A stretch of 64,000 nucleotides of DNA from Halarcobacter mediterraneus (lineage in GTDB: Bacteria; Campylobacterota; Campylobacteria; Campylobacterales; Arcobacteraceae). The stretch is from contig NZ_NXIE01000002.1 of the NCBI RefSeq assembly GCF_004116625.1, forward strand, positions 124,001 to 188,000. Reading direction: 5' to 3'. The position numbers and the translations under genes are program-made. The notes under the pieces are model-generated. The model was not told where the DNA came from. It was given only the letters and a program-made list of their open reading frames with translations, and made no database searches. Position 1 is the first letter of the stretch. The number at the start of each line of letters is the position of its first letter. Below are positions 1 to 64,000 of this stretch, one piece after another.

Positions 1-2778
1 AGAATCTGCATTTTCTAAAGTGATAACACCAACAGAACCTACAACATCAATATAAATACCAGTCTTTGCACTTGGTTCACCTTCATTTGCAACAATTACT
101 TTTGTTCCTTCTTCATTAAAAGTAACCATATCAGGTAAATATCCCACTTGTGTTTGAGAAATCAAAGAACCATTTGTATCAAATACAACTACTTTTCCTT
201 TTTCTTCTACTTTATTTGAAGAACCAATAGCAACTGCAACTTTTGATTTTTTTACTGCAACACTTTGTACGCCAGCTCCATAAGGAGACAAATCAATTGA
301 ATTTACAGTTCCTAAACTCATTTCATCATTATTATATGTTATTGGTGTAATATCTAAAGTATTATCAGCACCATTTGTAGTAAACATTTTTTTAGAATCT
401 TTATCAAAGGCTACTATTTCAGTTCCACCTTCTTTTTGAGTTTTATATGTAGCTATTTTTGTAATAGAACTAATTGATGTTGAATCACTTACTTGCGTTA
501 AATTTTTAAAAGGTCCCACATAACCAAAAGCTGATTCTCCACCATCAGTTGATTCAAGACTTGGATGTTGAGTTACTACTCCTAGATATCCATATCCATC
601 TTTTAAATCTGCGTACCAAAATGGAGATGTAGTCTCTGCTCCTAATGGAGTTGTAAATGTTCTAGTTAATTCTTTTGTTTTAATATTATATGCCCATACA
701 ACATTGTTTTTGTGACTTCCAGTATCTTCTCCTATAATCAAAGTATTTGAGTTTTCTAAAAATGAAACATTATCAGGATTAGAGATTCCATTTACATCAC
801 AAGTATTACCTGCATAAATAGAGTCATCAGAATAAGTCATTTCTGTACCTTGTAAAATAGAATACATATTTTTTACTACATAATCAGAGTTGATATCTTT
901 ACCCGAAGAATCAGAAGTATCAGTACTTATATCAAGTCCATAAACAGCTCCACATTTATTTGCTTCAACTCGAATATGATTAGGTCCACCTTCATCATTT
1001 GAACTGTTATCTTCCATACCTTTTCTTACTTCACTCATTGCAACATATAATGTTCCTGAGTTTTTATCAAAAGTAATTCCTTCTTCTTTTCTAAATTCTG
1101 TTGTTGCACCTTTCATTGCAGCATATCTTCTTACTTCTAGTCTTGAGGCAGCTTTTTCCATACCTTCTTTTATTTTTAAACACTCTTGCCCTATTCCATT
1201 TGCAGATATTGAAGTATAGCCTGTAGCACACTCACCATTTGTTGGAGCAACTTCATCAAAGATATCTGTAAACTTCGGTGCATCATTTGTTGCAATATTT
1301 CCATCAGGGTCTATTATATTTCTAATCTCATCATTTGTGGCATGACCTAAATTTACCCATTCAAGATCTGCTGTTCCTGTTCCCACTCCATTTTCCGATG
1401 TTTGATTCCATTTTGCTGCATAAAGTGTTCCTGCTGTTAAATCCTCTTCTTTATCAGCAACAAACATAAATAAACCAACATTTGTACCATCATCACTCAT
1501 ATAAACAGTTCTTTTATCAGGCATTACATAAGATAATTCATGGGAAAATCTTCCCATAGAATAGTGTTTACTATAAACTGGTTTACCATTTTCTATTTTA
1601 ACTTCTGGTGTCCATCCATAGTAATATGATGAAATTTTGCTTGCATCACCTTTCCAAAACTTTGTAAGAACATCATCATAATAACCATCTCCTACTAATC
1701 CAGTTTCAGGGTTTGCCCCTGCTTCTACTTGCTTAGTATCTGGTTCATACTCTTCTGAACTTAAATGAGAATTCCAAGGAGTTTTTTGTCCAGCACAATG
1801 AACCCATCCTCCAAATTCATCTTTTTGAGATACATATTGTAAAGTATTTGCTTTTGGTGTTAATTTTCCTGTTGAAGAATCTTGTTCTAACTCTAGCATA
1901 TAATATGAACCTAAAGCACACTCATATTGAGAAATAACATAAAGTTTTCCATCTACATTATGTAAAGAAGTAAAGTCCATTCCTGAACCTTGACCATCAT
2001 TTGTTCCATTACAAATATATGGACTTCCATCATCAAAAGTAATTAAATTATCTTGATAATCTTTTGATTGTCCTAAAATCTCACCATTATCAGAATAACC
2101 TGTTCTCATAATTGTAGTATATGCTATTGATTGTTCTTGTCCATTTACATATACTTTTTTTGATGCTTGCTGTGTTAGTTTTTCTTCATCAGTTATGGGA
2201 GTAGCTATTTCTTCAAAACTAACTGAAACTTTTTTTGCAAATTTTGAAGCAACACTATATCTTATTGAATCAATTTTTTCTAATAAAGCTTCATCATTTA
2301 ATGAAGTTCTTAAGGAATCAATTGACTTAAAAGATAAAGCATTAGAAGCACTACCTTTTATGTCATCTGGTAATTCAAATACTTCTGGTAAGCTATTAAC
2401 ATCATATGATTGTCCCGTTTTTAAAGACATTTTTGCAATTAAATATGTTGCTAATGCCTCACTAGAAATATTTTCATTTTGATTAGCAATTTCATCTATT
2501 GTAATATTTGAGCTAGCACTTGATGATAAACTTACTCCTCCAATTTCAAAGGTACAGGTATTACCATCTTTATAAGTAAACTCTCCATTATTATTTGTTA
2601 TTCCTGTATTATTACCACACATATATTCTACATTGGCAAGATAAGGATTTAACTGTAATGTTCCTGTACTAGTTGTAGTAGTATTATCATCAGATGATGA
2701 AGAACTACTTCCACAGCCACTAAAGGTAAATGTCGCTAATAAAGCACATAAACTTATACTCAAATATGTTTTTTTCAT
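1..2778 (-). CDS. phoX: PhoX-type (DUF839) phosphatase lipoprotein, 3' end outside window
   Basis: The reading frame is open for 926 codons from ATG 2778 to the window edge, so the C-terminus is missing. The N-terminus is a lipoprotein signal with lipobox F-S-G-C (Cys22) followed by a Ser-rich linker, so the protein is probably membrane anchored. The middle carries DUF839/PhoX hallmarks: a CAG-x-x-TPW-x-S-x-x-SSEE block near residues 325-340 and a later GEDTGSHKNN-type block. The last ~190 visible residues resemble the choice-of-anchor I beta-propeller found in some alkaline phosphatases (VVVFD..., VANEGEPS). PhoX enzymes are Ca/Fe-dependent phosphatases that release phosphate from organic esters. 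Most known PhoX are Tat exported; a Sec lipoprotein form is less usual. The AAGAGGA ribosome site supports the start. Confidence 0.8.
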   Translation of the reverse strand, partial: MKKTYLSISLCALLATFTFSGCGSSSSSSDDNTTTTSTGTLQLNPYLANVEYMCGNNTGITNNNGEFTYKDGNTCTFEIGGVSLSSSASSNITIDEIANQNENISSEALATYLIAKMSLKTGQSYDVNSLPEVFELPDDIKGSASNALSFKSIDSLRTSLNDEALLEKIDSIRYSVASKFAKKVSVSFEEIATPITDEEKLTQQASKKVYVNGQEQSIAYTTIMRTGYSDNGEILGQSKDYQDNLITFDDGSPYICNGTNDGQGSGMDFTSLHNVDGKLYVISQYECALGSYYMLELEQDSSTGKLTPKANTLQYVSQKDEFGGWVHCAGQKTPWNSHLSSEEYEPDTKQVEAGANPETGLVGDGYYDDVLTKFWKGDASKISSYYYGWTPEVKIENGKPVYSKHYSMGRFSHELSYVMPDKRTVYMSDDGTNVGLFMFVADKEEDLTAGTLYAAKWNQTSENGVGTGTADLEWVNLGHATNDEIRNIIDPDGNIATNDAPKFTDIFDEVAPTNGECATGYTSISANGIGQECLKIKEGMEKAASRLEVRRYAAMKGATTEFRKEEGITFDKNSGTLYVAMSEVRKGMEDNSSNDEGGPNHIRVEANKCGAVYGLDISTDTSDSSGKDINSDYVVKNMYSILQGTEMTYSDDSIYAGNTCDVNGISNPDNVSFLENSNTLIIGEDTGSHKNNVVWAYNIKTKELTRTFTTPLGAETTSPFWYADLKDGYGYLGVVTQHPSLESTDGGESAFGYVGPFKNLTQVSDSTSISSITKIATYKTQKEGGTEIVAFDKDSKKMFTTNGADNTLDITPITYNNDEMSLGTVNSIDLSPYGAGVQSVAVKKSKVAVAIGSSNKVEEKGKVVVFDTNGSLISQTQVGYLPDMVTFNEEGTKVIVANEGEPSAKTGIYIDVVGSVGVITLENADS

Positions 2779-2869
2779 TTATTTGTTCCTCTTAAATTAA
2801 TATATCCATTTTATTGTTGACCAACCAACAAAAACGAATTATAAAAATAAAGAGTTACAAACTAATAAC

Positions 2870-2875
2870 ATTATA
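2870..2875 (-). promoter_or_regulatory. Candidate -10 box of the phoX-like gene
   Basis: The minus strand reads TTTTATAAT about 90 bases upstream of the phosphatase start, in a 190-base non-coding gap. No Pho-type direct repeat was convincing here. The call rests on the hexamer only. Confidence 0.35.
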
Positions 2876-2968
2876 AAATATGGTTACTTACTATTTAAAT
2901 GAAAGTTACATTTTAAGGCTATTACCTCTATTTTATAACTTTTAGTAGTTATGTGAGTGGTATCTATT

Positions 2969-3280
2969 TTATTCAAATATTTTCACATAAATATGTTCAG
3001 GAATTTTTCTTAAAAAGAATTCTAATTTTTTTGGTTCTTCTTTTACTTTTACTTTGATAGATTTTTTAAGAAAAGGGAACCTTTTGACAAGAATCTCTTT
3101 TTCATCTTTATCTAATAATTTAATATTATAAAGTCCACATTTATTTCTACTATTACTAGAACATTTAATTTCAGCTATCTTTGTATTTTTATCATAAGAT
3201 ACTTCTAAATCAATTGTATAACTAACTGGATGTGCTATTGCACATAAAGACAAAACTGTACCTATTAATATTTTTTTCAT
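2969..3280 (-). CDS. Small exported protein, last gene of the cytochrome/NicO operon
   Basis: 103 residues with a Sec signal peptide ending in A-I-A, so cleavage would leave a mature protein starting His-Pro. The rest is Lys- and beta-strand-rich with two Cys near residues 40 and 48. No family recognised. Its start overlaps the stop of the DUF1007 gene by 4 bases, so it is probably translationally coupled to it. The free N-terminal His invites comparison with CopC-like metal sites, but this is inference. A role in the same metal-related export or assembly process as its operon partners is likely. Confidence 0.65.
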   Translation of the reverse strand: MKKILIGTVLSLCAIAHPVSYTIDLEVSYDKNTKIAEIKCSSNSRNKCGLYNIKLLDKDEKEILVKRFPFLKKSIKVKVKEEPKKLEFFLRKIPEHIYVKIFE

Positions 3281-3762
3281 TTATAAACTCCTACACAATA
3301 ATCATATTCACTCTTTTGTATTTCTGTATTAAAACTTGATTTAAGTTCTTCTAATCTGTAAGCCATATAAATTTTTTCATCAATAAGACAAATTGTTGTT
3401 TCTTTTAATAACTTATGATTAATATCAAAGATTATTTGAACTTTTTTATTTTCAAAAACTATATTTGAGTTTTCTGGTTTAATAAGATATTCACCTTCTT
3501 CATCAGCTAAAAAAATATTATAATTATTGCTTTTTAATTTTTTAAAATGAGTTTTTATAAACTCTTTCTTTTCATTTTCTTCAAATTTATTATTTCTATT
3601 TCTATCAAATTCAAACATTAGTATTCTGGAGTTTAATCTATCAAACTTCCAGATATTTCTTATACTATCTTCTTTTATCTCAAGTTTGGAATCTAAGAAA
3701 TAGTGAGGATGACAAAAAGCCAAAGAGTTCATCACTAATATACTTAAGAATATATTTTTCAT
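3277..3762 (-). CDS. DUF1007 family periplasmic protein
   Basis: 161 residues with a signal peptide ending near Phe-Cys and a mature start of H-P-H-Y-F-L-D, matching the HPHxWxD opening of DUF1007 proteins. An EF-hand-like loop (D-R-N-R-N-N-K-F-E) follows near residues 53-62, a position where DUF1007 members often carry one. DUF1007 proteins are periplasmic and regularly encoded beside NicO/RcnA-type permeases, as here, where the permease gene overlaps by 4 bases. They are thought to act in transition-metal handling; the metal is not shown by sequence. Short for the family (often ~200 residues). Confidence 0.75.
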   Translation of the reverse strand: MKNIFLSILVMNSLAFCHPHYFLDSKLEIKEDSIRNIWKFDRLNSRILMFEFDRNRNNKFEENEKKEFIKTHFKKLKSNNYNIFLADEEGEYLIKPENSNIVFENKKVQIIFDINHKLLKETTICLIDEKIYMAYRLEELKSSFNTEIQKSEYDYCVGVYK

Positions 3763-4490
3763 ACTAATAATAAAATTCCTAAAATCAATAATAAAAATAT
3801 TCCTACATAAGAAGCTTTATACATTAAAGAACTTATGTTTTTATATTTTGTTTTTTTTACTTGTGTAGATAAAATTGCTGCTAATGAAATAGTTATCCCC
3901 ATTCCTATACTCATAGCTATTGCACTTAAAACACCTAAATTTATATATCCTAAAATTATAGAAAATAATACAATCGACATAACTCCAGGACAAGGAACTA
4001 TTCCTATTGACATTGAAACAGCTAGAAGACTTTTATTACCTACTCTTTCTTCTTTTTCTTTTACATTTCTATCTTTAAAGGTATCATATAATAAATATAA
4101 AGCAATACTAATAATAAAAATTGCAGAGACTTTATACATATTCATATTTATTTGCTCAAAATAACTTGTAATTGTTGATTCAAAAAATAAATACAAAATA
4201 GCTGTAATCACTAAAGCTGAAATTGTATGAATTACAGAAGTTAAAAATCCTGCTTTAAAAGCTTCTTTTGACTTTGCTCCTTTTACAAGGAAATAACTTG
4301 CAATAACCATTTTCCCATGTCCTGGACCTAAAGCATGAATTAAACCATAAAGAAAAGAAACCAATAAAATATATAAAAACATTGAAGAATCACCACTATC
4401 TAATTTATCAAAAGAATCTGTGATTATTAGATTTATTTTTTGCTGTGTTCCTATTACAAAATTTAGAAAAGTATTTGATAATTCTGTCAT
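3759..4490 (-). CDS. NicO/RcnA-type nickel/cobalt transporter family permease
   Basis: 243 residues with about six membrane helices. The first core helix carries H-A-L-G-P-G-H-G-K (residues ~53-61), the metal-binding signature of the NicO/RcnA family (HALxPGHxK), and a later GIVPCPG segment matches the second conserved helix. Family members move Ni, Co or possibly other cations across the inner membrane; direction cannot be read from sequence. Unlike E. coli RcnA there is no His-rich loop, which argues against a simple Ni/Co efflux pump. The ATG overlaps the stop of the cytochrome gene (ATGA), indicating coupling. Confidence 0.8.
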   Translation of the reverse strand: MTELSNTFLNFVIGTQQKINLIITDSFDKLDSGDSSMFLYILLVSFLYGLIHALGPGHGKMVIASYFLVKGAKSKEAFKAGFLTSVIHTISALVITAILYLFFESTITSYFEQINMNMYKVSAIFIISIALYLLYDTFKDRNVKEKEERVGNKSLLAVSMSIGIVPCPGVMSIVLFSIILGYINLGVLSAIAMSIGMGITISLAAILSTQVKKTKYKNISSLMYKASYVGIFLLLILGILLLV

Positions 4491-6238
4491 TTTAATACCT
4501 TTTCTAAATTTGTCATTGTGCCTCTTTTTAATTCCTTATGAACATTCTTAGCTTTTTTAATAATTGGGTCTCGTCCATAAATATAACTTTGTTCATCTAC
4601 AATCACTTTATATGCTTTATTAAGTTTAAGTGCTCTTTGTTTAGAAGGTAAAATCAAATATGAAATATCATTTTTTATCTTTTCTAATTCTTCAAGTTTA
4701 AATTTCCACTCTTGCTTTAAATCAATCTTAGGATTTTCTAATTTTGAAATTAAATCCTTTCTGATATTTTCTTCATCTTTTTGCCAATTTACTTTAAAAA
4801 ATTTCTTTTCAATTTCATCATTTGATCGAAACTCATCCCCTGCACTATTTTCTTTTAAATATCTTACATATTCACTTTGCCCATTTGGTAAAAGTTTATC
4901 AACTATATTTTCAAAGCCTTTTTGACTCCAATGGTACCAACCTTGTGCATGGGTATTTTTTTCAAACTTTCTTTGGAATACAAAAGTGGAATCTGCTACT
5001 GCACCAATATTACTATGGCAACCTATACAAAATAAAGTTTCTTCATAACTTTGAGGTCTTAAATCACCACTTTTATCCTCTATAAAGCCTTGATAAAACC
5101 AACCTCTTTTATTATTTACTCCTATTTCCATATTTCCATTAAAAATGTCCACTCTATCTGGATAATCATGTTTTGCTTTTATTTCTTCTAAGCCTAAGTT
5201 ACTTAACTGAGAATAATTGTTCCATGACTTTTTAACTGCATATCTTAACTCTTTTAATCTTTTAGACATAATTATTTTATTGTTTTTATCAATATCAATA
5301 TATCTTACAGAATGTATAAACTCTGTTCCTTTTGGATAAAGTCCAGGTGCAATTAAAATATCATTATTTATTAATTGTTTTCTTGCAAATCCCACATAAC
5401 TCATAGTAAAATTTGATATCTTTTTTGTTTTTATATCAAAACTTGGTTTTTGCCATTTAAATACAATTTTTGAAGCTTTATCCAATTTACCATTTTGATT
5501 TAAATCTACAGAATATTTTCTTTCATCTATTTGAGATATTTCTATTGTTTTTTGTTTAATTAAACTTTCAACAATTGATAAATTTAATTTATAAACTTCT
5601 AAGTCAAAATTTCCTTGTTCATCTTCTTGAAATATTTTAGGAAGTCTAATTAAAACATCGTCTGTACTTCCATTTGTAGGCCAAAATGTACCTAAGAAAG
5701 GATAATATGCAAAAGCTCTCCAACCTGTATATTCTCCATTTTTATCCTTATCAAAGCCTTCTTTATCAAAATTAAAATATAAATCAGGAATGTAACCATC
5801 CCATTTACCATTTTCATTAAAGTCCCAATCTTTTGAAAGTTTTACTAACTTATTTTTTAAAATAATGTTCCCTTCTTTGTCAAGATAATTATCTTTTCTA
5901 ATATAATTTAGAATTTCTTCATCACTAATTTTTTCAATTTGTCTTGTTCTATCTTTAAATAAATTAGTCCAAGGATTTTTAAAAGCTGCGGCAGGGAAAT
6001 CATAAGCTTCTTGTAAATCTGCATCTCGTAAAGTAAAATTTGGTTCTTTATTTTGAGTATGGCAAGTATAACAGGGATTATGTAAGATATTTTCATCTAT
6101 ATCACTTACTGTTTTTGTATAGCACTGACTAGGGATATATGCTGTTTCATTATAAAGTTTCTTACTTTTTATATCCATAGAAAACAAGCTACTACAGGCA
6201 AGAATATTAAAAAAAATATATAATTTTGTTTTATTCAT
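4487..6238 (-). CDS. Exported di-heme c-type cytochrome with EF-hand-like loops
   Basis: 583 residues with a hydrophobic N-terminal export signal. Two heme c sites are visible: CYTCH at residues 56-60 and CIGCH at 404-408. Between them lie four Asp/Asn-rich loops resembling EF-hand calcium loops (around 138-148, 158-170, 245-254 and 315-321, for example D-F-N-E-N-G-K-W-D). The protein should be periplasmic or membrane attached and carry electrons, but the partner is unknown. It is first in a four-gene operon with a NicO permease and DUF1007 protein, an unusual pairing of a cytochrome with metal transport. I do not recognise a named family. Confidence 0.75.
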   Translation of the reverse strand: MNKTKLYIFFNILACSSLFSMDIKSKKLYNETAYIPSQCYTKTVSDIDENILHNPCYTCHTQNKEPNFTLRDADLQEAYDFPAAAFKNPWTNLFKDRTRQIEKISDEEILNYIRKDNYLDKEGNIILKNKLVKLSKDWDFNENGKWDGYIPDLYFNFDKEGFDKDKNGEYTGWRAFAYYPFLGTFWPTNGSTDDVLIRLPKIFQEDEQGNFDLEVYKLNLSIVESLIKQKTIEISQIDERKYSVDLNQNGKLDKASKIVFKWQKPSFDIKTKKISNFTMSYVGFARKQLINNDILIAPGLYPKGTEFIHSVRYIDIDKNNKIIMSKRLKELRYAVKKSWNNYSQLSNLGLEEIKAKHDYPDRVDIFNGNMEIGVNNKRGWFYQGFIEDKSGDLRPQSYEETLFCIGCHSNIGAVADSTFVFQRKFEKNTHAQGWYHWSQKGFENIVDKLLPNGQSEYVRYLKENSAGDEFRSNDEIEKKFFKVNWQKDEENIRKDLISKLENPKIDLKQEWKFKLEELEKIKNDISYLILPSKQRALKLNKAYKVIVDEQSYIYGRDPIIKKAKNVHKELKRGTMTNLEKVLK

Positions 6239-6362
6239 TTTTTCTCTTTTTTAGCTAGATTAATTTGAGATTTTACTTTGAAATAATTACAAGTTGATAA
6301 CAAAAACTCTGTAACTATTTTGTAATAAATATTTCTTAAAATTTTAGATTCAAGGAGTATAA

Positions 6363-8075
6363 ATGATAGATGTTCAAAAAGAGATAGCAAAGAAGTTTCC
6401 AAATATAAATAAAAACCCAAATTTCTTAAGAAAATCTTTAATTAACATTGCTAAAAAAGTAGTACATGAAAACTCAATAAATGAGTTTTTAACAAAACAT
6501 TCTCACTTAAAAGGTTTTGAATTTGTTGATGCAGTATTAGATTATTTTAATTTTGACTATACAGTATCAAGTAATGATATTCAGAATATTCCTAGTTCAG
6601 GAAAAGTAGTGATTATTGCAAATCATCCTTTAGGTGGATTAGATGCACTTTCTTTATTAAAGTTAGTATCAACAGTAAGAACTGATGTAAAAATTGTTGC
6701 AAATGATTTTCTAGTTGGTATTGAAGCCTTAAAATCTTTATTTATCCCTATAGATAATTATAAAATGAGACAATCAAAGAAAGATATTCAAGCAGTTTAT
6801 GAAGCCTTAAACAATGAAGAAGCAATTATTATTTTCCCAGCAGGAGAAGTAAGCCGAGCGAGTGCAAAAGGAATTAAAGATCCAGTATGGAATAAAGGAT
6901 TTTTAAATTTTGCACTTAATACAAATGCTCCTATTTTACCAATATTTATTGGTGGTAAAAATTCAAAAACATTTTATACTATGTCTGTAATCAATAAAAC
7001 TTTCTCAACACTTTTATTATCCCATGAAATGTTTAAGAAAAAAGCAACAAATATAAATATTAAAATTGGGGAAATAATTCCAAATGAAAATATTAAACCA
7101 AAAGGTTTAGAAAAAAAGTATTTAGTGAATTTATACAAAAAACATTTATATGCATTAAAAAAAGGTAAAAAATCTTTCTTTGAAACTCAAAAAGCAATTG
7201 CACATCCTCAAAAAAGAGATGATTTAATAAAAGAGTTAAAAAAATCTAAACTTATTGGAGAAACAAAAGATGGTAAAAAAATCTTTCTTTATGATTATGA
7301 AGAAGACTCAATTGTATTAAAAGAGTTAGGAAGATTAAGAGAGTTATCTTTTAGAAAAGTTGGAGAAGGAATAAATAAAAAAAGAGATACAGATAAATAC
7401 GATATCTATTATCAGCATATTATTTTATGGGATGAAAATGATTTAGAAATTGTAGGTTCTTATAGAATTGGAAATGGTAAGTTTATAAATGAGCATTTAG
7501 GAGTAAAAGGCTTTTACTCTAATTCTTTATTTAAATACAAAAATAGTTTTACACCATATTTAAATGATTCTATTGAATTAGGAAGAAGCTTTGTTCAACC
7601 AAAATACTGGGGGACTAGAGCTTTAGACTATCTTTGGTATGGAATTGGTGCTTATTTAAAAAATCATCCTGAGATTAAATATATGTTCGGACCTGTATCT
7701 ATTTCAGGGAGTTTCCCTAGTGCGGCAAAAGATTTGATAATTTTCTACTATTCTCACTATTTTTCTTCTAAAGAACAAATGATTGAAGCAAAAATCCCAT
7801 ATCAATACTCTTCTCATATTCAAGACTTAAAAGAGATATTTAACTCAAATGACAAAAAAGAAGACTTTAAAACCTTAAAATCAACTCTAAATAATATAAA
7901 CACAGCAGTACCAACACTATTTAAACAATATGCTGATATATGTGAAGAAGGTGGAGTAAAGTTTTTAAGCTTTAATGTGGACCCAAACTTTTCAAATTGT
8001 GTTGATGGGTTTATTCTTGTAGATGTAAATAAAATAAAAAATAGTGCTAGAAAAAGATATATAGATAAAGATTAA
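6363..8075 (+). CDS. olsF: OlsF-like bifunctional acyltransferase (PlsC domain + GNAT domain)
   Basis: 570 residues in two parts. Residues ~70-260 are a lysophospholipid acyltransferase domain with N-H-P-L-G-G-L-D (His88, Asp94) and F-P-A-G-E-V-S-R (158-165). Residues ~300-540 match the OlsB-type N-acyltransferase fold (GELGRSF-like segment near 400, MFGPVSISG near 440). Such fusions (OlsF of Serratia and Flavobacterium) make ornithine lipids in two steps: N-acylation by the C-terminal half and O-acylation by the N-terminal half. Products are phosphorus-free membrane lipids. Start ATG 6363 has AAGGAG 6 bases upstream. Transcribed divergently from the cytochrome operon. The amino-acid headgroup (ornithine versus glycine or lysine) cannot be told from sequence. 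Confidence 0.82.
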   Translation: MIDVQKEIAKKFPNINKNPNFLRKSLINIAKKVVHENSINEFLTKHSHLKGFEFVDAVLDYFNFDYTVSSNDIQNIPSSGKVVIIANHPLGGLDALSLLKLVSTVRTDVKIVANDFLVGIEALKSLFIPIDNYKMRQSKKDIQAVYEALNNEEAIIIFPAGEVSRASAKGIKDPVWNKGFLNFALNTNAPILPIFIGGKNSKTFYTMSVINKTFSTLLLSHEMFKKKATNINIKIGEIIPNENIKPKGLEKKYLVNLYKKHLYALKKGKKSFFETQKAIAHPQKRDDLIKELKKSKLIGETKDGKKIFLYDYEEDSIVLKELGRLRELSFRKVGEGINKKRDTDKYDIYYQHIILWDENDLEIVGSYRIGNGKFINEHLGVKGFYSNSLFKYKNSFTPYLNDSIELGRSFVQPKYWGTRALDYLWYGIGAYLKNHPEIKYMFGPVSISGSFPSAAKDLIIFYYSHYFSSKEQMIEAKIPYQYSSHIQDLKEIFNSNDKKEDFKTLKSTLNNINTAVPTLFKQYADICEEGGVKFLSFNVDPNFSNCVDGFILVDVNKIKNSARKRYIDKD

Positions 8076-8090
8076 CTTCTATATATCTTT
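8053..8090. terminator. Bidirectional terminator between olsF-like gene and kinase
   Basis: A perfect 13-bp inverted repeat (AAAGATATATAGA and its complement, 12-base loop) covers the stop of the acyltransferase and touches the stop of the convergent kinase; A/T tracts flank it on both sides. Confidence 0.7.
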
Positions 8091-9942
8091 AATTATATTT
8101 TTTTATTTTTCCTGTTATTATAAATTCTGCACCATTTTTATATTGATAAGATACTGTTCCAAATAATTGGTGACTTACAATAGTATTAATAAGTTTTAAT
8201 CCTAAAGTTGTTTCAGATACTTGTGAAAACTCTTTGTCCAAACCTTTTCCATTATCTTTAACGACAAGATTTAAAATATTTTCTTCTTTTGTTAACCTAA
8301 TTTTCAATTTTTCATTTTCTTGACCTTTAAATCCATATTTAAAAGCATTTGTAACAAGTTCATTTAAAATTATTCCATAAGGCATAGCTGTCTCAATATT
8401 TAAATCAATATCATCAACTTTAATATCTATTAAAACTCTATTTTCAATATCATAACTTCTTGAAATAGTTTTAACTAAATCTATTACATATTTTCTAAAT
8501 GGTATGTCATTTAAATTTGTAGATTCATACAATTTTCTATGAAGAAGTTCCATAGTATATATTCTTTCTTTAATATCTACTAAAACCTTTTTTACTCTTT
8601 TATCATCTACATCTTCTTCTTGAAGTTCAATTAAGCTGATTGTTAGTGCTAAATTATTCTTTACTCTATGGTGTATCTCTTTTAATAAAATCTCTTTTTC
8701 TTCTAAAGATTTTGAAATTTCTTTCGTTTTTTCTTCAACTTTTTTATCTAAGGTCTCGATACTATTTTCAAAAAAGTCAAGCATGGAGTCAAAAGATTTT
8801 CCTAATACTCCAATATCATCATCTCCTCGAACACTACTTCTTATATTCTTTTTTCCTTGATTCACTAAAAGTGCTGTTTTTGTTAAAGTATCGATATTCT
8901 TTAAAATTCTTCTAAAAAGTAGTATTAAAAGAATAAAACTAATCCCAATAGCTATTAAAGATTCAGGAAGTAAAAACAATAATTTTGCTTTATTCTTCTT
9001 TTCAATCTCTTGCTTATCAATAGTATATATTATAAAAAAAGGTCTTTTAGGATTTCCACTTAAATTAATTATCCAAGTTAAAACATCTTTTAAATTCAAT
9101 TTGTGAGATATAGGTTTATTACTTTTTGAAACCTCAAATACTTCTTTTGTAGTCAAGTTTCCTGTAGAAATATTTCTTATATTTGATAGCATACTAACAT
9201 TATATTTTTCTTTTCTTTTTTCTTTGTCTTCTTCGTAAAAAATTGAATTATCATTTTTATCTAAATTGGGATTTATCCAAACAAAAGTAGTTTTTGTATT
9301 AGAAAGTTCTGAATCAATAATTAAATCTACATGAATATGTTCTTTTAAACTTATTTCAAAAGGCATATGCCCTGGATTTAAATCCCTTGTACTACAGGCT
9401 ATACTTAATAATATATTTTTTATTTTATAATTAAAAAAATAATAGGGCTTAACTCTATAATCTTTTAAACTATTTATATAAACTTCTTTTTTTTGCCATT
9501 TGTTTAAAAGCTTATTGTTATTAAAAGAAAAAAAATCATCTTTTTTTATTTCTTTTATATTCAAGTCATTTGAAGATAGTTTATATGAACACCGTTTTAA
9601 AAATTCAGAATTTTTAAAAAAGTTAATAACTTTATCACTTGAAATATTTTTTTGTAAAGCTAACTCTTTTATTTCATTTTCAATTTTTGTTTTAGATAAC
9701 TCTATTTCAAGTTCTCTTTGCATTTTTAAAGATTTACCAATTATCTTGATTTTTTCTTGTAAAAGCATTAATGATTTTGTGATGTATTCTATCTCATTAT
9801 CTAAAGCTCTTTTCTCAATTTTAGGAACTGATAGAAAGGTTCTAATCAACATAAATACTAATAAAAATATCAAAAAAGATAAAATTACTTTTGTCGAAAA
9901 TGAATACTGATTTATACTAAAAAGTTTAAGAATTCTTTTCAA
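8089..9942 (-). CDS. Membrane sensor histidine kinase, HisKA_2 type
   Basis: 617 residues. TM1 at ~17-37, a long periplasmic sensor region (~40-318, Cache-like in length and placement), TM2 at ~322-345, a HAMP-like linker to ~400, a coiled coil, then the HisKA_2 dimerisation box K-E-I-H-H-R-V-K-N-N (421-430) with His424 as the likely phospho-site, and a HATPase_c domain with NELVTNAFKYG (N box) and DNGKG (G1). Its start overlaps the end of the response-regulator gene by 17 bases, so the two are co-transcribed with the regulator first. The signal is unknown; the divergent RND pump suggests an envelope or toxic-compound stimulus (inference). Confidence 0.88.
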   Translation of the reverse strand: MKRILKLFSINQYSFSTKVILSFLIFLLVFMLIRTFLSVPKIEKRALDNEIEYITKSLMLLQEKIKIIGKSLKMQRELEIELSKTKIENEIKELALQKNISSDKVINFFKNSEFLKRCSYKLSSNDLNIKEIKKDDFFSFNNNKLLNKWQKKEVYINSLKDYRVKPYYFFNYKIKNILLSIACSTRDLNPGHMPFEISLKEHIHVDLIIDSELSNTKTTFVWINPNLDKNDNSIFYEEDKEKRKEKYNVSMLSNIRNISTGNLTTKEVFEVSKSNKPISHKLNLKDVLTWIINLSGNPKRPFFIIYTIDKQEIEKKNKAKLLFLLPESLIAIGISFILLILLFRRILKNIDTLTKTALLVNQGKKNIRSSVRGDDDIGVLGKSFDSMLDFFENSIETLDKKVEEKTKEISKSLEEKEILLKEIHHRVKNNLALTISLIELQEEDVDDKRVKKVLVDIKERIYTMELLHRKLYESTNLNDIPFRKYVIDLVKTISRSYDIENRVLIDIKVDDIDLNIETAMPYGIILNELVTNAFKYGFKGQENEKLKIRLTKEENILNLVVKDNGKGLDKEFSQVSETTLGLKLINTIVSHQLFGTVSYQYKNGAEFIITGKIKKYN

Positions 9943-10660
9943 AAATTACTATCCTATATCCTTCTTCATATAAGTTTTCAAAGGGATTTATTCCAATTTT
10001 ATTTTTAAGTCTATAAATAAGAGACCTTAATTTTGCTAAATCATAAACATCTTCTCTCCAAATAAAATTAAAAATAGAAGTAAAACTCATGACTTTTCCA
10101 GGTTCATTTGTTAAAATTTCAAATAGTTTTTTTTCATTTTTTGTTAATTTAATCATTTTTTCATTAACAAAAAGTTCACAAGTTGTTTTGTTATACACTA
10201 TACTTTCAGAAAGATACAAAAACTTATCTTTTTTCTTATGAAAAAGTTTCTTATTTTTAAAAAAGAACTGATGTTTGTGCATAGCTGTATTTATTGCTAC
10301 TTTTAGTTCTTCTTCTCTGCAAGGTTTGATTAAATATGCATAAGGTTCAGCATCCATAGCTTCATTTAGAATTTTATCATTATAATATGAAGTTAAAAAT
10401 ATAATTGGTATTTGAAAATTTTTCCAAATGTAATTTGCTACGTCAATTCCTGTTTTTGAAGCATTTAAATTTATATCAACAATTGCAATATCTGGATAAT
10501 TGTTTTGAACATGAAGTATAGCATTATCTGGTGTTGAAGCAATACCACTTACACCTAAACCCATTTTTTTTAGTTTAACTTCCATAGCCATAGCTAAAAT
10601 AGGTTCATCTTCTACAATAAGTACATCAAATGTTTTATTAGCAATTAAATTATTTGACAA
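9926..10660 (-). CDS. Response regulator, REC + winged helix
   Basis: 244 residues. Receiver domain with acidic pair Glu17-Asp18, phospho-acceptor Asp62 (AIVDINL), Thr90 and Lys112; a basic linker; and a C-terminal winged-helix DNA-binding domain (~150-240) ending in EEGYRIVIF, typical of OmpR/PhoB proteins. Translation appears to start at TTG 10660 with AAGG seven bases upstream; no in-frame ATG precedes the receiver fold. Partner of the overlapping HisKA_2 kinase. OmpR-type regulators bind direct repeats spaced ~11 bp, and such repeats occur before the divergent efflux operon at 10798-10816, so that operon is a plausible target. Confidence 0.88.
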   Translation of the reverse strand: MSNNLIANKTFDVLIVEDEPILAMAMEVKLKKMGLGVSGIASTPDNAILHVQNNYPDIAIVDINLNASKTGIDVANYIWKNFQIPIIFLTSYYNDKILNEAMDAEPYAYLIKPCREEELKVAINTAMHKHQFFFKNKKLFHKKKDKFLYLSESIVYNKTTCELFVNEKMIKLTKNEKKLFEILTNEPGKVMSFTSIFNFIWREDVYDLAKLRSLIYRLKNKIGINPFENLYEEGYRIVIFEKNS

Positions 10661-10797
10661 ATTGTTACCTTGTATATTTTTTTGATAATAGTACTCAATA
10701 TTGTGTTAAAGTTTTCTTTAAAAATCATTATTCCATCATTTATTTTATTTATAATACTCTCATAAAATTTTCTTTTAAAGTAATATTTTAAATTATA

Positions 10798-10829
10798 TTA
10801 ATATAGCATTAATATTAATATATTAGAAT
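10798..10829 (+). promoter_or_regulatory. Candidate promoter and 11-bp direct repeats before RND operon
   Basis: TTAATATA at 10798 and TTAATATT at 10809 are 11 bp apart, followed 7 bp later by a -10-like TAGAAT (10824-10829). The 11-bp period and closeness to -10 fit OmpR/PhoB-type activation, perhaps by the adjacent regulator. The region is very AT-rich, so chance is a real risk. Confidence 0.35.
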
Positions 10830-10853
10830 TTTGTCCATTAAGTAGGAGTTATA

Positions 10854-12215
10854 ATGAGTATTGTCTTTAAATCAATTTTTATTTTTTTTATTTCTATATT
10901 ATTTATTGCTTGTAGTACGAAAAGACTTGATACTAATATAAAATATCCAAAACTTCCAAAGAATTTCAATCAAAAAGATATATTAATTGAAGAGAAATGG
11001 ATAAAAACACTTAAAGATAAACAACTTTTAGAAATAATAAATAAAGCTTTAAATAATAATTATGAATTAAAACAATTATCCTATGATATAAAAATAAAAG
11101 AGCAAGAACTAATCTCTTCAAATAGTCTATTATTTCCAAGTATTGACTTAAATGCAAGTAGTTCAAAAGATGGAGACTTTAAAGGAGACAATAATCCAAG
11201 TTCTTCAAAAGTTTCTTTAGATTTTCAGTATGAAGTTGATTTATGGAATAAACTTTCAGATTCAAGTAAAGCAAGTAATATGAATCTCCTTGAAACAAAA
11301 GCATTATATAAAGAAGCTAAGCAACAACTTATTACAGATGTAACATTATTATATTATGAAATTATAGAATCAAATAGATTACTTGATTTATATAAGAAGA
11401 ATTTAAAAACAGCAGAAAACTATTATGAGCTAACCCTTTCTAGATATAAACAGGGAATAAGTGAAGCATTAGATACTTTATTAGCTAAAAATAGTATTTA
11501 TTCTCAACAATCAAAAATCACAGATATTAAAAATGTAAAAGCCCAAGCAATTTATAAATTAGAACAACTCTTAGGCGAATATCCAAAAGGCAAGCTTGAT
11601 ATCAATAAAAACTTACCAATACTTAATGAAAATATTAAACTTGGTATACCTTCTGAAATAATTGAAAGAAAGTCTTCTATAGTCGCTTCCTGGAATGCTT
11701 TATTATCAAAAGATTTCACACTTGCATATACCCATAAACAAAGGCTACCTAGCTTAAATATATCTGCTTCTATTGAGAATATTAAAAATGATGGTTTACC
11801 TTCTACTTGGTCTTTAATTTCAGGATTAACTGCTCCTATTTTCAATGCAGGAGAGTTAAAAGCAAAAGAAAAAATTGCATACTTTGAACTAAAAAAAGCT
11901 GAATTTGAGTATTTAAATACTATTTATAGTTCTTTTGTTGAAATTGAAAATTTCATTGAAGAAGAAAAAAATCTAAAAGATGAATTTGAGATTCTAAAAA
12001 ATTCAAATATAAATGCTCAAAAAGCTCTTTCTTTATCTTTTAATCAATACTTAAAAGGATTAGTGGAGTATACAACTGTTTTGAACTTACAAGAAAGCCT
12101 TTATGAAACACAAGCATCATTAATACAAATAAAAAAATCACTTATTGAAAATAAAATAAATCTTCACAAAGCATTAGGTGGAGATTTTTTGTCTAAAGAA
12201 GAATCTAAGGAGTAA
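10854..12215 (+). CDS. TolC-like outer membrane efflux lipoprotein (NodT family)
   Basis: 453 residues. N-terminal lipoprotein signal with lipobox I-A-C (Cys20), then two outer-membrane efflux (OEP) repeats of long amphipathic helices, each starting from a KAL-x-NN-like segment (~53-70 and ~260 on). NodT-type proteins form trimeric outer-membrane channels for RND pumps. It is the first gene of a three-gene efflux operon: six bases separate it from the adaptor gene. TAGGAG lies seven bases before ATG 10854. Substrate unknown. Confidence 0.88.
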   Translation: MSIVFKSIFIFFISILFIACSTKRLDTNIKYPKLPKNFNQKDILIEEKWIKTLKDKQLLEIINKALNNNYELKQLSYDIKIKEQELISSNSLLFPSIDLNASSSKDGDFKGDNNPSSSKVSLDFQYEVDLWNKLSDSSKASNMNLLETKALYKEAKQQLITDVTLLYYEIIESNRLLDLYKKNLKTAENYYELTLSRYKQGISEALDTLLAKNSIYSQQSKITDIKNVKAQAIYKLEQLLGEYPKGKLDINKNLPILNENIKLGIPSEIIERKSSIVASWNALLSKDFTLAYTHKQRLPSLNISASIENIKNDGLPSTWSLISGLTAPIFNAGELKAKEKIAYFELKKAEFEYLNTIYSSFVEIENFIEEEKNLKDEFEILKNSNINAQKALSLSFNQYLKGLVEYTTVLNLQESLYETQASLIQIKKSLIENKINLHKALGGDFLSKEESKE

Positions 12216-12221
12216 AAAATT

Positions 12222-13337
12222 ATGAAAAAATCTTTAAAACTATTAATACCCTTTATTATAATTATATTAACAATTCTTATAGTATATATAATATTTACAA
12301 ATCCACCAAAAGCAAGAACCCAAACTCCTAAAAATTCAAAAGTAGAAGTTGAAATACAAAAACTTAAGTACAAAAACTTTCTAGTTAAACTTGATAGTTT
12401 TGGAACAGCACAAGCTGAAACACAAAGTACTTTAAGTTCGCAAGTTTCAGGTAAAATTATTTATGTAAATGAAAATTTTAAAAATGGAGGTTTCTTTAAA
12501 AATAAAGAACTTTTAGTTCAAATTGAAGATACTGATTATAAAGCAGATGTAAAAATAGCACAGGCTGAACTTTTATTAGCTAAACAAGCTTTATTGGAAG
12601 AAGAAGCAAAAGCTAAACAAGCAAAAGAAGATTGGGAAAAATTTAATATAAATGAAGAACCAAATAGTTTAGTATTAAGAATTCCTCAACTTGAATCAGC
12701 AAAAGCAAATGTAATTGCAGCACAAGCTAATTTAGAAAAAGCAAAACTAAATTTACAAAGAACTAAAATTCTTGCTCCTTATAAAGGAAGAGTTATTGAA
12801 AAAAATATTTCAATCGCTCAAGTAATAGCAAATAATGAACAAATAGGAACTATCTTTTCAAATTCTGCCATAGAAATTAGACTACCAATAAAAAATAAAG
12901 ATTTAAAATTGATAGATATTAATAAAAATAATAAAGTAGTTTTTATATCTGAAACTTCGAAAGAACAATACAATGGAAAAATTGTAAGAAGTGAAAGTAC
13001 AATAGATTCAAATACTAAACAATTATATTTAATAGCTAAAATAAAAGATAATAATGAAAAAATAAAAATTGGAGAATATCTATCAGCAAAAATTGAAGCA
13101 AAAGAACTAAAAAATGTAATTATTATTCCTAATGATTCTATTTATCAAAGTTCTTATGTATATTTAGAAAAAAATGGTATGTTACTTAGAAAAGATATTG
13201 AAATACTTTGGCAAGATGATAAAAATAGTTTGATTCAAAAAGGTTTAAAACAAGGAGATCATCTAGTTTTAACCACCTTAGGACAAGTTAGTTCAGGAAC
13301 AAAAGTAAAAGTACTAAATCAAAAAGGCGAAAAATAA
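12222..13337 (+). CDS. RND efflux periplasmic adaptor (HlyD/AcrA family)
   Basis: 371 residues: one N-terminal membrane anchor (~5-26), a lipoyl-like half-motif (SGKIIYVNENFKNGGFF, ~70-87), a coiled-coil hairpin (~100-175), the second lipoyl half (LAPYKGRVIEKNI, ~185-197) and beta-barrel/membrane-proximal domains. It links the inner-membrane pump to the outer channel. Its stop overlaps the pump ATG (TAATGA arrangement at 13337), so pump and adaptor are coupled. Confidence 0.88.
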   Translation: MKKSLKLLIPFIIIILTILIVYIIFTNPPKARTQTPKNSKVEVEIQKLKYKNFLVKLDSFGTAQAETQSTLSSQVSGKIIYVNENFKNGGFFKNKELLVQIEDTDYKADVKIAQAELLLAKQALLEEEAKAKQAKEDWEKFNINEEPNSLVLRIPQLESAKANVIAAQANLEKAKLNLQRTKILAPYKGRVIEKNISIAQVIANNEQIGTIFSNSAIEIRLPIKNKDLKLIDINKNNKVVFISETSKEQYNGKIVRSESTIDSNTKQLYLIAKIKDNNEKIKIGEYLSAKIEAKELKNVIIIPNDSIYQSSYVYLEKNGMLLRKDIEILWQDDKNSLIQKGLKQGDHLVLTTLGQVSSGTKVKVLNQKGEK

Positions 13338-16300
13338 TGATTGCTTGGTTTGCAAAAAATAGTGTCGCAGCAAACCTACTTATGGTTACAATTGTTGTAT
13401 TTGGACTATTCTCTTTATTTAAATTAATTCCTTTAGAAATATTCCCTTCTTTTGAAAAAGATGAAGTAACTATAAATATGACATTAAAAGGTGCTACACC
13501 CGAGGATGTTGAACAAGGTCTTACAATTAGGATAGAGGAGTCTATTGCTGATTTGGAAGGAATTAAACAAATAAAAAGTACTTCATCTGAAGGAAAAGCC
13601 ACAGTAAATGCAGAAATTGCAAAAGGTTATGACCCTAAAGATTTATTAGCAGAAATTAAAAATAGAGTTGATGCAATAAATACCTTTCCTGAAGATGCAG
13701 AAAAAGCTATTATTGAAAAAACCCTTAGAAAAAGAGAAGTTATAGTTGTAACACTTTCAAGTGATTATGAAGAAAAAGAAATAAGAGAATATGCTCAAGA
13801 TATTAGAGATAACATTGTACAACTACCTGGAGTTACACAAGCTGAATTAAGTGGAGTAAGAGACTATGAAATTAGTGTAGAAGTTTCTCAAGATACTTTA
13901 TTACAATATGATTTAACTATAAATGATATTTCTGAAGCTATTTCAAATTCAAGTATTGATTTATCAGCAGGAAACTTAAAAACTACTGGTGGAGATATTT
14001 TAGTAAGACTAAAAGGTCAAGCTTATACAAAAGATGAATTTGAATCAATTATTGTGAAAACAAATAGTGATGGTTCAATAATTAGATTAAAAGATATTGC
14101 CACTATCATTGATGGCTTTGAAGAAACTCCTCTTAGAAGTAGACTAAATGGTAAAAACTCTGTTTTTATTGATGTTTATCGTGTAGGAAATGAAAGTGCT
14201 ATTGAAGTAGCAGATACAGTAAAAAGATTTATAGAAGAAAAACAACTATCTCTACCTTATGGCTTTGAACTTAGCTATTGGGATGATGATTCCTTGATTG
14301 TAAAAAATAGATTATCAATTTTATTAAGTAATGCTGTACAAGGAAGTATTTTAATTATAGTTTTATTAACCCTATTTTTAAGACCTGCCATTGCATTTTG
14401 GGTCTTCTTAGGAATTCCAGTATCTTTTGCTGGAGCTTTTTTTATAATGCCTGTATTTGATGTAACTTTAAATACTTTAAGCCTTTTTGGCTTTATTTTA
14501 GTTCTAGGTATAGTTGTTGATGATGCAATTGTTACAGGAGAAAATATCTATACCCATTTAAAAAATTCTGAATCAGGAGAAATGGCTGCAATTCAAGGAA
14601 CTAAAGAAATTGCAAGACCAGTAACTTTTGGTATTTTAACAACTATTGCAGCATTTGCACCTCTTGCTTTTGTAGAAGGAGATAGAAGTACTTTATTTAC
14701 CCAAATTCCTTATGTAGTAATCCCCGTATTAATTTTTTCTCTTATTGAATCAAAATTTATTTTGCCAGCCCATTTAAAACATATAAAACTAAGAGAAGAG
14801 AAAAGTAAAACTTCAAAACTTGAAGAACTCCAACATAAATTTGCAGATGGCTTTGAAAGAGTAATTTTAAAATACTATAAGCCAATTTTAAACTTAGCAA
14901 TAAATAATAAATTTATAACTATAAGTATCTTTACATCTATTTTAACATTAATCATAGCTCTTATATTAGGTGGTTGGACAAAATTTATTTTCTTCCCTAG
15001 AGTTCCTAGTGAAACAATTGGAGTGAATTTAACAATGCCTACAGGAACACCTTTTGAAGTTACAAATAAACATATAATTCATTTAACAAATACAGCTGAA
15101 AAACTAAAAGAAAAATATAAAAATACTAATACAAATGAAAGTGTTATAAAAAATATTATGACTCAAACAGGAGGAAGAGGAGGAGTTAGTAATGAAGGAC
15201 GGGTTCAATTTGAAATAACTCCCCCTGAAAAAAGAGAGATAAAAGTAACTTCTGCCCAATTAGCTAGAGAATGGAGACAACTATCAGGAGCAATTATTGG
15301 AGCTGAGAATGTAGAATTCAGATCAGAAAGAGGAAGAGGAGGAGATCCAATAGATATCCAACTAGTAGGTTCTTCTATGCAAACTCTAAGTACTGTTGCA
15401 AATGAAATAAAAAAATACTTACAAAATTTTGAAACAGTCTTTGATATAAGTGATTCCTTATCAGATGGAAAAGAAGAATTAAAAATTGAACTTACTAAAC
15501 AAGGAAAACTTTTAGGTATAACAAAACAAGAAATCTCTCAACAAGTACGAGCTGCAATTTATGGGATTGAAGTACAAAGTATTCAAAGAGGTAGGGATGA
15601 TGTAAAAGTAATGATAAGATTTCCAAAAGAAGATAGAAAATCTATTGCAAACCTTAATGAACTTATTATTACAACAAAAAATGATGATAAAATTCCTTTA
15701 AGTAATATTGCTACATTAGTACCAAACAAAGGTCCATCAGCTATAAATAGAACAGATAGATTTAGAACTATAAATGTTACAGCCGATATAGATAAAGTAA
15801 ATACAAATATGTTTGCACTACAAAGTGATTTATCAGCTTATATAGATACTTTACTAACAAAATATCCAGGAGTAAAATACAGTTTTGAAGGAGAACAAAA
15901 GGAACAAGCAGAAACCTTTGATTCTTTACTTTATTCACTTATATTTGCAGTTTTTGCTATATATGTTTTACTTGCTATTCCTTTTAAATCTTATGTACAA
16001 CCTATTATTGTAATGAGTGTTATTCCTTTTGGAATCATTGGAGCTGTTGTTGGGCATTGGATTTTAGGTATGGATTTAACTGTTTTAAGTTTCATGGGGA
16101 TGTTAGCTTTAATGGGAGTTTTAGTAAATGATTCTTTAGTTTTAGTTGATTATATAAATAAAAAATATGAAGAAACAAAAGATATACTAGAAGCAGTATT
16201 AACAGCAGGGGTTGCAAGATTTAGACCTGTAATGCTTACAAGTTTAACAACATTTATAGGATTAATGCCTTTACTATTTGATGAATCAACAAGTGCACAA

Positions 16301-16423
16301 TTTCTTGTGCCTATGGCTATTTCATTAGGTTTTGGTATTTTATTTGCTACTTTTACTACACTAATTTTAGTACCAGTGCACTACTTATTAGTACATAATT
16401 TAATTAAATCTTTAAAAGAATAA
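13337..16423 (+). CDS. RND efflux pump, AcrB/HAE family
   Basis: 1028 residues, the usual length for AcrB-like pumps, with 12 membrane helices in two halves and two large periplasmic loops. TM4 carries G-I-V-V-D-D-A-I-V, whose paired Asp form the proton relay; the second half carries MGVLVNDSLVLVDY. Starts MIAWFAKNSVAANLLM, as in the divergent proteobacterial AcrB-like group that lacks clear drug assignments. Driven by proton import, it would expel hydrophobic or toxic compounds through the upstream adaptor and NodT channel. The kinase/regulator pair transcribed away from this operon may control it. Confidence 0.9.
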   Translation: MIAWFAKNSVAANLLMVTIVVFGLFSLFKLIPLEIFPSFEKDEVTINMTLKGATPEDVEQGLTIRIEESIADLEGIKQIKSTSSEGKATVNAEIAKGYDPKDLLAEIKNRVDAINTFPEDAEKAIIEKTLRKREVIVVTLSSDYEEKEIREYAQDIRDNIVQLPGVTQAELSGVRDYEISVEVSQDTLLQYDLTINDISEAISNSSIDLSAGNLKTTGGDILVRLKGQAYTKDEFESIIVKTNSDGSIIRLKDIATIIDGFEETPLRSRLNGKNSVFIDVYRVGNESAIEVADTVKRFIEEKQLSLPYGFELSYWDDDSLIVKNRLSILLSNAVQGSILIIVLLTLFLRPAIAFWVFLGIPVSFAGAFFIMPVFDVTLNTLSLFGFILVLGIVVDDAIVTGENIYTHLKNSESGEMAAIQGTKEIARPVTFGILTTIAAFAPLAFVEGDRSTLFTQIPYVVIPVLIFSLIESKFILPAHLKHIKLREEKSKTSKLEELQHKFADGFERVILKYYKPILNLAINNKFITISIFTSILTLIIALILGGWTKFIFFPRVPSETIGVNLTMPTGTPFEVTNKHIIHLTNTAEKLKEKYKNTNTNESVIKNIMTQTGGRGGVSNEGRVQFEITPPEKREIKVTSAQLAREWRQLSGAIIGAENVEFRSERGRGGDPIDIQLVGSSMQTLSTVANEIKKYLQNFETVFDISDSLSDGKEELKIELTKQGKLLGITKQEISQQVRAAIYGIEVQSIQRGRDDVKVMIRFPKEDRKSIANLNELIITTKNDDKIPLSNIATLVPNKGPSAINRTDRFRTINVTADIDKVNTNMFALQSDLSAYIDTLLTKYPGVKYSFEGEQKEQAETFDSLLYSLIFAVFAIYVLLAIPFKSYVQPIIVMSVIPFGIIGAVVGHWILGMDLTVLSFMGMLALMGVLVNDSLVLVDYINKKYEETKDILEAVLTAGVARFRPVMLTSLTTFIGLMPLLFDESTSAQFLVPMAISLGFGILFATFTTLILVPVHYLLVHNLIKSLKE

Positions 16424-16450
16424 AATATTATTTATCTTTATTCTTTTAAA
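16411..16450 (+). terminator. Terminator of RND operon
   Basis: A perfect 14-bp stem (TTTAAAAGAATAAA and its complement) with a 12-base loop encloses the pump stop codon. The trailing U tract is weak, so it may act as a 3'-end stabiliser as well. Confidence 0.6.
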
Positions 16451-16456
16451 TGATTT

Positions 16457-16471
16457 TAATACTAATTATCA
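16457..16471. promoter_or_regulatory. Fur-box-like operator before TonB receptor 1
   Basis: TAATACT-A-ATTATCA matches the 7-1-7 Fur consensus TGATAAT-N-ATTATCA at 12 of 14 positions. It lies just upstream of the T-rich promoter at 16477-16508. Confidence 0.65.
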
Positions 16472-16476
16472 TAAAT

Positions 16477-16508
16477 ATCATTTTTTAGTCATTTTTTATT
16501 ATTACAAT
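16477..16508 (+). promoter_or_regulatory. T-rich promoter of TonB receptor 1
   Basis: A T-rich stretch of two ATTTTTT runs is followed by TACAAT (16503-16508) as -10, the usual Campylobacterota vegetative promoter form. Nearly the same block precedes receptor 2 at 18676-18707 and, more loosely, receptor 3 and the DUF3649 gene. Confidence 0.55.
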
Positions 16509-16540
16509 ACTCTTACTAAAACTTTTAAGGAGAGTTATTT

Positions 16541-18598
16541 ATGAGAATAAGAAGAAGTCTACTTTCATTAGCTGTTATTACTTTAAGTGCAAACTTATTT
16601 GCAACTGATAATGTGAAAGAATTAAGTGAAGTAACTGTTACAACTGCTGCAGGTCACCAGCAATTGGTAAAAGATGCTTCAGCTTCAATCACTGTATTAA
16701 CTGCTGATAAATTAAATGAAAAGTCATATACAAGTATAACTGATGCTATTAAAAATGTTCCCGGATTATATATAACACATGAGTATGGTAGTAGTGGAAG
16801 TTCTGAAGGTATTTCTATTAGAGGAATGTCAGAAATGGAAACACTATACTTAATCAATGGAAGACCAGTTACAAATGGAAGAGATTTTGGTAGAGCAGCA
16901 GGAACTGCAGGGCAAGCTACAGGACTAAATAGTATGTTACCTCCAATTTCAATGATTGAAAGAATAGAAATAGTTAGAGGTCCAGCTTCATCTTTATATG
17001 GTTCAAATGCATTAGGTGGAGTAATAAATATCATTACTAAAAAAGGTACAAAAGAATGGACAGGAAGTTTTAATATAGAATATCTATTGCCTGCGTCAAA
17101 TAATGATATTAGTGATAAAAAAGTTGCATCAAATGCATTTATTCAAGGTCCATTAATAGATGACCTTTTAGGCTTACAATTAAATGTATCAAATACTAAA
17201 ACAGATGGTGGTGGAGTTCAAGTACAGACAAATAGTAGAACTGGCGAAGAAGAAGAAAGAATTGTAAATGGTAAAGAAGTTAGATCAGTTACTGGAAAGT
17301 TTATACTTACACCGAATGAAAACAATGAAATAAGTCTTGGATATAATCATGTAGAACAAGAAGCCGTACTAGCAGCAGGTTCAACAAGTAATACAAATCC
17401 ATATACAAAAGATATCTATACTATCACTCATGATGGAAGATATGGTAATCTTACAACAAATACATACTTTCAAAGTGAAGAATTAGAAAGAAACCAAACA
17501 AATAGAGATGGCTCAACAAAAATAGTTTTTGCTAAAAACAATATTTTTAATAACCAGTCTAATTATGTTCTGGGTGAACATGTATTAACTTTTGGAGGGC
17601 AATATAAAACTGAAGAATTTGAAGACCCCGGACAGAAACTAGTAAATATAGATAGATGGTTAGCAGCAGTTTTTACTGAAGCGGAATGGAGTTTATTTGA
17701 TGATTTACTACTTACAACAGGACTAAGATACAATGATGATGAGTTATTTAGTGGTCATTTATCTCCAAGAGTTTATGGGGTTTATCATTTAACAGATAAT
17801 TGGACTTTAAAAGGTGGAGTTACAACAGGATATTCTCAACCAACAATTTCATCTGCAACAGAAGGATGGACACAACCTTATGGAGGAGGATTATGGTTAG
17901 GAAATCCAGATTTAAATCCAGAAGAAAGTATAAATTATGAGGCAGGACTTCACTATGAGAATAGAGAGTTAGGATTAGTTGGAAGTATTGTTTTCTTTCA
18001 AACAGATTATGAGAATAAAATTGTAGCAAATAGAGTTTGTACACCTGACAGCCTTGGTGATAATTATTCAGGTTGTGAACAGTGGGGAGCTTCACCAACA
18101 AATCCATTTGTAAATGAGTATAGAAATATTGCTGATGCCCAAATGAAAGGTATAGAGCTTGCAGGTAACTATGATATCTTAGATAACTTACAAACAGGGA
18201 TTAGTTATACTTACACAAAATCTGAGATAAAAGAAGCAGTATTTGATAAAGGTACAGATAGAGAAATCGACCTTTCAGGTCAACCTTTAAATAAAACTCC
18301 AAAACATATGTTTAATTTTACTTTAGATTACCAACCAACTTCAAAGTGGAATTTATGGGGACAATTTAACTATAGAGGAAAATCTTCAGAATATTTAACC
18401 TTTGACCATGGTACACAAGTAAAACCTGAAACTCCAGCTTATAGTACGGCTGATTTAGGAATTGTATATAAAGCAACAGACGCCTTAACTCTTAAAGCAG
18501 GAGTATACAATGTTGCAAATAAACAAATTACAAATGCAGACTATGGAGTAACACTTGATGGAAGAAGATATAATTTTGCTCTAAATTATAACTTTTAA
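16541..18598 (+). CDS. TonB-dependent outer membrane receptor 1 (CirA/FepA type)
   Basis: 685 residues: signal peptide (~1-21), TonB-box-like segment LSEVTVTTA (~27-35), plug domain (~40-165) with SIRGM and the IERIEIVRGPASSLYG-to-GGVINIITKK block, then a beta-barrel ending in aromatic Phe (YNF). This is the siderophore-receptor class (colicin I receptor/FepA-like), importing ferric chelates with TonB-ExbBD energy. First of three tandem paralogues; AAGGAG six bases before ATG 16541; preceded by a Fur-like box, so iron repression is likely. The plug has an insert around residues 105-128 (RAAGTAGQATGL) not seen in its two neighbours. Specific ligand unknown. Confidence 0.9.
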   Translation: MRIRRSLLSLAVITLSANLFATDNVKELSEVTVTTAAGHQQLVKDASASITVLTADKLNEKSYTSITDAIKNVPGLYITHEYGSSGSSEGISIRGMSEMETLYLINGRPVTNGRDFGRAAGTAGQATGLNSMLPPISMIERIEIVRGPASSLYGSNALGGVINIITKKGTKEWTGSFNIEYLLPASNNDISDKKVASNAFIQGPLIDDLLGLQLNVSNTKTDGGGVQVQTNSRTGEEEERIVNGKEVRSVTGKFILTPNENNEISLGYNHVEQEAVLAAGSTSNTNPYTKDIYTITHDGRYGNLTTNTYFQSEELERNQTNRDGSTKIVFAKNNIFNNQSNYVLGEHVLTFGGQYKTEEFEDPGQKLVNIDRWLAAVFTEAEWSLFDDLLLTTGLRYNDDELFSGHLSPRVYGVYHLTDNWTLKGGVTTGYSQPTISSATEGWTQPYGGGLWLGNPDLNPEESINYEAGLHYENRELGLVGSIVFFQTDYENKIVANRVCTPDSLGDNYSGCEQWGASPTNPFVNEYRNIADAQMKGIELAGNYDILDNLQTGISYTYTKSEIKEAVFDKGTDREIDLSGQPLNKTPKHMFNFTLDYQPTSKWNLWGQFNYRGKSSEYLTFDHGTQVKPETPAYSTADLGIVYKATDALTLKAGVYNVANKQITNADYGVTLDGRRYNFALNYNF

Positions 18599-18606
18599 CC
18601 AATTTA

Positions 18607-18652
18607 TTAATATAAAGAATAAAGATAAAAAACTTTTGATTCTTTATATTAA
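18607..18652 (+). terminator. Hairpin after TonB receptor 1
   Basis: A 14-bp perfect inverted repeat (TTAATATAAAGAAT and complement) with an 18-base loop ends 8 bases after the receptor stop region and is followed by TTTTAAT. It ends just before the next Fur-like box, separating the two receptor transcription units. Confidence 0.6.
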
Positions 18653-18655
18653 TTT

Positions 18656-18670
18656 TAATACTAATTATCA
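18656..18670. promoter_or_regulatory. Fur-box-like operator before TonB receptor 2
   Basis: Identical 15-mer (TAATACT-A-ATTATCA) to the one before receptor 1, 12 of 14 matches to the Fur 7-1-7 consensus. Confidence 0.65.
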
Positions 18671-18675
18671 AGAAT

Positions 18676-18707
18676 ATCATTTTTTAGTCATTTTTTATTA
18701 TTACAAT
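18676..18707 (+). promoter_or_regulatory. T-rich promoter of TonB receptor 2
   Basis: Near-copy of the receptor 1 promoter block, with TACAAT at 18702-18707 as -10 and the same AAGGAGAG ribosome site further down. Confidence 0.55.
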
Positions 18708-18738
18708 ACTCTTATCAAAACTTTAAGGAGAGTTATTT

Positions 18739-20745
18739 ATGAAAATAAGAAAAAATTTACTTTCATTAGCAGCTATTACTTCACTAAGTATATTAAATGC
18801 TAATGAACCAGCAAAAGTTGCTGATGTAACAGTTGTTAGTGCAGCAGGTATTGAACAAAATATTGCTGATGCTGCTGCTACTATCTCAGTTATTACAGCT
18901 GAAGAATTACAAAAAAAATCATATACAGATGTAACAGATGCACTTAAAAATGTACCAGGAGTTTATATCAATGGTGGAGGTTCTCAACAAAGTATTATGA
19001 TTAGAGGTATGGCAACTGACTATACCCTATTTTTAATTGATGGAAAACCTATGCAAGGAACAGGAGCCTTTGAACTAAATGGAAACCTTGCTGGAGCTCA
19101 AATGAATTTCTTACCATCAATTGATAGTATAGAAAGAATCGAGATTATTAGAGGTCCAGCTTCATCATTGTATGGTTCAGATGCTATGGGTGGAGTTATT
19201 AATATAATTACAAAAAGAAATATGGATAAAGTTAGTGCAAGTATTTCAACAGAATATGTAAAAGCTGATTCCTCAAATAAAGTAAATAATGACTCACTAC
19301 AAACAAATGTATACATTAATGCACCTATCGTAAAAGATTTATTATCAGTTTCTCTCAATGGTTCTTTTTTAAACCAAGATGAAAGTAATTTTCAAACAAC
19401 TACTGCTGAAACAGCAAGTAGTGATCCAGAATTCAAAAGAAAAAATATTGGAACAAAATTTACTCTTACACCAGATGATAATAATACAATCACAGCAGGT
19501 TATACTTATACTGTACAAGAACGAGCATTTAATGAAGGAAAAAGTTTAGAAGAAGGTACTGAAGATACTTATTATAAATCAATTAAGTACAATTATTCAT
19601 TAACACACGAAGCAAATTATGATAAATTTCTTATAAACTCATATATTAATTATGATAAAGCCAAAAATCCTTCAAGAACAAACTCTAGCACAGGGAATGG
19701 TATAGAATTTGATACTCTTACAGTAAATACTCAAGGAACTTACTTCTTTGATAAAAATACTACTTCTGTAGGTTTAAATTATAAAGATGAAAACCTAGAA
19801 GATGGAGCAACTAGTTCATTAAATGATAGTATCGTTACAATGGAAAGATACCAATGGTCACTATTTGCAGAAAATGAGTGGTCTATCACTGATGATTTAG
19901 CTTTAACACTTAGTGGAAGATATGATGACAATGAAGATTTTGGTAGTAACTTTTCTCCAAAAGCATATGCTGTTTATCATGCAACTGATAAATTAACTGT
20001 AAAAGGTGGAGTTACTTCAGGATACAAAGCACCTTCTTTAAGACAAGCAGCTCCAGATTTTGCAGGTGTTTCAAGAGGAGGAGTAATGATTGGTAACCCT
20101 GATTTAACTCCTGAAAAAAGTTTAAACTATGAAGTAGGCTTAGCATATAATGACTATGATTTAGGATTAAAAGGAAGTATAGTTGCCTTCCATACAGATT
20201 TTGAAGATAAAATTCAAAGAACAGGAAGAATATGTGATCCAGATGAAGCTTGCTCATACAAAGGTACAGTTTACGAACCTCATCAATATGGTTATACTGC
20301 TTATGAAAATGTAGATGAAGCAGAAATTCAAGGTATTGAATTAACAACTGACTATAATATTACAGACAAATTATTATACAGACATTCATATACATATACT
20401 GATTCTGAACAAAAATCAGGTTCAAATGAAGGTAAACCTTTAAATAATGTTTCTGAACATATGTTTAATGCAGGTTTAGATTGGGATGCAACAGGAAAAC
20501 TTAACTTATGGACACAAGTGAATTATAGAAGTAAGACAGCAGGAAGTGTTTCACGTAGCGGAGAGTTAAATAGACAACCATCTTATACTTTTGCTGATGT
20601 AGGGTTAGTTTATGAAATTGCAAAAAATATCTCTTTAAAAGCAGGTATTTATAACCTAACCAATAAAGAAGTAACAACAGAAGATGGCTATGACTATATT
20701 TTGGATGGAAGAAGATATAGTTTTGCTATGAATATCAAATTCTAG
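18739..20745 (+). CDS. TonB-dependent outer membrane receptor 2 (CirA/FepA type)
   Basis: 668 residues: signal peptide, TonB-box-like VADVTVVSA (~26-34), plug with SIMIRGM and IERIEIIRGPASSLYG...GGVINIITKR, and a beta-barrel ending in MNIKF. Same architecture as its neighbours, but the barrel sequence is well diverged, suggesting a different ferric chelate. It has its own Fur-like box and promoter. A Cys pair (ICDPDEACS, ~497-505) sits in a predicted extracellular loop at the place where receptor 1 also has two Cys, likely a loop disulfide. Confidence 0.9.
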   Translation: MKIRKNLLSLAAITSLSILNANEPAKVADVTVVSAAGIEQNIADAAATISVITAEELQKKSYTDVTDALKNVPGVYINGGGSQQSIMIRGMATDYTLFLIDGKPMQGTGAFELNGNLAGAQMNFLPSIDSIERIEIIRGPASSLYGSDAMGGVINIITKRNMDKVSASISTEYVKADSSNKVNNDSLQTNVYINAPIVKDLLSVSLNGSFLNQDESNFQTTTAETASSDPEFKRKNIGTKFTLTPDDNNTITAGYTYTVQERAFNEGKSLEEGTEDTYYKSIKYNYSLTHEANYDKFLINSYINYDKAKNPSRTNSSTGNGIEFDTLTVNTQGTYFFDKNTTSVGLNYKDENLEDGATSSLNDSIVTMERYQWSLFAENEWSITDDLALTLSGRYDDNEDFGSNFSPKAYAVYHATDKLTVKGGVTSGYKAPSLRQAAPDFAGVSRGGVMIGNPDLTPEKSLNYEVGLAYNDYDLGLKGSIVAFHTDFEDKIQRTGRICDPDEACSYKGTVYEPHQYGYTAYENVDEAEIQGIELTTDYNITDKLLYRHSYTYTDSEQKSGSNEGKPLNNVSEHMFNAGLDWDATGKLNLWTQVNYRSKTAGSVSRSGELNRQPSYTFADVGLVYEIAKNISLKAGIYNLTNKEVTTEDGYDYILDGRRYSFAMNIKF

Positions 20746-20759
20746 CATATCTCTAAGAT

Positions 20760-20789
20760 AAAGATATAGTTTAATTAAACTATATCTTT
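20760..20789. repeat. Perfect 30-bp palindrome after TonB receptor 2
   Basis: The 30 bases read identically on both strands (arms AAAGATATAGTTT around AATT). It lies 15 bases after the receptor stop and can form a 13-bp stem, serving as terminator or mRNA 3'-end stabiliser. Confidence 0.6.
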
Positions 20790-20795
20790 TCATAA

Positions 20796-20830
20796 AAGAG
20801 CAAGCCTTTAACGAATTTTAGCTTGCTCTT
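20796..20830 (+). terminator. Second hairpin after TonB receptor 2
   Basis: A 10-bp stem AAGAGCAAGC / GCTTGCTCTT with a 15-base loop containing CGAATTTT. It is GC-richer than its surroundings and resembles the terminator after receptor 3. Confidence 0.6.
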
Positions 20831-20839
20831 CTATGATTA

Positions 20840-20854
20840 TAATAATAATTATCA
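20840..20854. promoter_or_regulatory. Fur-box-like operator before TonB receptor 3
   Basis: TAATAAT-A-ATTATCA matches the Fur 7-1-7 consensus at 13 of 14 positions, the best of the window. It is followed by a looser version of the promoter block shared by receptors 1 and 2. Confidence 0.7.
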
Positions 20855-20921
20855 AAAAAATCATTATTCTGTCATTTTTAATTAGTAAAATTAATTACAA
20901 TTTTAAACAAGGGATGACACA

Positions 20922-23159
20922 ATGAATAATAGAAAAAGTCTACTTTCATTAGCAGCAATTGCTTCATTAAGTATATTAAATGCAAATGAATCAACTTCAA
21001 ACCTAGGTGACATAACAGTAACTAGTGCAGCAGGATATGAACAAAAACTCGTATATGCACCTGCAAGTATTTCAGTAATCACACAAGAAGATCTTAATAA
21101 AAAAGCCTATACAAATCTTTTAGATGCAGTAAAAGATATTGAAGGTGTAGATATTGGAGAAACTACAGATAAATCTGGACAAGGTACTATTAGCGTAAGA
21201 GGTATGGGTTCTGATTATACACTTGTATTAATTGACGGACGAAAACAAAATAATAACGGCGATATCTATCCTAATAGCTTTGGTGGATTACAATTTGCAA
21301 ATATTCCACCTTTATCAATGATTGAAAGAATAGAAGTTGTAAGAGGACCTATGAGTACACTTTATGGTGCAGATGCAATGGGTGGTGTAATTAATATAAT
21401 TACTAAAAAAATTGCAAATGAATGGTCTGGTTCAATAACAAAAGGTCAAACTTTCCAAACAGAAAGTTATTGGGGAAATCAAGCAACTACAGATGTTGCT
21501 ATTATAGGGCCAATTATTAAAGATAAACTTGGAATTAGCATTAGAGGAAGCTATTATGATAAAGAAGAATCAAAACCCCAATGGGATAAAGACTCATTTA
21601 ACAATAATGGTGTAATTGAAGATTCTAGTAAATCAAATAGTCGTTTTGGTGGTAATGGGAAAACAATGGATAACCAGAATTGGACATTTGGTACAGGTTT
21701 AACATTTACTCCAAATGATAATCATACTATTAGAGCTGATTTTGATATTGCAAAACAAAAATATGATAACACAACAGGTAGTGTAGGAACAATAGATAGC
21801 TATGATACAATCTATGATACTCAAAGAGTTGGATATGCAGAATATCAAAGAATGGAAAGAGAACAATACTCTTTATCTTGGGAAGCAGATTGGAGCTTAG
21901 GTAGAAGTACAGTAGGTATTCATCACATAGAATCAAAGAATTTAGGAAGAAGTCTACCTTTAACTGCAGAACAAAGACAATATATTGAAGAAAATAAATC
22001 TAACTGGGCAGATGTAGATGAAGCTTTACAAGACCCAGTTTTTGCAGGACTTATGCCTAGACCAATAAGAGCTTTAGAATCAAAAAATACAACATTTAGT
22101 GCAAAATATGAACTTCCATTAGAAAACCATTATATTGTAATGGGTGCAGAATATTTGGAAGCTTCAATGAAAGATGGTGTTTTTGGTATGAATGAAGGGA
22201 AAACAGATGGAGAAAAAGAGTATTATCAATACTCTGCTTTTATAGAAGATAGCTGGAATATTACAGATCCTCTAACTTTTACAATTGGGGCAAGGTATGA
22301 TAAACATGAAGACTTTGGAAGTCATGTTAGTCCTAGAGCATACTTAACATATGTATTAAATGATAGCTGGACAATTAAAGGTGGTGTTGCTACAGGGTAT
22401 AAAACTCCAAAAACTTCTGACTTACAAGAAGGAGTTACAGGATTTGGAGGACAAGGAACTTCTCCTTGGATAGGAAACCCTGACTTACAACCAGAAGAAA
22501 GTTTAAGTAAAGAAATTGCAGTTTATTATGAACATCCAGATAAACACAATTTTAATATAACTGTATTTCAAAATGATTTTGAAGATAAAATTGAAAGTGA
22601 TGATGCTATTGGTGGTATAGCACAAGAATGGCTTGATTTAGGTTATGATCCAAAAATGAAACAAAATGTTGGGGAAGCAGAAATCTTAGGACTTGAAATT
22701 GCTGGAAAATACTTTATTTTAGATAATTTATCTATTAAAATGAACTGGACATATATGGATTCAGAAATTCAATCAGATGATCCTTCTACAAATGGACGAC
22801 CTCTTACAAGTAGTCCTAAACATATGTATAGTGCTACTTTAGACTATCAAATAATACCTGATTTAAATACTTATTTACAATATAGAGGAGAAAAAGACAG
22901 GTTTAATTCAAGATATAAATCTGGTACAGAATACAAAGATTTATATTATAAAGATTACTCTATTTGGAATCTAGGTGCTTCGTATAAAGTCAATAAAAAT
23001 CTAACTTTTAATGGTAGAGTTAATAATCTATTTGATAAAAACTTTATGGAATACAATGCCATTGCAAAAGGTTCAGGTAGAACACCTTACTATTATGAGC
23101 AATATAGTAATATTTCGGCTGGTAGAAACTTTTGGATTAGTCTAAATTATACATTCTAA
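20922..23159 (+). CDS. TonB-dependent outer membrane receptor 3 (FepA/IrgA type)
   Basis: 745 residues: signal peptide close to that of receptor 2 (RKSLLSLAAIASLSILNANE), TonB-box-like LGDITVTSA (~27-35), plug with SVRGMGSDYTLVLIDG and IERIEVVRGPMSTLYGADAMGGVINIITKK, and a longer barrel ending in SLNYTF. Length and plug sequence fit FepA/IrgA-like catecholate siderophore receptors such as Campylobacter CfrA; the ligand is inferred only. Start ATG 20922 is preceded by AAGGGATG. It is the most divergent of the three in its 5' leader but has the best Fur-like box. Confidence 0.9.
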   Translation: MNNRKSLLSLAAIASLSILNANESTSNLGDITVTSAAGYEQKLVYAPASISVITQEDLNKKAYTNLLDAVKDIEGVDIGETTDKSGQGTISVRGMGSDYTLVLIDGRKQNNNGDIYPNSFGGLQFANIPPLSMIERIEVVRGPMSTLYGADAMGGVINIITKKIANEWSGSITKGQTFQTESYWGNQATTDVAIIGPIIKDKLGISIRGSYYDKEESKPQWDKDSFNNNGVIEDSSKSNSRFGGNGKTMDNQNWTFGTGLTFTPNDNHTIRADFDIAKQKYDNTTGSVGTIDSYDTIYDTQRVGYAEYQRMEREQYSLSWEADWSLGRSTVGIHHIESKNLGRSLPLTAEQRQYIEENKSNWADVDEALQDPVFAGLMPRPIRALESKNTTFSAKYELPLENHYIVMGAEYLEASMKDGVFGMNEGKTDGEKEYYQYSAFIEDSWNITDPLTFTIGARYDKHEDFGSHVSPRAYLTYVLNDSWTIKGGVATGYKTPKTSDLQEGVTGFGGQGTSPWIGNPDLQPEESLSKEIAVYYEHPDKHNFNITVFQNDFEDKIESDDAIGGIAQEWLDLGYDPKMKQNVGEAEILGLEIAGKYFILDNLSIKMNWTYMDSEIQSDDPSTNGRPLTSSPKHMYSATLDYQIIPDLNTYLQYRGEKDRFNSRYKSGTEYKDLYYKDYSIWNLGASYKVNKNLTFNGRVNNLFDKNFMEYNAIAKGSGRTPYYYEQYSNISAGRNFWISLNYTF

Positions 23160-23192
23160 AATATTAAATTTTAATATCTAGATAAATATCTT

Positions 23193-23226
23193 TGCCCAAG
23201 TCTTTTGCGAATTTTTGACTTGGGCA
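23193..23226 (+). terminator. Terminator after TonB receptor 3
   Basis: A 10-bp GC-rich stem TGCCCAAGTC / GACTTGGGCA with a 14-base loop containing CGAATTTT, located 34 bases after the stop codon. Confidence 0.7.
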
Positions 23227-23313
23227 TATGAACTATCATTTTTTAATCATTTTTTCATACTAAAATAATTTATTAACTCTATAAAATTAAATATTTTAAT
23301 ATAGAAAAAGTTA

Positions 23314-23364
23314 TTAATATTCCGTTAATATTTGTTAATTTTGAATTAATATTTTATTAGTATT
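23314..23364 (+). promoter_or_regulatory. Array of five ~11-bp-spaced TTAATATT-like repeats
   Basis: Units start at 23314 (TTAATATT), 23325 (TTAATATT), 23335 (TTAATTTT), 23346 (TTAATATT) and 23357 (TTAGTATT), with spacings of 11, 10, 11 and 11. Such phased direct repeats are the binding pattern of OmpR/PhoB-type regulators. The same 8-mer with 11-bp spacing occurs before the RND operon. AT richness makes chance possible, but five in phase is notable. Confidence 0.45.
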
Positions 23365-23373
23365 ATTTCAATT

Positions 23374-23388
23374 TGATAACAATTGTTA
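23374..23388. promoter_or_regulatory. Weak Fur-box-like operator before DUF3649-PepSY operon
   Basis: TGATAAC-A-ATTGTTA matches the Fur 7-1-7 consensus at 11 of 14 positions and lies 20 bases before the first possible start. A copy of the double ATTTTTT promoter block of the receptors is present further upstream at 23235-23256. Confidence 0.45.
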
Positions 23389-23407
23389 ATATTGTAATAA
23401 AATAAAC

Positions 23408-23683
23408 ATGGGAAATAAAATGGGAATACTCAGAATTTTAACAGCAGGATTTGGGGGCTATTTATTAGCTTCTCTGGTAACAGTGACTTTGACCTTTGCC
23501 CTGCCCTTTTCGAATAAAGTAGAAGCAATTTCATTTGCGACAATGATGTCATTTTTAGTGTGGTTAGGTTTTATCCTATACTCTTTTAGTAGTGTACAAT
23601 TAAAAAGTTTACTGATTCAACTTACATTTATATGTATAAATCTTTTTTTAATTAATACTTGTTTAGTCGGAATAAAAGGTTAA
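23408..23683 (+). CDS. DUF3649-type small inner membrane protein
   Basis: 91 residues (87 if the second in-frame ATG at 23420 is used, which has GGGA six bases upstream while 23408 has no clear ribosome site). Three hydrophobic segments (~12-33, ~40-60, ~66-86). The glycine-rich GFGGYLLASLVTV opening resembles DUF3649 proteins, which are commonly encoded directly before PepSY membrane proteins in siderophore loci. First gene of a four-gene operon. Likely an accessory subunit of the PepSY protein. Confidence 0.7.
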   Translation: MGNKMGILRILTAGFGGYLLASLVTVTLTFALPFSNKVEAISFATMMSFLVWLGFILYSFSSVQLKSLLIQLTFICINLFLINTCLVGIKG

Positions 23684-23685
23684 CA

Positions 23686-25518
23686 ATGGAAAAAGGTTTT
23701 AGAGAATCAATGAGGTGGTTACACACCTGGAGTGGTTTAATTGTAGGTTGGCTTTTATTTGCTATTTTTGTAACAGGAACAAGTGCTTATTACAGAGAAG
23801 AAATAAATCTTTGGATGAAACCTGAATTTCATAAATCACAAGTTTCTGAAAAAACTATACAAATAGCTGTAGATAAAGCTATTGAAAATACTAATAAATC
23901 AGATAATGTAAGTGTTACTTTACCAGATAGTAGAAATAACTTAATAGCCATTAGAGCTGAAAAAAAATCTAATACAGAAACACAAAAAAAACAAAGAACA
24001 CAAAAATCAGAAAAAACAAATAGTCAAGCTAAAAATAGTAATGAAAATAAAAAAAGAGTAAAAAAAAGAAGAACTCCATCTATATATTATGATGCAACTA
24101 CTGGAGAGTTGATAGAAGATACAACAAAAACAGCAGGTGGTAACTTTTTATATAGATTTCACTTTGAACTTTATGGTATTCCTAAACTTATAGGTAGATG
24201 GATTGTAGGAATTGCTACAATGGCTATGCTTGTTGCAATCATCACAGGAATACTTATTCACAAAAGAATTTTCAAGGATATTTTTACATTTAGACCAAAA
24301 AACAATACAAGAGGTTGGATGGATGCTCATATTCTTCCTGCCGTTGCTGCTTTACCTTTTTTAATAATGATTACTTATTCTGGACTTTTACTCTTTGGAA
24401 ATCTAATGTTTCCTTATGGGATGAAAGCTTATTATGGAAATGACTTTATGGCCTATAGGCAAGATATTATGCGTGCATATAGTACAGATTCTAATAAAGA
24501 TATAAATAAAGAGAAGGCTAAATCTCAAAAAGAGAATAGAGTAAAAGTAGTAAAAACATTCGAGGAACAAGAAAATAAAAATATTAACAGAATTGTAAAT
24601 GCTTATGCGTTAAGAGATATAAATAGATATCAAAATAATAAAAATGCACAAAGATTAATAAGTACAAATGCAAGTAGACAAATTGCTCTTTCAAAAAAGA
24701 ATACCTTTTCTAATAATATTTCAAAAGAAAAACTATTGACAATCTTAAATAAAGCAGAAAAGATTTGGCCTGAAAATATAGGTGGTTTTTCTATTGTAAA
24801 AAAAGGAAATAATACTTTTGTCGAGATTACTCCAAAAGACCCAAGTACTCTGTTTAGTAACCGCATGGCTAGAGAATCTATTACATATAATGCCAGAACA
24901 ACAGAGTTGATAAAAGAAGTAAATCCACCTGTAATAGATAGTGTGGTTTTAAATACCAATACAGCATTTAGGTCTTTACATGAAGCAAAATTTGCTGATT
25001 CTACTTTAAGATTTGTTTTCTTCCTTGCAGGGATTATGGGTACTGTTATAGCAGGAACAGGACTTGTATTATGGATAGAAAAAAGAAAGAAAAAGAATCT
25101 TAAGGATAAAAGTTTTGGTTTTTGGCTTGTTGAAAAATTAAACCTTGGTACTATTATGGGATTATTTATTGCTATTGCTATTTTCTTTATTGCCAATAGA
25201 GTTATTGTAATTGAAGAAAATGAAAGAAGGTCTTTAGAAATATCTATATTCTTTATTGCTTGGTTACTTTCATACATTCATGCTTTCCTTAGAAATACTT
25301 CAAAAGCATGGAAGGAACAACTACTTTTTGCAACTGTATTATTTTTTATAATACCTATTTTAAATGCAATAGTTGTATTTGATAGTTTCACTCAAATTAT
25401 CAATAGAGATAATATTTTTATATATTTTGATATTTTTTCTATCTTTATTGCATTAGTATTTTTACTTGTACGATTTATTCTAATAAGAAAAGATAAAAGA
25501 AAAGGAGAACAAAAATGA
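23686..25518 (+). CDS. PepSY-associated inner membrane protein, putative ferric-siderophore reductase
   Basis: 610 residues from ATG 23686, three bases after the previous stop and with AAAAGG upstream; an in-frame TTG at 23659 would overlap that gene and is less likely. Opens R-W-L-H-T-W-S-G-L-I-V-G-W, the conserved first helix of PepSY_TM proteins (PiuB family, heme-coordinating His). Further helices at ~165-190, ~220-245, ~445-470 and several at the C-terminus. Two periplasmic inserts are Lys/Asn/Gln-rich (~95-135, ~275-300). Family members such as Pseudomonas FpvG reduce ferric siderophores in the periplasm. Function here is inferred from family and neighbours. Confidence 0.8.
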   Translation: MEKGFRESMRWLHTWSGLIVGWLLFAIFVTGTSAYYREEINLWMKPEFHKSQVSEKTIQIAVDKAIENTNKSDNVSVTLPDSRNNLIAIRAEKKSNTETQKKQRTQKSEKTNSQAKNSNENKKRVKKRRTPSIYYDATTGELIEDTTKTAGGNFLYRFHFELYGIPKLIGRWIVGIATMAMLVAIITGILIHKRIFKDIFTFRPKNNTRGWMDAHILPAVAALPFLIMITYSGLLLFGNLMFPYGMKAYYGNDFMAYRQDIMRAYSTDSNKDINKEKAKSQKENRVKVVKTFEEQENKNINRIVNAYALRDINRYQNNKNAQRLISTNASRQIALSKKNTFSNNISKEKLLTILNKAEKIWPENIGGFSIVKKGNNTFVEITPKDPSTLFSNRMARESITYNARTTELIKEVNPPVIDSVVLNTNTAFRSLHEAKFADSTLRFVFFLAGIMGTVIAGTGLVLWIEKRKKKNLKDKSFGFWLVEKLNLGTIMGLFIAIAIFFIANRVIVIEENERRSLEISIFFIAWLLSYIHAFLRNTSKAWKEQLLFATVLFFIIPILNAIVVFDSFTQIINRDNIFIYFDIFSIFIALVFLLVRFILIRKDKRKGEQK

Positions 25519-25835
25519 TAATAGGTACATATTTAGCATATCTTAGTTTAATATTATTCTCTTTTTCATTAGAAAAACACTTTAAGGAGGTAATAAAAAA
25601 AGATGTAAACAAAGTTTTTAAAAATATTGCAAAAATCTTAGGATATATATTTTTAATTTGTTCACTAATCATTTTGATAAATGATTTAGGTATTTCTTTA
25701 GGCTTAACATATTTAGTAGGTATATTGGCAGTTTTAACTTTATTAATTGCTTTTATTTATACCTATAAACCTAAAATTATTATCAAGTTAACGATAGTGT
25801 TATTTATAATCTCACTATTAATTTCAATCTTATAA
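25515..25835 (+). CDS. DUF3325-type small membrane protein
   Basis: 106 residues with three to four hydrophobic helices. Size, topology and place directly after a DUF3649/PepSY pair match DUF3325 proteins. ATG 25515 overlaps the stop of the PepSY gene by four bases and AAAGGAG lies upstream. Probably a subunit of the PepSY reductase complex; there is no catalytic motif visible. Confidence 0.7.
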   Translation: MIIGTYLAYLSLILFSFSLEKHFKEVIKKDVNKVFKNIAKILGYIFLICSLIILINDLGISLGLTYLVGILAVLTLLIAFIYTYKPKIIIKLTIVLFIISLLISIL

Positions 25836-25847
25836 AAAAGGAAAAAA

Positions 25848-26660
25848 ATGAAAATTTCAAAATTAATACTAGCAGGAGCTATAACAACAAGTACATTATT
25901 AGCTCATGGTTTTTGGTTAAACTCTTTTGAGGCAACTTCACATGGAAGTAAACTTGTAACAGTAGGTATAGGAACAGGTCACAATCCGACAATAGAGGAC
26001 TCTGTTTCAGATAGAGTTAAACTTAAATCATTTGATTTAATTACTCCTGAGGGTAAAGCAATTGCTCTAAAAAAACCCCTAAAAGGTCTTAAAGATATTT
26101 ATGATAAAGATAGTTTAAAAATCGTAGATAGTAATCTTGCAATGCAAAAAATATCTTTTGGTAAAGAATCAGAAAAAGGAACATATACTGCAAGTTTAGC
26201 AACACAAACAGGTACTTTTATAAAATATCTTGATAAAAATGATAAAACAAGATTTACAACAAAAAGTAAAGATGAAATTAGAAATTTAAAAAAGATATTA
26301 TCTACTATTAAAAATACAGTATATGCAAAAACTTATTTTGTAAATAAATCTTGGACTCAACCTAAAGCTGTAGGTCACGAGCTGGAATTAATCCCTACAA
26401 ATGATATTTCAAAGTTATATATTGGAGATACAATTACTTTTAACGTACTTTATAAAGGTAAACCTCTTGAGAGTGGTTATGTAACTGCAAAAAGTGCATT
26501 AAATAAAGGAGATAATGCTCTATTTTCTAATGTTAGAAAAGGTAAAGCAAAATTTGTTTTAACAAACTTTGGACAATGGATGTTTACAGTGAATAATAAA
26601 AAAGATCAAGATGAAGTTACTATTTCAGATACGGCATCTGCAACTATTAATATTCAATAA
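25848..26660 (+). CDS. DUF4198 family periplasmic metal-related protein
   Basis: 270 residues. The signal peptide ends L-L-A and the mature protein begins H-G-F-W-L, matching the (A)HxFWL opening of DUF4198 (NikM-like) proteins. Two beta-sandwich parts are likely, with KLYIGDTITFNVLYKGKPL typical of the C-terminal immunoglobulin-like part. It is the last gene of the PepSY operon (12-base gap, AAAAAGGAAA ribosome site). DUF4198 proteins are found in Ni, Co and Fe uptake loci; here a role in handling iron or siderophore in the periplasm is inferred. Confidence 0.8.
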   Translation: MKISKLILAGAITTSTLLAHGFWLNSFEATSHGSKLVTVGIGTGHNPTIEDSVSDRVKLKSFDLITPEGKAIALKKPLKGLKDIYDKDSLKIVDSNLAMQKISFGKESEKGTYTASLATQTGTFIKYLDKNDKTRFTTKSKDEIRNLKKILSTIKNTVYAKTYFVNKSWTQPKAVGHELELIPTNDISKLYIGDTITFNVLYKGKPLESGYVTAKSALNKGDNALFSNVRKGKAKFVLTNFGQWMFTVNNKKDQDEVTISDTASATINIQ

Positions 26661-26670
26661 CTATTTAAAT

Positions 26671-26698
26671 AAAAATCACGAATTTAATCGTGATTTTT
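26671..26698. terminator. Bidirectional terminator between PepSY and ABC operons
   Basis: A perfect 10-bp stem AAAAATCACG / CGTGATTTTT with an 8-base loop. The A and T arms serve the two convergent genes. Confidence 0.85.
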
Positions 26699-27908
26699 AT
26701 TCATACCTTAATGCATCAATTGGATTTAATCTCGCAGCCTTTCTAGCTGGGAAATAGCCAAATACTACACCAATTAATGTTGAAAAAACAAAAGCTATTA
26801 AAATTATTTGTGTATTTATTATAAAAGGTAAACTCATAAAATGAACAACAGAAAACCCTATTGAAAGTCCAAAAACAATACCAATAATACCACCAAGAGT
26901 TGATAAAACAACTGATTCAACTAAAAACTGTAATAAGACCTCACTTTCCATTGCACCAATAGCAAGTCTTGTACCAATTTCTCTTGTTCTTTCAGTAACT
27001 GAAACAAGCATAATATTCATTATTCCTATTCCCCCTACAAGTAAAGAAATGGCAGCAATTGAACCTAAAAGATAAGTTAGCATTTTTGTTGTAGAAGTCA
27101 TTGTTGAAAGTAAATCTTCCATATCTCTTATATAAAAATTATTATCTTCACCAACTTTAATAGCTCTTCTTTCTTGCATAAGTGAATTAATATTGTTCTT
27201 AGCTCTTTGTATATTTTTACTCTCATTTATTGAAATCAGAATTGACTTAATATCTTTGTTTCCTTGTATTTTTCTTTGAAACATTTTAAGAGGTACAACT
27301 ATTATTTCATCTTGATCTCTACCAAAAGCAGCAGCTCCTTTTGATTCTAAAACTCCAATAACTGTGCAACCAAAATTTTTAAGTCTAATTTTACTTCCTA
27401 AAGGATCTTCTTCTTCAAAAAGTTGTTTTACTATTGTTGTACCTAAAATACAAGAAGTTTGTCCAAAACTTAATTCACTTTCATCAAACTCTCTTCCACT
27501 TTTTAAAGGCCAATCTTTTATTACAAAATAATCATTACTTGTTCCTACAATGCTAGTAGTATAACTTTTATTTAAATATATAGTATTTACACTACTACTA
27601 TTTTCTGCGGCTACTGCTTTTACATTTTGGATTTCACTTTTTATAGCATTTATATCTTCTTGTTTAAAAGGTCTAGCACTATTATCACTTCTTACACGCC
27701 CTCTTCTTTCCTGCCCTACTCTTAAAGTAAGCATATTTGTTCCAAGTTTAGAAATATCTTCTTGAACTTTTGCAGTAGTACCATCTCCTATCATAACCAT
27801 TGCAATAACAGAAGCTACCCCTATTACAATCCCTAATATTGTAAGTATTGATCTTAAAATATTTCTTTTTATCTCTTTTAAAGCTATTAAAAAGGCATTT
27901 ATTAACAT
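26697..27908 (-). CDS. MacB-type ABC transporter permease (FtsX family)
   Basis: 403 residues: TM1 at ~20-42, a MacB periplasmic core domain (~43-270) and three C-terminal helices (~280-390) with the GGIGIMNIMLVSVTERTREIGTRLAIGA signature near 290-315. It is a MacB without the fused ATPase; the ATPase is the preceding gene, whose stop shares a base with this start. Such mechanotransmission systems push periplasmic substrates through a TolC channel and do not themselves cross the inner membrane. Substrates in relatives include macrolides, peptides and siderophores (PvdT). Confidence 0.9.
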   Translation of the reverse strand: MLINAFLIALKEIKRNILRSILTILGIVIGVASVIAMVMIGDGTTAKVQEDISKLGTNMLTLRVGQERRGRVRSDNSARPFKQEDINAIKSEIQNVKAVAAENSSSVNTIYLNKSYTTSIVGTSNDYFVIKDWPLKSGREFDESELSFGQTSCILGTTIVKQLFEEEDPLGSKIRLKNFGCTVIGVLESKGAAAFGRDQDEIIVVPLKMFQRKIQGNKDIKSILISINESKNIQRAKNNINSLMQERRAIKVGEDNNFYIRDMEDLLSTMTSTTKMLTYLLGSIAAISLLVGGIGIMNIMLVSVTERTREIGTRLAIGAMESEVLLQFLVESVVLSTLGGIIGIVFGLSIGFSVVHFMSLPFIINTQIILIAFVFSTLIGVVFGYFPARKAARLNPIDALRYE

Positions 27909-28612
27909 TATTTATATCCTTTTTTCAAACTATCTTCAATATGACCATCTCTAAAATATATTATTCTACTTGCATATTTTGCCATTTCATCTTCATGGGT
28001 TACCATAATAATTGTAATCCCTGATTCTTCATTTAACTTTCTTAATAAATCCATTGTTTCTATACTCTTAATACTATCAAGATTTCCTGTTGGTTCATCT
28101 GCTAAGAGAACTAAAGGATTTGTAACTATTGCTCTTGCAATTGCCACCCGTTGTTGTTGTCCTCCTGAAAGCTCTGCTGGAGTATGATGAACTACACTTT
28201 CTAAACCTACTTTTTTTAAAGCTTCAAAGGCCATCATTTTTCTTTGTTTTACAGGAACTTTTCTATAAATTAAAGGTAACTCAACATTTTCTAAAGCACT
28301 TGTTCTTCCAAGCAAATTAAAACCTTGAAAAACAAACCCTAAATAATTTCTTCTTATTAGTGCCATTTGATTTCTATTCAATTTTTCTACATTTATTCCA
28401 TCAAATAGATATTGACCACTAGTAGGAGAATCTAAACAACCTATCATATTCATAGAAGTAGATTTACCACTACCACTTGCCCCCATAATAGCTACAAATT
28501 CGCCTTTTTTGATTGAAAAACTAACCTTATTTAAAGCATAAGTTTTAGCTTCACCTTTTCCATAGGTTTTTACTAAGTCTTTAAATTCAATTATCGTCTT
28601 TTTTTCACTCAT
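27908..28612 (-). CDS. MacB-type ABC transporter ATPase (LolD family)
   Basis: 234 residues from ATG 28612, whose A is the last base of the preceding TGA stop; this beats a TTG one codon earlier. Walker A GASGSGKST (~41-49), Q-loop, signature LSGGQQQR (~145-152), Walker B VLLADEP (~165-171) and a His switch in VTHED. The family powers FtsX-type permeases. Stop and start overlaps on both sides show it is part of the four-gene efflux operon. Confidence 0.93.
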   Translation of the reverse strand: MSEKKTIIEFKDLVKTYGKGEAKTYALNKVSFSIKKGEFVAIMGASGSGKSTSMNMIGCLDSPTSGQYLFDGINVEKLNRNQMALIRRNYLGFVFQGFNLLGRTSALENVELPLIYRKVPVKQRKMMAFEALKKVGLESVVHHTPAELSGGQQQRVAIARAIVTNPLVLLADEPTGNLDSIKSIETMDLLRKLNEESGITIIMVTHEDEMAKYASRIIYFRDGHIEDSLKKGYK

Positions 28613-29865
28613 CAATTACTCTTTTGTGAAACAATAATTTCATCATCTACCTTAAGTTTTTTTGATTCAATACTTGTAAATTTTCCATCTGTTTCTAAAA
28701 CTTTAACCATTACTCTTTTTATTTGATTATTTTCTAAAATATAAACAGCTTTAAAAGTAGCTTTACCTAATTCTTTTGGTTTTCTTTCAGCTCTTTTTCT
28801 TCTTGGAGGACCTACAAGACTCACACCTCTTTCTTTTTTTTCTAATTTTGCCGTAGGTTTAAATCTCAAAGCACTATTTGGTACCAATAATTTATTTTTT
28901 AACTCTTTAGTAATAATTTTAGCACTAGCAGTCATTCCAGGTCTTAGAAGTAACTTTTCATTTTCAACCAAAACTATAGTTTCATAAGTAACTACTCCAC
29001 CTTCTTCTACAGGATTAAATCTTACTTGTTTTATTTTACCTTTAAAAGTCTCTTTAGGGTAAGCATCAACTGTAAAAGTAACATTAAGTCCTTCTTTAAT
29101 ATCTGCAACATCTGCTTCATCAATACTTACTATTAAATCCATTTTAGATAAGTCTTTTGCTAAAGTAAATAAAGTTGGTGTTGACATTGAAGCTGCAACT
29201 GTTTGCCCAACTTCTACTGCCCTATTTAAAACAATTCCTTTAATCGAAGACTTTACAACTGCTTTTCCTAAATTTTCTTCATCTGTTTTTAGATTATATT
29301 CAGCTTGTAAAACTCTGGCTTTTGCTGCTTCATAAGAAGCTTGAGCGCTTTCATAAGAAAATCTTGCATCATCAACATCATTTATTGAAGGATATTTTCC
29401 TTTTGACTGTTTAAACATATTAGAAGTTCTTGTATAAATTAACTTTTTATTTTTTACATTAACTTCACTTTCTTTTAAATTTGCCTTTGAAATAGATAAA
29501 GAAGCTTTAGAACTATCAACTTGTGATTTAAGTTTAGTAGTATCTAGTTTTGCTAAAACTTGCCCTACTTCAACATTATCATTAAAGTCAACATAAATTT
29601 CATTTATTGTTCCAGAAACTTCAATACCAATATCAACACTATTTGTAGGATTTAAGTTTCCTGTAGCCATAACTGTTACTTGTAAATCACCTTTTTTTAA
29701 CTTTTGAGTATTATAAGAGATTTCTTCATTAGTATTATCTTGTTTTATAAGAAATAAATAAATAAAAAAGAAAGTTAAAATTAAAACAGCTAATATCCAT
29801 ATATATTTTTTCTTCGAGCTTTTTTTATTATGTGCATATAATTGCTCTTGTAAAGTTGAATCCAT
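28612..29865 (-). CDS. MacA-type periplasmic adaptor
   Basis: 417 residues: N-terminal cytosolic stub, one membrane helix (~22-41), lipoyl half-motif, long coiled-coil hairpin (~95-190), second lipoyl half (VKSSIKGIVLNRAVEVGQTV, split around ~200-220) and beta-barrel domains. A Lys/Arg-rich insert (PPRRKRAERKPK, ~345-360) interrupts the membrane-proximal domain, a place where MacA proteins vary. It overlaps the TolC-like gene stop by one base. Confidence 0.9.
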   Translation of the reverse strand: MDSTLQEQLYAHNKKSSKKKYIWILAVLILTFFFIYLFLIKQDNTNEEISYNTQKLKKGDLQVTVMATGNLNPTNSVDIGIEVSGTINEIYVDFNDNVEVGQVLAKLDTTKLKSQVDSSKASLSISKANLKESEVNVKNKKLIYTRTSNMFKQSKGKYPSINDVDDARFSYESAQASYEAAKARVLQAEYNLKTDEENLGKAVVKSSIKGIVLNRAVEVGQTVAASMSTPTLFTLAKDLSKMDLIVSIDEADVADIKEGLNVTFTVDAYPKETFKGKIKQVRFNPVEEGGVVTYETIVLVENEKLLLRPGMTASAKIITKELKNKLLVPNSALRFKPTAKLEKKERGVSLVGPPRRKRAERKPKELGKATFKAVYILENNQIKRVMVKVLETDGKFTSIESKKLKVDDEIIVSQKSN

Positions 29866-31058
29866 TAATTATTTACCTTTATTTTAAAGTACAATTTTGC
29901 ATATTCCAATTGCATATTTATATCATTTATTACTAAATCATACTCATTTATTTTTTTTGTATTTTTTAATATCTCTAAATCATAATCAGATGACATTCCT
30001 ACAGCATTTGATGCCTGATTTACTTCTATTAAATCATTATAAAGTTTTATATTATCTTCTATAATTTTGTTATATTCTCTATAAGTATCAATCTTTGTTA
30101 AAGTTTCATCAAAGTCTTTTGAAATTTCATTTTTCAAATCTATTAGACTAAGTTTTTGTTTAATAACTTCTAGCTTTGCTTTTTCCAAAGTTGGTTTTTT
30201 ATTGATATCATATAAAGGCATAGATAAACTAAGCCCTATTGCCCCAGAAGTATTATCACTTTTTTCATCACTTACTAAGTTTTCATTATGGGAATAAGAA
30301 ATAGAAGTGGAAACACTAACTTTTGGTAAATAATTTGTTTTTTGCTTTTTATAAGAAGTATCTGCTAAATTAACTAAAGAGTTTTCATATAATAAATCAA
30401 TATTTTTCTTTAAATATTTTTCTTTTTCAATATTATCAAAATTTATTAATGATATTTCATCATATTTAAGATTTGTATATTTAGCTAAGATTAATTCTTG
30501 TTGCTTTAAAGAATTCTTTAGATTTACATTTTGCTGAAATTGGCTATTTTTTGCCATAATTGCATTATTTAATTCTGTAATATCAGTATCACCATTTTCA
30601 TATTGAATTCTTTTTAAAGTAAGTTCTATTTCTTTATTTTTTAATTCATACTCACTTTGCTTTAATTCTATATTTATCTTATTTATTTCCAATAAAGTTT
30701 CATAAACTGTTTGAAGAATCTGTTTATTTTGATTTTCCCAAGCTAGAAAATCTGATTTATATTTTTCATTAGCATACTTTATAGTAAATTCTATTCCACC
30801 TGATTCATATATACTTTGAGAAAATCCCAAAGATACACCTTTACTTAGACTATTTGTTTCTTCACTAAAAGAATGATTTCTATTTAAACTTGAATTTATA
30901 TTTATAGGAGATATCCATTCATTTTTTGAACTTTCATGTTCCTCTTTTAAAATTTTCTTTTCAAGTTCTCTTAACTCTTTTTTGTCTTTGTTTAAAATAT
31001 CTAAGTTATCTGCAAAAAGGGAAGTATATAAAACCCCAACAAGCAATATTTTTTTCAA
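29865..31058 (-). CDS. TolC-like outer membrane efflux channel
   Basis: 397 residues with a Sec signal peptide (~1-16, ending L-F-A) and two OEP halves of long coiled helices. No lipobox. Translation appears to start at TTG 31058, with AAAGGAG eight bases upstream and the signal peptide beginning at once; no ATG fits. First gene of the MacAB-like operon, so the complete tripartite exporter is encoded here. Confidence 0.85.
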   Translation of the reverse strand: MKKILLVGVLYTSLFADNLDILNKDKKELRELEKKILKEEHESSKNEWISPININSSLNRNHSFSEETNSLSKGVSLGFSQSIYESGGIEFTIKYANEKYKSDFLAWENQNKQILQTVYETLLEINKINIELKQSEYELKNKEIELTLKRIQYENGDTDITELNNAIMAKNSQFQQNVNLKNSLKQQELILAKYTNLKYDEISLINFDNIEKEKYLKKNIDLLYENSLVNLADTSYKKQKTNYLPKVSVSTSISYSHNENLVSDEKSDNTSGAIGLSLSMPLYDINKKPTLEKAKLEVIKQKLSLIDLKNEISKDFDETLTKIDTYREYNKIIEDNIKLYNDLIEVNQASNAVGMSSDYDLEILKNTKKINEYDLVINDINMQLEYAKLYFKIKVNN

Positions 31059-31139
31059 ACTTTTCTCCTTTTATAAAAGAAATTATAAAAATATCTTTTA
31101 AACCATTTATAAATATTAGTTTAATGATTTCTTAACAAG

Positions 31140-31158
31140 AGTAATATTAATAATTACT
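31140..31158. promoter_or_regulatory. Palindromic operator candidate before MacAB-like operon
   Basis: A 19-bp inverted repeat with arms AGTAAT and ATTACT around ATTAATA, about 80 bases upstream of the TolC-like start. A TATAAT hexamer on the minus strand at 31082-31087 may be the -10. The binding protein is unknown; the match to a Fur box is poor. Confidence 0.35.
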
Positions 31159-31174
31159 ACTATAAATAGGCTAT

Positions 31175-31205
31175 AAAAAAAGTCTCTTTTTATGAGACTT
31201 TTTTT
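31175..31205 (-). terminator. Terminator of the leuS-to-antiporter operon
   Basis: Stem AAAAAAAGTCTC / GAGACTTTTTTT with a 7-base loop right at the antiporter stop codon; the A/T arms allow action on both strands. Confidence 0.85.
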
Positions 31206-32838
31206 AATCATTTTGTTCTTTGATAAAATCTACTTTACAAACTTTAGTCTCTTCTACTAAAGCACGAGCAACAACATCATCTTCAACAATAATATGTTCT
31301 AAATGCAATGATTCTAATTCTAATTTTTCACTAAATCTTGTTACTTTGACTATTGTTTTTGTATTGTGAGTTAAATCATTAATAACTTCACATACTAAAT
31401 GAAGTTTTTCTGGATTATTAATAGCAACAATTACAGCACAAGCATCTTTTATATTAACAGATTCTAAAAGATGTTTATGAGCGGCATTTCCATAAATTAT
31501 TGGTTCATTATCATCATATCCCATTTGAAAATACTTAAAATTACTTTCTATAATTACATAGTTATGTCCATCAATTCTTAAATTACTTGCAATTTCTTGA
31601 CCTAAGTGTCCATAGCCAAGTAATACTATATGTCCCTTTGTATCTTTATCAATATTATAAGTATCTGGTAAAACCAAGGTATCCTCTGCTAAAAGTTTTG
31701 AAGCAATTGAAGATAGATTTTTTAAAATAATTGGTGTTAATATCATTGAAATTACAATTGTTACAATTAAAATTTGAGCATGAGTTGGGTCTACAAGATT
31801 TCTGCTTCTTGCAAGTTCTAAAATTGCAAGGGAAAATTCTCCTATTTGAACTAAAGAAAGTGCTGTTTTAAAAGCAATTCTTTTAGTATCATCAATTCTT
31901 ACTAAGAAATAAATAATTAAATATTTTAAAGATACTAATACTGGAAGTAAAATCAAAATTATTAGAATATTATTTGCTATTACTTGAAAGTTAATTTGCA
32001 TTCCAACTGTTATAAAAAATACACCTAATAAAAGATTTCTAAAGGGTGTAAGGTCTGCTTCAACTTGATGCTTAAATTTAGTTTCACTAATCATCATTCC
32101 TGCAACGAAAGCACCAAGAGAATAAGTAAAACCAAAATAATGGGCTAAATATGAAGCCCCAATTGCAATCAGTAAAACAGAAGCTACAAAAAGTTCATCG
32201 GATTTAGATTTTGAAACATGTTCAAAAAATGGTTCCAATAAAAACTTTCCTACAACATATAATAAACTTAATAAAATCAATGCTGAAATAGTTGTTTTAA
32301 AGATTAAGAAGCTTACACTTTGGTCACCATCTGCAGCAAAAAGTGATATCATTAAAAGAATTGGAATTACAGCAATATCTTGCATAATTAAGATTCCAAG
32401 AATTCTTTGTCCATGTCTTTTTTTTATCTCATTAGTTTCATTATAAGTCTTTAAAACAATGGCTGTAGAAGATAAAGATAATGCAGCACCGATAATCAAA
32501 GATGTTCTAAAATCAAAATTAAAAACTAACATACAAATAGTAATTACAAAAATGGTAGTTACTATAATTTGTAAACTTCCTGTAAAAAAAACTTCTTTTC
32601 TCATTCTTTTTAGATGTTCAAGAGAAAATTCCAAACCAATTGTAAACATTAAAAAGACAACACCAAACTCTGCAATTTCTTTTAAATCATGATTATTTAC
32701 AGCATTATGTAAATCAAAAACATAAGCAATTATAGTACCTGTTAAAATATACCCAATTATTGTAGGTAAATGAAATTTTTTTAATAATAAATTAACTACT
32801 ATTGCTATAAGTAGTGTCCAAACAATAATTCCTAGCAT
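31204..32838 (-). CDS. CPA2 family cation:proton antiporter with RCK domain (KefB/YbaL-like)
   Basis: 544 residues: 12-13 membrane helices (Na/H exchanger domain, ~1-385) followed by a TrkA-N/RCK nucleotide-binding domain (~405-520) with the Rossmann loop GYGHLGQEIA. Family members exchange K+ or Na+ for H+ at the inner membrane under control of nucleotide or glutathione binding. No KefF-like partner is present. The gene follows the helicase with a 12-base gap and ends the long housekeeping operon at a strong terminator. Confidence 0.9.
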   Translation of the reverse strand: MLGIIVWTLLIAIVVNLLLKKFHLPTIIGYILTGTIIAYVFDLHNAVNNHDLKEIAEFGVVFLMFTIGLEFSLEHLKRMRKEVFFTGSLQIIVTTIFVITICMLVFNFDFRTSLIIGAALSLSSTAIVLKTYNETNEIKKRHGQRILGILIMQDIAVIPILLMISLFAADGDQSVSFLIFKTTISALILLSLLYVVGKFLLEPFFEHVSKSKSDELFVASVLLIAIGASYLAHYFGFTYSLGAFVAGMMISETKFKHQVEADLTPFRNLLLGVFFITVGMQINFQVIANNILIILILLPVLVSLKYLIIYFLVRIDDTKRIAFKTALSLVQIGEFSLAILELARSRNLVDPTHAQILIVTIVISMILTPIILKNLSSIASKLLAEDTLVLPDTYNIDKDTKGHIVLLGYGHLGQEIASNLRIDGHNYVIIESNFKYFQMGYDDNEPIIYGNAAHKHLLESVNIKDACAVIVAINNPEKLHLVCEVINDLTHNTKTIVKVTRFSEKLELESLHLEHIIVEDDVVARALVEETKVCKVDFIKEQND

Positions 32839-32850
32839 CTTATCCTTCTT

Positions 32851-34965
32851 TTATAAATAGTGCATTTGTTTATAGCCTTCAAGTCTTTTTTTGTAGGCTG
32901 AATTTAGCATAGCATTTTTATTATCTAAAAAATCTATTGCTAAACACTCTTGATTTCCTCGTCCAATTCTTCCTAAATACTGAATTAATCTTCCATAGTA
33001 AGAAATAGGCGTAGCAAAAATAATTGTATTTAAATGAGGAAAGTCTATTCCTTCTCCAAAATATGATGTTGTGGCTAAAATTAAACTTTTATGTTCTACT
33101 AATTTAATTTTTTCACTTTGTTCTTTTTTACTCATACTTCCATGAATAGATACATAATCAAGTTCTTCTTTTTCGAAAAGTTTTTCTAAAGTATTTATAT
33201 GCTCTATTCTGTCAGTTAAAACTAATATTTTTCTTTCTTTATGTAAAAGAATTTGTTCTATAAGTAAATTATTTCTTTCTTCATCTACACAAAGTTCATT
33301 TATTAGTGTTGCATAATTATCTGCTTCACTTGTAAAATTAGTTCTAATTATCTCTAATTTATTATTAAAAGTTTTCTTCTTTTTATACTCATAGGAAATA
33401 TCACCTAGTTGTTGAAATAAAATAGGATCTAAGCCATCTTTTCTTTTTGGTGTTGCACTAAGACCTAAAATATATTTTCCAAAGAACTGTTTTACAATCT
33501 GCTCAAAGGTAACTGCTGGAATATGATGACATTCATCAACTACTACAAAAGAGTAGTTATTAATAATTTCAGGATAATTTTTTAAACTTTGCATTGTAGC
33601 AACATCTATTTGTCCATTTAAAGTATTTTTTCCTTTTCCTAAAAATCCTATATCCTTTTTATTATATTTAAAATAATCTACAAATCTATCTCTCCATTGA
33701 TCAAGCAACATATTTTTATTTACAATTATTAATGTGCTACATTCTCTTTCTTCAAACATTTTTGCACCAATTAATGTTTTTCCAAAACCAGGAGGAGCAA
33801 CACAAATAGAAAATCTTTTTTTAACTATTTTATTGATTGCTTCTTTTTGTTCATCTCTTAATTCAAATAAAACTTTTTTTGTTTGTATTTTTTCATAAAA
33901 AGTTTTATCATCAATTTTAAAGTCTACTTTATTTTCATCTAAATATTTAGATAGTCTATATATTAAACCTCGTGGAAGTTTTAAGTAGCTTTCATCTTCT
34001 TCAAAATTTTTAATTACTTTTGGAGTATTATAAAGTGGTTTTCTAAGGCTTAAAAGAACTTTTATTTGAGGATTATCAAAAGAGGCAAAAGCTTTTAACT
34101 TGTTAATTAAACTTCTTGATAAATCTTTTGTAGGGATATATAAATAATCATAAAGTTTAATTTCTAAAGTAAATAAAGGAAAGTCTACATCTTCAAACAT
34201 CAAATCTGTTTTATTAAATTTTTCAAAATCATTATATTTTAAAACTATGCTTTTAGAAACTTTTTTTATATTTTGTAAAAGTTTCCATTGATCTTTAAAG
34301 GGTTCTTTTGTGTTAGGTTCAAAAAAAACAGTTTTATTAGAATTTCTAAACTCCAAATGTAAAGGCAATTCTAAAGCTTCATCAAAATTTCCACTTGTTA
34401 CAAAATCTTTTGTAGGAAATATTTTCGCAGAGATATTTGATTTTTTTAAAATATATTGAGCAAAAATTTTTGAAGACTTAGTTTCAATATATTCTTCAAA
34501 AAATATCCAAACTAAAATTGAATTATAAGAACTATATTCAAATAAAGCTTCAATATTTAATTGGGAAAAAGTTTTTAATAAAATTGAAATATCTTTATCT
34601 AAAACTTCTAAAACAATATATTTACTCTGATTTAAAGAAGTGATTAAATATGAAGCAAGTTGAACTTTCCCTCTTAAATGCAATTCTACATCTTTATTTG
34701 TAAGGGGTAAATAATCATTTCCTTTGAATGTTTGAGTTAAGGGATAAAAAGCTTGTTTAGAACCATCTTTACTAGTCCATTTTTTTGCAAAAACATCAGT
34801 TCTTACAAAAAATAAAGATTTAAAAAGTTCAATCTTTTCATTTTTTGATAAAGGTTTATTTTTATTTTGTTTTACTATAGATTCTAATTGTTTTATTTCT
34901 TCTTCTATAGATTTTTTTTGAGCATAAAGTTCTTGTAATCTTTCTTCTATATTTTTATGCTTCAT
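32851..34965 (-). CDS. SF2 helicase with degenerate TOTE-type archaeo-eukaryotic primase domain
   Basis: 704 residues from ATG 34965 (overlaps the bactofilin stop by 11 bases). N-terminal coiled coil (~5-35), then ~45-290 aligns by eye to the AEP domain of TOTE conflict systems: LFKSLFFVRTDVFAKKW, PLTNKDVELHLRGK, VWIFFEE, and ALELPLH leading to PFKDQWKLLQNI. The catalytic marks are missing: the usual D-F-D reads E-V-L, and the His before VWIFF is Leu. Zinc-binding Cys of the family are absent too. Residues ~385-700 are an intact SF2 helicase: Walker A PPGFGKT, DECHH, LSATPKR, and motif VI QYLGRIGRG. A DNA repair or defence-derived role is possible; unproven. Confidence 0.82.
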   Translation of the reverse strand: MKHKNIEERLQELYAQKKSIEEEIKQLESIVKQNKNKPLSKNEKIELFKSLFFVRTDVFAKKWTSKDGSKQAFYPLTQTFKGNDYLPLTNKDVELHLRGKVQLASYLITSLNQSKYIVLEVLDKDISILLKTFSQLNIEALFEYSSYNSILVWIFFEEYIETKSSKIFAQYILKKSNISAKIFPTKDFVTSGNFDEALELPLHLEFRNSNKTVFFEPNTKEPFKDQWKLLQNIKKVSKSIVLKYNDFEKFNKTDLMFEDVDFPLFTLEIKLYDYLYIPTKDLSRSLINKLKAFASFDNPQIKVLLSLRKPLYNTPKVIKNFEEDESYLKLPRGLIYRLSKYLDENKVDFKIDDKTFYEKIQTKKVLFELRDEQKEAINKIVKKRFSICVAPPGFGKTLIGAKMFEERECSTLIIVNKNMLLDQWRDRFVDYFKYNKKDIGFLGKGKNTLNGQIDVATMQSLKNYPEIINNYSFVVVDECHHIPAVTFEQIVKQFFGKYILGLSATPKRKDGLDPILFQQLGDISYEYKKKKTFNNKLEIIRTNFTSEADNYATLINELCVDEERNNLLIEQILLHKERKILVLTDRIEHINTLEKLFEKEELDYVSIHGSMSKKEQSEKIKLVEHKSLILATTSYFGEGIDFPHLNTIIFATPISYYGRLIQYLGRIGRGNQECLAIDFLDNKNAMLNSAYKKRLEGYKQMHYL

Positions 34966-35392
34966 GCTCAATTTGATGAGAAGGTGTTATTATAATATTG
35001 TTAAGTTTATTTTCAATTTCATCGTATCTACTTTTTAGTTTAGAGCCTTTTCTTACTCCTTGACCTTCAAATTTTCCATCTTCTTCAATACTAAGTTCAT
35101 TGTATTTCATATTTCCTATTACTTTACCAGTAGCAAGAATCTGTACTTCATTGCAATCAATTTTACCATCTAATAGTCCACTAACAATTAGATTATTCGC
35201 TTTTATATCACCTATTACTTCACCTGTTTTTCCAATTGAAATAACATCTGCTTCTAAAATAACACCTTCAAACTTACCATCAATATGAACTGTGCCTTCT
35301 GTAGAAATTCCACCAATAATACAAGTGCCTTGAGCAATTACTGTAGCACCATTTTGTGTTGCTCGCTTATTAGCTTTACCAAAGATTCCCAC
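34955..35392 (-). CDS. Bactofilin (CcmA-type cytoskeletal protein)
   Basis: 145 residues. Begins MGIFGKA as many bactofilins do, from GTG 35392 with AGGAG six bases upstream, followed by a right-handed beta-helix of repeated short strands (~15-112: GTVHIDGKFEG, GDIKANNLIVSG, GNMKYNELSIEEDG). Bactofilins polymerise without nucleotides and position cell-wall enzymes; in Helicobacter, CcmA works with M23 peptidases to shape the helical cell. The upstream M23 gene overlaps it by 55 bases in another frame, consistent with that partnership. Confidence 0.92.
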   Translation of the reverse strand: MGIFGKANKRATQNGATVIAQGTCIIGGISTEGTVHIDGKFEGVILEADVISIGKTGEVIGDIKANNLIVSGLLDGKIDCNEVQILATGKVIGNMKYNELSIEEDGKFEGQGVRKGSKLKSRYDEIENKLNNIIITPSHQIEHEA

Positions 35393-36258
35393 TTAACTCT
35401 CCTTTGTTTACTAAAGATTTTATCATAATTTTTAAAATTCCACTTTATAAAATCTTTTGGGTCTAATATTTTCCCACCATATCTTACTTCATAGTGTAGA
35501 TGTGCCCCACTACTTGTTCCACTATTTCCACTCAAACCTATTACTTGACCTTTTCTAATTACATCACCAAGTTTTACTTCTGTTTTATTTAAGTGAGCAT
35601 ATATTGTCATAAAGCCAAAACTGTGTTGAACTTTTATAACTCTACCAAAACCTCCAATATCTCTTGAACGAACATAAACAACAACTCCGTTTGCAGTAGC
35701 TTTTACAGGTGTTCTCATTTTAGCTCTTAAGTCAATTCCCCTATGAAATTTTTTCTTTTTTGTAATTGGATGTATTCTATATCCATAAGGAGAAGTTACT
35801 CTAGTATTTTTTAAAGGACTTCCATTTGGAATAGTTAATAAAGTGAAATATTTTGTATTATCACTTATAGAATCTAAAGTTTCTCTAGTAAGTTGCTCTA
35901 TTTTTTCATCTTTTAATCCAATCATTGCTTCTATATCATCTAATTTAGAACTAAGAGCATCAATATCTTCAACTTTACTTTTTATCTGTAATGAATAGAA
36001 CTGATTTTGAGCTTGTAATTTTTCTTCTTTCTGTGTAAGAACATTTATCTGTTTTTCTCTACTATTTATTTCTATTTCTTTTTGGGTTTTTAAAGTTTCT
36101 AATCTATCACTTAAATTATTTATAAACCAAGACCCACCACCTATAACTATTACAACAAAAAGAATAATAAAAACAAGAAGTTTTTTTATAATTTGATGAA
36201 CATTATAAGCTTTTGTACCATGTACATCAGAAACAGTAATTATTAACCTATTTTTCAT
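35338..36258 (-). CDS. M23 family peptidoglycan endopeptidase, membrane anchored (Csd-like)
   Basis: 306 residues: one N-terminal membrane helix (~27-48), coiled coil (~50-118) and a C-terminal M23/LytM domain (~160-275) with complete zinc motifs H-R-G-I-D (HxxxD) and H-L-H. Such enzymes cut peptide crosslinks in peptidoglycan and, together with bactofilin, set cell curvature in Helicobacter and relatives. The active-site motifs are intact, so it should be catalytic. The 3' end runs 55 bases into the bactofilin gene. Confidence 0.9.
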   Translation of the reverse strand: MKNRLIITVSDVHGTKAYNVHQIIKKLLVFIILFVVIVIGGGSWFINNLSDRLETLKTQKEIEINSREKQINVLTQKEEKLQAQNQFYSLQIKSKVEDIDALSSKLDDIEAMIGLKDEKIEQLTRETLDSISDNTKYFTLLTIPNGSPLKNTRVTSPYGYRIHPITKKKKFHRGIDLRAKMRTPVKATANGVVVYVRSRDIGGFGRVIKVQHSFGFMTIYAHLNKTEVKLGDVIRKGQVIGLSGNSGTSSGAHLHYEVRYGGKILDPKDFIKWNFKNYDKIFSKQRRVKWESLVKLISEQHKMVLQ

Positions 36259-37417
36259 CGAACCCCATATTCTTTAAAAATTTTTCAACCACTAAAAAAG
36301 ATCCAAATACTAAATAATATTCATCTGGATTAATTTTTTTTATAGAATCGACTATTATATTTAAATTTTGGCAAATTTCTAATAAATTATTTTTATTTAC
36401 TATTCTTTCATCTTCAAGCTCTAGTAATGTTATCTTTTTAATAATGGGCTTCAAAATTTCTAAAACTTTTTTATAATCTTTATCTTTATAAGAATTATAA
36501 ATCAAATGGATTTTTTTATTTTCAAACTCTTTTACTAAAAAAGATGCAGCTAAAGGATTATGTCCCACATCTATTGTAATATTTGAAGCAATTTTTTGAC
36601 ACCTTCCAAAAAGTTTAACTTCTTCAAAAATCTTTTCATCAATATGTATTTTTAATTCTTCTAAACAAGCAATTACAAGATGCAAATTATATTTTAAATA
36701 TGAAGCAAACTTATCACTTAAATTATATTTTAAAAAATCATCAAGTTTTTTTATAGAAATATCTTTATGAAATTCTTCTTTAATTTCATTTTTTACTTTT
36801 AATGCTGTTTTGTAAACTTCTTCTGACTGTTGATAACCAATTAACATTTTATTGTCAGCAGAACGCATTTTAGTTCTAGCTATTTCTTCAATGGTATTAC
36901 CTAAAAAGTTTTGATGGTCTAATCCTATTGTTGTAATAAGAGATAAATTATTTTCTACAACATTTGTTGCATCAAATTCCCCTCCAAGTCCAGCTTCTAA
37001 AACTAAATAATCAAAATCAGAACTTAAAACTAAAGCTAAAAGAGTTGTATATTCAAAATAAGTAAGTTTTTCTAGAAGATTTAAAGGTATGAATTCTTGT
37101 ATTTTTTTATTTGCAAACTCTAGTTCTTCATCACTAGAATCTTTTCCATTTATCCATATTCTTTCATTAAATTTTAAAATATGAGGAGAGGAGTAATGTA
37201 AAGTTTTGAAACCTTTTTTATATAAATAATAAGATAAAAACCTTCCTGTACTTCCTTTACCATTTGTACCAACAATATGAATTACATAAGGAACTTTTAT
37301 TTTAGAAGACAAAATTTCCCAAGATTTTTCTACAATAGAAAAATCAATTTTTTCATAATACATAGTTTTGTATCTTAATACTTCTTGTAAAGAAGCAAGT
37401 GAAAAATTAATTTTCAT
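36248..37417 (-). CDS. folC: Folylpolyglutamate/dihydrofolate synthase
   Basis: 389 residues of the Mur-ligase-like family. P-loop GTNGKGSTGRFL (~49-60), the omega-like EYTTLLAL segment, LEAGLGGEFDATNV (~139-152) and TTIGLDHQNFLG (~160-171) are all FolC signatures. Adds glutamate to dihydropteroate and/or folates in the cytosol. Slightly short of the usual ~420 residues, with a trimmed C-terminal domain. Overlaps lptE and the M23 gene by 11 bases each. Confidence 0.92.
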   Translation of the reverse strand: MKINFSLASLQEVLRYKTMYYEKIDFSIVEKSWEILSSKIKVPYVIHIVGTNGKGSTGRFLSYYLYKKGFKTLHYSSPHILKFNERIWINGKDSSDEELEFANKKIQEFIPLNLLEKLTYFEYTTLLALVLSSDFDYLVLEAGLGGEFDATNVVENNLSLITTIGLDHQNFLGNTIEEIARTKMRSADNKMLIGYQQSEEVYKTALKVKNEIKEEFHKDISIKKLDDFLKYNLSDKFASYLKYNLHLVIACLEELKIHIDEKIFEEVKLFGRCQKIASNITIDVGHNPLAASFLVKEFENKKIHLIYNSYKDKDYKKVLEILKPIIKKITLLELEDERIVNKNNLLEICQNLNIIVDSIKKINPDEYYLVFGSFLVVEKFLKNMGFDEK

Positions 37418-37931
37418 TTACTTCTTTTTTATTAAAAGACTGAACTGCTAACTTAGAAATAACCTCTTCTAAAGCCTTACTTGCCGCACTTTTAATAGCT
37501 TCAAATCTTTTTGTATCTGTAATTGTTGAACCATCTCCAATAGAAAATTCATAATCTCCACTTACATCAAAAGATTTAGTTTGATTATCTTTTTTATATT
37601 TTACTTCTATTTTTACAATTGCTCTATATAATTTATTATAACCACTTTCATCATATTGTAACTCTTGCATTCTTACTGAAGCTAATTTTAAATCTAAAAC
37701 TGTATCTGCAAGTTTTCTATCAAATACAATATTAGAATCAAGTCTATGTACTATTATTTCATGCATTTTATCTTTTATGATAACTGCATTTCTTGGATCT
37801 TGTAAATTTATAATTAAATTCACAAAAATAGAACCCTTTAATTGTTGTTTTGCATAATAACTTGAAGGTTTATATCCACAAGCAACAAAAAGAAAAGGAA
37901 CAATCAATAATAATACTAAACTCTTTTTCAT
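37407..37931 (-). CDS. lptE: LPS-assembly lipoprotein LptE
   Basis: 174 residues from ATG 37931, one base after the leuS stop, with AAGGGA upstream; the lipoprotein signal then starts at once. Lipobox F-V-A-C (Cys18) followed by GYKPSS, the usual opening of LptE. LptE plugs the LptD outer-membrane channel for lipopolysaccharide. Sequence is otherwise poorly conserved; the position after leuS is characteristic of Campylobacterota. Confidence 0.85.
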   Translation of the reverse strand: MKKSLVLLLIVPFLFVACGYKPSSYYAKQQLKGSIFVNLIINLQDPRNAVIIKDKMHEIIVHRLDSNIVFDRKLADTVLDLKLASVRMQELQYDESGYNKLYRAIVKIEVKYKKDNQTKSFDVSGDYEFSIGDGSTITDTKRFEAIKSAASKALEEVISKLAVQSFNKKEVNEN

Positions 37932-37932
37932 C

Positions 37933-40398
37933 TTATCCCTTAACAACCAAATTAACTAATTTATTAGGTACAACAATTTCTTTAATTAATTCTTTACCAT
38001 CAATCCATTTAGAAGCAACTTCTTTTGCTTGAGCTAAGATTTCATCTTTTGTAGCACTAGGGCTTACTTCTACTTCAGTTCTTTTTTTACCATTAATTGT
38101 AATTGCTAAAATAATAGAATCTAAAGCAAATACTTCTTCTTTTACTTCAATTTTTGAAGAGAAATTTTTTCTTTCAAATAATTTATCTGCCAAATCCCAA
38201 CAAGTATGAGGAATAACCGGCTCTAAAATATTTGTTAAAATATAATAACCTTCTGCCCATACTAATTCATTCTTTTGAGCTTGTAAAGCATTCATAGCTT
38301 CCATTGAAGCAGCAATTAATGTATTAAAAGCATATGTTTTATTAAATACATCATCTGCTTTTTGTAATGCTTCATATACTTTTTTTCTTGCTTCTTTTTC
38401 TTCTTTTGTTAAAGTTGAATGTTCTATATTTCTAAAGTTTTCAATCCCTTTACTTGTAACATTGTCAGATCTTTCATAAAACTTTTTAATAAATTTAAAT
38501 GAACCTTCAACAGCTGAGTCATTCCATTCTAACTCTTTAGTTGGAGGAGCAGCAAATAAAATAAACATTCTTGCTGTATCAGCACCATACTTTTCAACAA
38601 TAGAGTCAGGGTCAACTACATTTCCTTTTGATTTAGACATTTTTGCACCATCTTTAAGAACCATACCCTGTGTAAGTAATTTTTTGAATGGTTCCCTTGA
38701 ATCTGTATATCCTAAATCATTTAATACTTTTGTAAAAAACCTTGCATAAAGTAAGTGTAAAATTGCATGTTCAATTCCACCAATATATTGATCAACATCC
38801 ATCCAATAATCAGAGTCTTTTTTAGAAACACCTTCTTTTTCCCATACTTTATTATCAGTTGCATATCTTAAAAAATACCAAGAAGATTGAACAAAGGTAT
38901 CTAGAGTATCAGTTTCTCTTGTTGCTTCTTTCCCACATTTAGGACAAGTTGTTTTTTTCCAGGTAGGATGAGTATCTAAAGGATTACCTTCTCCTGTAAT
39001 TTCTACATCATCAGGAAGAGCAATAGGAAGATTTTCTAGTTTTTCAGGAACTAAACCACAATCATCACAATGAATAAAAGGAACAGGTGCTCCCCAATAT
39101 CTTTGTCTAGAAACTCCCCAATCTCTTAATTTAAAATTGATTTGTTTTTTTCCTATTGAATTTTGTTCAAAATGATAAATAATAGCTTTTTTGGCTTTAT
39201 TATTTTTAAGACCTGTAAAACTTTCAGAGTTAATTAATTCACCCTCATCAGTATATGCTTCACTTTGATTTTCTAAAATACCATCTTTTCCAATAATTAC
39301 TTGTTTTATTGGTAAATCATATTGTTTTGCAAACTCAAAATCTCTTTGGTCATGGGCTGGAACAGCCATTACTGCACCACCACCATAAGAAGCAAGAACA
39401 AAATTCGCAACCCATACAGGAATTGATTCACCAGTTAAAGGATGAATTACTTCTATTTCTAAAGAAACACCTTCTTTAGGCATAGTTGCTCTATCTCTTT
39501 CACTTATTTTTTGCATTGCTTTAATTGAATTGATTTTATTTTCTGGTAATAAATTATTATCAACTATATATTTTACAATAGGATGTTCAGGAGCAAGTGC
39601 TGAATAAGAAATCCCATAAATTGTATCTGGTCTTGTAGTAAATACTGTATAGAATTCAAACTGTTTATCAAGCTTAAACTTTGATTCTTTTGATAAGAAT
39701 AAATCAAACTCTAAACCTTCACTTCTTCCTATCCAGTTTTCTTGCATAGTTAAAACTTGTGATGGCCATTGTCCTTCTAAAGTTTTTAAATCATCTAATA
39801 ACTCTTGAGCATATTTAGTAATTGCGATATAGTATCCAGGCATTTCTTTTTGCTCTACAGCAGTTCCACATCTCCAACAGCATCCTTCTTCAAGTTGTTC
39901 ATTTGCCAATACTGTTAAATCATGTGGACACCAATTTACTGTTGTAGATTTTCTATATAATAGCCCCTCTTCATACATTTTTATAATAAACTCTTGTTCC
40001 CATCTTGTATATAATTCATCAGAAGTAGCAAATTCCCTTTCTGAAGAAAAAGATAAACCTAAAGCTTTTAGCTCATCTCTCATATAATCAATATTTTCAT
40101 AAGTCCATTTTTTAGGATGAAGTTTGTGTTTTATAGCTGCATTTTCTGCTGGCATACCAAAACTATCCCACCCAATTGGATGTAATACATTAAAATCTGC
40201 TTTTCTAAAATATCTAGCAAAAGCATCACCTAAACAATAGTTTCTTACATGTCCCATATGGATTCTTCCACTTGGATATGGAAACATACTTAAAATATAT
40301 TTTTTATCTTTTTTATAATCATCTTCTGGTTCAAAACTTTTATTTTCAACCCAGTAATTTTGCCACTTTGACTCAATGCTTTTTGGACTATATTCCAT
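37933..40398 (-). CDS. leuS: Leucyl-tRNA synthetase
   Basis: 821 residues, normal length. HIGH-like motif [11 protein letters not shown] (~40-50), zinc-type Cys cluster (CCWRCG, ~172-177; CxxC pairs ~440-480), CP1 editing domain (~220-420), catalytic KMSKS ([13 protein letters not shown], ~580-592) and anticodon-binding C-terminus. Charges tRNA-Leu. One base overlaps the DUF6394 gene upstream. Confidence 0.97.
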
Positions 40399-40742
40399 TA
40401 ATACTCTTCCTTATCTTGACTTTTTGCACTCTCAATTAATGCTAATGCTATTGAGAAGATATTTGCAACAACAGCTCCAATTGCTAAAGATATTGCCATT
40501 GTTACATCTCCAATAAAAGTTAATACCATAAATGCAGGAATAAGGTGTAAATCTGCCACTAGTGAACTTGCTAGTAACTCTGCTGCTAAAAGATTTTTTA
40601 CACCTATTTTTAAAATTGTAGAAATAACATTAACACCTGCAGCTAAAAAAAGAGCAACTGCATTTGGTTCATATAGGAAACCTGCTGTAGTTGTTAGAGA
40701 CATAAGTGAAAAGAATATATAAGTAACCTTACCCCAATCCAT
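40398..40742 (-). CDS. DUF6394-type small membrane protein
   Basis: 114 residues with three or four hydrophobic helices (~5-25, ~27-45, ~52-75, ~80-105) and Asp/Glu-rich tail. Resembles DUF6394 family proteins, which are restricted mainly to Campylobacterota and have no known function. First gene of the long leuS operon; a one-base overlap with leuS suggests coupling. Confidence 0.75.
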
Positions 40743-40803
40743 GATTATTATCCTTTTATAGATTTTACTTTAAATTTTTAAGTAAATATATTATCTAAAA
40801 AAG

Positions 40804-40824
40804 GATAAAAAAAGGCTTTTTATC
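40804..40824 (-). terminator. Terminator after 40824 membrane protein gene
   Basis: Stem GATAAAAA / TTTTTATC with a 5-base loop at the stop codon of the membrane protein gene. Confidence 0.6.
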
Positions 40825-41318
40825 TATACTCTTTCTTTTCTATTCTTTATACCTTGTAACATTTTGAAAATTAGATAAAGGATAATAAGTTTAATGAAAA
40901 GTTGAACTAATGTATAAGGACCAAAACCATTAAATTGCAATTCAAAAGGGTTTATTATATTATGAAACAATAGATTAAAAGTTACATCTTTTGTTATATA
41001 AAAGTATAAACCCAATAATCCATAAAGAATTAAAAAGTAAAACTGATTTCTTCGCATATTGACAATACTAAATACAAAGTGCCATACAAAAAAACTTACA
41101 AAAATTGCAATTATAAACTCTTTTAATACTCCTTCTGGAATATCTACTATATATGTTCTTGCAACACTTAAATATTCATACTCTATAATAGAAGATATAA
41201 TCTCAAAAACAAAAATCCAAGTAAGTGCTAAGAACCAATCTTTCCCATTATTAGAAGTAACTCTATCAAAGTAATATAAAAAACCTTTAGATTCAACAAC
41301 TGACGTATTATTATTCAT
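40824..41318 (-). CDS. Uncharacterised membrane protein, ~5 TM
   Basis: 164 residues from ATG 41318, which has GGAGAAAA directly upstream; an ORF extension to 41390 lacks a ribosome site. About five hydrophobic segments (~25-45, ~63-83, ~87-105, ~105-125, ~135-155) and a basic C-terminal tail. No family recognised. Flanked by terminators, it is probably transcribed alone. Confidence 0.65.
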   Translation of the reverse strand: MNNNTSVVESKGFLYYFDRVTSNNGKDWFLALTWIFVFEIISSIIEYEYLSVARTYIVDIPEGVLKEFIIAIFVSFFVWHFVFSIVNMRRNQFYFLILYGLLGLYFYITKDVTFNLLFHNIINPFELQFNGFGPYTLVQLFIKLIILYLIFKMLQGIKNRKERV

Positions 41319-41581
41319 TTTTTCTCCATTTTCCAAATAGTAATATCTATTTTTAAATATTATTAAAAAACTATTACTATTTGTAAACATAATTGATTTT
41401 TCAAATTATTTTACTATTATTTACATAAATTTTTTGTGTAGATACCGTCGAGTCCCTACCTATTTTCTTCTTGTATTTTGTCTTATAGACACTATAAATT
41501 GGTAGATTAGATTAATAATAATAGTTTTTTAAATAATTCATTTTGAAGATATTTAATAAGTATAAAAATAAATAAAAATTT
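41319..41581. other. Non-coding gap, nothing recognised
   Basis: About 260 AT-rich bases between the membrane protein start and the secF terminator. One less AT-rich patch near 41442-41460 (CCGTCGAGTCCCTACC) stands out, but no tRNA fold, ORF or clear promoter was found. Confidence 0.4.
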
Positions 41582-41607
41582 GAAAAAAAGAAACTGTTTA
41601 TACAGTT
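41582..41607 (-). terminator. Terminator of secDF
   Basis: Stem AACTGT / ACAGTT overlapping the secF stop codon, followed on the minus strand by TTTCTTTTTTT. Confidence 0.7.
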
Positions 41608-42566
41608 CCTTTTTCATACATAGCTCTGATTTTTTCTTTTTCTTTCTGTCTTTTAACTTTTTCAGCCTCTTTAGCTCTAAAACTTTCAATAGAAAACTTT
41701 AATTGAACTAAGAAAGAAGCAGCAATAAAAATAGATGAATAAGTACCAACAACAACACCTACAAGCAATGTAAAGGCAAATCCGTTAATAATCTCTCCAC
41801 CAAATAGATATAAAGTAGCAACAACAAAAAAAGTAGTTAATGAAGTAAGAGTAGTTCTAGAAAGTGTTCTAGAAACAGATTCATTTACAACTTCATTTAA
41901 TTCAGATTCTTTAGAAGTTTGAATTCCCTCTCTAATCCTATCAAATACAATAATCGTATCATTTAAAGAGTATCCTAAAATAGTAAGAATTGCTGCTAAG
42001 ATATCAAGATTTACTTCCACTTGAAAAAGAGAAATCGCTCCTAATGCAATAATAATATCATGTGCAAGGGCTAAGATTGAAGCAATGGCAAATCTCCATT
42101 CAAATCTATACGATACATAAATCAAAATTATAATAAGAGATAAAGATAAAGCCATAATACCTTTTTCTCTAAGTTCTCCACCAACTTTTGCACCAACCAT
42201 ATCAACTCTTCTAATTTCAAATTTACCTGTTGAATCAAGTAGTTTATGCATCTCATCACCAATATCATTTGTTAAATTCGATGATACTCCAGTAACCCTA
42301 ATAACTACTTCAGTAGGGCTACCAAATTCTGTGATAGAAGAACCTTTATATTTTGTATTACTTAAAACTTCTCTAATCTTATCAATAGGTGCTTTTTGTT
42401 CATATTGTACTTGAACTAACGTACCACCCGCAAAGTCAATACCAAGATTAAGACCTTTTGTAAAAAGTAATACTATTGAAGCTATAACTAAAATAGCTGA
42501 AAAACCTAAAAATGGGATTCTTTTTCCCATAAAATTATAAATTCTATTGCCTTTGAATATTTCCAT
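41598..42566 (-). CDS. secF: Protein translocase subunit SecF
   Basis: 322 residues: TM1, a periplasmic domain opening GLNLGIDFAGGTLVQVQYE (the SecF signature, split around ~32-50), and five helices with GYSLNDTIIVFDRIRE (~195-210). SecD and SecF use proton flow to pull exported proteins out of the Sec channel. Starts at the last base of secD (TAATG). Confidence 0.96.
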   Translation of the reverse strand: MEIFKGNRIYNFMGKRIPFLGFSAILVIASIVLLFTKGLNLGIDFAGGTLVQVQYEQKAPIDKIREVLSNTKYKGSSITEFGSPTEVVIRVTGVSSNLTNDIGDEMHKLLDSTGKFEIRRVDMVGAKVGGELREKGIMALSLSLIIILIYVSYRFEWRFAIASILALAHDIIIALGAISLFQVEVNLDILAAILTILGYSLNDTIIVFDRIREGIQTSKESELNEVVNESVSRTLSRTTLTSLTTFFVVATLYLFGGEIINGFAFTLLVGVVVGTYSSIFIAASFLVQLKFSIESFRAKEAEKVKRQKEKEKIRAMYEKGTV

Positions 42567-44134
42567 TATTTAATCCCAAACCATTTATTTAAGTTTTTAT
42601 CTTTTGATATTTTTGGTAATAAAGCCTCATAAATACCATGTGTACCTAAAATAGCTGTTAGCATTGATGCTAAAATACCAATAGAAATAGTTATTGCAAA
42701 ACCTTTTATTGGTCCTGTACCATATGCATATAAAATAACTGCTACTAAAAGTGTTGTTATATTTGCATCTAAAATAGCTCTCATGGCATTAGAATAACCA
42801 TCTTCAATTGCCTTTGGTATAGAAACTCCTTGTCTTAGAAGTTCTCTAATTCTTTCTCCAATAATAACATTTGCATCTACTGCCATACCAACTGTTAATA
42901 CAATACCTGCCATTCCTGGTAAAGTTAAAGTAGCTCCAAACATTGCCATTATCGCAATAATAATAAAAATATTTGTAATCAAGGCAACATTTGCAATAAT
43001 TCCTGCTCTTCTATAATAAATTATCATAAAGATAAATACTATTAAAAATCCAGATACAAGTGCAATAGTAGAAGCTTTAATTGAGTCAGCACCAAGTGAT
43101 GGTCCAACACTTCTTTTCTCTAATAATTCAACTGAAGCAGGTAAAGCTCCTGATCTTAATGCAATTGCAACATTTCCAGCCTCAATAACTGTAAAACCGC
43201 CAGAAATTTGACCACTTCCTCCACCAATTCTTTCTCTAATATTTGGTGCAGAATATACTTTTCCATCAAGTACTACTGCAAGTCTTTTCCCTACATTCTT
43301 ACCTGTAAAATCTCCAAAGATTCTTGCACCTGCTGAATTTAATGTAAAATTAATTATTGGTTGATTTGATTGGTCAAAAGCAACTTGTGCATCTACTACT
43401 TGAGAACCATTTAAAATTGGTATTTCTTTTACTAGATATTTTACATTTGGATTATCAGTTGCTTCTAATATAATATCTCCATATTGTGCTGCTTGAGCTT
43501 TACTCATATTATATACTTGGTCAGCTCTTTCTTCATCTACTGCCATTAACTCTAAGTTTGCAGGTTTTGAAATAAGTTCTCTAGCTGCTCTTTCATCTTC
43601 TGCTGTTTTTATACCTGGAAGTTGAACAACTATATCTGTTTCTCCCTGTCTCACAACAGTTGGTTCTGCAAGCCCAAATTGATCAAGTCTATTTCTTATA
43701 GTTTCTACTACTTGTGATACTGCTTGATCTTTTGTTTGAATTTCTTCTTCTGCACTTAAAGTAAGAGTATATTCAAGTTCTTGTTTAGAGATATCTAGAC
43801 CTTTTATTTCTTCAAGCATTTTATCTACTTTTGGAAATTCGTCTTTATCTAATACTGAAAAAACAACACTATCATTGCTTTTAATACTTAAGCCATCAAT
43901 TAAAATATCTTCATCGTCTGAAAAATATTTTACTGCTGTAGCTATTGATTTAATTTTTGAAGTTACTGCTTCGTCAGTTTTTACACCTAAAAGCATATGA
44001 AGTCCACCTTGTAAGTCAAGACCTAGAGATATTTTTTTACCTGTTTCAGTTTGTAAAAAAGATGGTATTGAGAAAACAACTCCAAAGATTATACTTAATA
44101 TAAATATAACTAATCGGTAATTAAAGATTTTCAA
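42566..44134 (-). CDS. secD: Protein translocase subunit SecD
   Basis: 522 residues: TM1, SLGLDLQGGLHMLLGV (~36-51), large periplasmic P1 domain, and a five-helix region with GMAVDANVIIGERIRE (~415-430). Works with SecF. Lies downstream of yajC after a short gap holding a hairpin. Confidence 0.96.
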   Translation of the reverse strand: MKIFNYRLVIFILSIIFGVVFSIPSFLQTETGKKISLGLDLQGGLHMLLGVKTDEAVTSKIKSIATAVKYFSDDEDILIDGLSIKSNDSVVFSVLDKDEFPKVDKMLEEIKGLDISKQELEYTLTLSAEEEIQTKDQAVSQVVETIRNRLDQFGLAEPTVVRQGETDIVVQLPGIKTAEDERAARELISKPANLELMAVDEERADQVYNMSKAQAAQYGDIILEATDNPNVKYLVKEIPILNGSQVVDAQVAFDQSNQPIINFTLNSAGARIFGDFTGKNVGKRLAVVLDGKVYSAPNIRERIGGGSGQISGGFTVIEAGNVAIALRSGALPASVELLEKRSVGPSLGADSIKASTIALVSGFLIVFIFMIIYYRRAGIIANVALITNIFIIIAIMAMFGATLTLPGMAGIVLTVGMAVDANVIIGERIRELLRQGVSIPKAIEDGYSNAMRAILDANITTLLVAVILYAYGTGPIKGFAITISIGILASMLTAILGTHGIYEALLPKISKDKNLNKWFGIK

Positions 44135-44170
44135 GTTAATCCCTTAAAATAAGAAGTAAACATAGAATTT

Positions 44171-44195
44171 AAAACATGTAAAATTTACATGTTTT
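44171..44195 (-). terminator. Hairpin between yajC and secD
   Basis: A perfect 12-bp inverted repeat AAAACATGTAAA / TTTACATGTTTT. It may partly terminate or process the yajC-secDF transcript, allowing different yajC and secDF levels. Confidence 0.5.
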
Positions 44196-44202
44196 AAAAT
44201 AA

Positions 44203-44475
44203 TTATTCTGAAAGTTTTGCAACAAACTCTTTTGCTAATTTCATTTCACTATTATCGTGGTTTTTAACAATTAAAAAAGTTTCTTCAACTTTAATAATTT
44301 CTACCATTAAGCCACCATTTGTTACAATTTTATCGCCTTTTTTTAATTCCGCAATCATTTCTTTATGCTGTTTAGCTTGTTTTTGTTGTGGTCTAATAAT
44401 TAAAAAGTAAAAAATCGCAAATAATGCAACTAAGGGTAACAATGAGCTTATTAAATCTGCACCTTGACCTTCCAT
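44203..44475 (-). CDS. yajC: Sec translocon accessory subunit YajC
   Basis: 90 residues from ATG 44475 with AAAAGG upstream; an extended reading frame to 44568 would run into lnt. One N-terminal membrane helix (~8-28), then F-L-I-I-R-P-Q-Q-K (the YajC hallmark) and a small cytosolic domain (DKIVTNGGLMVEI). Encoded before secD as usual. Confidence 0.95.
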   Translation of the reverse strand: MEGQGADLISSLLPLVALFAIFYFLIIRPQQKQAKQHKEMIAELKKGDKIVTNGGLMVEIIKVEETFLIVKNHDNSEMKLAKEFVAKLSE

Positions 44476-44503
44476 CAAATTTCCTTTTAAAAAGTATTTT
44501 TCT

Positions 44504-45736
44504 ATGTTTTTAGTAAAACGTGAACATTTTAACAAAACTAATATAATAAAAGGCTTGTTAACAGCCATTTTTTTAAGCTCTTTTATCTACTTAGAACATT
44601 ATGCAATTGAACAAAAGCTTTTAAATACTTTTTTAGCTCTTTTTTCTTTTTATCTATTACTTACAATTGATAAAAAAAGCTTTGTATATACAGGTTTTTT
44701 CGTAGGAATTCTTTGGTTTTATTGGATAGGAAATAGTTTTCAATATTATAATTTAGCTTATTTAAAATATCCAATGATCTTACTAATTGCATTAGGATAC
44801 TCTTTAATATTTTATTTTATGACAATTATTGACAAAACTATATTTAGAGTCTTTACAATTTTTATTGTCTCTTTTATTCATCCATTAGGTTTTAACTGGT
44901 TTATTCCTGAGTTAAGTTTCGTAAATAGTTATTTACCTTTTTCAAAACCTTATTTTGCACTAATTTTAGCTTTAATCTATATGTTTATAAAACTTCAAAG
45001 ATTTCAAAAGCTTTTAGCTTTTATACCTTTATTATTTATTTTTTCAAATAAAGGAATTTATATAGATAATACAAATTTGACTATTTCTATGCCACAAATG
45101 AATGTTTCTCAAAATCAAAAATGGCATGAAGAAAATCTTGCTTTGATTATTGATAATAATTTTAATTTGATAGATAAAGCTATTTTAGAAGAAAACGATT
45201 TAATTATATTACCAGAAACTATTTTTCCAGTAGTTTTAAATAAAGAAAATTTTCTTTTAGATAAGCTTTTAAAAAAATCACACAAAATCAACATTATTCT
45301 AGGAGCACTTTATTATGAGGAAGGGAACTATTACAATGCAACTTATCACTTTAAAAATGGAAATATAAAAGTAGCAAAAAAAGTTGTCTTGGTTCCTTTT
45401 GGAGAAAAAATACCTTTACCTAAATTTTTAGTAGATTTCATTAATGAAAAATTTTATAATGGAGCACAAGATTATGTTACAGCTAAAGAGCCCACTGATT
45501 TTATAATAAATAATACTAAATTTAGAAATGCAATTTGTTATGAAGCAACAACAGATAAAATATTTGAAAACTTAAATGATATAAAATATATGATAGTAAC
45601 TTCTAATAATGCTTGGTTTACACCTTCAATTGAACCTACTTTACAAAAGTTATTATTAAAATATTATGCAAAGAAATATGATATAACTATTTTCCATTCA
45701 GTTAATGGAAGTTCAAACTATGTGATTAGACCTTAA
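44504..45736 (+). CDS. lnt: Apolipoprotein N-acyltransferase
   Basis: 410 residues: about six N-terminal membrane helices (~15-195) and a nitrilase-like domain with the catalytic Glu in ILPETIFP, Lys in the segment before PFGEKIPLP and Cys in NAICYEA. Adds the third acyl chain to outer-membrane lipoproteins. Short versus E. coli (512). Divergent from yajC with only 28 bases between starts. No good ribosome site precedes ATG 44504, and a TATAAT sits inside the first codons (44538-44543), so the true start could be a TTG near 44552. Confidence 0.88.
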   Translation: MFLVKREHFNKTNIIKGLLTAIFLSSFIYLEHYAIEQKLLNTFLALFSFYLLLTIDKKSFVYTGFFVGILWFYWIGNSFQYYNLAYLKYPMILLIALGYSLIFYFMTIIDKTIFRVFTIFIVSFIHPLGFNWFIPELSFVNSYLPFSKPYFALILALIYMFIKLQRFQKLLAFIPLLFIFSNKGIYIDNTNLTISMPQMNVSQNQKWHEENLALIIDNNFNLIDKAILEENDLIILPETIFPVVLNKENFLLDKLLKKSHKINIILGALYYEEGNYYNATYHFKNGNIKVAKKVVLVPFGEKIPLPKFLVDFINEKFYNGAQDYVTAKEPTDFIINNTKFRNAICYEATTDKIFENLNDIKYMIVTSNNAWFTPSIEPTLQKLLLKYYAKKYDITIFHSVNGSSNYVIRP

Positions 45737-45764
45737 GAATAAAGAATAAATCTTTATTCTTTTT
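45735..45764. terminator. Bidirectional terminator between lnt and DUF1566 gene
   Basis: Stem AAGAATAAAG / CTTTATTCTT with a 7-base loop, followed by TTTG, between two convergent genes. Confidence 0.75.
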
Positions 45765-45769
45765 GAAAA

Positions 45770-47212
45770 TTAGTTATACCCTTTATCTCTAAAGTGCATA
45801 AACTTTTCCCAGTCTCTATGTTGTTTTGTATAATAAGCTGCCATTTTTCTATCAGCCTTCGCATCTTCAAAACCTCTTTTAGAAATACTAACTACTTTTT
45901 TAATATAGTTATTTGTTTGGTTAAGTGTTCTTTGTATATTTTTCATAACATATCTAAAGTCTTTTACAAAATCTTTAAACTCCTGTGATTCAAGGTGTCT
46001 TAAAGTAGCTTCACTTTCTGTAAACTCTTCTTGTAAAAGTTCATACATTCTATTTGCGACTATTTTATAACCCATTGAAGAAGAATGGTTAATATTATTA
46101 TCAAGGGGATATCTTTCTATCTGTTTTGCTTTGATTAATAAAGCTCTTGCTTTTCTATCTAGTTTTTCATTAGTTCCTATAAAACTCAAAAGTCCTAGAC
46201 TTGTATACTCTTCTCTTTCTAATTCATTTGCTTTTTTATTTGCTTGTTTAACTTCTTTTGATAGAGGGTAACTAAATATAAAAGTATTATAAGAAGATAT
46301 TGTATCAATATCTTTAGCTTCTTCAAAAGCTAGTTTATGTATTTGTTCTATGGCTTGTTTTGCATTTGATGATTTTGAATATTTATTTACATACCATTCA
46401 TATCCTGCAATATTATCTTCTTCTTTTACAAGCTTATAAATCTCTTTTGTAATATCATCTTTTATAAATGAATTAGGATTATTTTTTAAAAAATCTTCAT
46501 AAACTATTATCGTATTTTCTTTTTTAAGTTTTTTTATTTCATTTGAATATAGTTCTTTAAGTCTCTTTTCTATTTTTTCATTTATACTTGTTTTTGGATA
46601 CTTCTTTAAAAAGCTTTCATACTCTTTTATTGAATCTTCTTTTTGAAGCTTAGTATAATAATCATTAAGTTTTTTATTTATTGCTTCTTCTCTATTTTTA
46701 TCAATTACTTTTTTAATTTCATCATATGAAGTATAACTAGGACCACTTACACATCGTATTCTTCTTACAATCTCTTTATCTCTAATATTAATTTCTAACT
46801 TTTTTAATGGTTTTGAGAACAAGTAATATACTTTTGCTGTACTTTTATCTACTTGTTCAGAACTCCAATAACCTGGGTAACCAAAAGTAATATAACTAAA
46901 TTTATTTTTTACATACTTATCAAGATATAAAGCCTCTTGTGTAGAAGGTAAGCGCCAATTATTTTTTCCATGTAATTTTAAATCATTACAATACCTTTTT
47001 GAATTATACCAATCTTCACCAGGGTCATATACAGTATTTTTCTTACTTTTTTTATAATCTTGCCAATTCTTATAATCTTCCCAAACTAGATTTGTAAAAG
47101 TATCAACTAAAATACTATTTTTTCTTATAAATCTTTCTTGTTCAACTTCACTTTCTATTGAAGCAAAAAGAAGATTCATGCTAATACCTAAAAATATAAT
47201 TATTTTAAACAT
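45770..47212 (-). CDS. Exported DUF1566 (Lcl) domain protein with tandem helical repeats
   Basis: 480 residues with a signal peptide (~1-17). Residues ~35-155 match the DUF1566/Lcl_C fold: LVWEDYKNW, NNWRLPSTQEAL, YWSSEQ and RRIRCVSG. Residues ~175-320 hold four units of about 36 residues, each with a helix ending in a (Y/F)-x-x-x-(Y/F)-P or similar turn (YESFLKKYPKTS, YEDFLKNNPNSF, YEWYVNKYSKSS, YNTFIFSYPLSK), which look TPR-like. The rest is helical. Probably a periplasmic or surface protein for binding; no enzyme motif seen. Transcribed alone. Confidence 0.7.
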   Translation of the reverse strand: MFKIIIFLGISMNLLFASIESEVEQERFIRKNSILVDTFTNLVWEDYKNWQDYKKSKKNTVYDPGEDWYNSKRYCNDLKLHGKNNWRLPSTQEALYLDKYVKNKFSYITFGYPGYWSSEQVDKSTAKVYYLFSKPLKKLEINIRDKEIVRRIRCVSGPSYTSYDEIKKVIDKNREEAINKKLNDYYTKLQKEDSIKEYESFLKKYPKTSINEKIEKRLKELYSNEIKKLKKENTIIVYEDFLKNNPNSFIKDDITKEIYKLVKEEDNIAGYEWYVNKYSKSSNAKQAIEQIHKLAFEEAKDIDTISSYNTFIFSYPLSKEVKQANKKANELEREEYTSLGLLSFIGTNEKLDRKARALLIKAKQIERYPLDNNINHSSSMGYKIVANRMYELLQEEFTESEATLRHLESQEFKDFVKDFRYVMKNIQRTLNQTNNYIKKVVSISKRGFEDAKADRKMAAYYTKQHRDWEKFMHFRDKGYN

Positions 47213-47265
47213 ACATTTGCCCTCATTTTTTTTGATAATATAATTAAATAAATGTAAAGGTTATC

Positions 47266-48660
47266 CTAAAGGAATTTTAATTTAATTCTTTTTAAAATCT
47301 CTTCTTTCTCTAAGCTTTCATCTATTTGAAGGTTTAGAGCATAATCTAAAATATCTTTAAACTCTTTTGATGGTTTCATTCCAAGGGATATTAAATCTCT
47401 TCCTTGTACTAATGGTTTTAAGCCTTCATCTGAGATATTTAGTTCTCTTGCTTTTTCTAAAACCCAAGAGATGGCTTTATCGCATTTATCTTTATCAGGA
47501 ATTGTTCTTCCTTTGCAATCAGCAAGACAAACTATACAAAGGTCTTCAATAGAACATTTTAAAGAGAGTCTTTTTACTGCTTTTAAACTTGATTCAGCTT
47601 TGTAAAGTTGAAAAGGTGTAAGATGGTTTTTTACAAGTGGAACAACTTTTTCGATAAACTTTTTTTCATCAGTTAATCTACTTAAAAAATTAATTGTAGG
47701 CTCAACGCCTAGAGCTTCATGTTTATGAGAAGTAACTCTACCTTCATTAGTAACTTCTGTACAAAAGGGTTTTCCTAAATCATGACAAAGAAGAGCGTAA
47801 AATAAATATAGATCTCTATATTCATTGCCTGTCTTATACTTTGCCATTTCATCAAGTGTCATCAAAGTATGAACCCAAACGTCTCCTTCTGGATGATACT
47901 CTTTATCTTGTATACATCCAACTAATACTTTTAATTCAGGGAAATACTCTAAAACTCCTAAATCTTTTAAAAGATTAAATCCCATAGAAGGTTTTTTTGA
48001 TTTTAAAAATAATTTTTTAAACTCTTCATAAACTCTTTCTTTAGGCAAATATTTTAATTCATCATCTTCTACTAATTGTTTACATAAAGAGAAAGTTTTT
48101 TTATCTATAGTTAAATTAAATCTTGAAATAAATTGAACAGCTCGGTAAACTCTTAAAGGGTCTTCAATAAAAGTTTCATCTTTTATATGTCTTAAAGTTC
48201 TATTTTCTAAATCTTTTAAGCCCTCATTAGGATCTAAATAGTTATCTTCAAAATAGTCATATCCAATAGAATTAATTGTAAAATCTCTTCTTAAACTGGC
48301 CTCTTCAAAAGTAAGATTAGAATCAACTGTAACTTCAAAATCTTTATGTCCATTGCCTGTTTTCTTTTCTACTCTTGCAAGAGCAAAATCAAAATGATAA
48401 GTTCCAGTATCTAAGATTAGTACACCAAAAGATTTACCAACTTGTTTTACACTACCAAATTTTTCTAAAATTTTTTGAACAGTATCTAAATTATTACAAT
48501 TAAATAGTTCAATATCAAAATCTTTATTAGGTATATTTAATAAGGAGTCCCTAACACAGCCTCCTACCAAGATAGGTTTTATCTTGGCTTTATTAAGGCT
48601 AATTAGAATTTTTTCTAATATATTAGGAATATTAATTTTTTTCGTTGTAGATATGAACAT
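47266..48660 (-). CDS. cca: CCA tRNA nucleotidyltransferase with HD domain
   Basis: 464 residues from ATG 48660; a TTG start at 48699 is possible but lies deeper in mscS. Class II nucleotidyltransferase head with GGCVRDSLL and the metal-binding D-F-D-I-E (~60 residues in), RRDFTINSIGYD, RNA-binding EDPLRVYRAVQF, then an HD domain (CHDLGKP) in the C-terminal half, which gives phosphohydrolase activity in multifunctional CCA enzymes. Adds or repairs tRNA 3' CCA. Overlaps mscS by 29 bases. Confidence 0.88.
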   Translation of the reverse strand: MFISTTKKINIPNILEKILISLNKAKIKPILVGGCVRDSLLNIPNKDFDIELFNCNNLDTVQKILEKFGSVKQVGKSFGVLILDTGTYHFDFALARVEKKTGNGHKDFEVTVDSNLTFEEASLRRDFTINSIGYDYFEDNYLDPNEGLKDLENRTLRHIKDETFIEDPLRVYRAVQFISRFNLTIDKKTFSLCKQLVEDDELKYLPKERVYEEFKKLFLKSKKPSMGFNLLKDLGVLEYFPELKVLVGCIQDKEYHPEGDVWVHTLMTLDEMAKYKTGNEYRDLYLFYALLCHDLGKPFCTEVTNEGRVTSHKHEALGVEPTINFLSRLTDEKKFIEKVVPLVKNHLTPFQLYKAESSLKAVKRLSLKCSIEDLCIVCLADCKGRTIPDKDKCDKAISWVLEKARELNISDEGLKPLVQGRDLISLGMKPSKEFKDILDYALNLQIDESLEKEEILKRIKLKFL

Positions 48661-49447
48661 CTCTTTGAGGGAAAGGAATTGAAATACCTTCTTTATCAAA
48701 AGTTAATTTAACTTGTTCTGTTAAATCAAATTTTACATTCCAATAATCAGGTGTATTAACCCAAGCTCTAACTACAAAATTTACAGAAGAATCTGCTAGT
48801 TCAGAAACTGCAACAGTAATACCTTTTTCTTTTAAAACTCTTACATCTGCTTCAACAATTGAGTTTAAAACCTCTTTAGCTTTCTTGATATCATCTTCAT
48901 ATCCAATGCCAACTACTAAATCAACCCTTCTTGTATCATGAGCATTTACATTTTTAATCTTTTCACTTGTAATAGCTCCATTTGGTACAATAATTTTTTG
49001 ATTGTCTGGTGTTTTAAAAATAGTTGTAAAAATCCCTACTTCTTCAACTGTACCAGTTGTTCCACCAGCCTCAACAAAATCCCCTACTTTAAAAGGTTTA
49101 AAGAAGATAATCATAACACCAGAAGCAAAATTTCCTAAAGAATCTTTAAGCGCTAAACCAATAGCAAGACCTGCAGCACCTAAAATTGCAAAGAAAGAAG
49201 TTGTATCTATTCCTAACTGTTTTAAAGAAGTTAAAATAACTACTACCATTAAGATATAGTAAATTATATCATCAAGAAATTTTACTAAAGTCTCATCCAT
49301 ATTTTTCTTTTTTGTCATAAAACTAGAAAATACATCAGTAAGCTTTCTAGCTATATATTTCCCTATAACAAATATAATAATTGCAAGTGCAATATTTAAA
49401 GCATAAATACCAATCATATCCGTCACAATTTGTACACTGTCTTCCAT
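48632..49447 (-). CDS. mscS: MscS family small-conductance mechanosensitive channel
   Basis: 271 residues, the E. coli MscS length: three membrane helices (~13-35, ~58-80, ~85-110) with the pore helix FFAILGAAGLAIGLALKDSLGNFASG (~84-109 region), then the beta domain (VGDFVEAGGTTGTVEEVGIFTT) and the C-terminal vestibule. Releases solutes under hypo-osmotic shock. The GLAIGLALKD part is the MscS gating motif. Part of the proS-cca operon. Confidence 0.92.
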   Translation of the reverse strand: MEDSVQIVTDMIGIYALNIALAIIIFVIGKYIARKLTDVFSSFMTKKKNMDETLVKFLDDIIYYILMVVVILTSLKQLGIDTTSFFAILGAAGLAIGLALKDSLGNFASGVMIIFFKPFKVGDFVEAGGTTGTVEEVGIFTTIFKTPDNQKIIVPNGAITSEKIKNVNAHDTRRVDLVVGIGYEDDIKKAKEVLNSIVEADVRVLKEKGITVAVSELADSSVNFVVRAWVNTPDYWNVKFDLTEQVKLTFDKEGISIPFPQRDVHIYNEKN

Positions 49448-49460
49448 TTTTTTTCCTTAA

Positions 49461-51185
49461 TTAATTTTTTATTTTCTCAAAAATAATTTGACTTACTCTA
49501 TTAATTTCGACTTCTTCTTTTTCTAAAGTCATTCTATCAATTATTTCAACAAAACCATCTTTTAGTTTCTTTCCTACCACTATTGCATAAGGGAAACCTA
49601 TAAGTTCAAAATCTGACATTTTAAATCCAAATCTCTCCTTTTTTCTATCATCTATGATTGTTTCAATATTTAAGGCTTTTAAATCTTCATAAATTTTAAG
49701 TCCAGCTTCCAACTCATCATCTTTTTTAGCATTTGACACAATAATATCTACTAAAAATGGTGCAGTTTCTTTTGTCCAGATAGCACCTTTTTCATCATGG
49801 TTTTGTTCAATTACTGCTGCAACAAGCCTACTTACACCAATACCATAACATCCCATTTCAAATGGTTTTGCTTTCCCATTTTCATCTAAAAATGTTGCAT
49901 CCATTGCTTCAGAGTATTTTGAACCCAATTGGAAGATATGACCTGCTTCAATACCTTTTGTATATTGTAATTTTCCACCACAACAAGAACATGTATCACC
50001 TTCTTGTACAGCTATAAGATCAAAATATTTAACATCTTTTAAAGTTGATAAATCAGTTCCTGTAAAGTGATAATCTTCTTCATTTGCTCCACAAACTAAG
50101 CCAACTTCATCTTTTATTTCTTCATCTACAACAAAGTTGATATTTTCAGGTAATCCAAATGGTCCACAATATCCAGCAACTAAACCAGCTTCTTTAATCT
50201 CATCTTCATTAGCATCTACTAATTCTAAAGCATTTACAGCATTACACGCTTTTGTCTCTTCTAACTCATCATTCCCTCTTACAAAGAAAACAACAATCTC
50301 AGTGTTTTCTTCATAAACAGCTTTTTTCATTACAGCTTTGATTGATTGAGCTTGAGAAGTACTTAAGAAATTTGAAACCTCTTCAATAGTTTTCATTCCT
50401 TCAGTTAAAACTTTCTCTTGTGAAATTGGAGTATTAGTAGTTTCTTGCCAATTTGGTACAACTCTTTTAGCTCTAGTTGCTGCTTCAATATTTGCACCAT
50501 ACTCACAATCAGGACATACAACGATTGTATCTTCTCCACTATCAGCAAGTACCATAAACTCTTTTGAACCACTTCCACCAATAGCTCCTGAATCTGCATC
50601 AACAACTCTAAAGTCAAGTCCTAATCTGGTATAAACATTCTTATAAGTTTGCTCCATAAGATCAAACTCTCTTTTTAAATCTTCAGCACTACTATGGAAA
50701 GAATAAGCATCTTTCATTAGGAATTCTCGTCCTCTCATAAGTCCAAATCTAGGTCTTGCTTCATCTCTAAATTTGGTATTAATTTGATAAAGATTAACTG
50801 GTAAATCTTTATATGAAGTAATTCTATTTTTTACCATATTTACAACTGCTTCTTCATTTGTTGGGCTTAGTACAAAATCAGCATTTTTTCTATCTTTAAA
50901 TCTTAATAATTCTGTTCCCATAGTTGTAGCTCGTCCAGATTCTTCCCACAGTGATAAAGGTGTTACAAAACCAAACTGTACTTCATTTGCACCACTTTTA
51001 TCCATTTCTTCTTTTACAACTTTTCTTATTTTATCTAGTACTATTTTCCCTAAAGGCATATAATCATAAATACCAGCTCCTGTTTGACAAACAAATCCAC
51101 CTCTAATCAAAAATTGATGTGATGGCAAAGTTGCATCATTTGGAGTTTCTTTTGTAGTTGGTATAAACATTTGAGAAAATTTCAT
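49461..51185 (-). CDS. proS: Prolyl-tRNA synthetase
   Basis: 574 residues, bacterial type with the YbaK-like editing insert (~235-385, [13 protein letters not shown]). Class II motifs: [18 protein letters not shown] (motif 2, ~135-152) and [13 protein letters not shown] (motif 3, ~445-457). Charges tRNA-Pro. Thirteen bases separate it from hemA and mscS on either side. Confidence 0.97.
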
Positions 51186-51197
51186 ATTATTTTTATC

Positions 51198-52493
51198 CTA
51201 TTCATTATTTTTTATTGCATGTTCGCATTTATTAAATACACTTAAATTATCATTTAATCCAAAAATTGACTGTACAGTTCCCACAACAAGATCACATTGA
51301 CTATCTTTTGAGATAGTTTTTAATCGTAATGAAGGTTCATGTAAATATTCAGTTAAAACTGTTTGACAAAGTTTTTTAATATTTTCTTCATCTTCCGCTT
51401 TTATAAAACCTTTTTTTATAGCATTTTTAAGTTTTTTATCTATTACAGTATCACCTTTTACATACATATGTTTTATTATCGGTTCTACTTCAAGAGATTT
51501 AAGCCATTCAAAAAACTCCATAGACATTTTATTTACAATTGAATAAGCTGTTTTTGCTTGTTTTGCTCTTAAAGTCATATTCTCATCAACTATATCTTGT
51601 AAATCATCTACTGAATAAATATCTAAATTAGGAGATTCAATATCATCAATATCTCTTGGTACTGCTATGTCAAACCAAAATCTATCAAAAGCACAGTCAT
51701 TTACCATTTCTTGTTTAATAATGGGGTATGGTGCTGCAGTTGCAGTAATCATAACTGGTATATGATTTAGTAACTTTTCTAAATGAGAATACTCTTCTAC
51801 TTGAATATGTTGTTCAAAACTATCTGCCAACATTTTAGCTTTTTTTATATCTCTACTTATTAAAATTACTTCAAAACCAGAAGAAAGTAAATGTTTAATT
51901 GTAAGTTCACTCATTTCTCCTGCCCCAATAACAAGTGCTTTTACTGAACTTGTATCCCCTATAATTTCTTTTGCTTTTGAAACTGCTGTTGAAGCTACTG
52001 AAACAGAACCCGTTCCTAAACTTGTGGCATTTCTAACAGCTGCTGCACATTTAAAAGAATAATGTAATGCCCTTGGAAGGTTTTGTCCACAGTATTTTTT
52101 TGCTAATGAAAATCTAAAAGCATCTTTTAACTGTCCTACAATTTGTGTTTCACCAATTACTAAAGAATCTAAAGCAGAAGCAACAGAAAACAAATGGTGA
52201 ATTGCTCCATCATTTTCATAAATATCTGCTCTATCAAAAAGATTTTCAAATTCAAGATTAGAATAATTAGCAAGTTTTTCTATAATATTTTTTGAAGCAA
52301 GTTTTGTATTACTTACTGAAGCAATTATTTCTACTCTATTACAAGTTGATAATAATATTGCTTCATCAGTAATACTTTCATTTAATACTTGTTTTAAAAA
52401 CCTATCTTTGTTTTCTTCATTTGGGAATGCTAGTTTTTCTCTTGTCTGAATATCAGTGTTTTTATGTGAAAAACTAATACATAAATAACTCAT
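51198..52493 (-). CDS. hemA: Glutamyl-tRNA reductase
   Basis: 431 residues. Catalytic Cys in LLSTCNRVEI (~47-56), ALDSLVIGETQIVGQLKDAF (~105-124 region), NAD(P) Rossmann segment VIGAGEMSELTIKHL and a C-terminal dimerisation helix. First step of tetrapyrrole synthesis by the C5 pathway. Three bases from the polyprenyl synthase gene. Confidence 0.96.
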   Translation of the reverse strand: MSYLCISFSHKNTDIQTREKLAFPNEENKDRFLKQVLNESITDEAILLSTCNRVEIIASVSNTKLASKNIIEKLANYSNLEFENLFDRADIYENDGAIHHLFSVASALDSLVIGETQIVGQLKDAFRFSLAKKYCGQNLPRALHYSFKCAAAVRNATSLGTGSVSVASTAVSKAKEIIGDTSSVKALVIGAGEMSELTIKHLLSSGFEVILISRDIKKAKMLADSFEQHIQVEEYSHLEKLLNHIPVMITATAAPYPIIKQEMVNDCAFDRFWFDIAVPRDIDDIESPNLDIYSVDDLQDIVDENMTLRAKQAKTAYSIVNKMSMEFFEWLKSLEVEPIIKHMYVKGDTVIDKKLKNAIKKGFIKAEDEENIKKLCQTVLTEYLHEPSLRLKTISKDSQCDLVVGTVQSIFGLNDNLSVFNKCEHAIKNNE

Positions 52494-52496
52494 AAA

Positions 52497-53393
52497 TTAA
52501 AACTCTCTTTCAATCATTGCACTCATAATTTGAATTAAAGATTCATTATTTTCATTTTTTACTGCTTCAATTGCTTCAACTCCAAGTTCTTTTGCTTTTG
52601 TAATAGAATCAGTAAGTGCATTTGTACTTTGCATTTGTTCTTTTATCCAAGAGCTCTCATCTTGAGATAACTCTTTTTTATATAAACTTTCTAATTTTGT
52701 TTTATCTTCAAGTCTTTCATGTAATAAAAGGTAAGGAATAGTTACTTTTCCTTCTACAAAATCAAGCATTGCAGGCTTACCTAAAGTCTCACTATCTTGA
52801 GTAATATCTAAAATATCATCAATCATTTGGAAAGCAAGTCCAAGGTTTTTTCCATAAAGTGCATATTTTTCTTTATCTAGTCCAGCTAAAATAGCAGCAG
52901 ATTTTGCACTTGCTTCTATTAATGAAGCAGTCTTTTTATAAATCATATCCAGATACTTATCATATGAAGAGTTAAACTCATTTGTTAAATTAACATCTAG
53001 CATCTCTCCAATACTTAATAGAGTAACTGCATTTGAAACATTGTATGCTACTTCCTTATTCATTTGAGAAAGTTCAGTAAAGGCCTTTGAATATAAAACA
53101 TCTCCAAACATAATTGAAGTTTTATTGTCATATAAGGCATTGATTGATGGCTTTCCTCTTCTAGTATCAGCTTCATCAATAACATCATCATGTAGAAGTG
53201 ATGCTGCATGAATCATCTCAACTACTGCACAAAGTTTGATTGATTCTTCGTTTACACCTGCAATTTTCAAAATAAGTTTAGACCTCAACATCTTTCCAGT
53301 TGCTAACTTGTCTAATAACTCTAAACTCTTTTCGTCGTTACACTCTTCAATGAAACTTCTTATTTTGTTTTTAACTTCTTGTAACTCTTCCAC
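52497..53393 (-). CDS. Polyprenyl diphosphate synthase
   Basis: 298 residues. First Asp-rich motif L-L-H-D-D-V-I-D-E-A-D-T-R-R-G (~66-80) and second D-D-I-L-D (~193-197). Makes long-chain isoprenyl diphosphates, most likely for the menaquinone side chain. The residues before the first motif are AASLLHDD: small residues at -4/-5 favour long products. Chain length is not settled by sequence. Confidence 0.92.
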   Translation of the reverse strand: MEELQEVKNKIRSFIEECNDEKSLELLDKLATGKMLRSKLILKIAGVNEESIKLCAVVEMIHAASLLHDDVIDEADTRRGKPSINALYDNKTSIMFGDVLYSKAFTELSQMNKEVAYNVSNAVTLLSIGEMLDVNLTNEFNSSYDKYLDMIYKKTASLIEASAKSAAILAGLDKEKYALYGKNLGLAFQMIDDILDITQDSETLGKPAMLDFVEGKVTIPYLLLHERLEDKTKLESLYKKELSQDESSWIKEQMQSTNALTDSITKAKELGVEAIEAVKNENNESLIQIMSAMIEREF

Positions 53394-53401
53394 TTTTAAC
53401 C

Positions 53402-53698
53402 TTATGAATCTAATCTACAAATAATATCGCCTGTAAGCTCTAAGTACAGACCTTTTTTCATTCTTTCAATCTCTTCGCTGTTTGTTAAAACTTGTGTTCT
53501 AACTTCATTGTTAATATCGAAATCTTCACCTTTAACTTCTGTTAAAAGTTTTTCCATAACAGCAACTTTTTCTAGAAGCTTGTCAAATTCATCTTCAACA
53601 ACCTCTTTACTTGCTTGTCTTGTTACATCAAAATATTTAGACTTTGGTGTTCCTGTGAAGATATCATCTTCATCTTCTAAAAGCCAGTTCTTTTCCAT
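53402..53698 (-). CDS. DUF2018 family protein (HP0242-like)
   Basis: 98 residues, mostly helical, acidic, with DIFTGTPKSKYFDV near the N-terminus and a helix EEVVEDEFDKLLEKVAVMEKLL-like in the middle. Matches DUF2018, a family confined to Campylobacterota; its member HP0242 folds as an intertwined (pseudoknotted) homodimer. Function unknown. Two bases from hisD and eight from the polyprenyl synthase gene. Confidence 0.8.
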   Translation of the reverse strand: MEKNWLLEDEDDIFTGTPKSKYFDVTRQASKEVVEDEFDKLLEKVAVMEKLLTEVKGEDFDINNEVRTQVLTNSEEIERMKKGLYLELTGDIICRLDS

Positions 53699-53700
53699 GA

Positions 53701-54996
53701 CTATTTATCTTCCAGTCTTACTCTAACAGATTTTGCGTGAGCTGTTAAACCTTCTGTATCAGCAAGTAAGGCACAAGCTTCACCTAACTCATCAATTGCT
53801 TGTTTAGAAAAGTTGATAATTGAACTTTTCTTTAAGAAATTTTCAACATTTAAAGGACTATAAAATTTAGCTGTACTTCCAGTAGGAAGTGTGTGGTTTG
53901 GTCCAGCAATATAATCACCTATTGGTTCAGGAGTATTTTCACCTAGGAAAATTGCTCCGGCATGTTTAATCTTTGGTAAAAGCTCAAAAGAGTTTGCTGT
54001 CATAACTTCTAAGTGTTCTGGGGCAATCTCATTCATAAGTTCAATTGCTTCATCCATAGAAGAAGCAACAATAATAGCTCCTCTATCTTCAATTGATTTT
54101 CTAGCTATTTCTTCTCTACTTAGAGTTTGTAAATAGTTTTCTACTTCAATACTTGTTTGTTTTGCAACTTCTTCATCAATAGTAATCATAATAGAACTTG
54201 CCATCTCATCATGCTCAGCTTGTGATAAAAGGTCAATTGCTAAATATTTTGGTTTAGCTGTACTATCAGCTAAAATTCCAATTTCAGAAGGCCCTGCAAT
54301 CATATCAATATGAACCTCTCCAAATACTAACTTTTTAGCAGTTGCAACGAAAATATTACCAGGACCAGTAATTACATCAACCTTTGGAATAGTTTCAGTA
54401 CCATAAGCCATAGCAGCAACAGCAGATGCTCCACCTACTTTAAAAGCTTTTTCAATACCACAAATATAACATGCAGCTAGCAATAACTCATTTACTTCAT
54501 TGTTTGGAGTTGGAGTACAAACTACAATCTCTTCAACACCAGCAACAATTGCAGGAATTGCATTCATAAGTAAGCTACTTGGATATGCAGCTTTTCCACC
54601 AGGAATATAAAGCCCAGCTCTATCTACAGGAGTTACTTTTTGTCCTAAGATTGTTCCATTTTTTTCAAAGTCAATCCAAGATTTTGGAAGTTGTTTTTCG
54701 TGATAAGTTTTGATTCTATCGTATGCAATATGTAAAGCTTCTTTTAGTTTTTCATCAATATTTTCATAAGCTTTTTTCATATCATCTTTTGAAATTTGAA
54801 GTTCTTCGTCACTTTTAACTTCCCATTTATCAAATTTTTCAATGTGTTTTTTTAAAGCTTCATTTCCATCTTCTACGATTTCATCAATTATTGAAGTTAC
54901 AATTGATGATACCTCTTTAATATCAGTTTTCGCTCTTGCTAAAATATTTTCAAACTCTTGTTTAAAGTTTGCATCATTTGTATTAATTATTTTCAT
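53701..54996 (-). CDS. hisD: Histidinol dehydrogenase
   Basis: 431 residues. VDRAGLYIPGGKAAYPSSLLMNAIPA, GPGNIFVATAKK, DMIAGPSE and EHLEV are the HisD signatures, including the metal and catalytic Glu/His residues in SQAEHD and NEIAPEHLE. Last two oxidations of histidine synthesis. No other his gene is nearby, as is usual for scattered his genes in this phylum. Overlaps aroK by 14 bases. Confidence 0.96.
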   Translation of the reverse strand: MKIINTNDANFKQEFENILARAKTDIKEVSSIVTSIIDEIVEDGNEALKKHIEKFDKWEVKSDEELQISKDDMKKAYENIDEKLKEALHIAYDRIKTYHEKQLPKSWIDFEKNGTILGQKVTPVDRAGLYIPGGKAAYPSSLLMNAIPAIVAGVEEIVVCTPTPNNEVNELLLAACYICGIEKAFKVGGASAVAAMAYGTETIPKVDVITGPGNIFVATAKKLVFGEVHIDMIAGPSEIGILADSTAKPKYLAIDLLSQAEHDEMASSIMITIDEEVAKQTSIEVENYLQTLSREEIARKSIEDRGAIIVASSMDEAIELMNEIAPEHLEVMTANSFELLPKIKHAGAIFLGENTPEPIGDYIAGPNHTLPTGSTAKFYSPLNVENFLKKSSIINFSKQAIDELGEACALLADTEGLTAHAKSVRVRLEDK

Positions 54997-55507
54997 TTAC
55001 TTTTCCTAAAATTTCTTCTACTATTAAATTCAAATCTTTGTTTTCAACATTTACTGTTATATCTGAAACTTTTTTGTAATCTTCAACTCTTTGATTATAA
55101 AGTTTTTTTGCTTCTTCTAAATTACTTAAAAGAGGTCTTTTTTTAAGTTTTGCTTTTGCATTAGGTGCAGAATGTATTCTATTTAAAATCCCATCAAAGC
55201 TTGATTCTAAATAGATTATTGTTCCTATTCTATGGATATTTTCTTGTTTAAAAAATCCTCCACCTGTTGAGATAATTGTATTATCAACATTTTTTTCAAG
55301 CCAAAGAGCACACTTTTTTTCTAAATTTCTAAAGTAAGGTTCACCCTCTTCTTCAAAAATTTTTTTAACTCTTCTATTCTCAACACTTTCAATTAAATCA
55401 TCAGTATCAATTGCGAAGTAATCACTTGCTTTAACTAAAGCTCTAGCAACTGTTCCTTTACCAACTCCCATAAAACCAACAAGTATAATATTATTTTTTT
55501 TACTCAA
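54983..55507 (-). CDS. aroK: Shikimate kinase
   Basis: 174 residues. P-loop G-F-M-G-V-G-K-G-T (~12-20), shikimate-binding D-T-D-D (~35-38), GEPYFRNLE (Arg contact) and STGGGFF (~82-88). Phosphorylates shikimate for aromatic amino acids. The P-loop has Gly where most AroK have Ser/Thr (GKGT instead of GKST), but the next Thr is kept, so it should still bind ATP. Probably the first gene of the aroK-to-cca operon. Confidence 0.93.
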   Translation of the reverse strand: MSKKNNIILVGFMGVGKGTVARALVKASDYFAIDTDDLIESVENRRVKKIFEEEGEPYFRNLEKKCALWLEKNVDNTIISTGGGFFKQENIHRIGTIIYLESSFDGILNRIHSAPNAKAKLKKRPLLSNLEEAKKLYNQRVEDYKKVSDITVNVENKDLNLIVEEILGKVNENN

Positions 55508-55563
55508 ATTTTATTCCCAAATATATTTATAAATCTTTAAAATCATATATTATAGCTAAAAAA

Positions 55564-55605
55564 AAGTAAAAAAATAAATGACATAAGTTAATTTCTTTTT
55601 TACTT
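55564..55605. terminator. Terminator after the PLP enzyme gene
   Basis: Stem AAGTAAAAAA / TTTTTTACTT with a 22-base loop overlapping the stop codon of the PLP enzyme gene. The long loop lowers confidence. Confidence 0.5.
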
Positions 55606-56472
55606 ATTGAATTTTCTCTCATATCGAGCTTTCATACTCTCATTTCCTAATATTCCACCTTGATGAATATATAGAATTTCATCCTTTTTTATATTACTTT
55701 CTAAATATTTTTGCATACTTAAAAAACCTAAGGGATCATAAAGTAAATCAAACTCTATTTTTGTAGTTACTAATAATTCATTATAAGCTTCATAAAACTC
55801 TCTATAAAGTTTCCCAAAGTGATATTTTTTTGGCATTTCTATTATTTTTGGATGAAATTTTTCATTACTTTCCAAGTGAAAAAATTGTTTTTTTAAATAC
55901 TCACTTCCCCCAACACAAGCTACTGTAAAAACTTCAAAATTTAAATGTTTTTGTAAAAAAACAGCAGTTGTTCCAGTGCCACTTGGTAAAAATACTTTTA
56001 GATTTTTTATTTTATTTTCTTCTGCCCACTTTTTAATCTCTTGTGCTAATATTTTTATACCAAATTCAGCTTCTTTTACCCTTGCTCCTTCTTCAATTAA
56101 AATTTCATTTTTATTCAACTCATATTTTTCAAAATCAAAATTTTCATCTTCGATTATATTTACACCATTTTTTAAAGCAGCCTTGTAGTTTCCATGAGGA
56201 TTTTCTTTTAGATATGAACTAATATGATTTACATAAAAATCAATATTAAGATTTTTCATCTTTCCTAAAACAGATAAAGAGTACAAAGAGTTTGCTTGGG
56301 CAGAACCAAAACTTATAATTTTTTCTATATCTTTTAAGTCACTTACTAAATAATAGTAAAACTTTCGTGCTTTATTACCTGAAAAATGTTCATCTAAAAG
56401 GTCATCTCTTTTTAAATATATATTTTGATTTTTAAATTTAATTTCTTCTATTGGGGAGTTTATACAATTCAT
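55600..56472 (-). CDS. PLP-dependent ACC deaminase/D-cysteine desulfhydrase-like enzyme
   Basis: 290 residues from ATG 56472 (a TTG two codons earlier is less likely). Fold type II PLP enzyme: the Schiff-base Lys is in H-F-S-G-N-K-A-R-K (~32-40), the substrate loop in SFGSAQANS (~56-64) and the phosphate-binding loop in LPSGTGTTAVFL (~165-176). Related proteins act as D-cysteine desulfhydrase or ACC deaminase; sequence alone does not decide. Sits alone between aroK and exbB, divergent from exbB. Confidence 0.82.
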   Translation of the reverse strand: MNCINSPIEEIKFKNQNIYLKRDDLLDEHFSGNKARKFYYYLVSDLKDIEKIISFGSAQANSLYSLSVLGKMKNLNIDFYVNHISSYLKENPHGNYKAALKNGVNIIEDENFDFEKYELNKNEILIEEGARVKEAEFGIKILAQEIKKWAEENKIKNLKVFLPSGTGTTAVFLQKHLNFEVFTVACVGGSEYLKKQFFHLESNEKFHPKIIEMPKKYHFGKLYREFYEAYNELLVTTKIEFDLLYDPLGFLSMQKYLESNIKKDEILYIHQGGILGNESMKARYERKFNK

Positions 56473-56521
56473 TAACAATATTATACTAAAATTACAAAAA
56501 AATAAAAATAGGAAAATATTT

Positions 56522-57001
56522 ATGGAAATTATGGATTATATTGAAAAAGGTGGGATAATTGTTTATATTCTAATCTTTTTAAATATTATTGGTTTTACAA
56601 TTATTTTTTGGAAATTTTTTACAATCCCAAGAAAAAGAGCAATGATAGAAAAAATAAAAACAAAAATTAATAAACATAATCTTGCAACTTTAGAAATACA
56701 AATTGAATATGAAGTAAAAAGATTAGAAAGTGGACTAACTTATATTAAAAATATTGCTTCTGTTGCACCTTTACTTGGTCTTTTAGGGACAGTTTATGGT
56801 GTTTATCAATCATTTGAAGCAATTACACAAAAAGGTTTAGGCGATCCAACTATTTTTTCTAGTGGTATTTCTATTGCACTTATTACAACTATTGCAGGAC
56901 TTATTGTAGCTATTCCTCATCATATCGCATATAATCATTTCATTTCACTTATTGATGCAATAGAATTAAAAGCAAAAAAAGAAATTATAGGTGAAGAATG
57001 A
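56522..57001 (+). CDS. exbB: ExbB-type energy transducer subunit (MotA/TolQ/ExbB family)
   Basis: 159 residues: TM1 ~12-32, cytosolic part, TM2 ~80-100 and TM3 ~120-145 with the proton-channel Thr-rich TTIAGLIVAIPHH. SVAPLLGLLGTVYGVYQSFEAI is the ExbB/TolQ signature. AGGAAAAT precedes ATG 56522. Overlaps exbD by four bases. No tonB or tolA follows, so the partner is elsewhere; candidates include the TonB system feeding the three receptors at 16.5-23.2 kb. Confidence 0.9.
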   Translation: MEIMDYIEKGGIIVYILIFLNIIGFTIIFWKFFTIPRKRAMIEKIKTKINKHNLATLEIQIEYEVKRLESGLTYIKNIASVAPLLGLLGTVYGVYQSFEAITQKGLGDPTIFSSGISIALITTIAGLIVAIPHHIAYNHFISLIDAIELKAKKEIIGEE

Positions 57002-57381
57002 AACGAAGAGAGCACTTAGGAATAGACTTAACACCTATTATTGATGTTGTTTTTATTCTTCTAATATTTTTTATTGTTACTTCAGTATTCAAAAAAGATG
57101 AACTTGCTCTTATGCTTGATTTACCTGAAGCAGATGCAAAGGCTACAAAAATTGATGAAGACCAAGTTTTTATAGAAGTAAATAGAAACAAACTTGCCAT
57201 AAAAGGGATTGAAGTATCTTTTGAATCACTTGAAGATAATTTAAAAGAAATCAAAAATAATAAAAAACCTATAATAATTAGAATTGATAAAAAAGTTGAA
57301 TATGAAAGAGTTGTAAAAATTTTAGATTTACTTCAAAAATATAATTTAAATAACTTAGCCCTTGTTACAAGGGAAGAATAA
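56998..57381 (+). CDS. exbD: ExbD-type energy transducer subunit
   Basis: 127 residues: one N-terminal membrane helix (~15-35) with the proton-relay Asp in LTPIIDVVFILLIFF (Asp16), and a periplasmic domain (~60-127). ExbD/TolR family. Couples proton flow to TonB or TolA with ExbB. Confidence 0.92.
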   Translation: MKRREHLGIDLTPIIDVVFILLIFFIVTSVFKKDELALMLDLPEADAKATKIDEDQVFIEVNRNKLAIKGIEVSFESLEDNLKEIKNNKKPIIIRIDKKVEYERVVKILDLLQKYNLNNLALVTREE

Positions 57382-57414
57382 AGTATAAAAATTAATTTTC
57401 TAAACTTTTATACT
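57382..57414. terminator. Bidirectional terminator between exbD and DUF779 gene
   Basis: Stem AGTATAAAA / TTTTATACT with a 15-base loop; it overlaps the end of the convergent DUF779 gene. Confidence 0.55.
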
Positions 57415-57770
57415 CTTCTATACTCTTCATCACTAAAAATTCTTGATTTTGTAAGAAATTGGTATCCTTCATCAATTTCCAAAGAAAAAGAGTTTCCAAA
57501 AGCACCTTGTTCTTTTTTTACATCAACTATTATCTGAGAGTGTCTAAAATACTCAAATTGTTCGTGGTCAATAAAAAATTCACAATTACAGATTTCTCCC
57601 AATTTCACATTTCTACTTGGTACATAAAAATCTGTTTTTTCATAACACATGGGAGCAGTACCATCACAACATCCTCCACTTTGGTTAAAAACAAGTTCTC
57701 CATGTTTTTCTTTTAATAACTCAATTACTTTTTTTGCTTCATCAGTTGCAATTACTCTTTTTATTTTCAT
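57408..57770 (-). CDS. DUF779 protein, aldehyde dehydrogenase partner
   Basis: 120 residues from ATG 57770 with AAAGGA upstream. Opens VIATDEAKKVIELLKEKHG and has the DUF779 hallmark QSGGCCDGTAPMC (~33-45) with three Cys plus another pair in GEICNCEFFID. DUF779 genes are nearly always directly after ExaC/AcoD-type aldehyde dehydrogenases, as here. The Cys-rich segment may bind a metal; the molecular role is unknown. Confidence 0.85.
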   Translation of the reverse strand: MKIKRVIATDEAKKVIELLKEKHGELVFNQSGGCCDGTAPMCYEKTDFYVPSRNVKLGEICNCEFFIDHEQFEYFRHSQIIVDVKKEQGAFGNSFSLEIDEGYQFLTKSRIFSDEEYRRV

Positions 57771-57792
57771 TTCATATCCTTTAAAAATATAA

Positions 57793-57839
57793 GGCTGGGG
57801 ATAGCTAGGAAAGATTAGGAAAGGAGTACTTCCCCAGCC
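57793..57839 (-). repeat. GC-rich intercistronic stem-loop between aldehyde dehydrogenase and DUF779
   Basis: A 9-bp perfect stem GGCTGGGGA / TCCCCAGCC, very GC-rich for this genome, closes a 29-base loop with two direct copies of TAGGAAAG (57806, 57816; CTTTCCTA in the mRNA). It lies 23 bases before the DUF779 start and may terminate part of the transcripts, shield the aldehyde dehydrogenase mRNA, or control DUF779 translation. Confidence 0.7.
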
Positions 57840-57863
57840 CAAATATTATATTTTAACTATCTA

Positions 57864-59360
57864 TTAAAAAAATCCTAAAGCATTTTTACTGTAAGAAGTT
57901 AAGATATTTTTTGTATGTCTATAAGAATTTAACATCATCATATGAGTTTCTCTACCAATACCTGATTTTTTATATCCACCAAATGAAGCATGAGAAGGAT
58001 ATAAGTGGTAACAATTTACCCAAACTCTACCTGCTTCAATTGCTCTACTTACTTTATGTAATTGATGCGCATCCCTTGACCATACACCAGAACCAAGTCC
58101 ATAAATAGTATCATTTGCAATTTCTATTGCTTCTTCTTCATCTTTAAAAGTTGTTACAGCTAGAACTGGTCCAAAAATTTCTTCTTGGAATATTCTCATT
58201 TTATTATGACCTTTAAAGATTGTAGGTTTAATATAATATCCATTTGGATGTTTAGCTGATTCATAAGCTTCACCACCGATTAGACACTCAGCACCTTCTT
58301 CTTTACCAATTTTAATATATTCTAAAATCTTTTCTTTTTGACTTTGAGAACACTGAGCACCCATCATATTTTCAGTATCCAAAGGATCACCTAATTTAAT
58401 TGCTTCGATTCTTTCTAATACTCTTTTCATAAATGGTTCATAAATTGATTCTTGAATTAAGGCTCTTGATGGGCAAGTACAAACTTCCCCTGAGTTAAAT
58501 GCAAATAAAACTAAACCTTCAATTGCTTTATCAAAAAACTCATCGTCTGCATCCATAATTGACTCAAAGAATACATTTGGAGATTTTCCACCAAGCTCTA
58601 AAGTAGAAGGAATAATATTTTCAGTTGCATATTGCATAATTAACTGACCTGTAGTAGTTTCACCAGTAAATCCTACTTTTTTTACATCTGGGTGTGTTGA
58701 TAAATATTTACCTATTTTTCCACCTGAACCATTAATAATATTTACAACACCTTTTGGAAGAACATCTTGAATAGTTTCCATTAATAAAAGAATTGATTTT
58801 GGAGTAGCTGATGCTGGTTTCATAACTACACAATTTCCAGCAGCTAATGCAGGAGCCAATTTCCAAGCAGCCATTAATAATGGGAAGTTCCAAGGAATAA
58901 TTTGTGCAACAACTCCATATGGCTCATAAATTTCTTGTGATACTGTAGTTTCATCTAAATCAGAAACAGTACCTGACTCTGCTCTAATTACTGAAGCAAA
59001 ATATCTAAAGTGATCAACAACTAAAGGAACATCTGCATTTAAAGTTTCTCTTACTGTTTTACCATTATCTAATGTTTCAGCAATAGCTAAAGCTTCAAGA
59101 TTTGCTTCAATTGCATCTGCAACTTTATTTAGCATTGTACTTCTTTCTATTACTGAAGTTTTTTTATAAGATTCAAAAGCAGTTTTTGCTGCTTGAACAG
59201 CTAATTCAACATCTTCTTCATTTGACCTTGGGATTCTTGTTAAAACATCTCCATCAACAGGAGATACATTATCAAAATATTCACCACTTTTTGGAGCAAC
59301 CCACTCCCCACCAATAAAGTTCTCATACTGAGGTTTGAAATTTGGTTTATTAAATACCAT
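57864..59360 (-). CDS. NAD-dependent aldehyde dehydrogenase (ExaC/AcoD type)
   Basis: 498 residues. Catalytic Cys in GEVCTCPSR (~305), general base Glu in LELGGKSPNVFF (~267), NAD-binding GFTGETTTG and IIPWNFPLLMAAWKLAPALAAGN. Matches the ExaC/AcoD group that oxidises acetaldehyde and similar aldehydes to acids. Followed by its usual DUF779 partner. AAAAGGAA precedes ATG 59360. The promoter region has a phased GCTATA array, so it is probably activator-dependent. Close to pqq genes and a FIST-type two-component system, suggesting alcohol oxidation. Confidence 0.93.
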   Translation of the reverse strand: MVFNKPNFKPQYENFIGGEWVAPKSGEYFDNVSPVDGDVLTRIPRSNEEDVELAVQAAKTAFESYKKTSVIERSTMLNKVADAIEANLEALAIAETLDNGKTVRETLNADVPLVVDHFRYFASVIRAESGTVSDLDETTVSQEIYEPYGVVAQIIPWNFPLLMAAWKLAPALAAGNCVVMKPASATPKSILLLMETIQDVLPKGVVNIINGSGGKIGKYLSTHPDVKKVGFTGETTTGQLIMQYATENIIPSTLELGGKSPNVFFESIMDADDEFFDKAIEGLVLFAFNSGEVCTCPSRALIQESIYEPFMKRVLERIEAIKLGDPLDTENMMGAQCSQSQKEKILEYIKIGKEEGAECLIGGEAYESAKHPNGYYIKPTIFKGHNKMRIFQEEIFGPVLAVTTFKDEEEAIEIANDTIYGLGSGVWSRDAHQLHKVSRAIEAGRVWVNCYHLYPSHASFGGYKKSGIGRETHMMMLNSYRHTKNILTSYSKNALGFF

Positions 59361-59427
59361 TTTTTTTCCTTTTAATGTTAATTTAAAACATGAAAAATTT
59401 TGTAAGCCAAACTTTTTCTGTAATGAA

Positions 59428-59433
59428 ATTCTA
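59428..59433 (-). promoter_or_regulatory. -10 box of aldehyde dehydrogenase operon
   Basis: TAGAAT on the minus strand, 67 bases before the start codon. No -35 hexamer stands 17 bp upstream; instead the nearest GCTATA unit of the array starts 9 bp away, as in PhoB-activated promoters. Confidence 0.5.
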
Positions 59434-59442
59434 CTTTAATTT

Positions 59443-59538
59443 TATAGCCTCAATATAGCCAATTTTATAGCATGAATATAGCGAAGTATTTTTGTCAACA
59501 AAAGCCTTATTCTGTGGGTATAGTAGCATTAACATAGC
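59443..59538. promoter_or_regulatory. Helically phased TAGC array, probable OmpR/PhoB-type operator
   Basis: TATAGC (plus strand) begins at 59443, 59454, 59466 and 59477; two further TAGC cores are at 59524 and 59535. Core spacings are 11, 12, 11, 45 and 11, all near multiples of 11.25 bp, so all six face the same side of DNA. On the minus strand the first four form two ~23-bp repeats, GCTATATT-x3 then GCTATAAAATT. The adjacent OmpR-type regulator (61490-62149) is the natural candidate to bind. Confidence 0.6.
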
Positions 59539-59585
59539 ATTGAAAATTTCTTCCTTTTTTTGTAAATTTTCATTTTATTTTATGC

Positions 59586-59591
59586 TACAAT
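59586..59591 (+). promoter_or_regulatory. -10 box of leaderless FIST-kinase transcript
   Basis: TATGC-TACAAT: an extended -10 whose hexamer ends six bases before ATG 59598. Transcription would start at or next to the A of ATG, and no ribosome site is present between. Confidence 0.55.
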
Positions 59592-59597
59592 TATAAG

Positions 59598-61493
59598 ATG
59601 AAAACTTACAATTATATATATCAAAATAATCAATTTCAAAATGAAATAGATTATTCTTTATTTAAAAATAAAAAAAATATACTTATACAAATTTTTTGTG
59701 GTCAAAACATAAGTACTTTGGAGTATATTACTAATTTATTAAATAAACATCTTCCCCAAGCCATTTGTATTGGTTCTACAACAGATGGAGAAATAAAAGA
59801 TAATAACGTTTCAACTTTAGGAACAATGGTAGCTATTTCTGTTTTTGAAAATACTACTTTAAAAATATCAATAAAAAATAGTGAGAATTCTTTTGAAAAT
59901 GGTTATGAAATTGCAAAAGACATTATTACAGATAATACAAAATTAATTATTACTTTTACAGATAGTACTTCTACAAATGGAGAGGATTATTTAAAAGGAA
60001 TTAGTTCTTTTAATAATTCAATTATGGTTTGTGGAGGAATGGCAGGAGACAATGGAAAATTTTCAAAAACTTATATTAGTGCAGGAAAAACAATAATTGA
60101 TAAAGGAGCTGTTGCAGTTTCATTAAACTCTGATATTTTACAAGTTAAAAATGATATAAAACATGGTTGGTCTCCTATAGGTATAGAACATACAATTGAT
60201 AAGATTGAAGGTAATAGAATTTATAGAATATCAGGTATGAAAGCAATTGACTTTTATAAAAAATATTTAGGAAATGGTAACTTACATACTTTTACAGAAT
60301 TTCCATTAATGATTAAAAAAGCAGGTATATCAATAGCAAGAGCAGCTGTCACAAGATATCCAGATGGAAGCTTAGGTTGTGGTGGTGGATTAAGAGAAGG
60401 AGATAAGGTAAGATTAGGTATTGCTGATGCTGAACTAATTATTAATACTCCTTTTAAATATTTAGAAGATATAGACTCTCACCCTACTGAGAGTTTTTTT
60501 ATTTATTCTTGTATGGCAAGGCGTAGGTATATGCAAAAGCTTACTTTACTAGAAATTGAACCTTTCACTTCAATAGCTACTACTTCAGGTTTTTTTACAA
60601 ATGCCGAGTTTTTCCATGAAAACAACAAAAATGAATTAATGAATCAAACAATTACCTTAGTTGGTCTTTCTGAAAACCCTCAATCAGTTGAAAAACCTAT
60701 ACTATCTAACAATATTAGTAATACTCAGGATATTTCTTATGCAAAAACAATTCAAGCTTTAACTAGCCTAATTCAACAAAGTGCAAAAGATCAAAATGAA
60801 CAGGCAATTGCCCTACAAAAACAAATTGAATATTCTGAAACTCTTTTAAAAAATCAAAAATTATTTTTAAAACATTCTGTTCATGAAACAAATACTCCTT
60901 TATCTGTAATTATGAGTAATATTGATTTACATGAAATGGAATTTGGTAAAAATAAATATCTAGAAAATATTGAAGTTGCTATTAAAAATCTTTTTTCAAT
61001 TTATGATGATTTAAGTTATCTTGTAAAAAAAGACCAAGTAGAATATAAGGTTTATACTATTGATTTAATTGATTTTGTTAGAAGTAGAGTAAATTTTTTT
61101 AGAAATGTTGCTGCAAATATGACTAATTCAAGATTTTTATTTAGAAGTAATAAAGTTAAGGTTTTTATAGATTTTAGTGAGAGTAAACTCCAAAGAATTA
61201 TTGATAATACCCTTACAAATGCTATTAAGTATTCTTATGAAGGTGAAATAATAAAAGTAGACTTAGAAAGTGAAGGTGAATGTATAAGGTTCTCTGTTTC
61301 AAGTAAGTCAAGAAGGATACAAAATCCTAAAAAAATATTTGAAGAATATTACAGAGAAGAACATTCAAAGGATGGTTTTGGACTAGGTTTAAACTTAGTA
61401 AAAAGAATTTGTGAAGAAGAAGGTGTTTTAATTAAAGTAAATTCAAATATAGAACAAACAACTTTTTCTTACTCGTTTAAAGGATGTAAATGA
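59598..61493 (+). CDS. Cytosolic FIST-domain sensor histidine kinase
   Basis: 631 residues with no membrane helix. FIST N domain (~25-215; ICIGSTTDGEI, MVCGGMAGDNG) and FIST C domain (~215-360; FTEFPLMI, FIYSCMARR, GFFTNAEFFH), a coiled coil (~385-420), an atypical HisKA box H-S-V-H-E-T-N-T-P-L (phospho-His429) and HATPase_c (DNTLTNAIKYS, GFGLGLNLVKRI). FIST domains sense small molecules; some (NosP) bind heme and NO. The ATG follows the -10 box at leaderless distance. Overlaps the regulator gene by four bases. The signal may be an alcohol-pathway metabolite, inferred from the neighbours. Confidence 0.9.
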   Translation: MKTYNYIYQNNQFQNEIDYSLFKNKKNILIQIFCGQNISTLEYITNLLNKHLPQAICIGSTTDGEIKDNNVSTLGTMVAISVFENTTLKISIKNSENSFENGYEIAKDIITDNTKLIITFTDSTSTNGEDYLKGISSFNNSIMVCGGMAGDNGKFSKTYISAGKTIIDKGAVAVSLNSDILQVKNDIKHGWSPIGIEHTIDKIEGNRIYRISGMKAIDFYKKYLGNGNLHTFTEFPLMIKKAGISIARAAVTRYPDGSLGCGGGLREGDKVRLGIADAELIINTPFKYLEDIDSHPTESFFIYSCMARRRYMQKLTLLEIEPFTSIATTSGFFTNAEFFHENNKNELMNQTITLVGLSENPQSVEKPILSNNISNTQDISYAKTIQALTSLIQQSAKDQNEQAIALQKQIEYSETLLKNQKLFLKHSVHETNTPLSVIMSNIDLHEMEFGKNKYLENIEVAIKNLFSIYDDLSYLVKKDQVEYKVYTIDLIDFVRSRVNFFRNVAANMTNSRFLFRSNKVKVFIDFSESKLQRIIDNTLTNAIKYSYEGEIIKVDLESEGECIRFSVSSKSRRIQNPKKIFEEYYREEHSKDGFGLGLNLVKRICEEEGVLIKVNSNIEQTTFSYSFKGCK

Positions 61494-62149
61494 AAATATT
61501 ATTACTTGAAGACGATATTATGTTAAATAAAGCAATTACTCAATACCTTGAATCAACAGGGCATAAAATTATTTCCGTAATTGATGGAAACTCATGTATA
61601 GAGTCTCTAAATAATGAAAGTTTTGACCTTTTGGTATTTGATATAAATGTTCCAGATCAAGATGGTTTATCAATTTTGGAAGATTTACACAAACAAAAAA
61701 AGATGGTTCCAACTATATTTATTTCTGCACTTATTGATATAGAAGATATCACTAGAGCTTTTGACATTGGCTGCCATGATTACTTAAAAAAACCCTTTCA
61801 TTTAAAAGAATTAACCCTAAGAATTAATAAAATTTTAAAAACAAGACTTGTACCACAAGAGCATAAAAGACTTTCGGAATCATATAGTTATGATTCAAAA
61901 GAAATGATTTTATATTTTAATAAAGAACCTCATATTCTACCTAAAAGGCAAATCCAAATTATAGATTTACTTGCTGCTAATAGAAGTTTAGTTTGTAATT
62001 ATGATATGTTTAGAGATTATGTCTGGAATGATGATTATATAGATAATGCAACTATTAGAGCTGAAGTAAATAGAGTTAAAAAAGTTTTAAAAGAGGATTT
62101 TATTATAAATATTAGAGGTATTGGTTATATGGTTGAAAGACCTATGTAG
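61490..62149 (+). CDS. OmpR/PhoB-type response regulator
   Basis: 219 residues: receiver domain with Glu7-Asp8-Asp9, phospho-acceptor Asp51 (LLVFDINVPDQDG), Lys in YLKKPFH, and a C-terminal winged helix (~125-219) ending RGIGYMVERPM. Cognate partner of the FIST kinase (ATGA overlap). Its likely operator is the phased TAGC array between the kinase and aldehyde dehydrogenase genes. It converges on pqqE with a shared terminator. Confidence 0.92.
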   Translation: MKILLLEDDIMLNKAITQYLESTGHKIISVIDGNSCIESLNNESFDLLVFDINVPDQDGLSILEDLHKQKKMVPTIFISALIDIEDITRAFDIGCHDYLKKPFHLKELTLRINKILKTRLVPQEHKRLSESYSYDSKEMILYFNKEPHILPKRQIQIIDLLAANRSLVCNYDMFRDYVWNDDYIDNATIRAEVNRVKKVLKEDFIINIRGIGYMVERPM

Positions 62150-62156
62150 GTCTTTT
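62136..62156. terminator. Bidirectional terminator between regulator and pqqE
   Basis: Stem AAAGACCT / AGGTCTTT with a 4-base loop, covering the stop of the regulator and followed by TTTAA. Confidence 0.75.
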
Positions 62157-63255
62157 AACTAGAAAATTTAATAGAGTTAATTCTATTTCTATAAATAGGC
62201 TTTTCACTACTTACTAAAGCTTCTTCTACTTTTTGTAAAACTTTATTATGATAAATTGATTTATCACAAACAGGGTCAGCTTCATGCATATCACCTGTTA
62301 AAGCAAAGGCTTGACATCTACAACCCCCAAAATCTTTTTCTTTTTCAGGACAAGTTCTACAAGTAGATTTCATCCATTTATCACCCCTATAATAATTAAA
62401 AGCTTCTGATTCTTCCCAAACTTCTTTTATAGAATATTCTTTAACATTTGGAAATTTCAAAGGTAAAGTATTTGCAGTATTACAAGGAAGAGCAACTCCA
62501 TCAGGGTTTATTGTCAAAAAAGTACTACCCCAACCATTCATACAGGCTTTTGGTCTTGTTGCATAATAATCAGGTACTACAAAAAAAACTTTCATATCTT
62601 TTCTTTTTTCTCGATAATAATCAGTTACTTCTTTAGCTTTTTTCAACTGTTCTTCTGTAGGCAAAAGAGCATTTATATTTTTTAAGGCCCATCCATAATA
62701 TTGAATATTTGCTATTTCTAAATAGTTTGCCCCTAAAGATTCTGCAAATTCAATTATTTCTCCTACCTCAGCTATATTTTGTCTTGTTATACAGCTATTA
62801 ACAATAAGTTGTAAGCCATTTTTTTTGCACTCTTTTGCAAAAGCTATTTTATCCTTCAAAGCATTTTTATTATTTGTAATTAGCATAGAAGTTTTTTCAT
62901 TTGCTGATTGGATTGCTAACTGTACAGTTTTTAAACCTGCTTCTTTTAGCTTTTTTACGATACTTAAATCTCTTCCTAATCCAGAGGTTATTAGGTTTGT
63001 ATAAAACTTTAAATCACTTGCTTTTTTAACTATTTCTAATAAATCTTTATTTAGTAAAGGTTCTCCTCCACTAATCCCTAATTGTACAGCACCCATATTT
63101 CTAGCTTCTTGCAAAACTCTAAACCAATCTTCTTTTTTCATAGAATCTTGTGTTTTAGCAAAATCCAATTGATTATAACAATAAGTACACTCTAAAGGAC
63201 ATTTGTGAGTTAACTCAAGAAGTAACCAAAGAGGTGGCTTAATTTTAGTTTCCAT
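62155..63255 (-). CDS. pqqE: PQQ synthesis radical SAM enzyme PqqE
   Basis: 366 residues. Radical SAM cluster motif C-P-L-E-C-T-Y-C (CxxxCxxC, ~19-26 region), GGEPLLNKDLL, and a C-terminal SPASM-type Cys set (CMNGWGS, CNTANTLP, CRTCPEKEKDFGGCRCQA) for auxiliary clusters. PqqE joins the Glu and Tyr side chains of the PqqA peptide using PqqD as carrier. Overlaps pqqD by 11 bases. Confidence 0.95.
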   Translation of the reverse strand: METKIKPPLWLLLELTHKCPLECTYCYNQLDFAKTQDSMKKEDWFRVLQEARNMGAVQLGISGGEPLLNKDLLEIVKKASDLKFYTNLITSGLGRDLSIVKKLKEAGLKTVQLAIQSANEKTSMLITNNKNALKDKIAFAKECKKNGLQLIVNSCITRQNIAEVGEIIEFAESLGANYLEIANIQYYGWALKNINALLPTEEQLKKAKEVTDYYREKRKDMKVFFVVPDYYATRPKACMNGWGSTFLTINPDGVALPCNTANTLPLKFPNVKEYSIKEVWEESEAFNYYRGDKWMKSTCRTCPEKEKDFGGCRCQAFALTGDMHEADPVCDKSIYHNKVLQKVEEALVSSEKPIYRNRINSIKFSS

Positions 63256-63514
63256 AAAACACCCACTTTCTATTTATTGCTTCTTCTAAAAAGGCTACTA
63301 CATCTTTTTGTAAATCTTTTATATTGAACTTTTTTTCTAAGATATTTGTAATATCAATTGAAGTATTTGTTCCATCACAAAGATTCATTATTTCACCAGC
63401 ACTTTGATTTAATTGAACCATTCCTTCTGGATATAAAAGTACAAAACACTCTTGCGCTTCTTCATATTGTAATTGAAAATGTTCATTAATTACTAGTAAT
63501 TTTTCTTTGTGCAT
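63245..63514 (-). CDS. pqqD: PqqA peptide chaperone PqqD
   Basis: 89 residues, typical PqqD length, a winged-helix RiPP recognition element: [25 protein letters not shown] and a helix-rich C-terminus. Presents PqqA to PqqE. Overlaps the end of pqqC by 29 bases. Confidence 0.92.
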
Positions 63515-64000
63515 GACAATCCTTAATATTAAAGTAAGGTGGTCTTTTTAATTCATATGCTAAATATAAAGCATCGCAAATAGTCCACAAAATATCTAAT
63601 TTAAATTGTAAAATTTCACAAGCTCTTTCTTGCAACTGTAAAGTATTAAACTCTTCCAAAGTTAAAGATAGTCCATGTTGAACATCTCTTCTTGCTTCAC
63701 TTAATCTTTTTTGAAAATATCTTAATCCTTTTTGTTCTATCCAAGGATAATTTTTAGGCCAAGTATCAAGTCTTTGTTGATGAATTTGAGGTGCAAACAT
63801 TTCAGTTAAAGAAGACATAGCAGCTTCTTTCCAAGGAGATTGTTTTGCAAAGTTTACATAAGCATCAACAGCAAATTTAACAGCTGGTAAAACAAATTTA
63901 TGAGAAAGTAAATCCTCTTTTTTTAAACCAACTGCTTCTCCAAGTTCTAACCAAGCTTCAATTCCTCCACCCACACTATCATGGTCTATAATTCTATCAA
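63486..64000 (-). CDS. pqqC: PQQ synthase PqqC, 5' end outside window
   Basis: The frame stays open to the window edge and reads [16 protein letters not shown] upstream of an internal GTG, the conserved RIIDHD...GIEAWLxLGEAVGL block of PqqC, so the gene continues beyond 64000. Visible residues also include [13 protein letters not shown] and a C-terminal helix pair. PqqC is the oxidase of the last step of PQQ formation. pqqB and the pqqA precursor are expected just beyond the edge. Confidence 0.93.

Follow-up and report, generated by a model that had tools for sequence, protein, structure and literature searches.

A four-gene unit that a sequence-only reading had interpreted as a metal-transport operon proved to be part of a longer cluster, in which a di-haem cytochrome is followed at a short distance by a PhoX-like phosphatase gene. 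The evidence for a partnership between this cytochrome and PhoX is strong, and the co-occurrence on which it stands speaks to the partnership, not to the reaction. We propose, with confidence evenly divided for and against, that the cluster is a phosphate-starvation operon in which the PhoX-like Fe/Ca phosphatase has a dedicated, exported partner: the adjacent di-haem P460-type cytochrome, which would mature or redox-poise it.

Gene content of the cluster

The features lie at the left end of the window (the whole stretch of 64,000 nucleotides that was analyzed):

6363..8075, plus strand: divergent gene encoding an acyltransferase plus a GNAT domain (PF19576, 1.2e-31; PF13444, 2.6e-24)
6310..6342, plus strand: PHO-box-like site upstream of the divergent acyltransferase gene, one mismatch
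6270..6302, minus strand: PHO-box-like site and -10 element upstream of the cytochrome gene; exact match to a pattern to which this site contributed
4487..6238, minus strand: di-haem cytochrome, 583 aa; CXXCH at residues 56-60 and 404-408, the second haem in a P460/c'-beta-like domain
3759..4490, minus strand: NicO-family membrane transporter, 243 aa (PF03824, 1.8e-16)
3277..3762, minus strand: DUF1007 protein, 161 aa (PF06226, 1.5e-15); signal-like N terminus, then HPH
2969..3280, minus strand: 103-aa protein with a signal-like N terminus, then a conserved HPV, and two conserved Cys; no family assigned
2838..2870, minus strand: PHO-box-like site and -10 element upstream of the PhoX-like gene; exact match to a pattern to which this site contributed
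1..2778, minus strand: 5' part of the PhoX-like lipoprotein gene, 1260 aa, with a PhoX domain (PF05787, 7.7e-20, above cut-off) and a choice-of-anchor I domain (PF22494, 5.6e-80)

An ORF check confirmed the four minus-strand genes from 6238 down to 2969, with ATGA-type 4-base overlaps at all three junctions, and Pfam agreed with the NicO and DUF1007 identities read from the sequence; for the 103-aa protein, neither Pfam nor NCBIfam gave a match at E ≤ 1. These four genes had been taken as the complete operon. The genes stand and the extent does not: the cluster continues with the PhoX-like gene, which starts 190 bases beyond the end of the 103-aa gene and extends 1004 bases beyond the left window edge, and then with a 5'-nucleotidase gene, the next one along, beyond window base 1. 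On the other side, the domain architecture of the divergent gene presumably resembles that of OlsF, an ornithine-lipid synthase; ornithine lipid is a phosphate-free membrane lipid.

The cytochrome and its PhoX-like partner

The cytochrome is a di-haem protein, as had been read, and the Cys and His of both CXXCH motifs are invariant in all 43 aligned family sequences. It had also been credited with four calcium-like loops, which is only partly right: two stretches (residues 139 and 245) fit a loop pattern; in the 10 of 43 family rows that were inspected, the loop at 245 was always kept and the loop at 139 was absent from three gammaproteobacterial rows. The predicted model has a P460/c'-beta beta-sheet fold with a CXXCH near the domain end. 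When this model was compared using VIA-align, each of the top 17 rows was a P460 or c'-beta protein, with Z falling from 7.5 to 4.4 (3.1 in the following row); the best was 6hiu (Z 7.5, rmsd 3.6, 137 aligned). Because Z stayed below 8 and Foldseek returned no E-value below 0.001 for the model, we conclude that the predicted central domain shows a likeness to the P460/c'-beta fold, short of proven membership. We assign a fold to neither the N-terminal haem region nor the C terminus, because the full-length model is weak at residues 9-93 and 553-583. The protein thus resembles cytochrome P460 and cytochrome c'-beta (PF16694; PDB 6hiu, 7ead) in its predicted central fold and its CXXCH near the end, but differs in its 583-aa length, its extra N-terminal CXXCH, and its PF16694 match, which covers only residues 375-420 (23.6 bits, E 7.2e-5) and falls under the Pfam cut-off of 27 bits. 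Residue K329 is an invariant Lys in the family alignment; in cytochrome P460, a Lys is crosslinked to the haem. A PDB sequence search returned designed proteins only and nothing below E 0.05, and a PDB search with the cytochrome profile returned nothing at E 10. The MauG/di-haem cytochrome c peroxidase family (PF03150) was absent from the cytochrome's Pfam matches at E ≤ 1.

Tat exports classical PhoX in its folded state, and iron insertion has been proposed to come first, in the cytoplasm. By motif scan alone, without a signal-peptide predictor, we found the twin-arginine motif in all six classical PhoX inspected versus one of 43 divergent PhoX, the single match lying outside any cytochrome locus; a lipobox pattern was present in 36 of the 43, and the protein encoded here has a lipobox instead of an RR motif. 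Several cytochrome-family members likewise have lipoprotein-like N termini, judging from their start sequences. At the alignment position that we take to be that of the iron-ligating Cys, this residue is kept in all 37 PhoX from cytochrome loci, including the gene in this genome; the aligned iron-ligand Glu is kept as well. Gln replaces the Cys in two divergent PhoX (L087 and L089), and both of these genomes are without the cytochrome. The branch, whose member here matches PF05787 at 72 bits against a cut-off of 24, is therefore like classical PhoX (PF05787; PDB 3zwu, 4amf) in family score and aligned iron ligands; unlike it, the branch has no Tat signal, two additional cysteines (43 of 43), many fixed differences, frequent fusion to choice_anch_I, and a cytochrome partner. 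As described in the available excerpts of the classical work, the PhoX iron is ligated by a conserved Cys (PMC4223295) and export is Tat-dependent (PMC4148689, PMC4223295). From these motifs and alignments, the downstream gene is a putative Fe/Ca phosphatase of the PhoX family, in a branch that would consist mostly of Sec-type lipoproteins.

Linkage, metal-transport genes, and promoters

Among 150 relatives, 22 have the cytochrome, with 25 copies between them, and 21 named genomes carry it as well. The neighborhood includes a PhoX-like gene for 23 of the 25 copies and at 18 of the 21 named loci, which span several phyla; this gene may be upstream, downstream, or divergent relative to the cytochrome. 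(A six-frame search located both genes of L051 and the PhoX gene of L055.) Of 244 genomes sampled separately, 149 have PF05787, and these include every one of the 30 with the cytochrome. The association is with the divergent branch: among the 17 weak PhoX matches listed (97-138 bits), 15 are within 2.5 kb of a cytochrome, while none of the eight relatives with a strong classical match has one. The two genes are apart in G007, no PhoX lies near the second cytochrome copy of G005 or near the L068 cytochrome, and G110 (8% contamination) and G126 (82% complete) have a Sec-type PhoX with the Cys and no cytochrome detected; some cytochromes could have a different redox role. Cytochrome and PhoX distances correlate (r 0.80 for 39 loci, 0.69 for 21 loci), a correlation that either co-evolution or shared descent could produce.

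The sequence-only reading had centered on a tie between the cytochrome and NicO/DUF1007, but in most relatives the cytochrome stands apart from this pair, the outcome that was to count against that reading. NicO is beside only 9 of the 25 copies in the 22 genomes, and a tblastn search (E 1e-3) of the regions flanking the 21 named loci detected neither NicO nor DUF1007 nor the 103-aa protein. That reading was right about the genes and missed the main partner, the PhoX-like phosphatase, which is the constant neighbor. The close NicO type (at least 59% identity) and the 103-aa protein have an identical distribution, 9 of the 150 genomes; this NicO subtype is beside the cytochrome in all nine, and in eight of them the cluster also contains the 103-aa gene. 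In the ninth, G052, the 103-aa gene is on another contig, and the cytochrome/NicO cluster sits at a contig end. Since the cytochrome mostly occurs without NicO, but this NicO subtype always occurs beside the cytochrome, metal transport appears to be an accessory, specific to one lineage, of a cytochrome–PhoX core. The adjacent NicO and DUF1007 genes form a candidate ZevAB-type pair, with the same two families side by side as in ZevB/ZevA of Haemophilus influenzae, which we take to be a NicO plus DUF1007 pair. Unlike other NicO–DUF1007 pairs, the one here has a NicO subtype confined to the cytochrome cluster, and the other pairs and fusions in relatives have at most 46% identity to this NicO. 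Literature searches, with subscription journals mostly outside their scope, found nothing on NicO together with DUF1007, nothing relevant on ZevA with ZevB, and no P460-type partner of PhoX among the matches listed.

We derived the PHO-box pattern from about 12 sequences upstream of the cytochrome and PhoX genes themselves, so the exact matches at these promoters are partly circular. At one mismatch or fewer, the pattern occurs at eight places in this genome, and seven of these precede either this cluster or a phosphate-linked gene. Three classical PhoX genes also have a one-mismatch site; the other places in this genome and these three genes are the less circular support. At up to two mismatches, a reversed-pattern control gave 8 matches against 14 for the pattern itself, and lone two-mismatch sites therefore mean little. 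As a background estimate, such a site is present in 16 of the 304 remaining upstream regions, and several of these 16 belong to phytase-like, 5'-nucleotidase, or divergent acyltransferase genes. The pattern matches exactly in seven of 24 cytochrome upstream regions and with at least five mismatches in 16; in many of those 16, the cytochrome comes after PhoX. In several loci, the cytochrome and PhoX each have their own PHO-box-like promoter. These sites suggest that the cluster would be under PhoB control, making its members candidate phosphate-starvation genes.

Possible roles of the cytochrome

From the observed gene content, linkage, co-occurrence, signal type, ligand conservation, and promoter motif, we infer a physical interaction and a maturation role. 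Because the PhoX branch is without a Tat signal and is mostly of the Sec lipoprotein type, yet keeps the iron-ligand Cys, its iron-thiolate/calcium centre would be assembled outside the cytoplasm. The cytochrome would perform a redox step of this assembly, either oxidation of bound Fe(II) to Fe(III) or an oxidative modification of the protein, and it may hold the centre in the ferric state. One lineage, which includes this genome, would have gained NicO, DUF1007, and the 103-aa protein; the metal moved, as we infer it, would most simply be delivered to the PhoX centre. The fullest form of this proposal we hold more tentatively, at somewhat below an even chance: the P460-type di-haem cytochrome would be a cofactor-maturation enzyme for Sec-exported PhoX, with Fe(III)-thiolate/Ca assembly outside the cytoplasm replacing cytoplasmic iron loading and Tat, and with NicO, DUF1007, and the 103-aa protein as a dedicated metal supply in one lineage.

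A comparable pair is described in the available excerpts on Flavobacterium, where one operon encodes a PhoX-like lipoprotein and a MauG-like c-type cytochrome (Fjoh_2478/Fjoh_2477), both are raised under phosphate depletion, and the authors suggest that the haem protein is required for PhoX function (PMC8812569, PMC8115612). The lipoprotein contributes to phosphomonoesterase activity and was inactive when expressed alone in Pseudomonas putida, where, according to the authors, poor expression is possible (PMC8812569). As far as these excerpts go, the systems share a divergent PhoX lipoprotein encoded with a c-type cytochrome, but the partner there, compared by its description, belongs to PF03150 (MauG/cytochrome c peroxidase) and is unrelated to the P460/c'-beta-like partner here, and they mention no NicO/DUF1007 module. 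If our proposal is true, haem redox proteins were recruited twice independently to the same task. A need for the cytochrome could explain why the PhoX-like lipoprotein appears inactive if expressed alone, and a widespread two-gene system bears on whether a haem protein builds or poises an Fe/Ca centre without Tat export.

Other explanations have to be weighed against maturation or redox poising by the cytochrome. The two genes could be independent phosphate-starvation genes that share regulation and stay neighbors by chance, as their separate promoters in several loci and their separation in a few would allow; adjacency across several phyla despite differing gene orders, and the near absence of the cytochrome where PhoX is only classical, make this unlikely. 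We consider it slightly less probable still that the cytochrome protects or senses, binding NO or another small oxidant and merely accompanying phosphate starvation; the resemblance of its central domain to cytochrome c'-beta and P460 speaks for this, but it would leave unexplained both the cross-phyla link to one PhoX branch and the second invariant haem motif.

Coupling of metal redox to transport, with the cytochrome altering the redox state of a metal carried by NicO in a metal-transport system, is no longer the simplest reading and appears improbable to us: the translational overlaps and the confinement of this NicO subtype to cytochrome clusters in nine of nine genomes speak for it, but NicO is missing from 16 of 25 copies and from all 21 named loci, PhoX is nearly constant, and the promoter motif indicates phosphate. 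Oxidative release of phosphorus, in which the cytochrome and the PhoX-like protein would oxidize phosphite or phosphonate with the haems as electron acceptors, could account for the phosphate-starvation promoter and for the many positions at which the branch differs from classical PhoX; the retained iron ligands and the phosphomonoesterase contribution reported in the available excerpt on the Flavobacterium counterpart (PMC8812569) leave it only a slight chance. Scarcely more probable is that the cytochrome only anchors the phosphatase to the membrane or stabilizes it there, making no use of redox chemistry: lipoprotein-like N termini in several family members, as in their PhoX partners, would suit docking, but the two haem motifs, invariant in all 43 sequences, would be needless for it.

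The gene cluster and its cytochrome

The sequence-only reading described four minus-strand genes with three ATGA overlaps and assigned them to metal transport. An ORF and junction check agreed with this layout, and Pfam confirmed the identities of NicO and DUF1007; of the four calcium loops proposed for the cytochrome, two fit a pattern scan. The calcium-type loop at residue 245 was the only one kept in all ten family rows inspected. Profile searches (Pfam and others) placed the 103-aa protein in no known family. The cluster is larger than four genes. A gene for a 1260-aa lipoprotein with PhoX (7.7e-20) and choice-of-anchor I domains starts at window position 2778, 190 bases past the four-gene set, and continues beyond the window edge; no other gene in this genome matches the PhoX family (PF05787). 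It is followed by:

L073:17178-18977 (left of the window), same strand as the PhoX-like gene, which precedes it: 599-aa lipoprotein with 5'-nucleotidase domains

The cysteines and histidine of both CXXCH motifs were kept in 43/43 aligned cytochromes, and the cytochrome P460 profile matched only below threshold. Predicted models had a pLDDT of 71.8 at full length and 81.8 for residues 97-440. When the domain model was compared using VIA-align, each of the first 17 rows was a cytochrome P460 or c'-beta, with Z falling from 7.5 to 4.4 before a drop to 3.1, and the first 12 Foldseek matches belonged to the same group, none below E 0.001. We call the cytochrome a P460/c'-beta-like protein and not a PF16694 member.

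Cleavage after the signal-like Ala or Cys would leave His-Pro at the start of both the DUF1007 and the 103-aa proteins (window 2969-3762, minus strand), and these predicted N termini are possibly metal-binding.

Genomic association of the cytochrome with PhoX and NicO

The cytochrome was present in 22 of 150 genomes (own included) as 25 copies, counted over the listed places, and we inspected the surroundings of all 25. Using a profile built from ten neighbours, we detected a PhoX-like gene within ~4 kb of 23 copies; the exceptions were the second copy of G005 (L035) and the copy of G007 (L040), which has its PhoX at another place. Scanning named genomes yielded 21 cytochrome loci, several in MAGs, with titles including Campylobacterales, Gammaproteobacteria, Methylocystaceae, Rhodobacteraceae, Leptospiraceae, Sulfurihydrogenibium, and Magnetocorallium. 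A PhoX-like gene flanked 18 of these; one flank of L054 and of L064 is cut short by a contig end, whereas L068 is a miss. PF05787 was present in 20/21 named genomes, and in the exception (G156, locus L057) our profile detected a PhoX truncated by the contig end. In a separate sample of 244 genomes from the order to which G160, the L061 genome, belongs, the cytochrome was found in 30 and PF05787 in 149, which included all 30; one of these, G277, has only a cytochrome fragment, plus a classical PhoX. Among the matches listed for this sample, 15 of 17 PhoX places of 97-138 bits were <2.5 kb from a cytochrome, and the other two (G330, G265) were in genomes without one.

The sequence-only reading would be refuted by a cytochrome gene lying apart from the NicO/DUF1007 pair in most relatives, and this is what we found. 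NicO of the window's type adjoins only 9 of the 25 copies in the 150 genomes, and tblastn (E 1e-3) over the sequence flanking the 21 named loci detected no relatives of NicO, DUF1007, or the 103-aa protein. Taken together, these distributions indicate that the cytochrome and PhoX are the core of the system, with the NicO module an accessory confined to one lineage. Window-type NicO occurs in eight other genomes (59-79% identity) and was not found away from the cytochrome in the 150 genomes; the 103-aa protein occurs in the same nine genomes, on another contig in G052. The remaining NicO matches had at most 46% identity to the window NicO, many with a DUF1007 match adjoining or sharing their frame. 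This genome also has another NicO (L076, G000:C6:66700-68037), which lies in a 514-aa frame that matches DUF1007 as well, and such single frames are frequent in relatives.

Metal site, export, and a possible role for the cytochrome

The PDB alignment covers the region around C179 and E273 of Pseudomonas fluorescens PhoX, which we take to be its iron ligands. At the aligned iron-ligand position, 37/37 PhoX of cytochrome loci and 6/6 classical PhoX have the cysteine. Outside cytochrome loci, four of six Sec-type PhoX keep it (L084 and L085, with the cytochrome elsewhere in the genome; L086 in G110; L088 in G126) and two have Gln. Both Gln-bearing Sec-type proteins (L087 and L089; G111, G126) are from genomes without the cytochrome. 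An additional pair of cysteines (residues 434 and 487 in the L042 PhoX-like protein) was present in 43/43 Sec-type and 0/6 classical PhoX, and a simple guess is that they form a disulfide.

Strong classical PhoX matches (E < 1e-120) occur in 8 of the 150 genomes, none of which has the cytochrome, and all six genes read of these eight carry a twin-arginine motif. Among 43 divergent PhoX ORFs (>400 aa; the set leaves out L057, which is cut off, and L051 and L055, which the ORF caller did not find), a pattern scan found an RR motif in one (L088_3, outside cytochrome loci) and a lipobox in 36. PhoD of this genome has a twin-arginine motif at its start; therefore, judging by this signal, Tat is evidently in use here. 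According to passages of the respective papers, Campylobacter jejuni PhoX depends on TatA1 (PMC4148689), the PhoX iron has thiolate ligation, and Tat export is speculated to permit cytoplasmic iron loading of PhoD and PhoX (both PMC4223295).

A Flavobacterium counterpart is described in excerpts of two papers. Its PhoX-like lipoprotein shares an operon with a MauG-like c-type cytochrome in all Flavobacterium genomes, its deletion lowered inducible phosphatase activity, and the lipoprotein showed no activity when produced alone in Pseudomonas putida, with poor expression offered as an alternative cause (PMC8812569). Phosphate depletion raises both genes, and the haem partner is assigned to PF03150 (PMC8115612). 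In contrast, the window cytochrome had no PF03150 match in a Pfam search and is P460/c'-beta-like; it would therefore add a second haem partner, of different build, for this kind of phosphatase. On the best-fitting reading, the cytochrome would mature or redox-poise an Fe/Ca centre of the PhoX-like protein assembled outside the cytoplasm, to which NicO and DUF1007 may supply metal in one lineage; we infer both the interaction and the reaction.

A shared promoter motif

The motif TGTTAY-NA-NNN-TGTAAY-N10-TANAAT, which we take to be a PHO box, matches exactly upstream of both the cytochrome and PhoX. With at most one mismatch it occurs at eight places in this genome, these two promoters included; the other sites precede a Na/Pi cotransporter, a PPK2 polyphosphate kinase, a permease read as PstC, a calcineurin-type phosphoesterase, a ferredoxin, and the following gene:

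window 6363-8075, plus strand: divergent gene with acyltransferase and GNAT domains (domain matches), with a one-mismatch PHO-box-like site

This architecture recalls, we presume, the ornithine-lipid synthase OlsF, and an OlsF-type identity, if true, would suit phosphate starvation. Two-mismatch sites include the PhoD promoter and an opposite-strand site near a PHO4 transporter. Allowing up to two mismatches, a reversed-motif control gave 8 hits versus 14 for the real motif.

The site upstream of the ferredoxin gene is an exact copy (L095, G000:C3:88822-88854) and has a peroxiredoxin gene on its opposite flank. At L044 and L045, the neighbourhood of the cytochrome–PhoX pair encodes phytase-like lipoproteins fused to choice-of-anchor I domains, as well as 5'-nucleotidases (both identified at L044), and there are PHO-box-like sites with zero or one mismatch.

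Follow-up and report, generated by a model that had tools for sequence, protein, structure and literature searches.

The array and its neighbouring genes

The window, a stretch of 64,000 nucleotides (C2:124001-188000) of a genome that extends past it, contains an aldehyde dehydrogenase gene and a two-component system that are transcribed away from each other. The aldehyde dehydrogenase (ALDH; 57864..59360, minus strand) is ExaC-like and scores 842 bits against an equivalog cut-off of 900. The gene of a DUF779 protein (57408..57842) lies downstream of it on the same strand and is possibly co-transcribed with it. On the plus strand, a histidine kinase with N-terminal FIST and FIST_C domains (59598..61493) is followed by an OmpR-type response regulator with receiver and Trans_reg_C domains (61490..62149), the predicted binder of the boxes described below. 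Kinase and regulator are conserved together, and the FIST kinase precedes the regulator in the loci of relatives wherever the contig permits. Upstream of the kinase gene a conserved extended -10 element, TATGyTACAAT (59583-59600 in the window; also in L222-L226), ends 6 nt before the ATG, which suggests that the kinase mRNA is leaderless and independent of the box activator.

Six TAGC cores lie between the ALDH and kinase genes, at 59445, 59456, 59468, 59479, 59524 and 59535, with spacings of 11, 12, 11, 45 and 11 bp. These had been listed in an earlier note on this DNA, and on re-reading every position and spacing was exact. Its claim of a TAGAAT -10 box 9 bp from the innermost unit and lacking a -35 was likewise confirmed by reading: the hexamer is on the minus strand (59433-59428), 9 bp from the innermost GCTATA, and the sequence as read has no -35 at normal spacing from it. 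The suggestion that the array may act in both directions did not hold, with all six cores oriented toward ALDH and no box facing the kinase gene. The array is not due to chance. Among 20,000 dinucleotide-preserving shuffles of the 237-bp intergenic region, none reached three GCTA-N7-GCTA pairs or had four successive GCTA spaced 10-12 bp, and a four-GCTA run was seen in 0 of 300 shuffles of the whole window.

The repeat unit is better described on the minus strand, the coding strand of ALDH, as GCTA-N7-GCTATAAA. Read in this way, the array is GCTATATTCATGCTATAAA-N4-GCTATATTGAGGCTATAAA, and TAGAAT starts 15 nt past the last G. The proximal box GCTATATTGAGGCTATAAA occupies 59441..59459 and the second box GCTATATTCATGCTATAAA lies 23 bp upstream of it (59464..59482), while a distal pair GCTATGTTAATGCTA at 59524..59538, also on the minus strand, has equivalents in a subset of relatives. 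The arrangement has the features of an OmpR/PhoB-type operator, namely direct repeats about one helical turn apart, a position over the -35 region at a fixed distance from the -10, and a linked regulator with a Trans_reg_C domain. Direct repeats at one helical turn, together with the missing -35 and the invariant distance to the -10, suggest an OmpR-type dimer acting by class II activation.

Recurrence of the box in relatives and in an alcohol-oxidation cluster

An ortholog of the regulator (at least 66% identity to 61490-62149) is present in 62 of 104 genomes of the family and an ALDH ortholog in 72 of the 104. Seventy ALDH upstream regions were read, 56 from regulator-bearing genomes and 14 from genomes without the regulator. 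A FIST-type box was found in 56/56 of the former and 0/14 of the latter (Fisher p 5e-15, a test that counts few independent events because all 14 regulator-less genomes belong to one genus). Lack of conserved repeats upstream of ALDH orthologs had been named in the earlier note as grounds for dropping its proposal; the repeats are conserved wherever the regulator is present, and the same counts support the proposal itself, an OmpR/PhoB-type operator replacing the ALDH -35 with 61490-62149 as the predicted binder.

A proximal box with the -10 starting 15 nt from the last G stands in all 56 regulator-bearing ALDH promoters. In a first pass this offset was obtained in 54 of 56, the distal pair having been picked in two genomes (G088 and G064), and requiring an offset of 15 gave 56 of 56. 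The repeats in the arrays are spaced 11 bp, and 50 of the 56 arrays have at least four units. A scoring matrix trained on 80 non-ALDH boxes assigned every ALDH proximal box to the same type, and the best scores at ALDH were at least 15.2 with the regulator and at most 8.2 without it. The regulator-less promoters are not devoid of any related box, since 10 of the 14 carry one box that has a related core and lies 15 nt from a -10, for which the chance expectation is 0.0017 per promoter. Because most of these promoters keep one degenerate box, a paralogous regulator can plausibly use this layout.

The pattern GCTAN7GCTATAAA occurs at 8 sites in 2.83 Mb, all of them in C2:183441-196577, a single 13-kb cluster of ALDH and PQQ alcohol dehydrogenase genes, and its reversed control pattern gave 0 sites in the same genome. 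Two of the 8 boxes are at ALDH and the others precede genes for the PQQ alcohol dehydrogenase, its cytochrome c, an ABC-2 transporter operon, a small protein of unknown family, a porin-like protein and a SoxYZ-like protein. Boxes of the cluster beyond the window are located at C2:192191, 192342, 194391, 194415, 196529 and 196559. A search upstream of PQQ alcohol dehydrogenase genes had been proposed beforehand, and sites are present there. In the clusters of relatives, boxes lie upstream of cytochrome, transporter, beta-propeller and dehydrogenase genes, and the regulator is present in 30/30 genomes with a PQQ alcohol dehydrogenase. No box was seen within about 480 bp upstream of 12/30 alcohol dehydrogenase genes, some of which probably sit inside operons. 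The looser pattern GCTAT-N5..7-GCTAT matched 33 places, many of them distant from the cluster, whereas the sharper pattern matched in the cluster only; off-cluster candidates on C1 and C3 (L013, L014, L256) were rejected, having no box with a good -10 at 15 nt.

The consensus of the 80 non-ALDH boxes is GCTA W A H T N A R GCTATAAA. Columns outside the search pattern are also conserved, with A in column 5 (80/80), T in column 7 (78/80) and A in column 9 (69/80). The -10 hexamer belonged to the search pattern for this set, so its conservation there is not independent evidence; the independent count is a -10-like hexamer at offset 15 in 90 of 101 distinct cluster boxes. The sequence of the boxes, their geometry, their recurrence throughout the cluster and the correspondence of box type with presence of the regulator are observed directly. 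Since the same site precedes most genes of the neighbouring alcohol-oxidation cluster, also in relatives, the box appears to mark an undescribed alcohol-oxidation regulon that can be read as a whole from the sequence, and the comparative support for such a regulon seems unusually good. Six-unit GCTA arrays with an 11-bp period were also seen in another genus of the family (L202:4242, L207:1799, L211:4254, L212:4121), where the downstream gene encodes a protein of about 400 aa with no Pfam match.

The same box was found outside the family. At a Sulfurospirillaceae locus (L246) the regulator is 66% identical and the divergent gene encodes a molybdenum aldehyde oxidoreductase, not ALDH. The oxidoreductase promoter has GCTATATTCACGCTATA with TATAAT at 15 nt, and a second locus (L247) is similar. 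Here too the regulator and FIST kinase adjoin a promoter with the box, although the target is an aldehyde oxidoreductase that is not homologous to ALDH. At L246:10728-12731 a chemoreceptor with FIST and FIST_C domains adjoins the FIST kinase operon and has its own GCTA box, 15 nt from a -10. Sensor domains of this kind may function in chemotaxis as well as in gene control.

Probable activation by the neighbouring regulator and a possible role of a paralog

We consider it quite likely, with a probability of about 85%, that the array serves the ALDH promoter as its operator, at which the FIST-kinase/OmpR regulator binds the boxes, replaces -35 recognition and activates a regulon for alcohol and aldehyde oxidation. 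In this mechanism, the FIST kinase (59598-61493) would partner and phosphorylate the regulator (61490-62149), and the phosphorylated regulator would bind GCTA-N7-GCTATAAA boxes as head-to-tail dimers. One dimer would occupy the place of the -35 and help sigma-70 RNA polymerase to use the -10 exactly 15 nt from the last G, and a second dimer on the adjacent upstream box would probably add cooperativity. The same box is predicted to drive the PQQ alcohol dehydrogenase regulon, including the alcohol dehydrogenase, cytochrome c, ABC transporter, porin-like and SoxYZ-like genes, so that a single sensor would jointly turn on alcohol oxidation in the periplasm and aldehyde oxidation in the cytoplasm. 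Regulator binding, phosphorylation, activation instead of repression, and the signal are what we infer from the comparison of sequences. Repression, with the regulator covering the ALDH promoter until a signal releases it, would agree with boxes that overlap the -35 position, where repressors also bind; however, the lack of a -35 and the invariant spacing to the -10 suit an activator, and PceP, which has the same layout, is an activator. We regard repression as very unlikely.

A paralog of the regulator (C8:13541-14188), 54% identical and near-universal in the family, is paired with a Cache-domain kinase and adjoins sodium:solute symporter and DUF485 genes. Such genes are of the kind found in acetate uptake, and from knowledge of the family we take acetate to be the substrate. 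Its symporter operon is preceded by GCTAYYTTTTTGCTAY, 15 nt from a -10, in 19 of 20 relatives, and the paralog's recognition helix is similar to that of the 61490-62149 regulator. The two box types separated cleanly in training, with scores above +4 versus -12 or below. The distal pair in the window scored -4.1 and its equivalents in four relatives (G060, G059, G064, G088) scored -10 to -13.5, the paralog's type, as did 11 of 49 second boxes and 9 of the 10 single boxes at ALDH promoters without the FIST regulator. By sequence, the window's distal pair appears to resemble the box of the acetate-locus paralog more than that of the FIST regulator, and it should not be counted automatically among the sites of the latter. 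At an acetate-symporter-like locus of the paralog (L255, G000:C8), second-type GCTA boxes occur at 1094-1143 and 5923-5941; two opposing arrays precede the DUF485 gene, and a single box precedes the symporter operon. In the same locus a cluster of four tRNAs (Lys, Glu, Val, Asp), present in two tandem copies (8343-9036), lies upstream of the gene for the paralogous kinase.

The paralog enters the interpretation in two ways. If it, or another OmpR-type regulator, bound the whole array, the neighbouring regulator would be linked to the boxes by position only. Its near-universal presence, similar recognition helix and similar box would allow this, but the FIST-type box is missing from 14/14 ALDH promoters without the neighbouring regulator, while the paralog is present in those of the 14 genomes that were listed. 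The clean separation of the two box types, and a box that travels with the neighbouring regulator to a non-homologous target in another family, also argue against it, and we find this reading highly improbable. Another OmpR-type regulator near the cluster (L012:2903-3583) was rejected as the binder, its recognition helix being different and no box being seen beside it.

A composite array extends the activation by the neighbouring regulator instead of replacing it: the FIST-kinase regulator would bind the proximal boxes and the acetate-locus paralog the distal pair (59524-59538), and ALDH would answer to alcohol or aldehyde and to acetate. Because the distal pairs and the leftover single boxes score largely as the paralog's type, such a dual-input ALDH promoter is plausible. 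Yet 4 of 11 distal pairs score as the FIST regulator's type, a low score may also reflect a weak site of the same regulator, and distal pairs occur in a minority of relatives; we therefore hold the composite array to be possible, with the balance somewhat against it. More tentative still is a general form of the idea, in which two paralogous OmpR-type regulators share one rigid layout (GCTA-N7-GCTA, -10 at 15 nt), with the spacer letters, WAHTNAR or YYTTTTT, as the main distinction between them. The promoter of ALDH, the enzyme linking alcohol oxidation to acetate, would then have boxes for both, and would depend on a single paralog-type box where the FIST regulator is absent.

Comparison with known regulatory systems

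No described regulator, box or regulon for alcohol or aldehyde oxidation in Arcobacteraceae was found in the open-licence papers searched. The proposed activation of ALDH by the FIST-kinase/OmpR system would supply an operator code, a regulator and a target list for these pathways that can be tested, and would give the FIST-fused histidine kinase a probable role. PhoB is an OmpR-type regulator that binds the pho box as a dimer on tandem 11-bp direct repeats and replaces -35 recognition. The array shares the tandem 11-bp repeats, but those of PhoB have other letters (CTGTCAT), and the window regulator was rejected as a PhoB, scoring 83 bits against a PhoB cut-off of 296.

The Pseudomonas ped/exa cluster combines a PQQ alcohol dehydrogenase, an ExaC-type ALDH, a SoxYZ-like carrier, an ABC transporter and a porin, and the FIST protein NosP is encoded there beside the sensor kinase ErcS'/PedS1 (PMC12997753). 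The kind of gene cluster is thus the same as here, with a FIST protein near a sensor kinase, but the ped/exa regulators are of LuxR type (AgmR/ErbR) and the FIST protein is separate, whereas the window has an OmpR-type regulator and a FIST-fused kinase. In the NosP/NosK nitric-oxide systems a FIST domain controls a histidine kinase, NosP being a separate haem/NO protein (PMC12570481). FIST control of a kinase is the common element; the FIST of the window is part of the kinase itself, which was rejected as a NosP (38 bits against a cut-off of 450).

The closest likeness in working is to PceP of Sulfurospirillum. In EMSA this OmpR-family regulator binds CTATA repeats that are separated by 6-nt gaps and overlap the -35, and its cluster-wide regulon is induced by the substrate (PMC7755780). 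The PceS/PceP and box systems have in common an OmpR-family regulator, CTATA-N6-CTATA repeats with an 11-bp period overlapping the -35, and a cluster-wide regulon. The pceAB promoter region of related genomes contains three CTATA units and a TATCAT 15 nt after the last GCTATA, the TATCAT having been assigned here by reading the sequence and not taken from that paper. Identity between PceP and the window regulator is only 27%, which rules out orthology and makes this a likeness of working, not of membership; moreover, PceS is a membrane kinase without FIST, and the target is tetrachloroethene respiration. Together, the box regulator, the acetate-locus paralog and PceP suggest that one rigid promoter layout is common to several regulators of Campylobacterota, which offers a natural system for testing how paralogous regulators avoid each other's targets.
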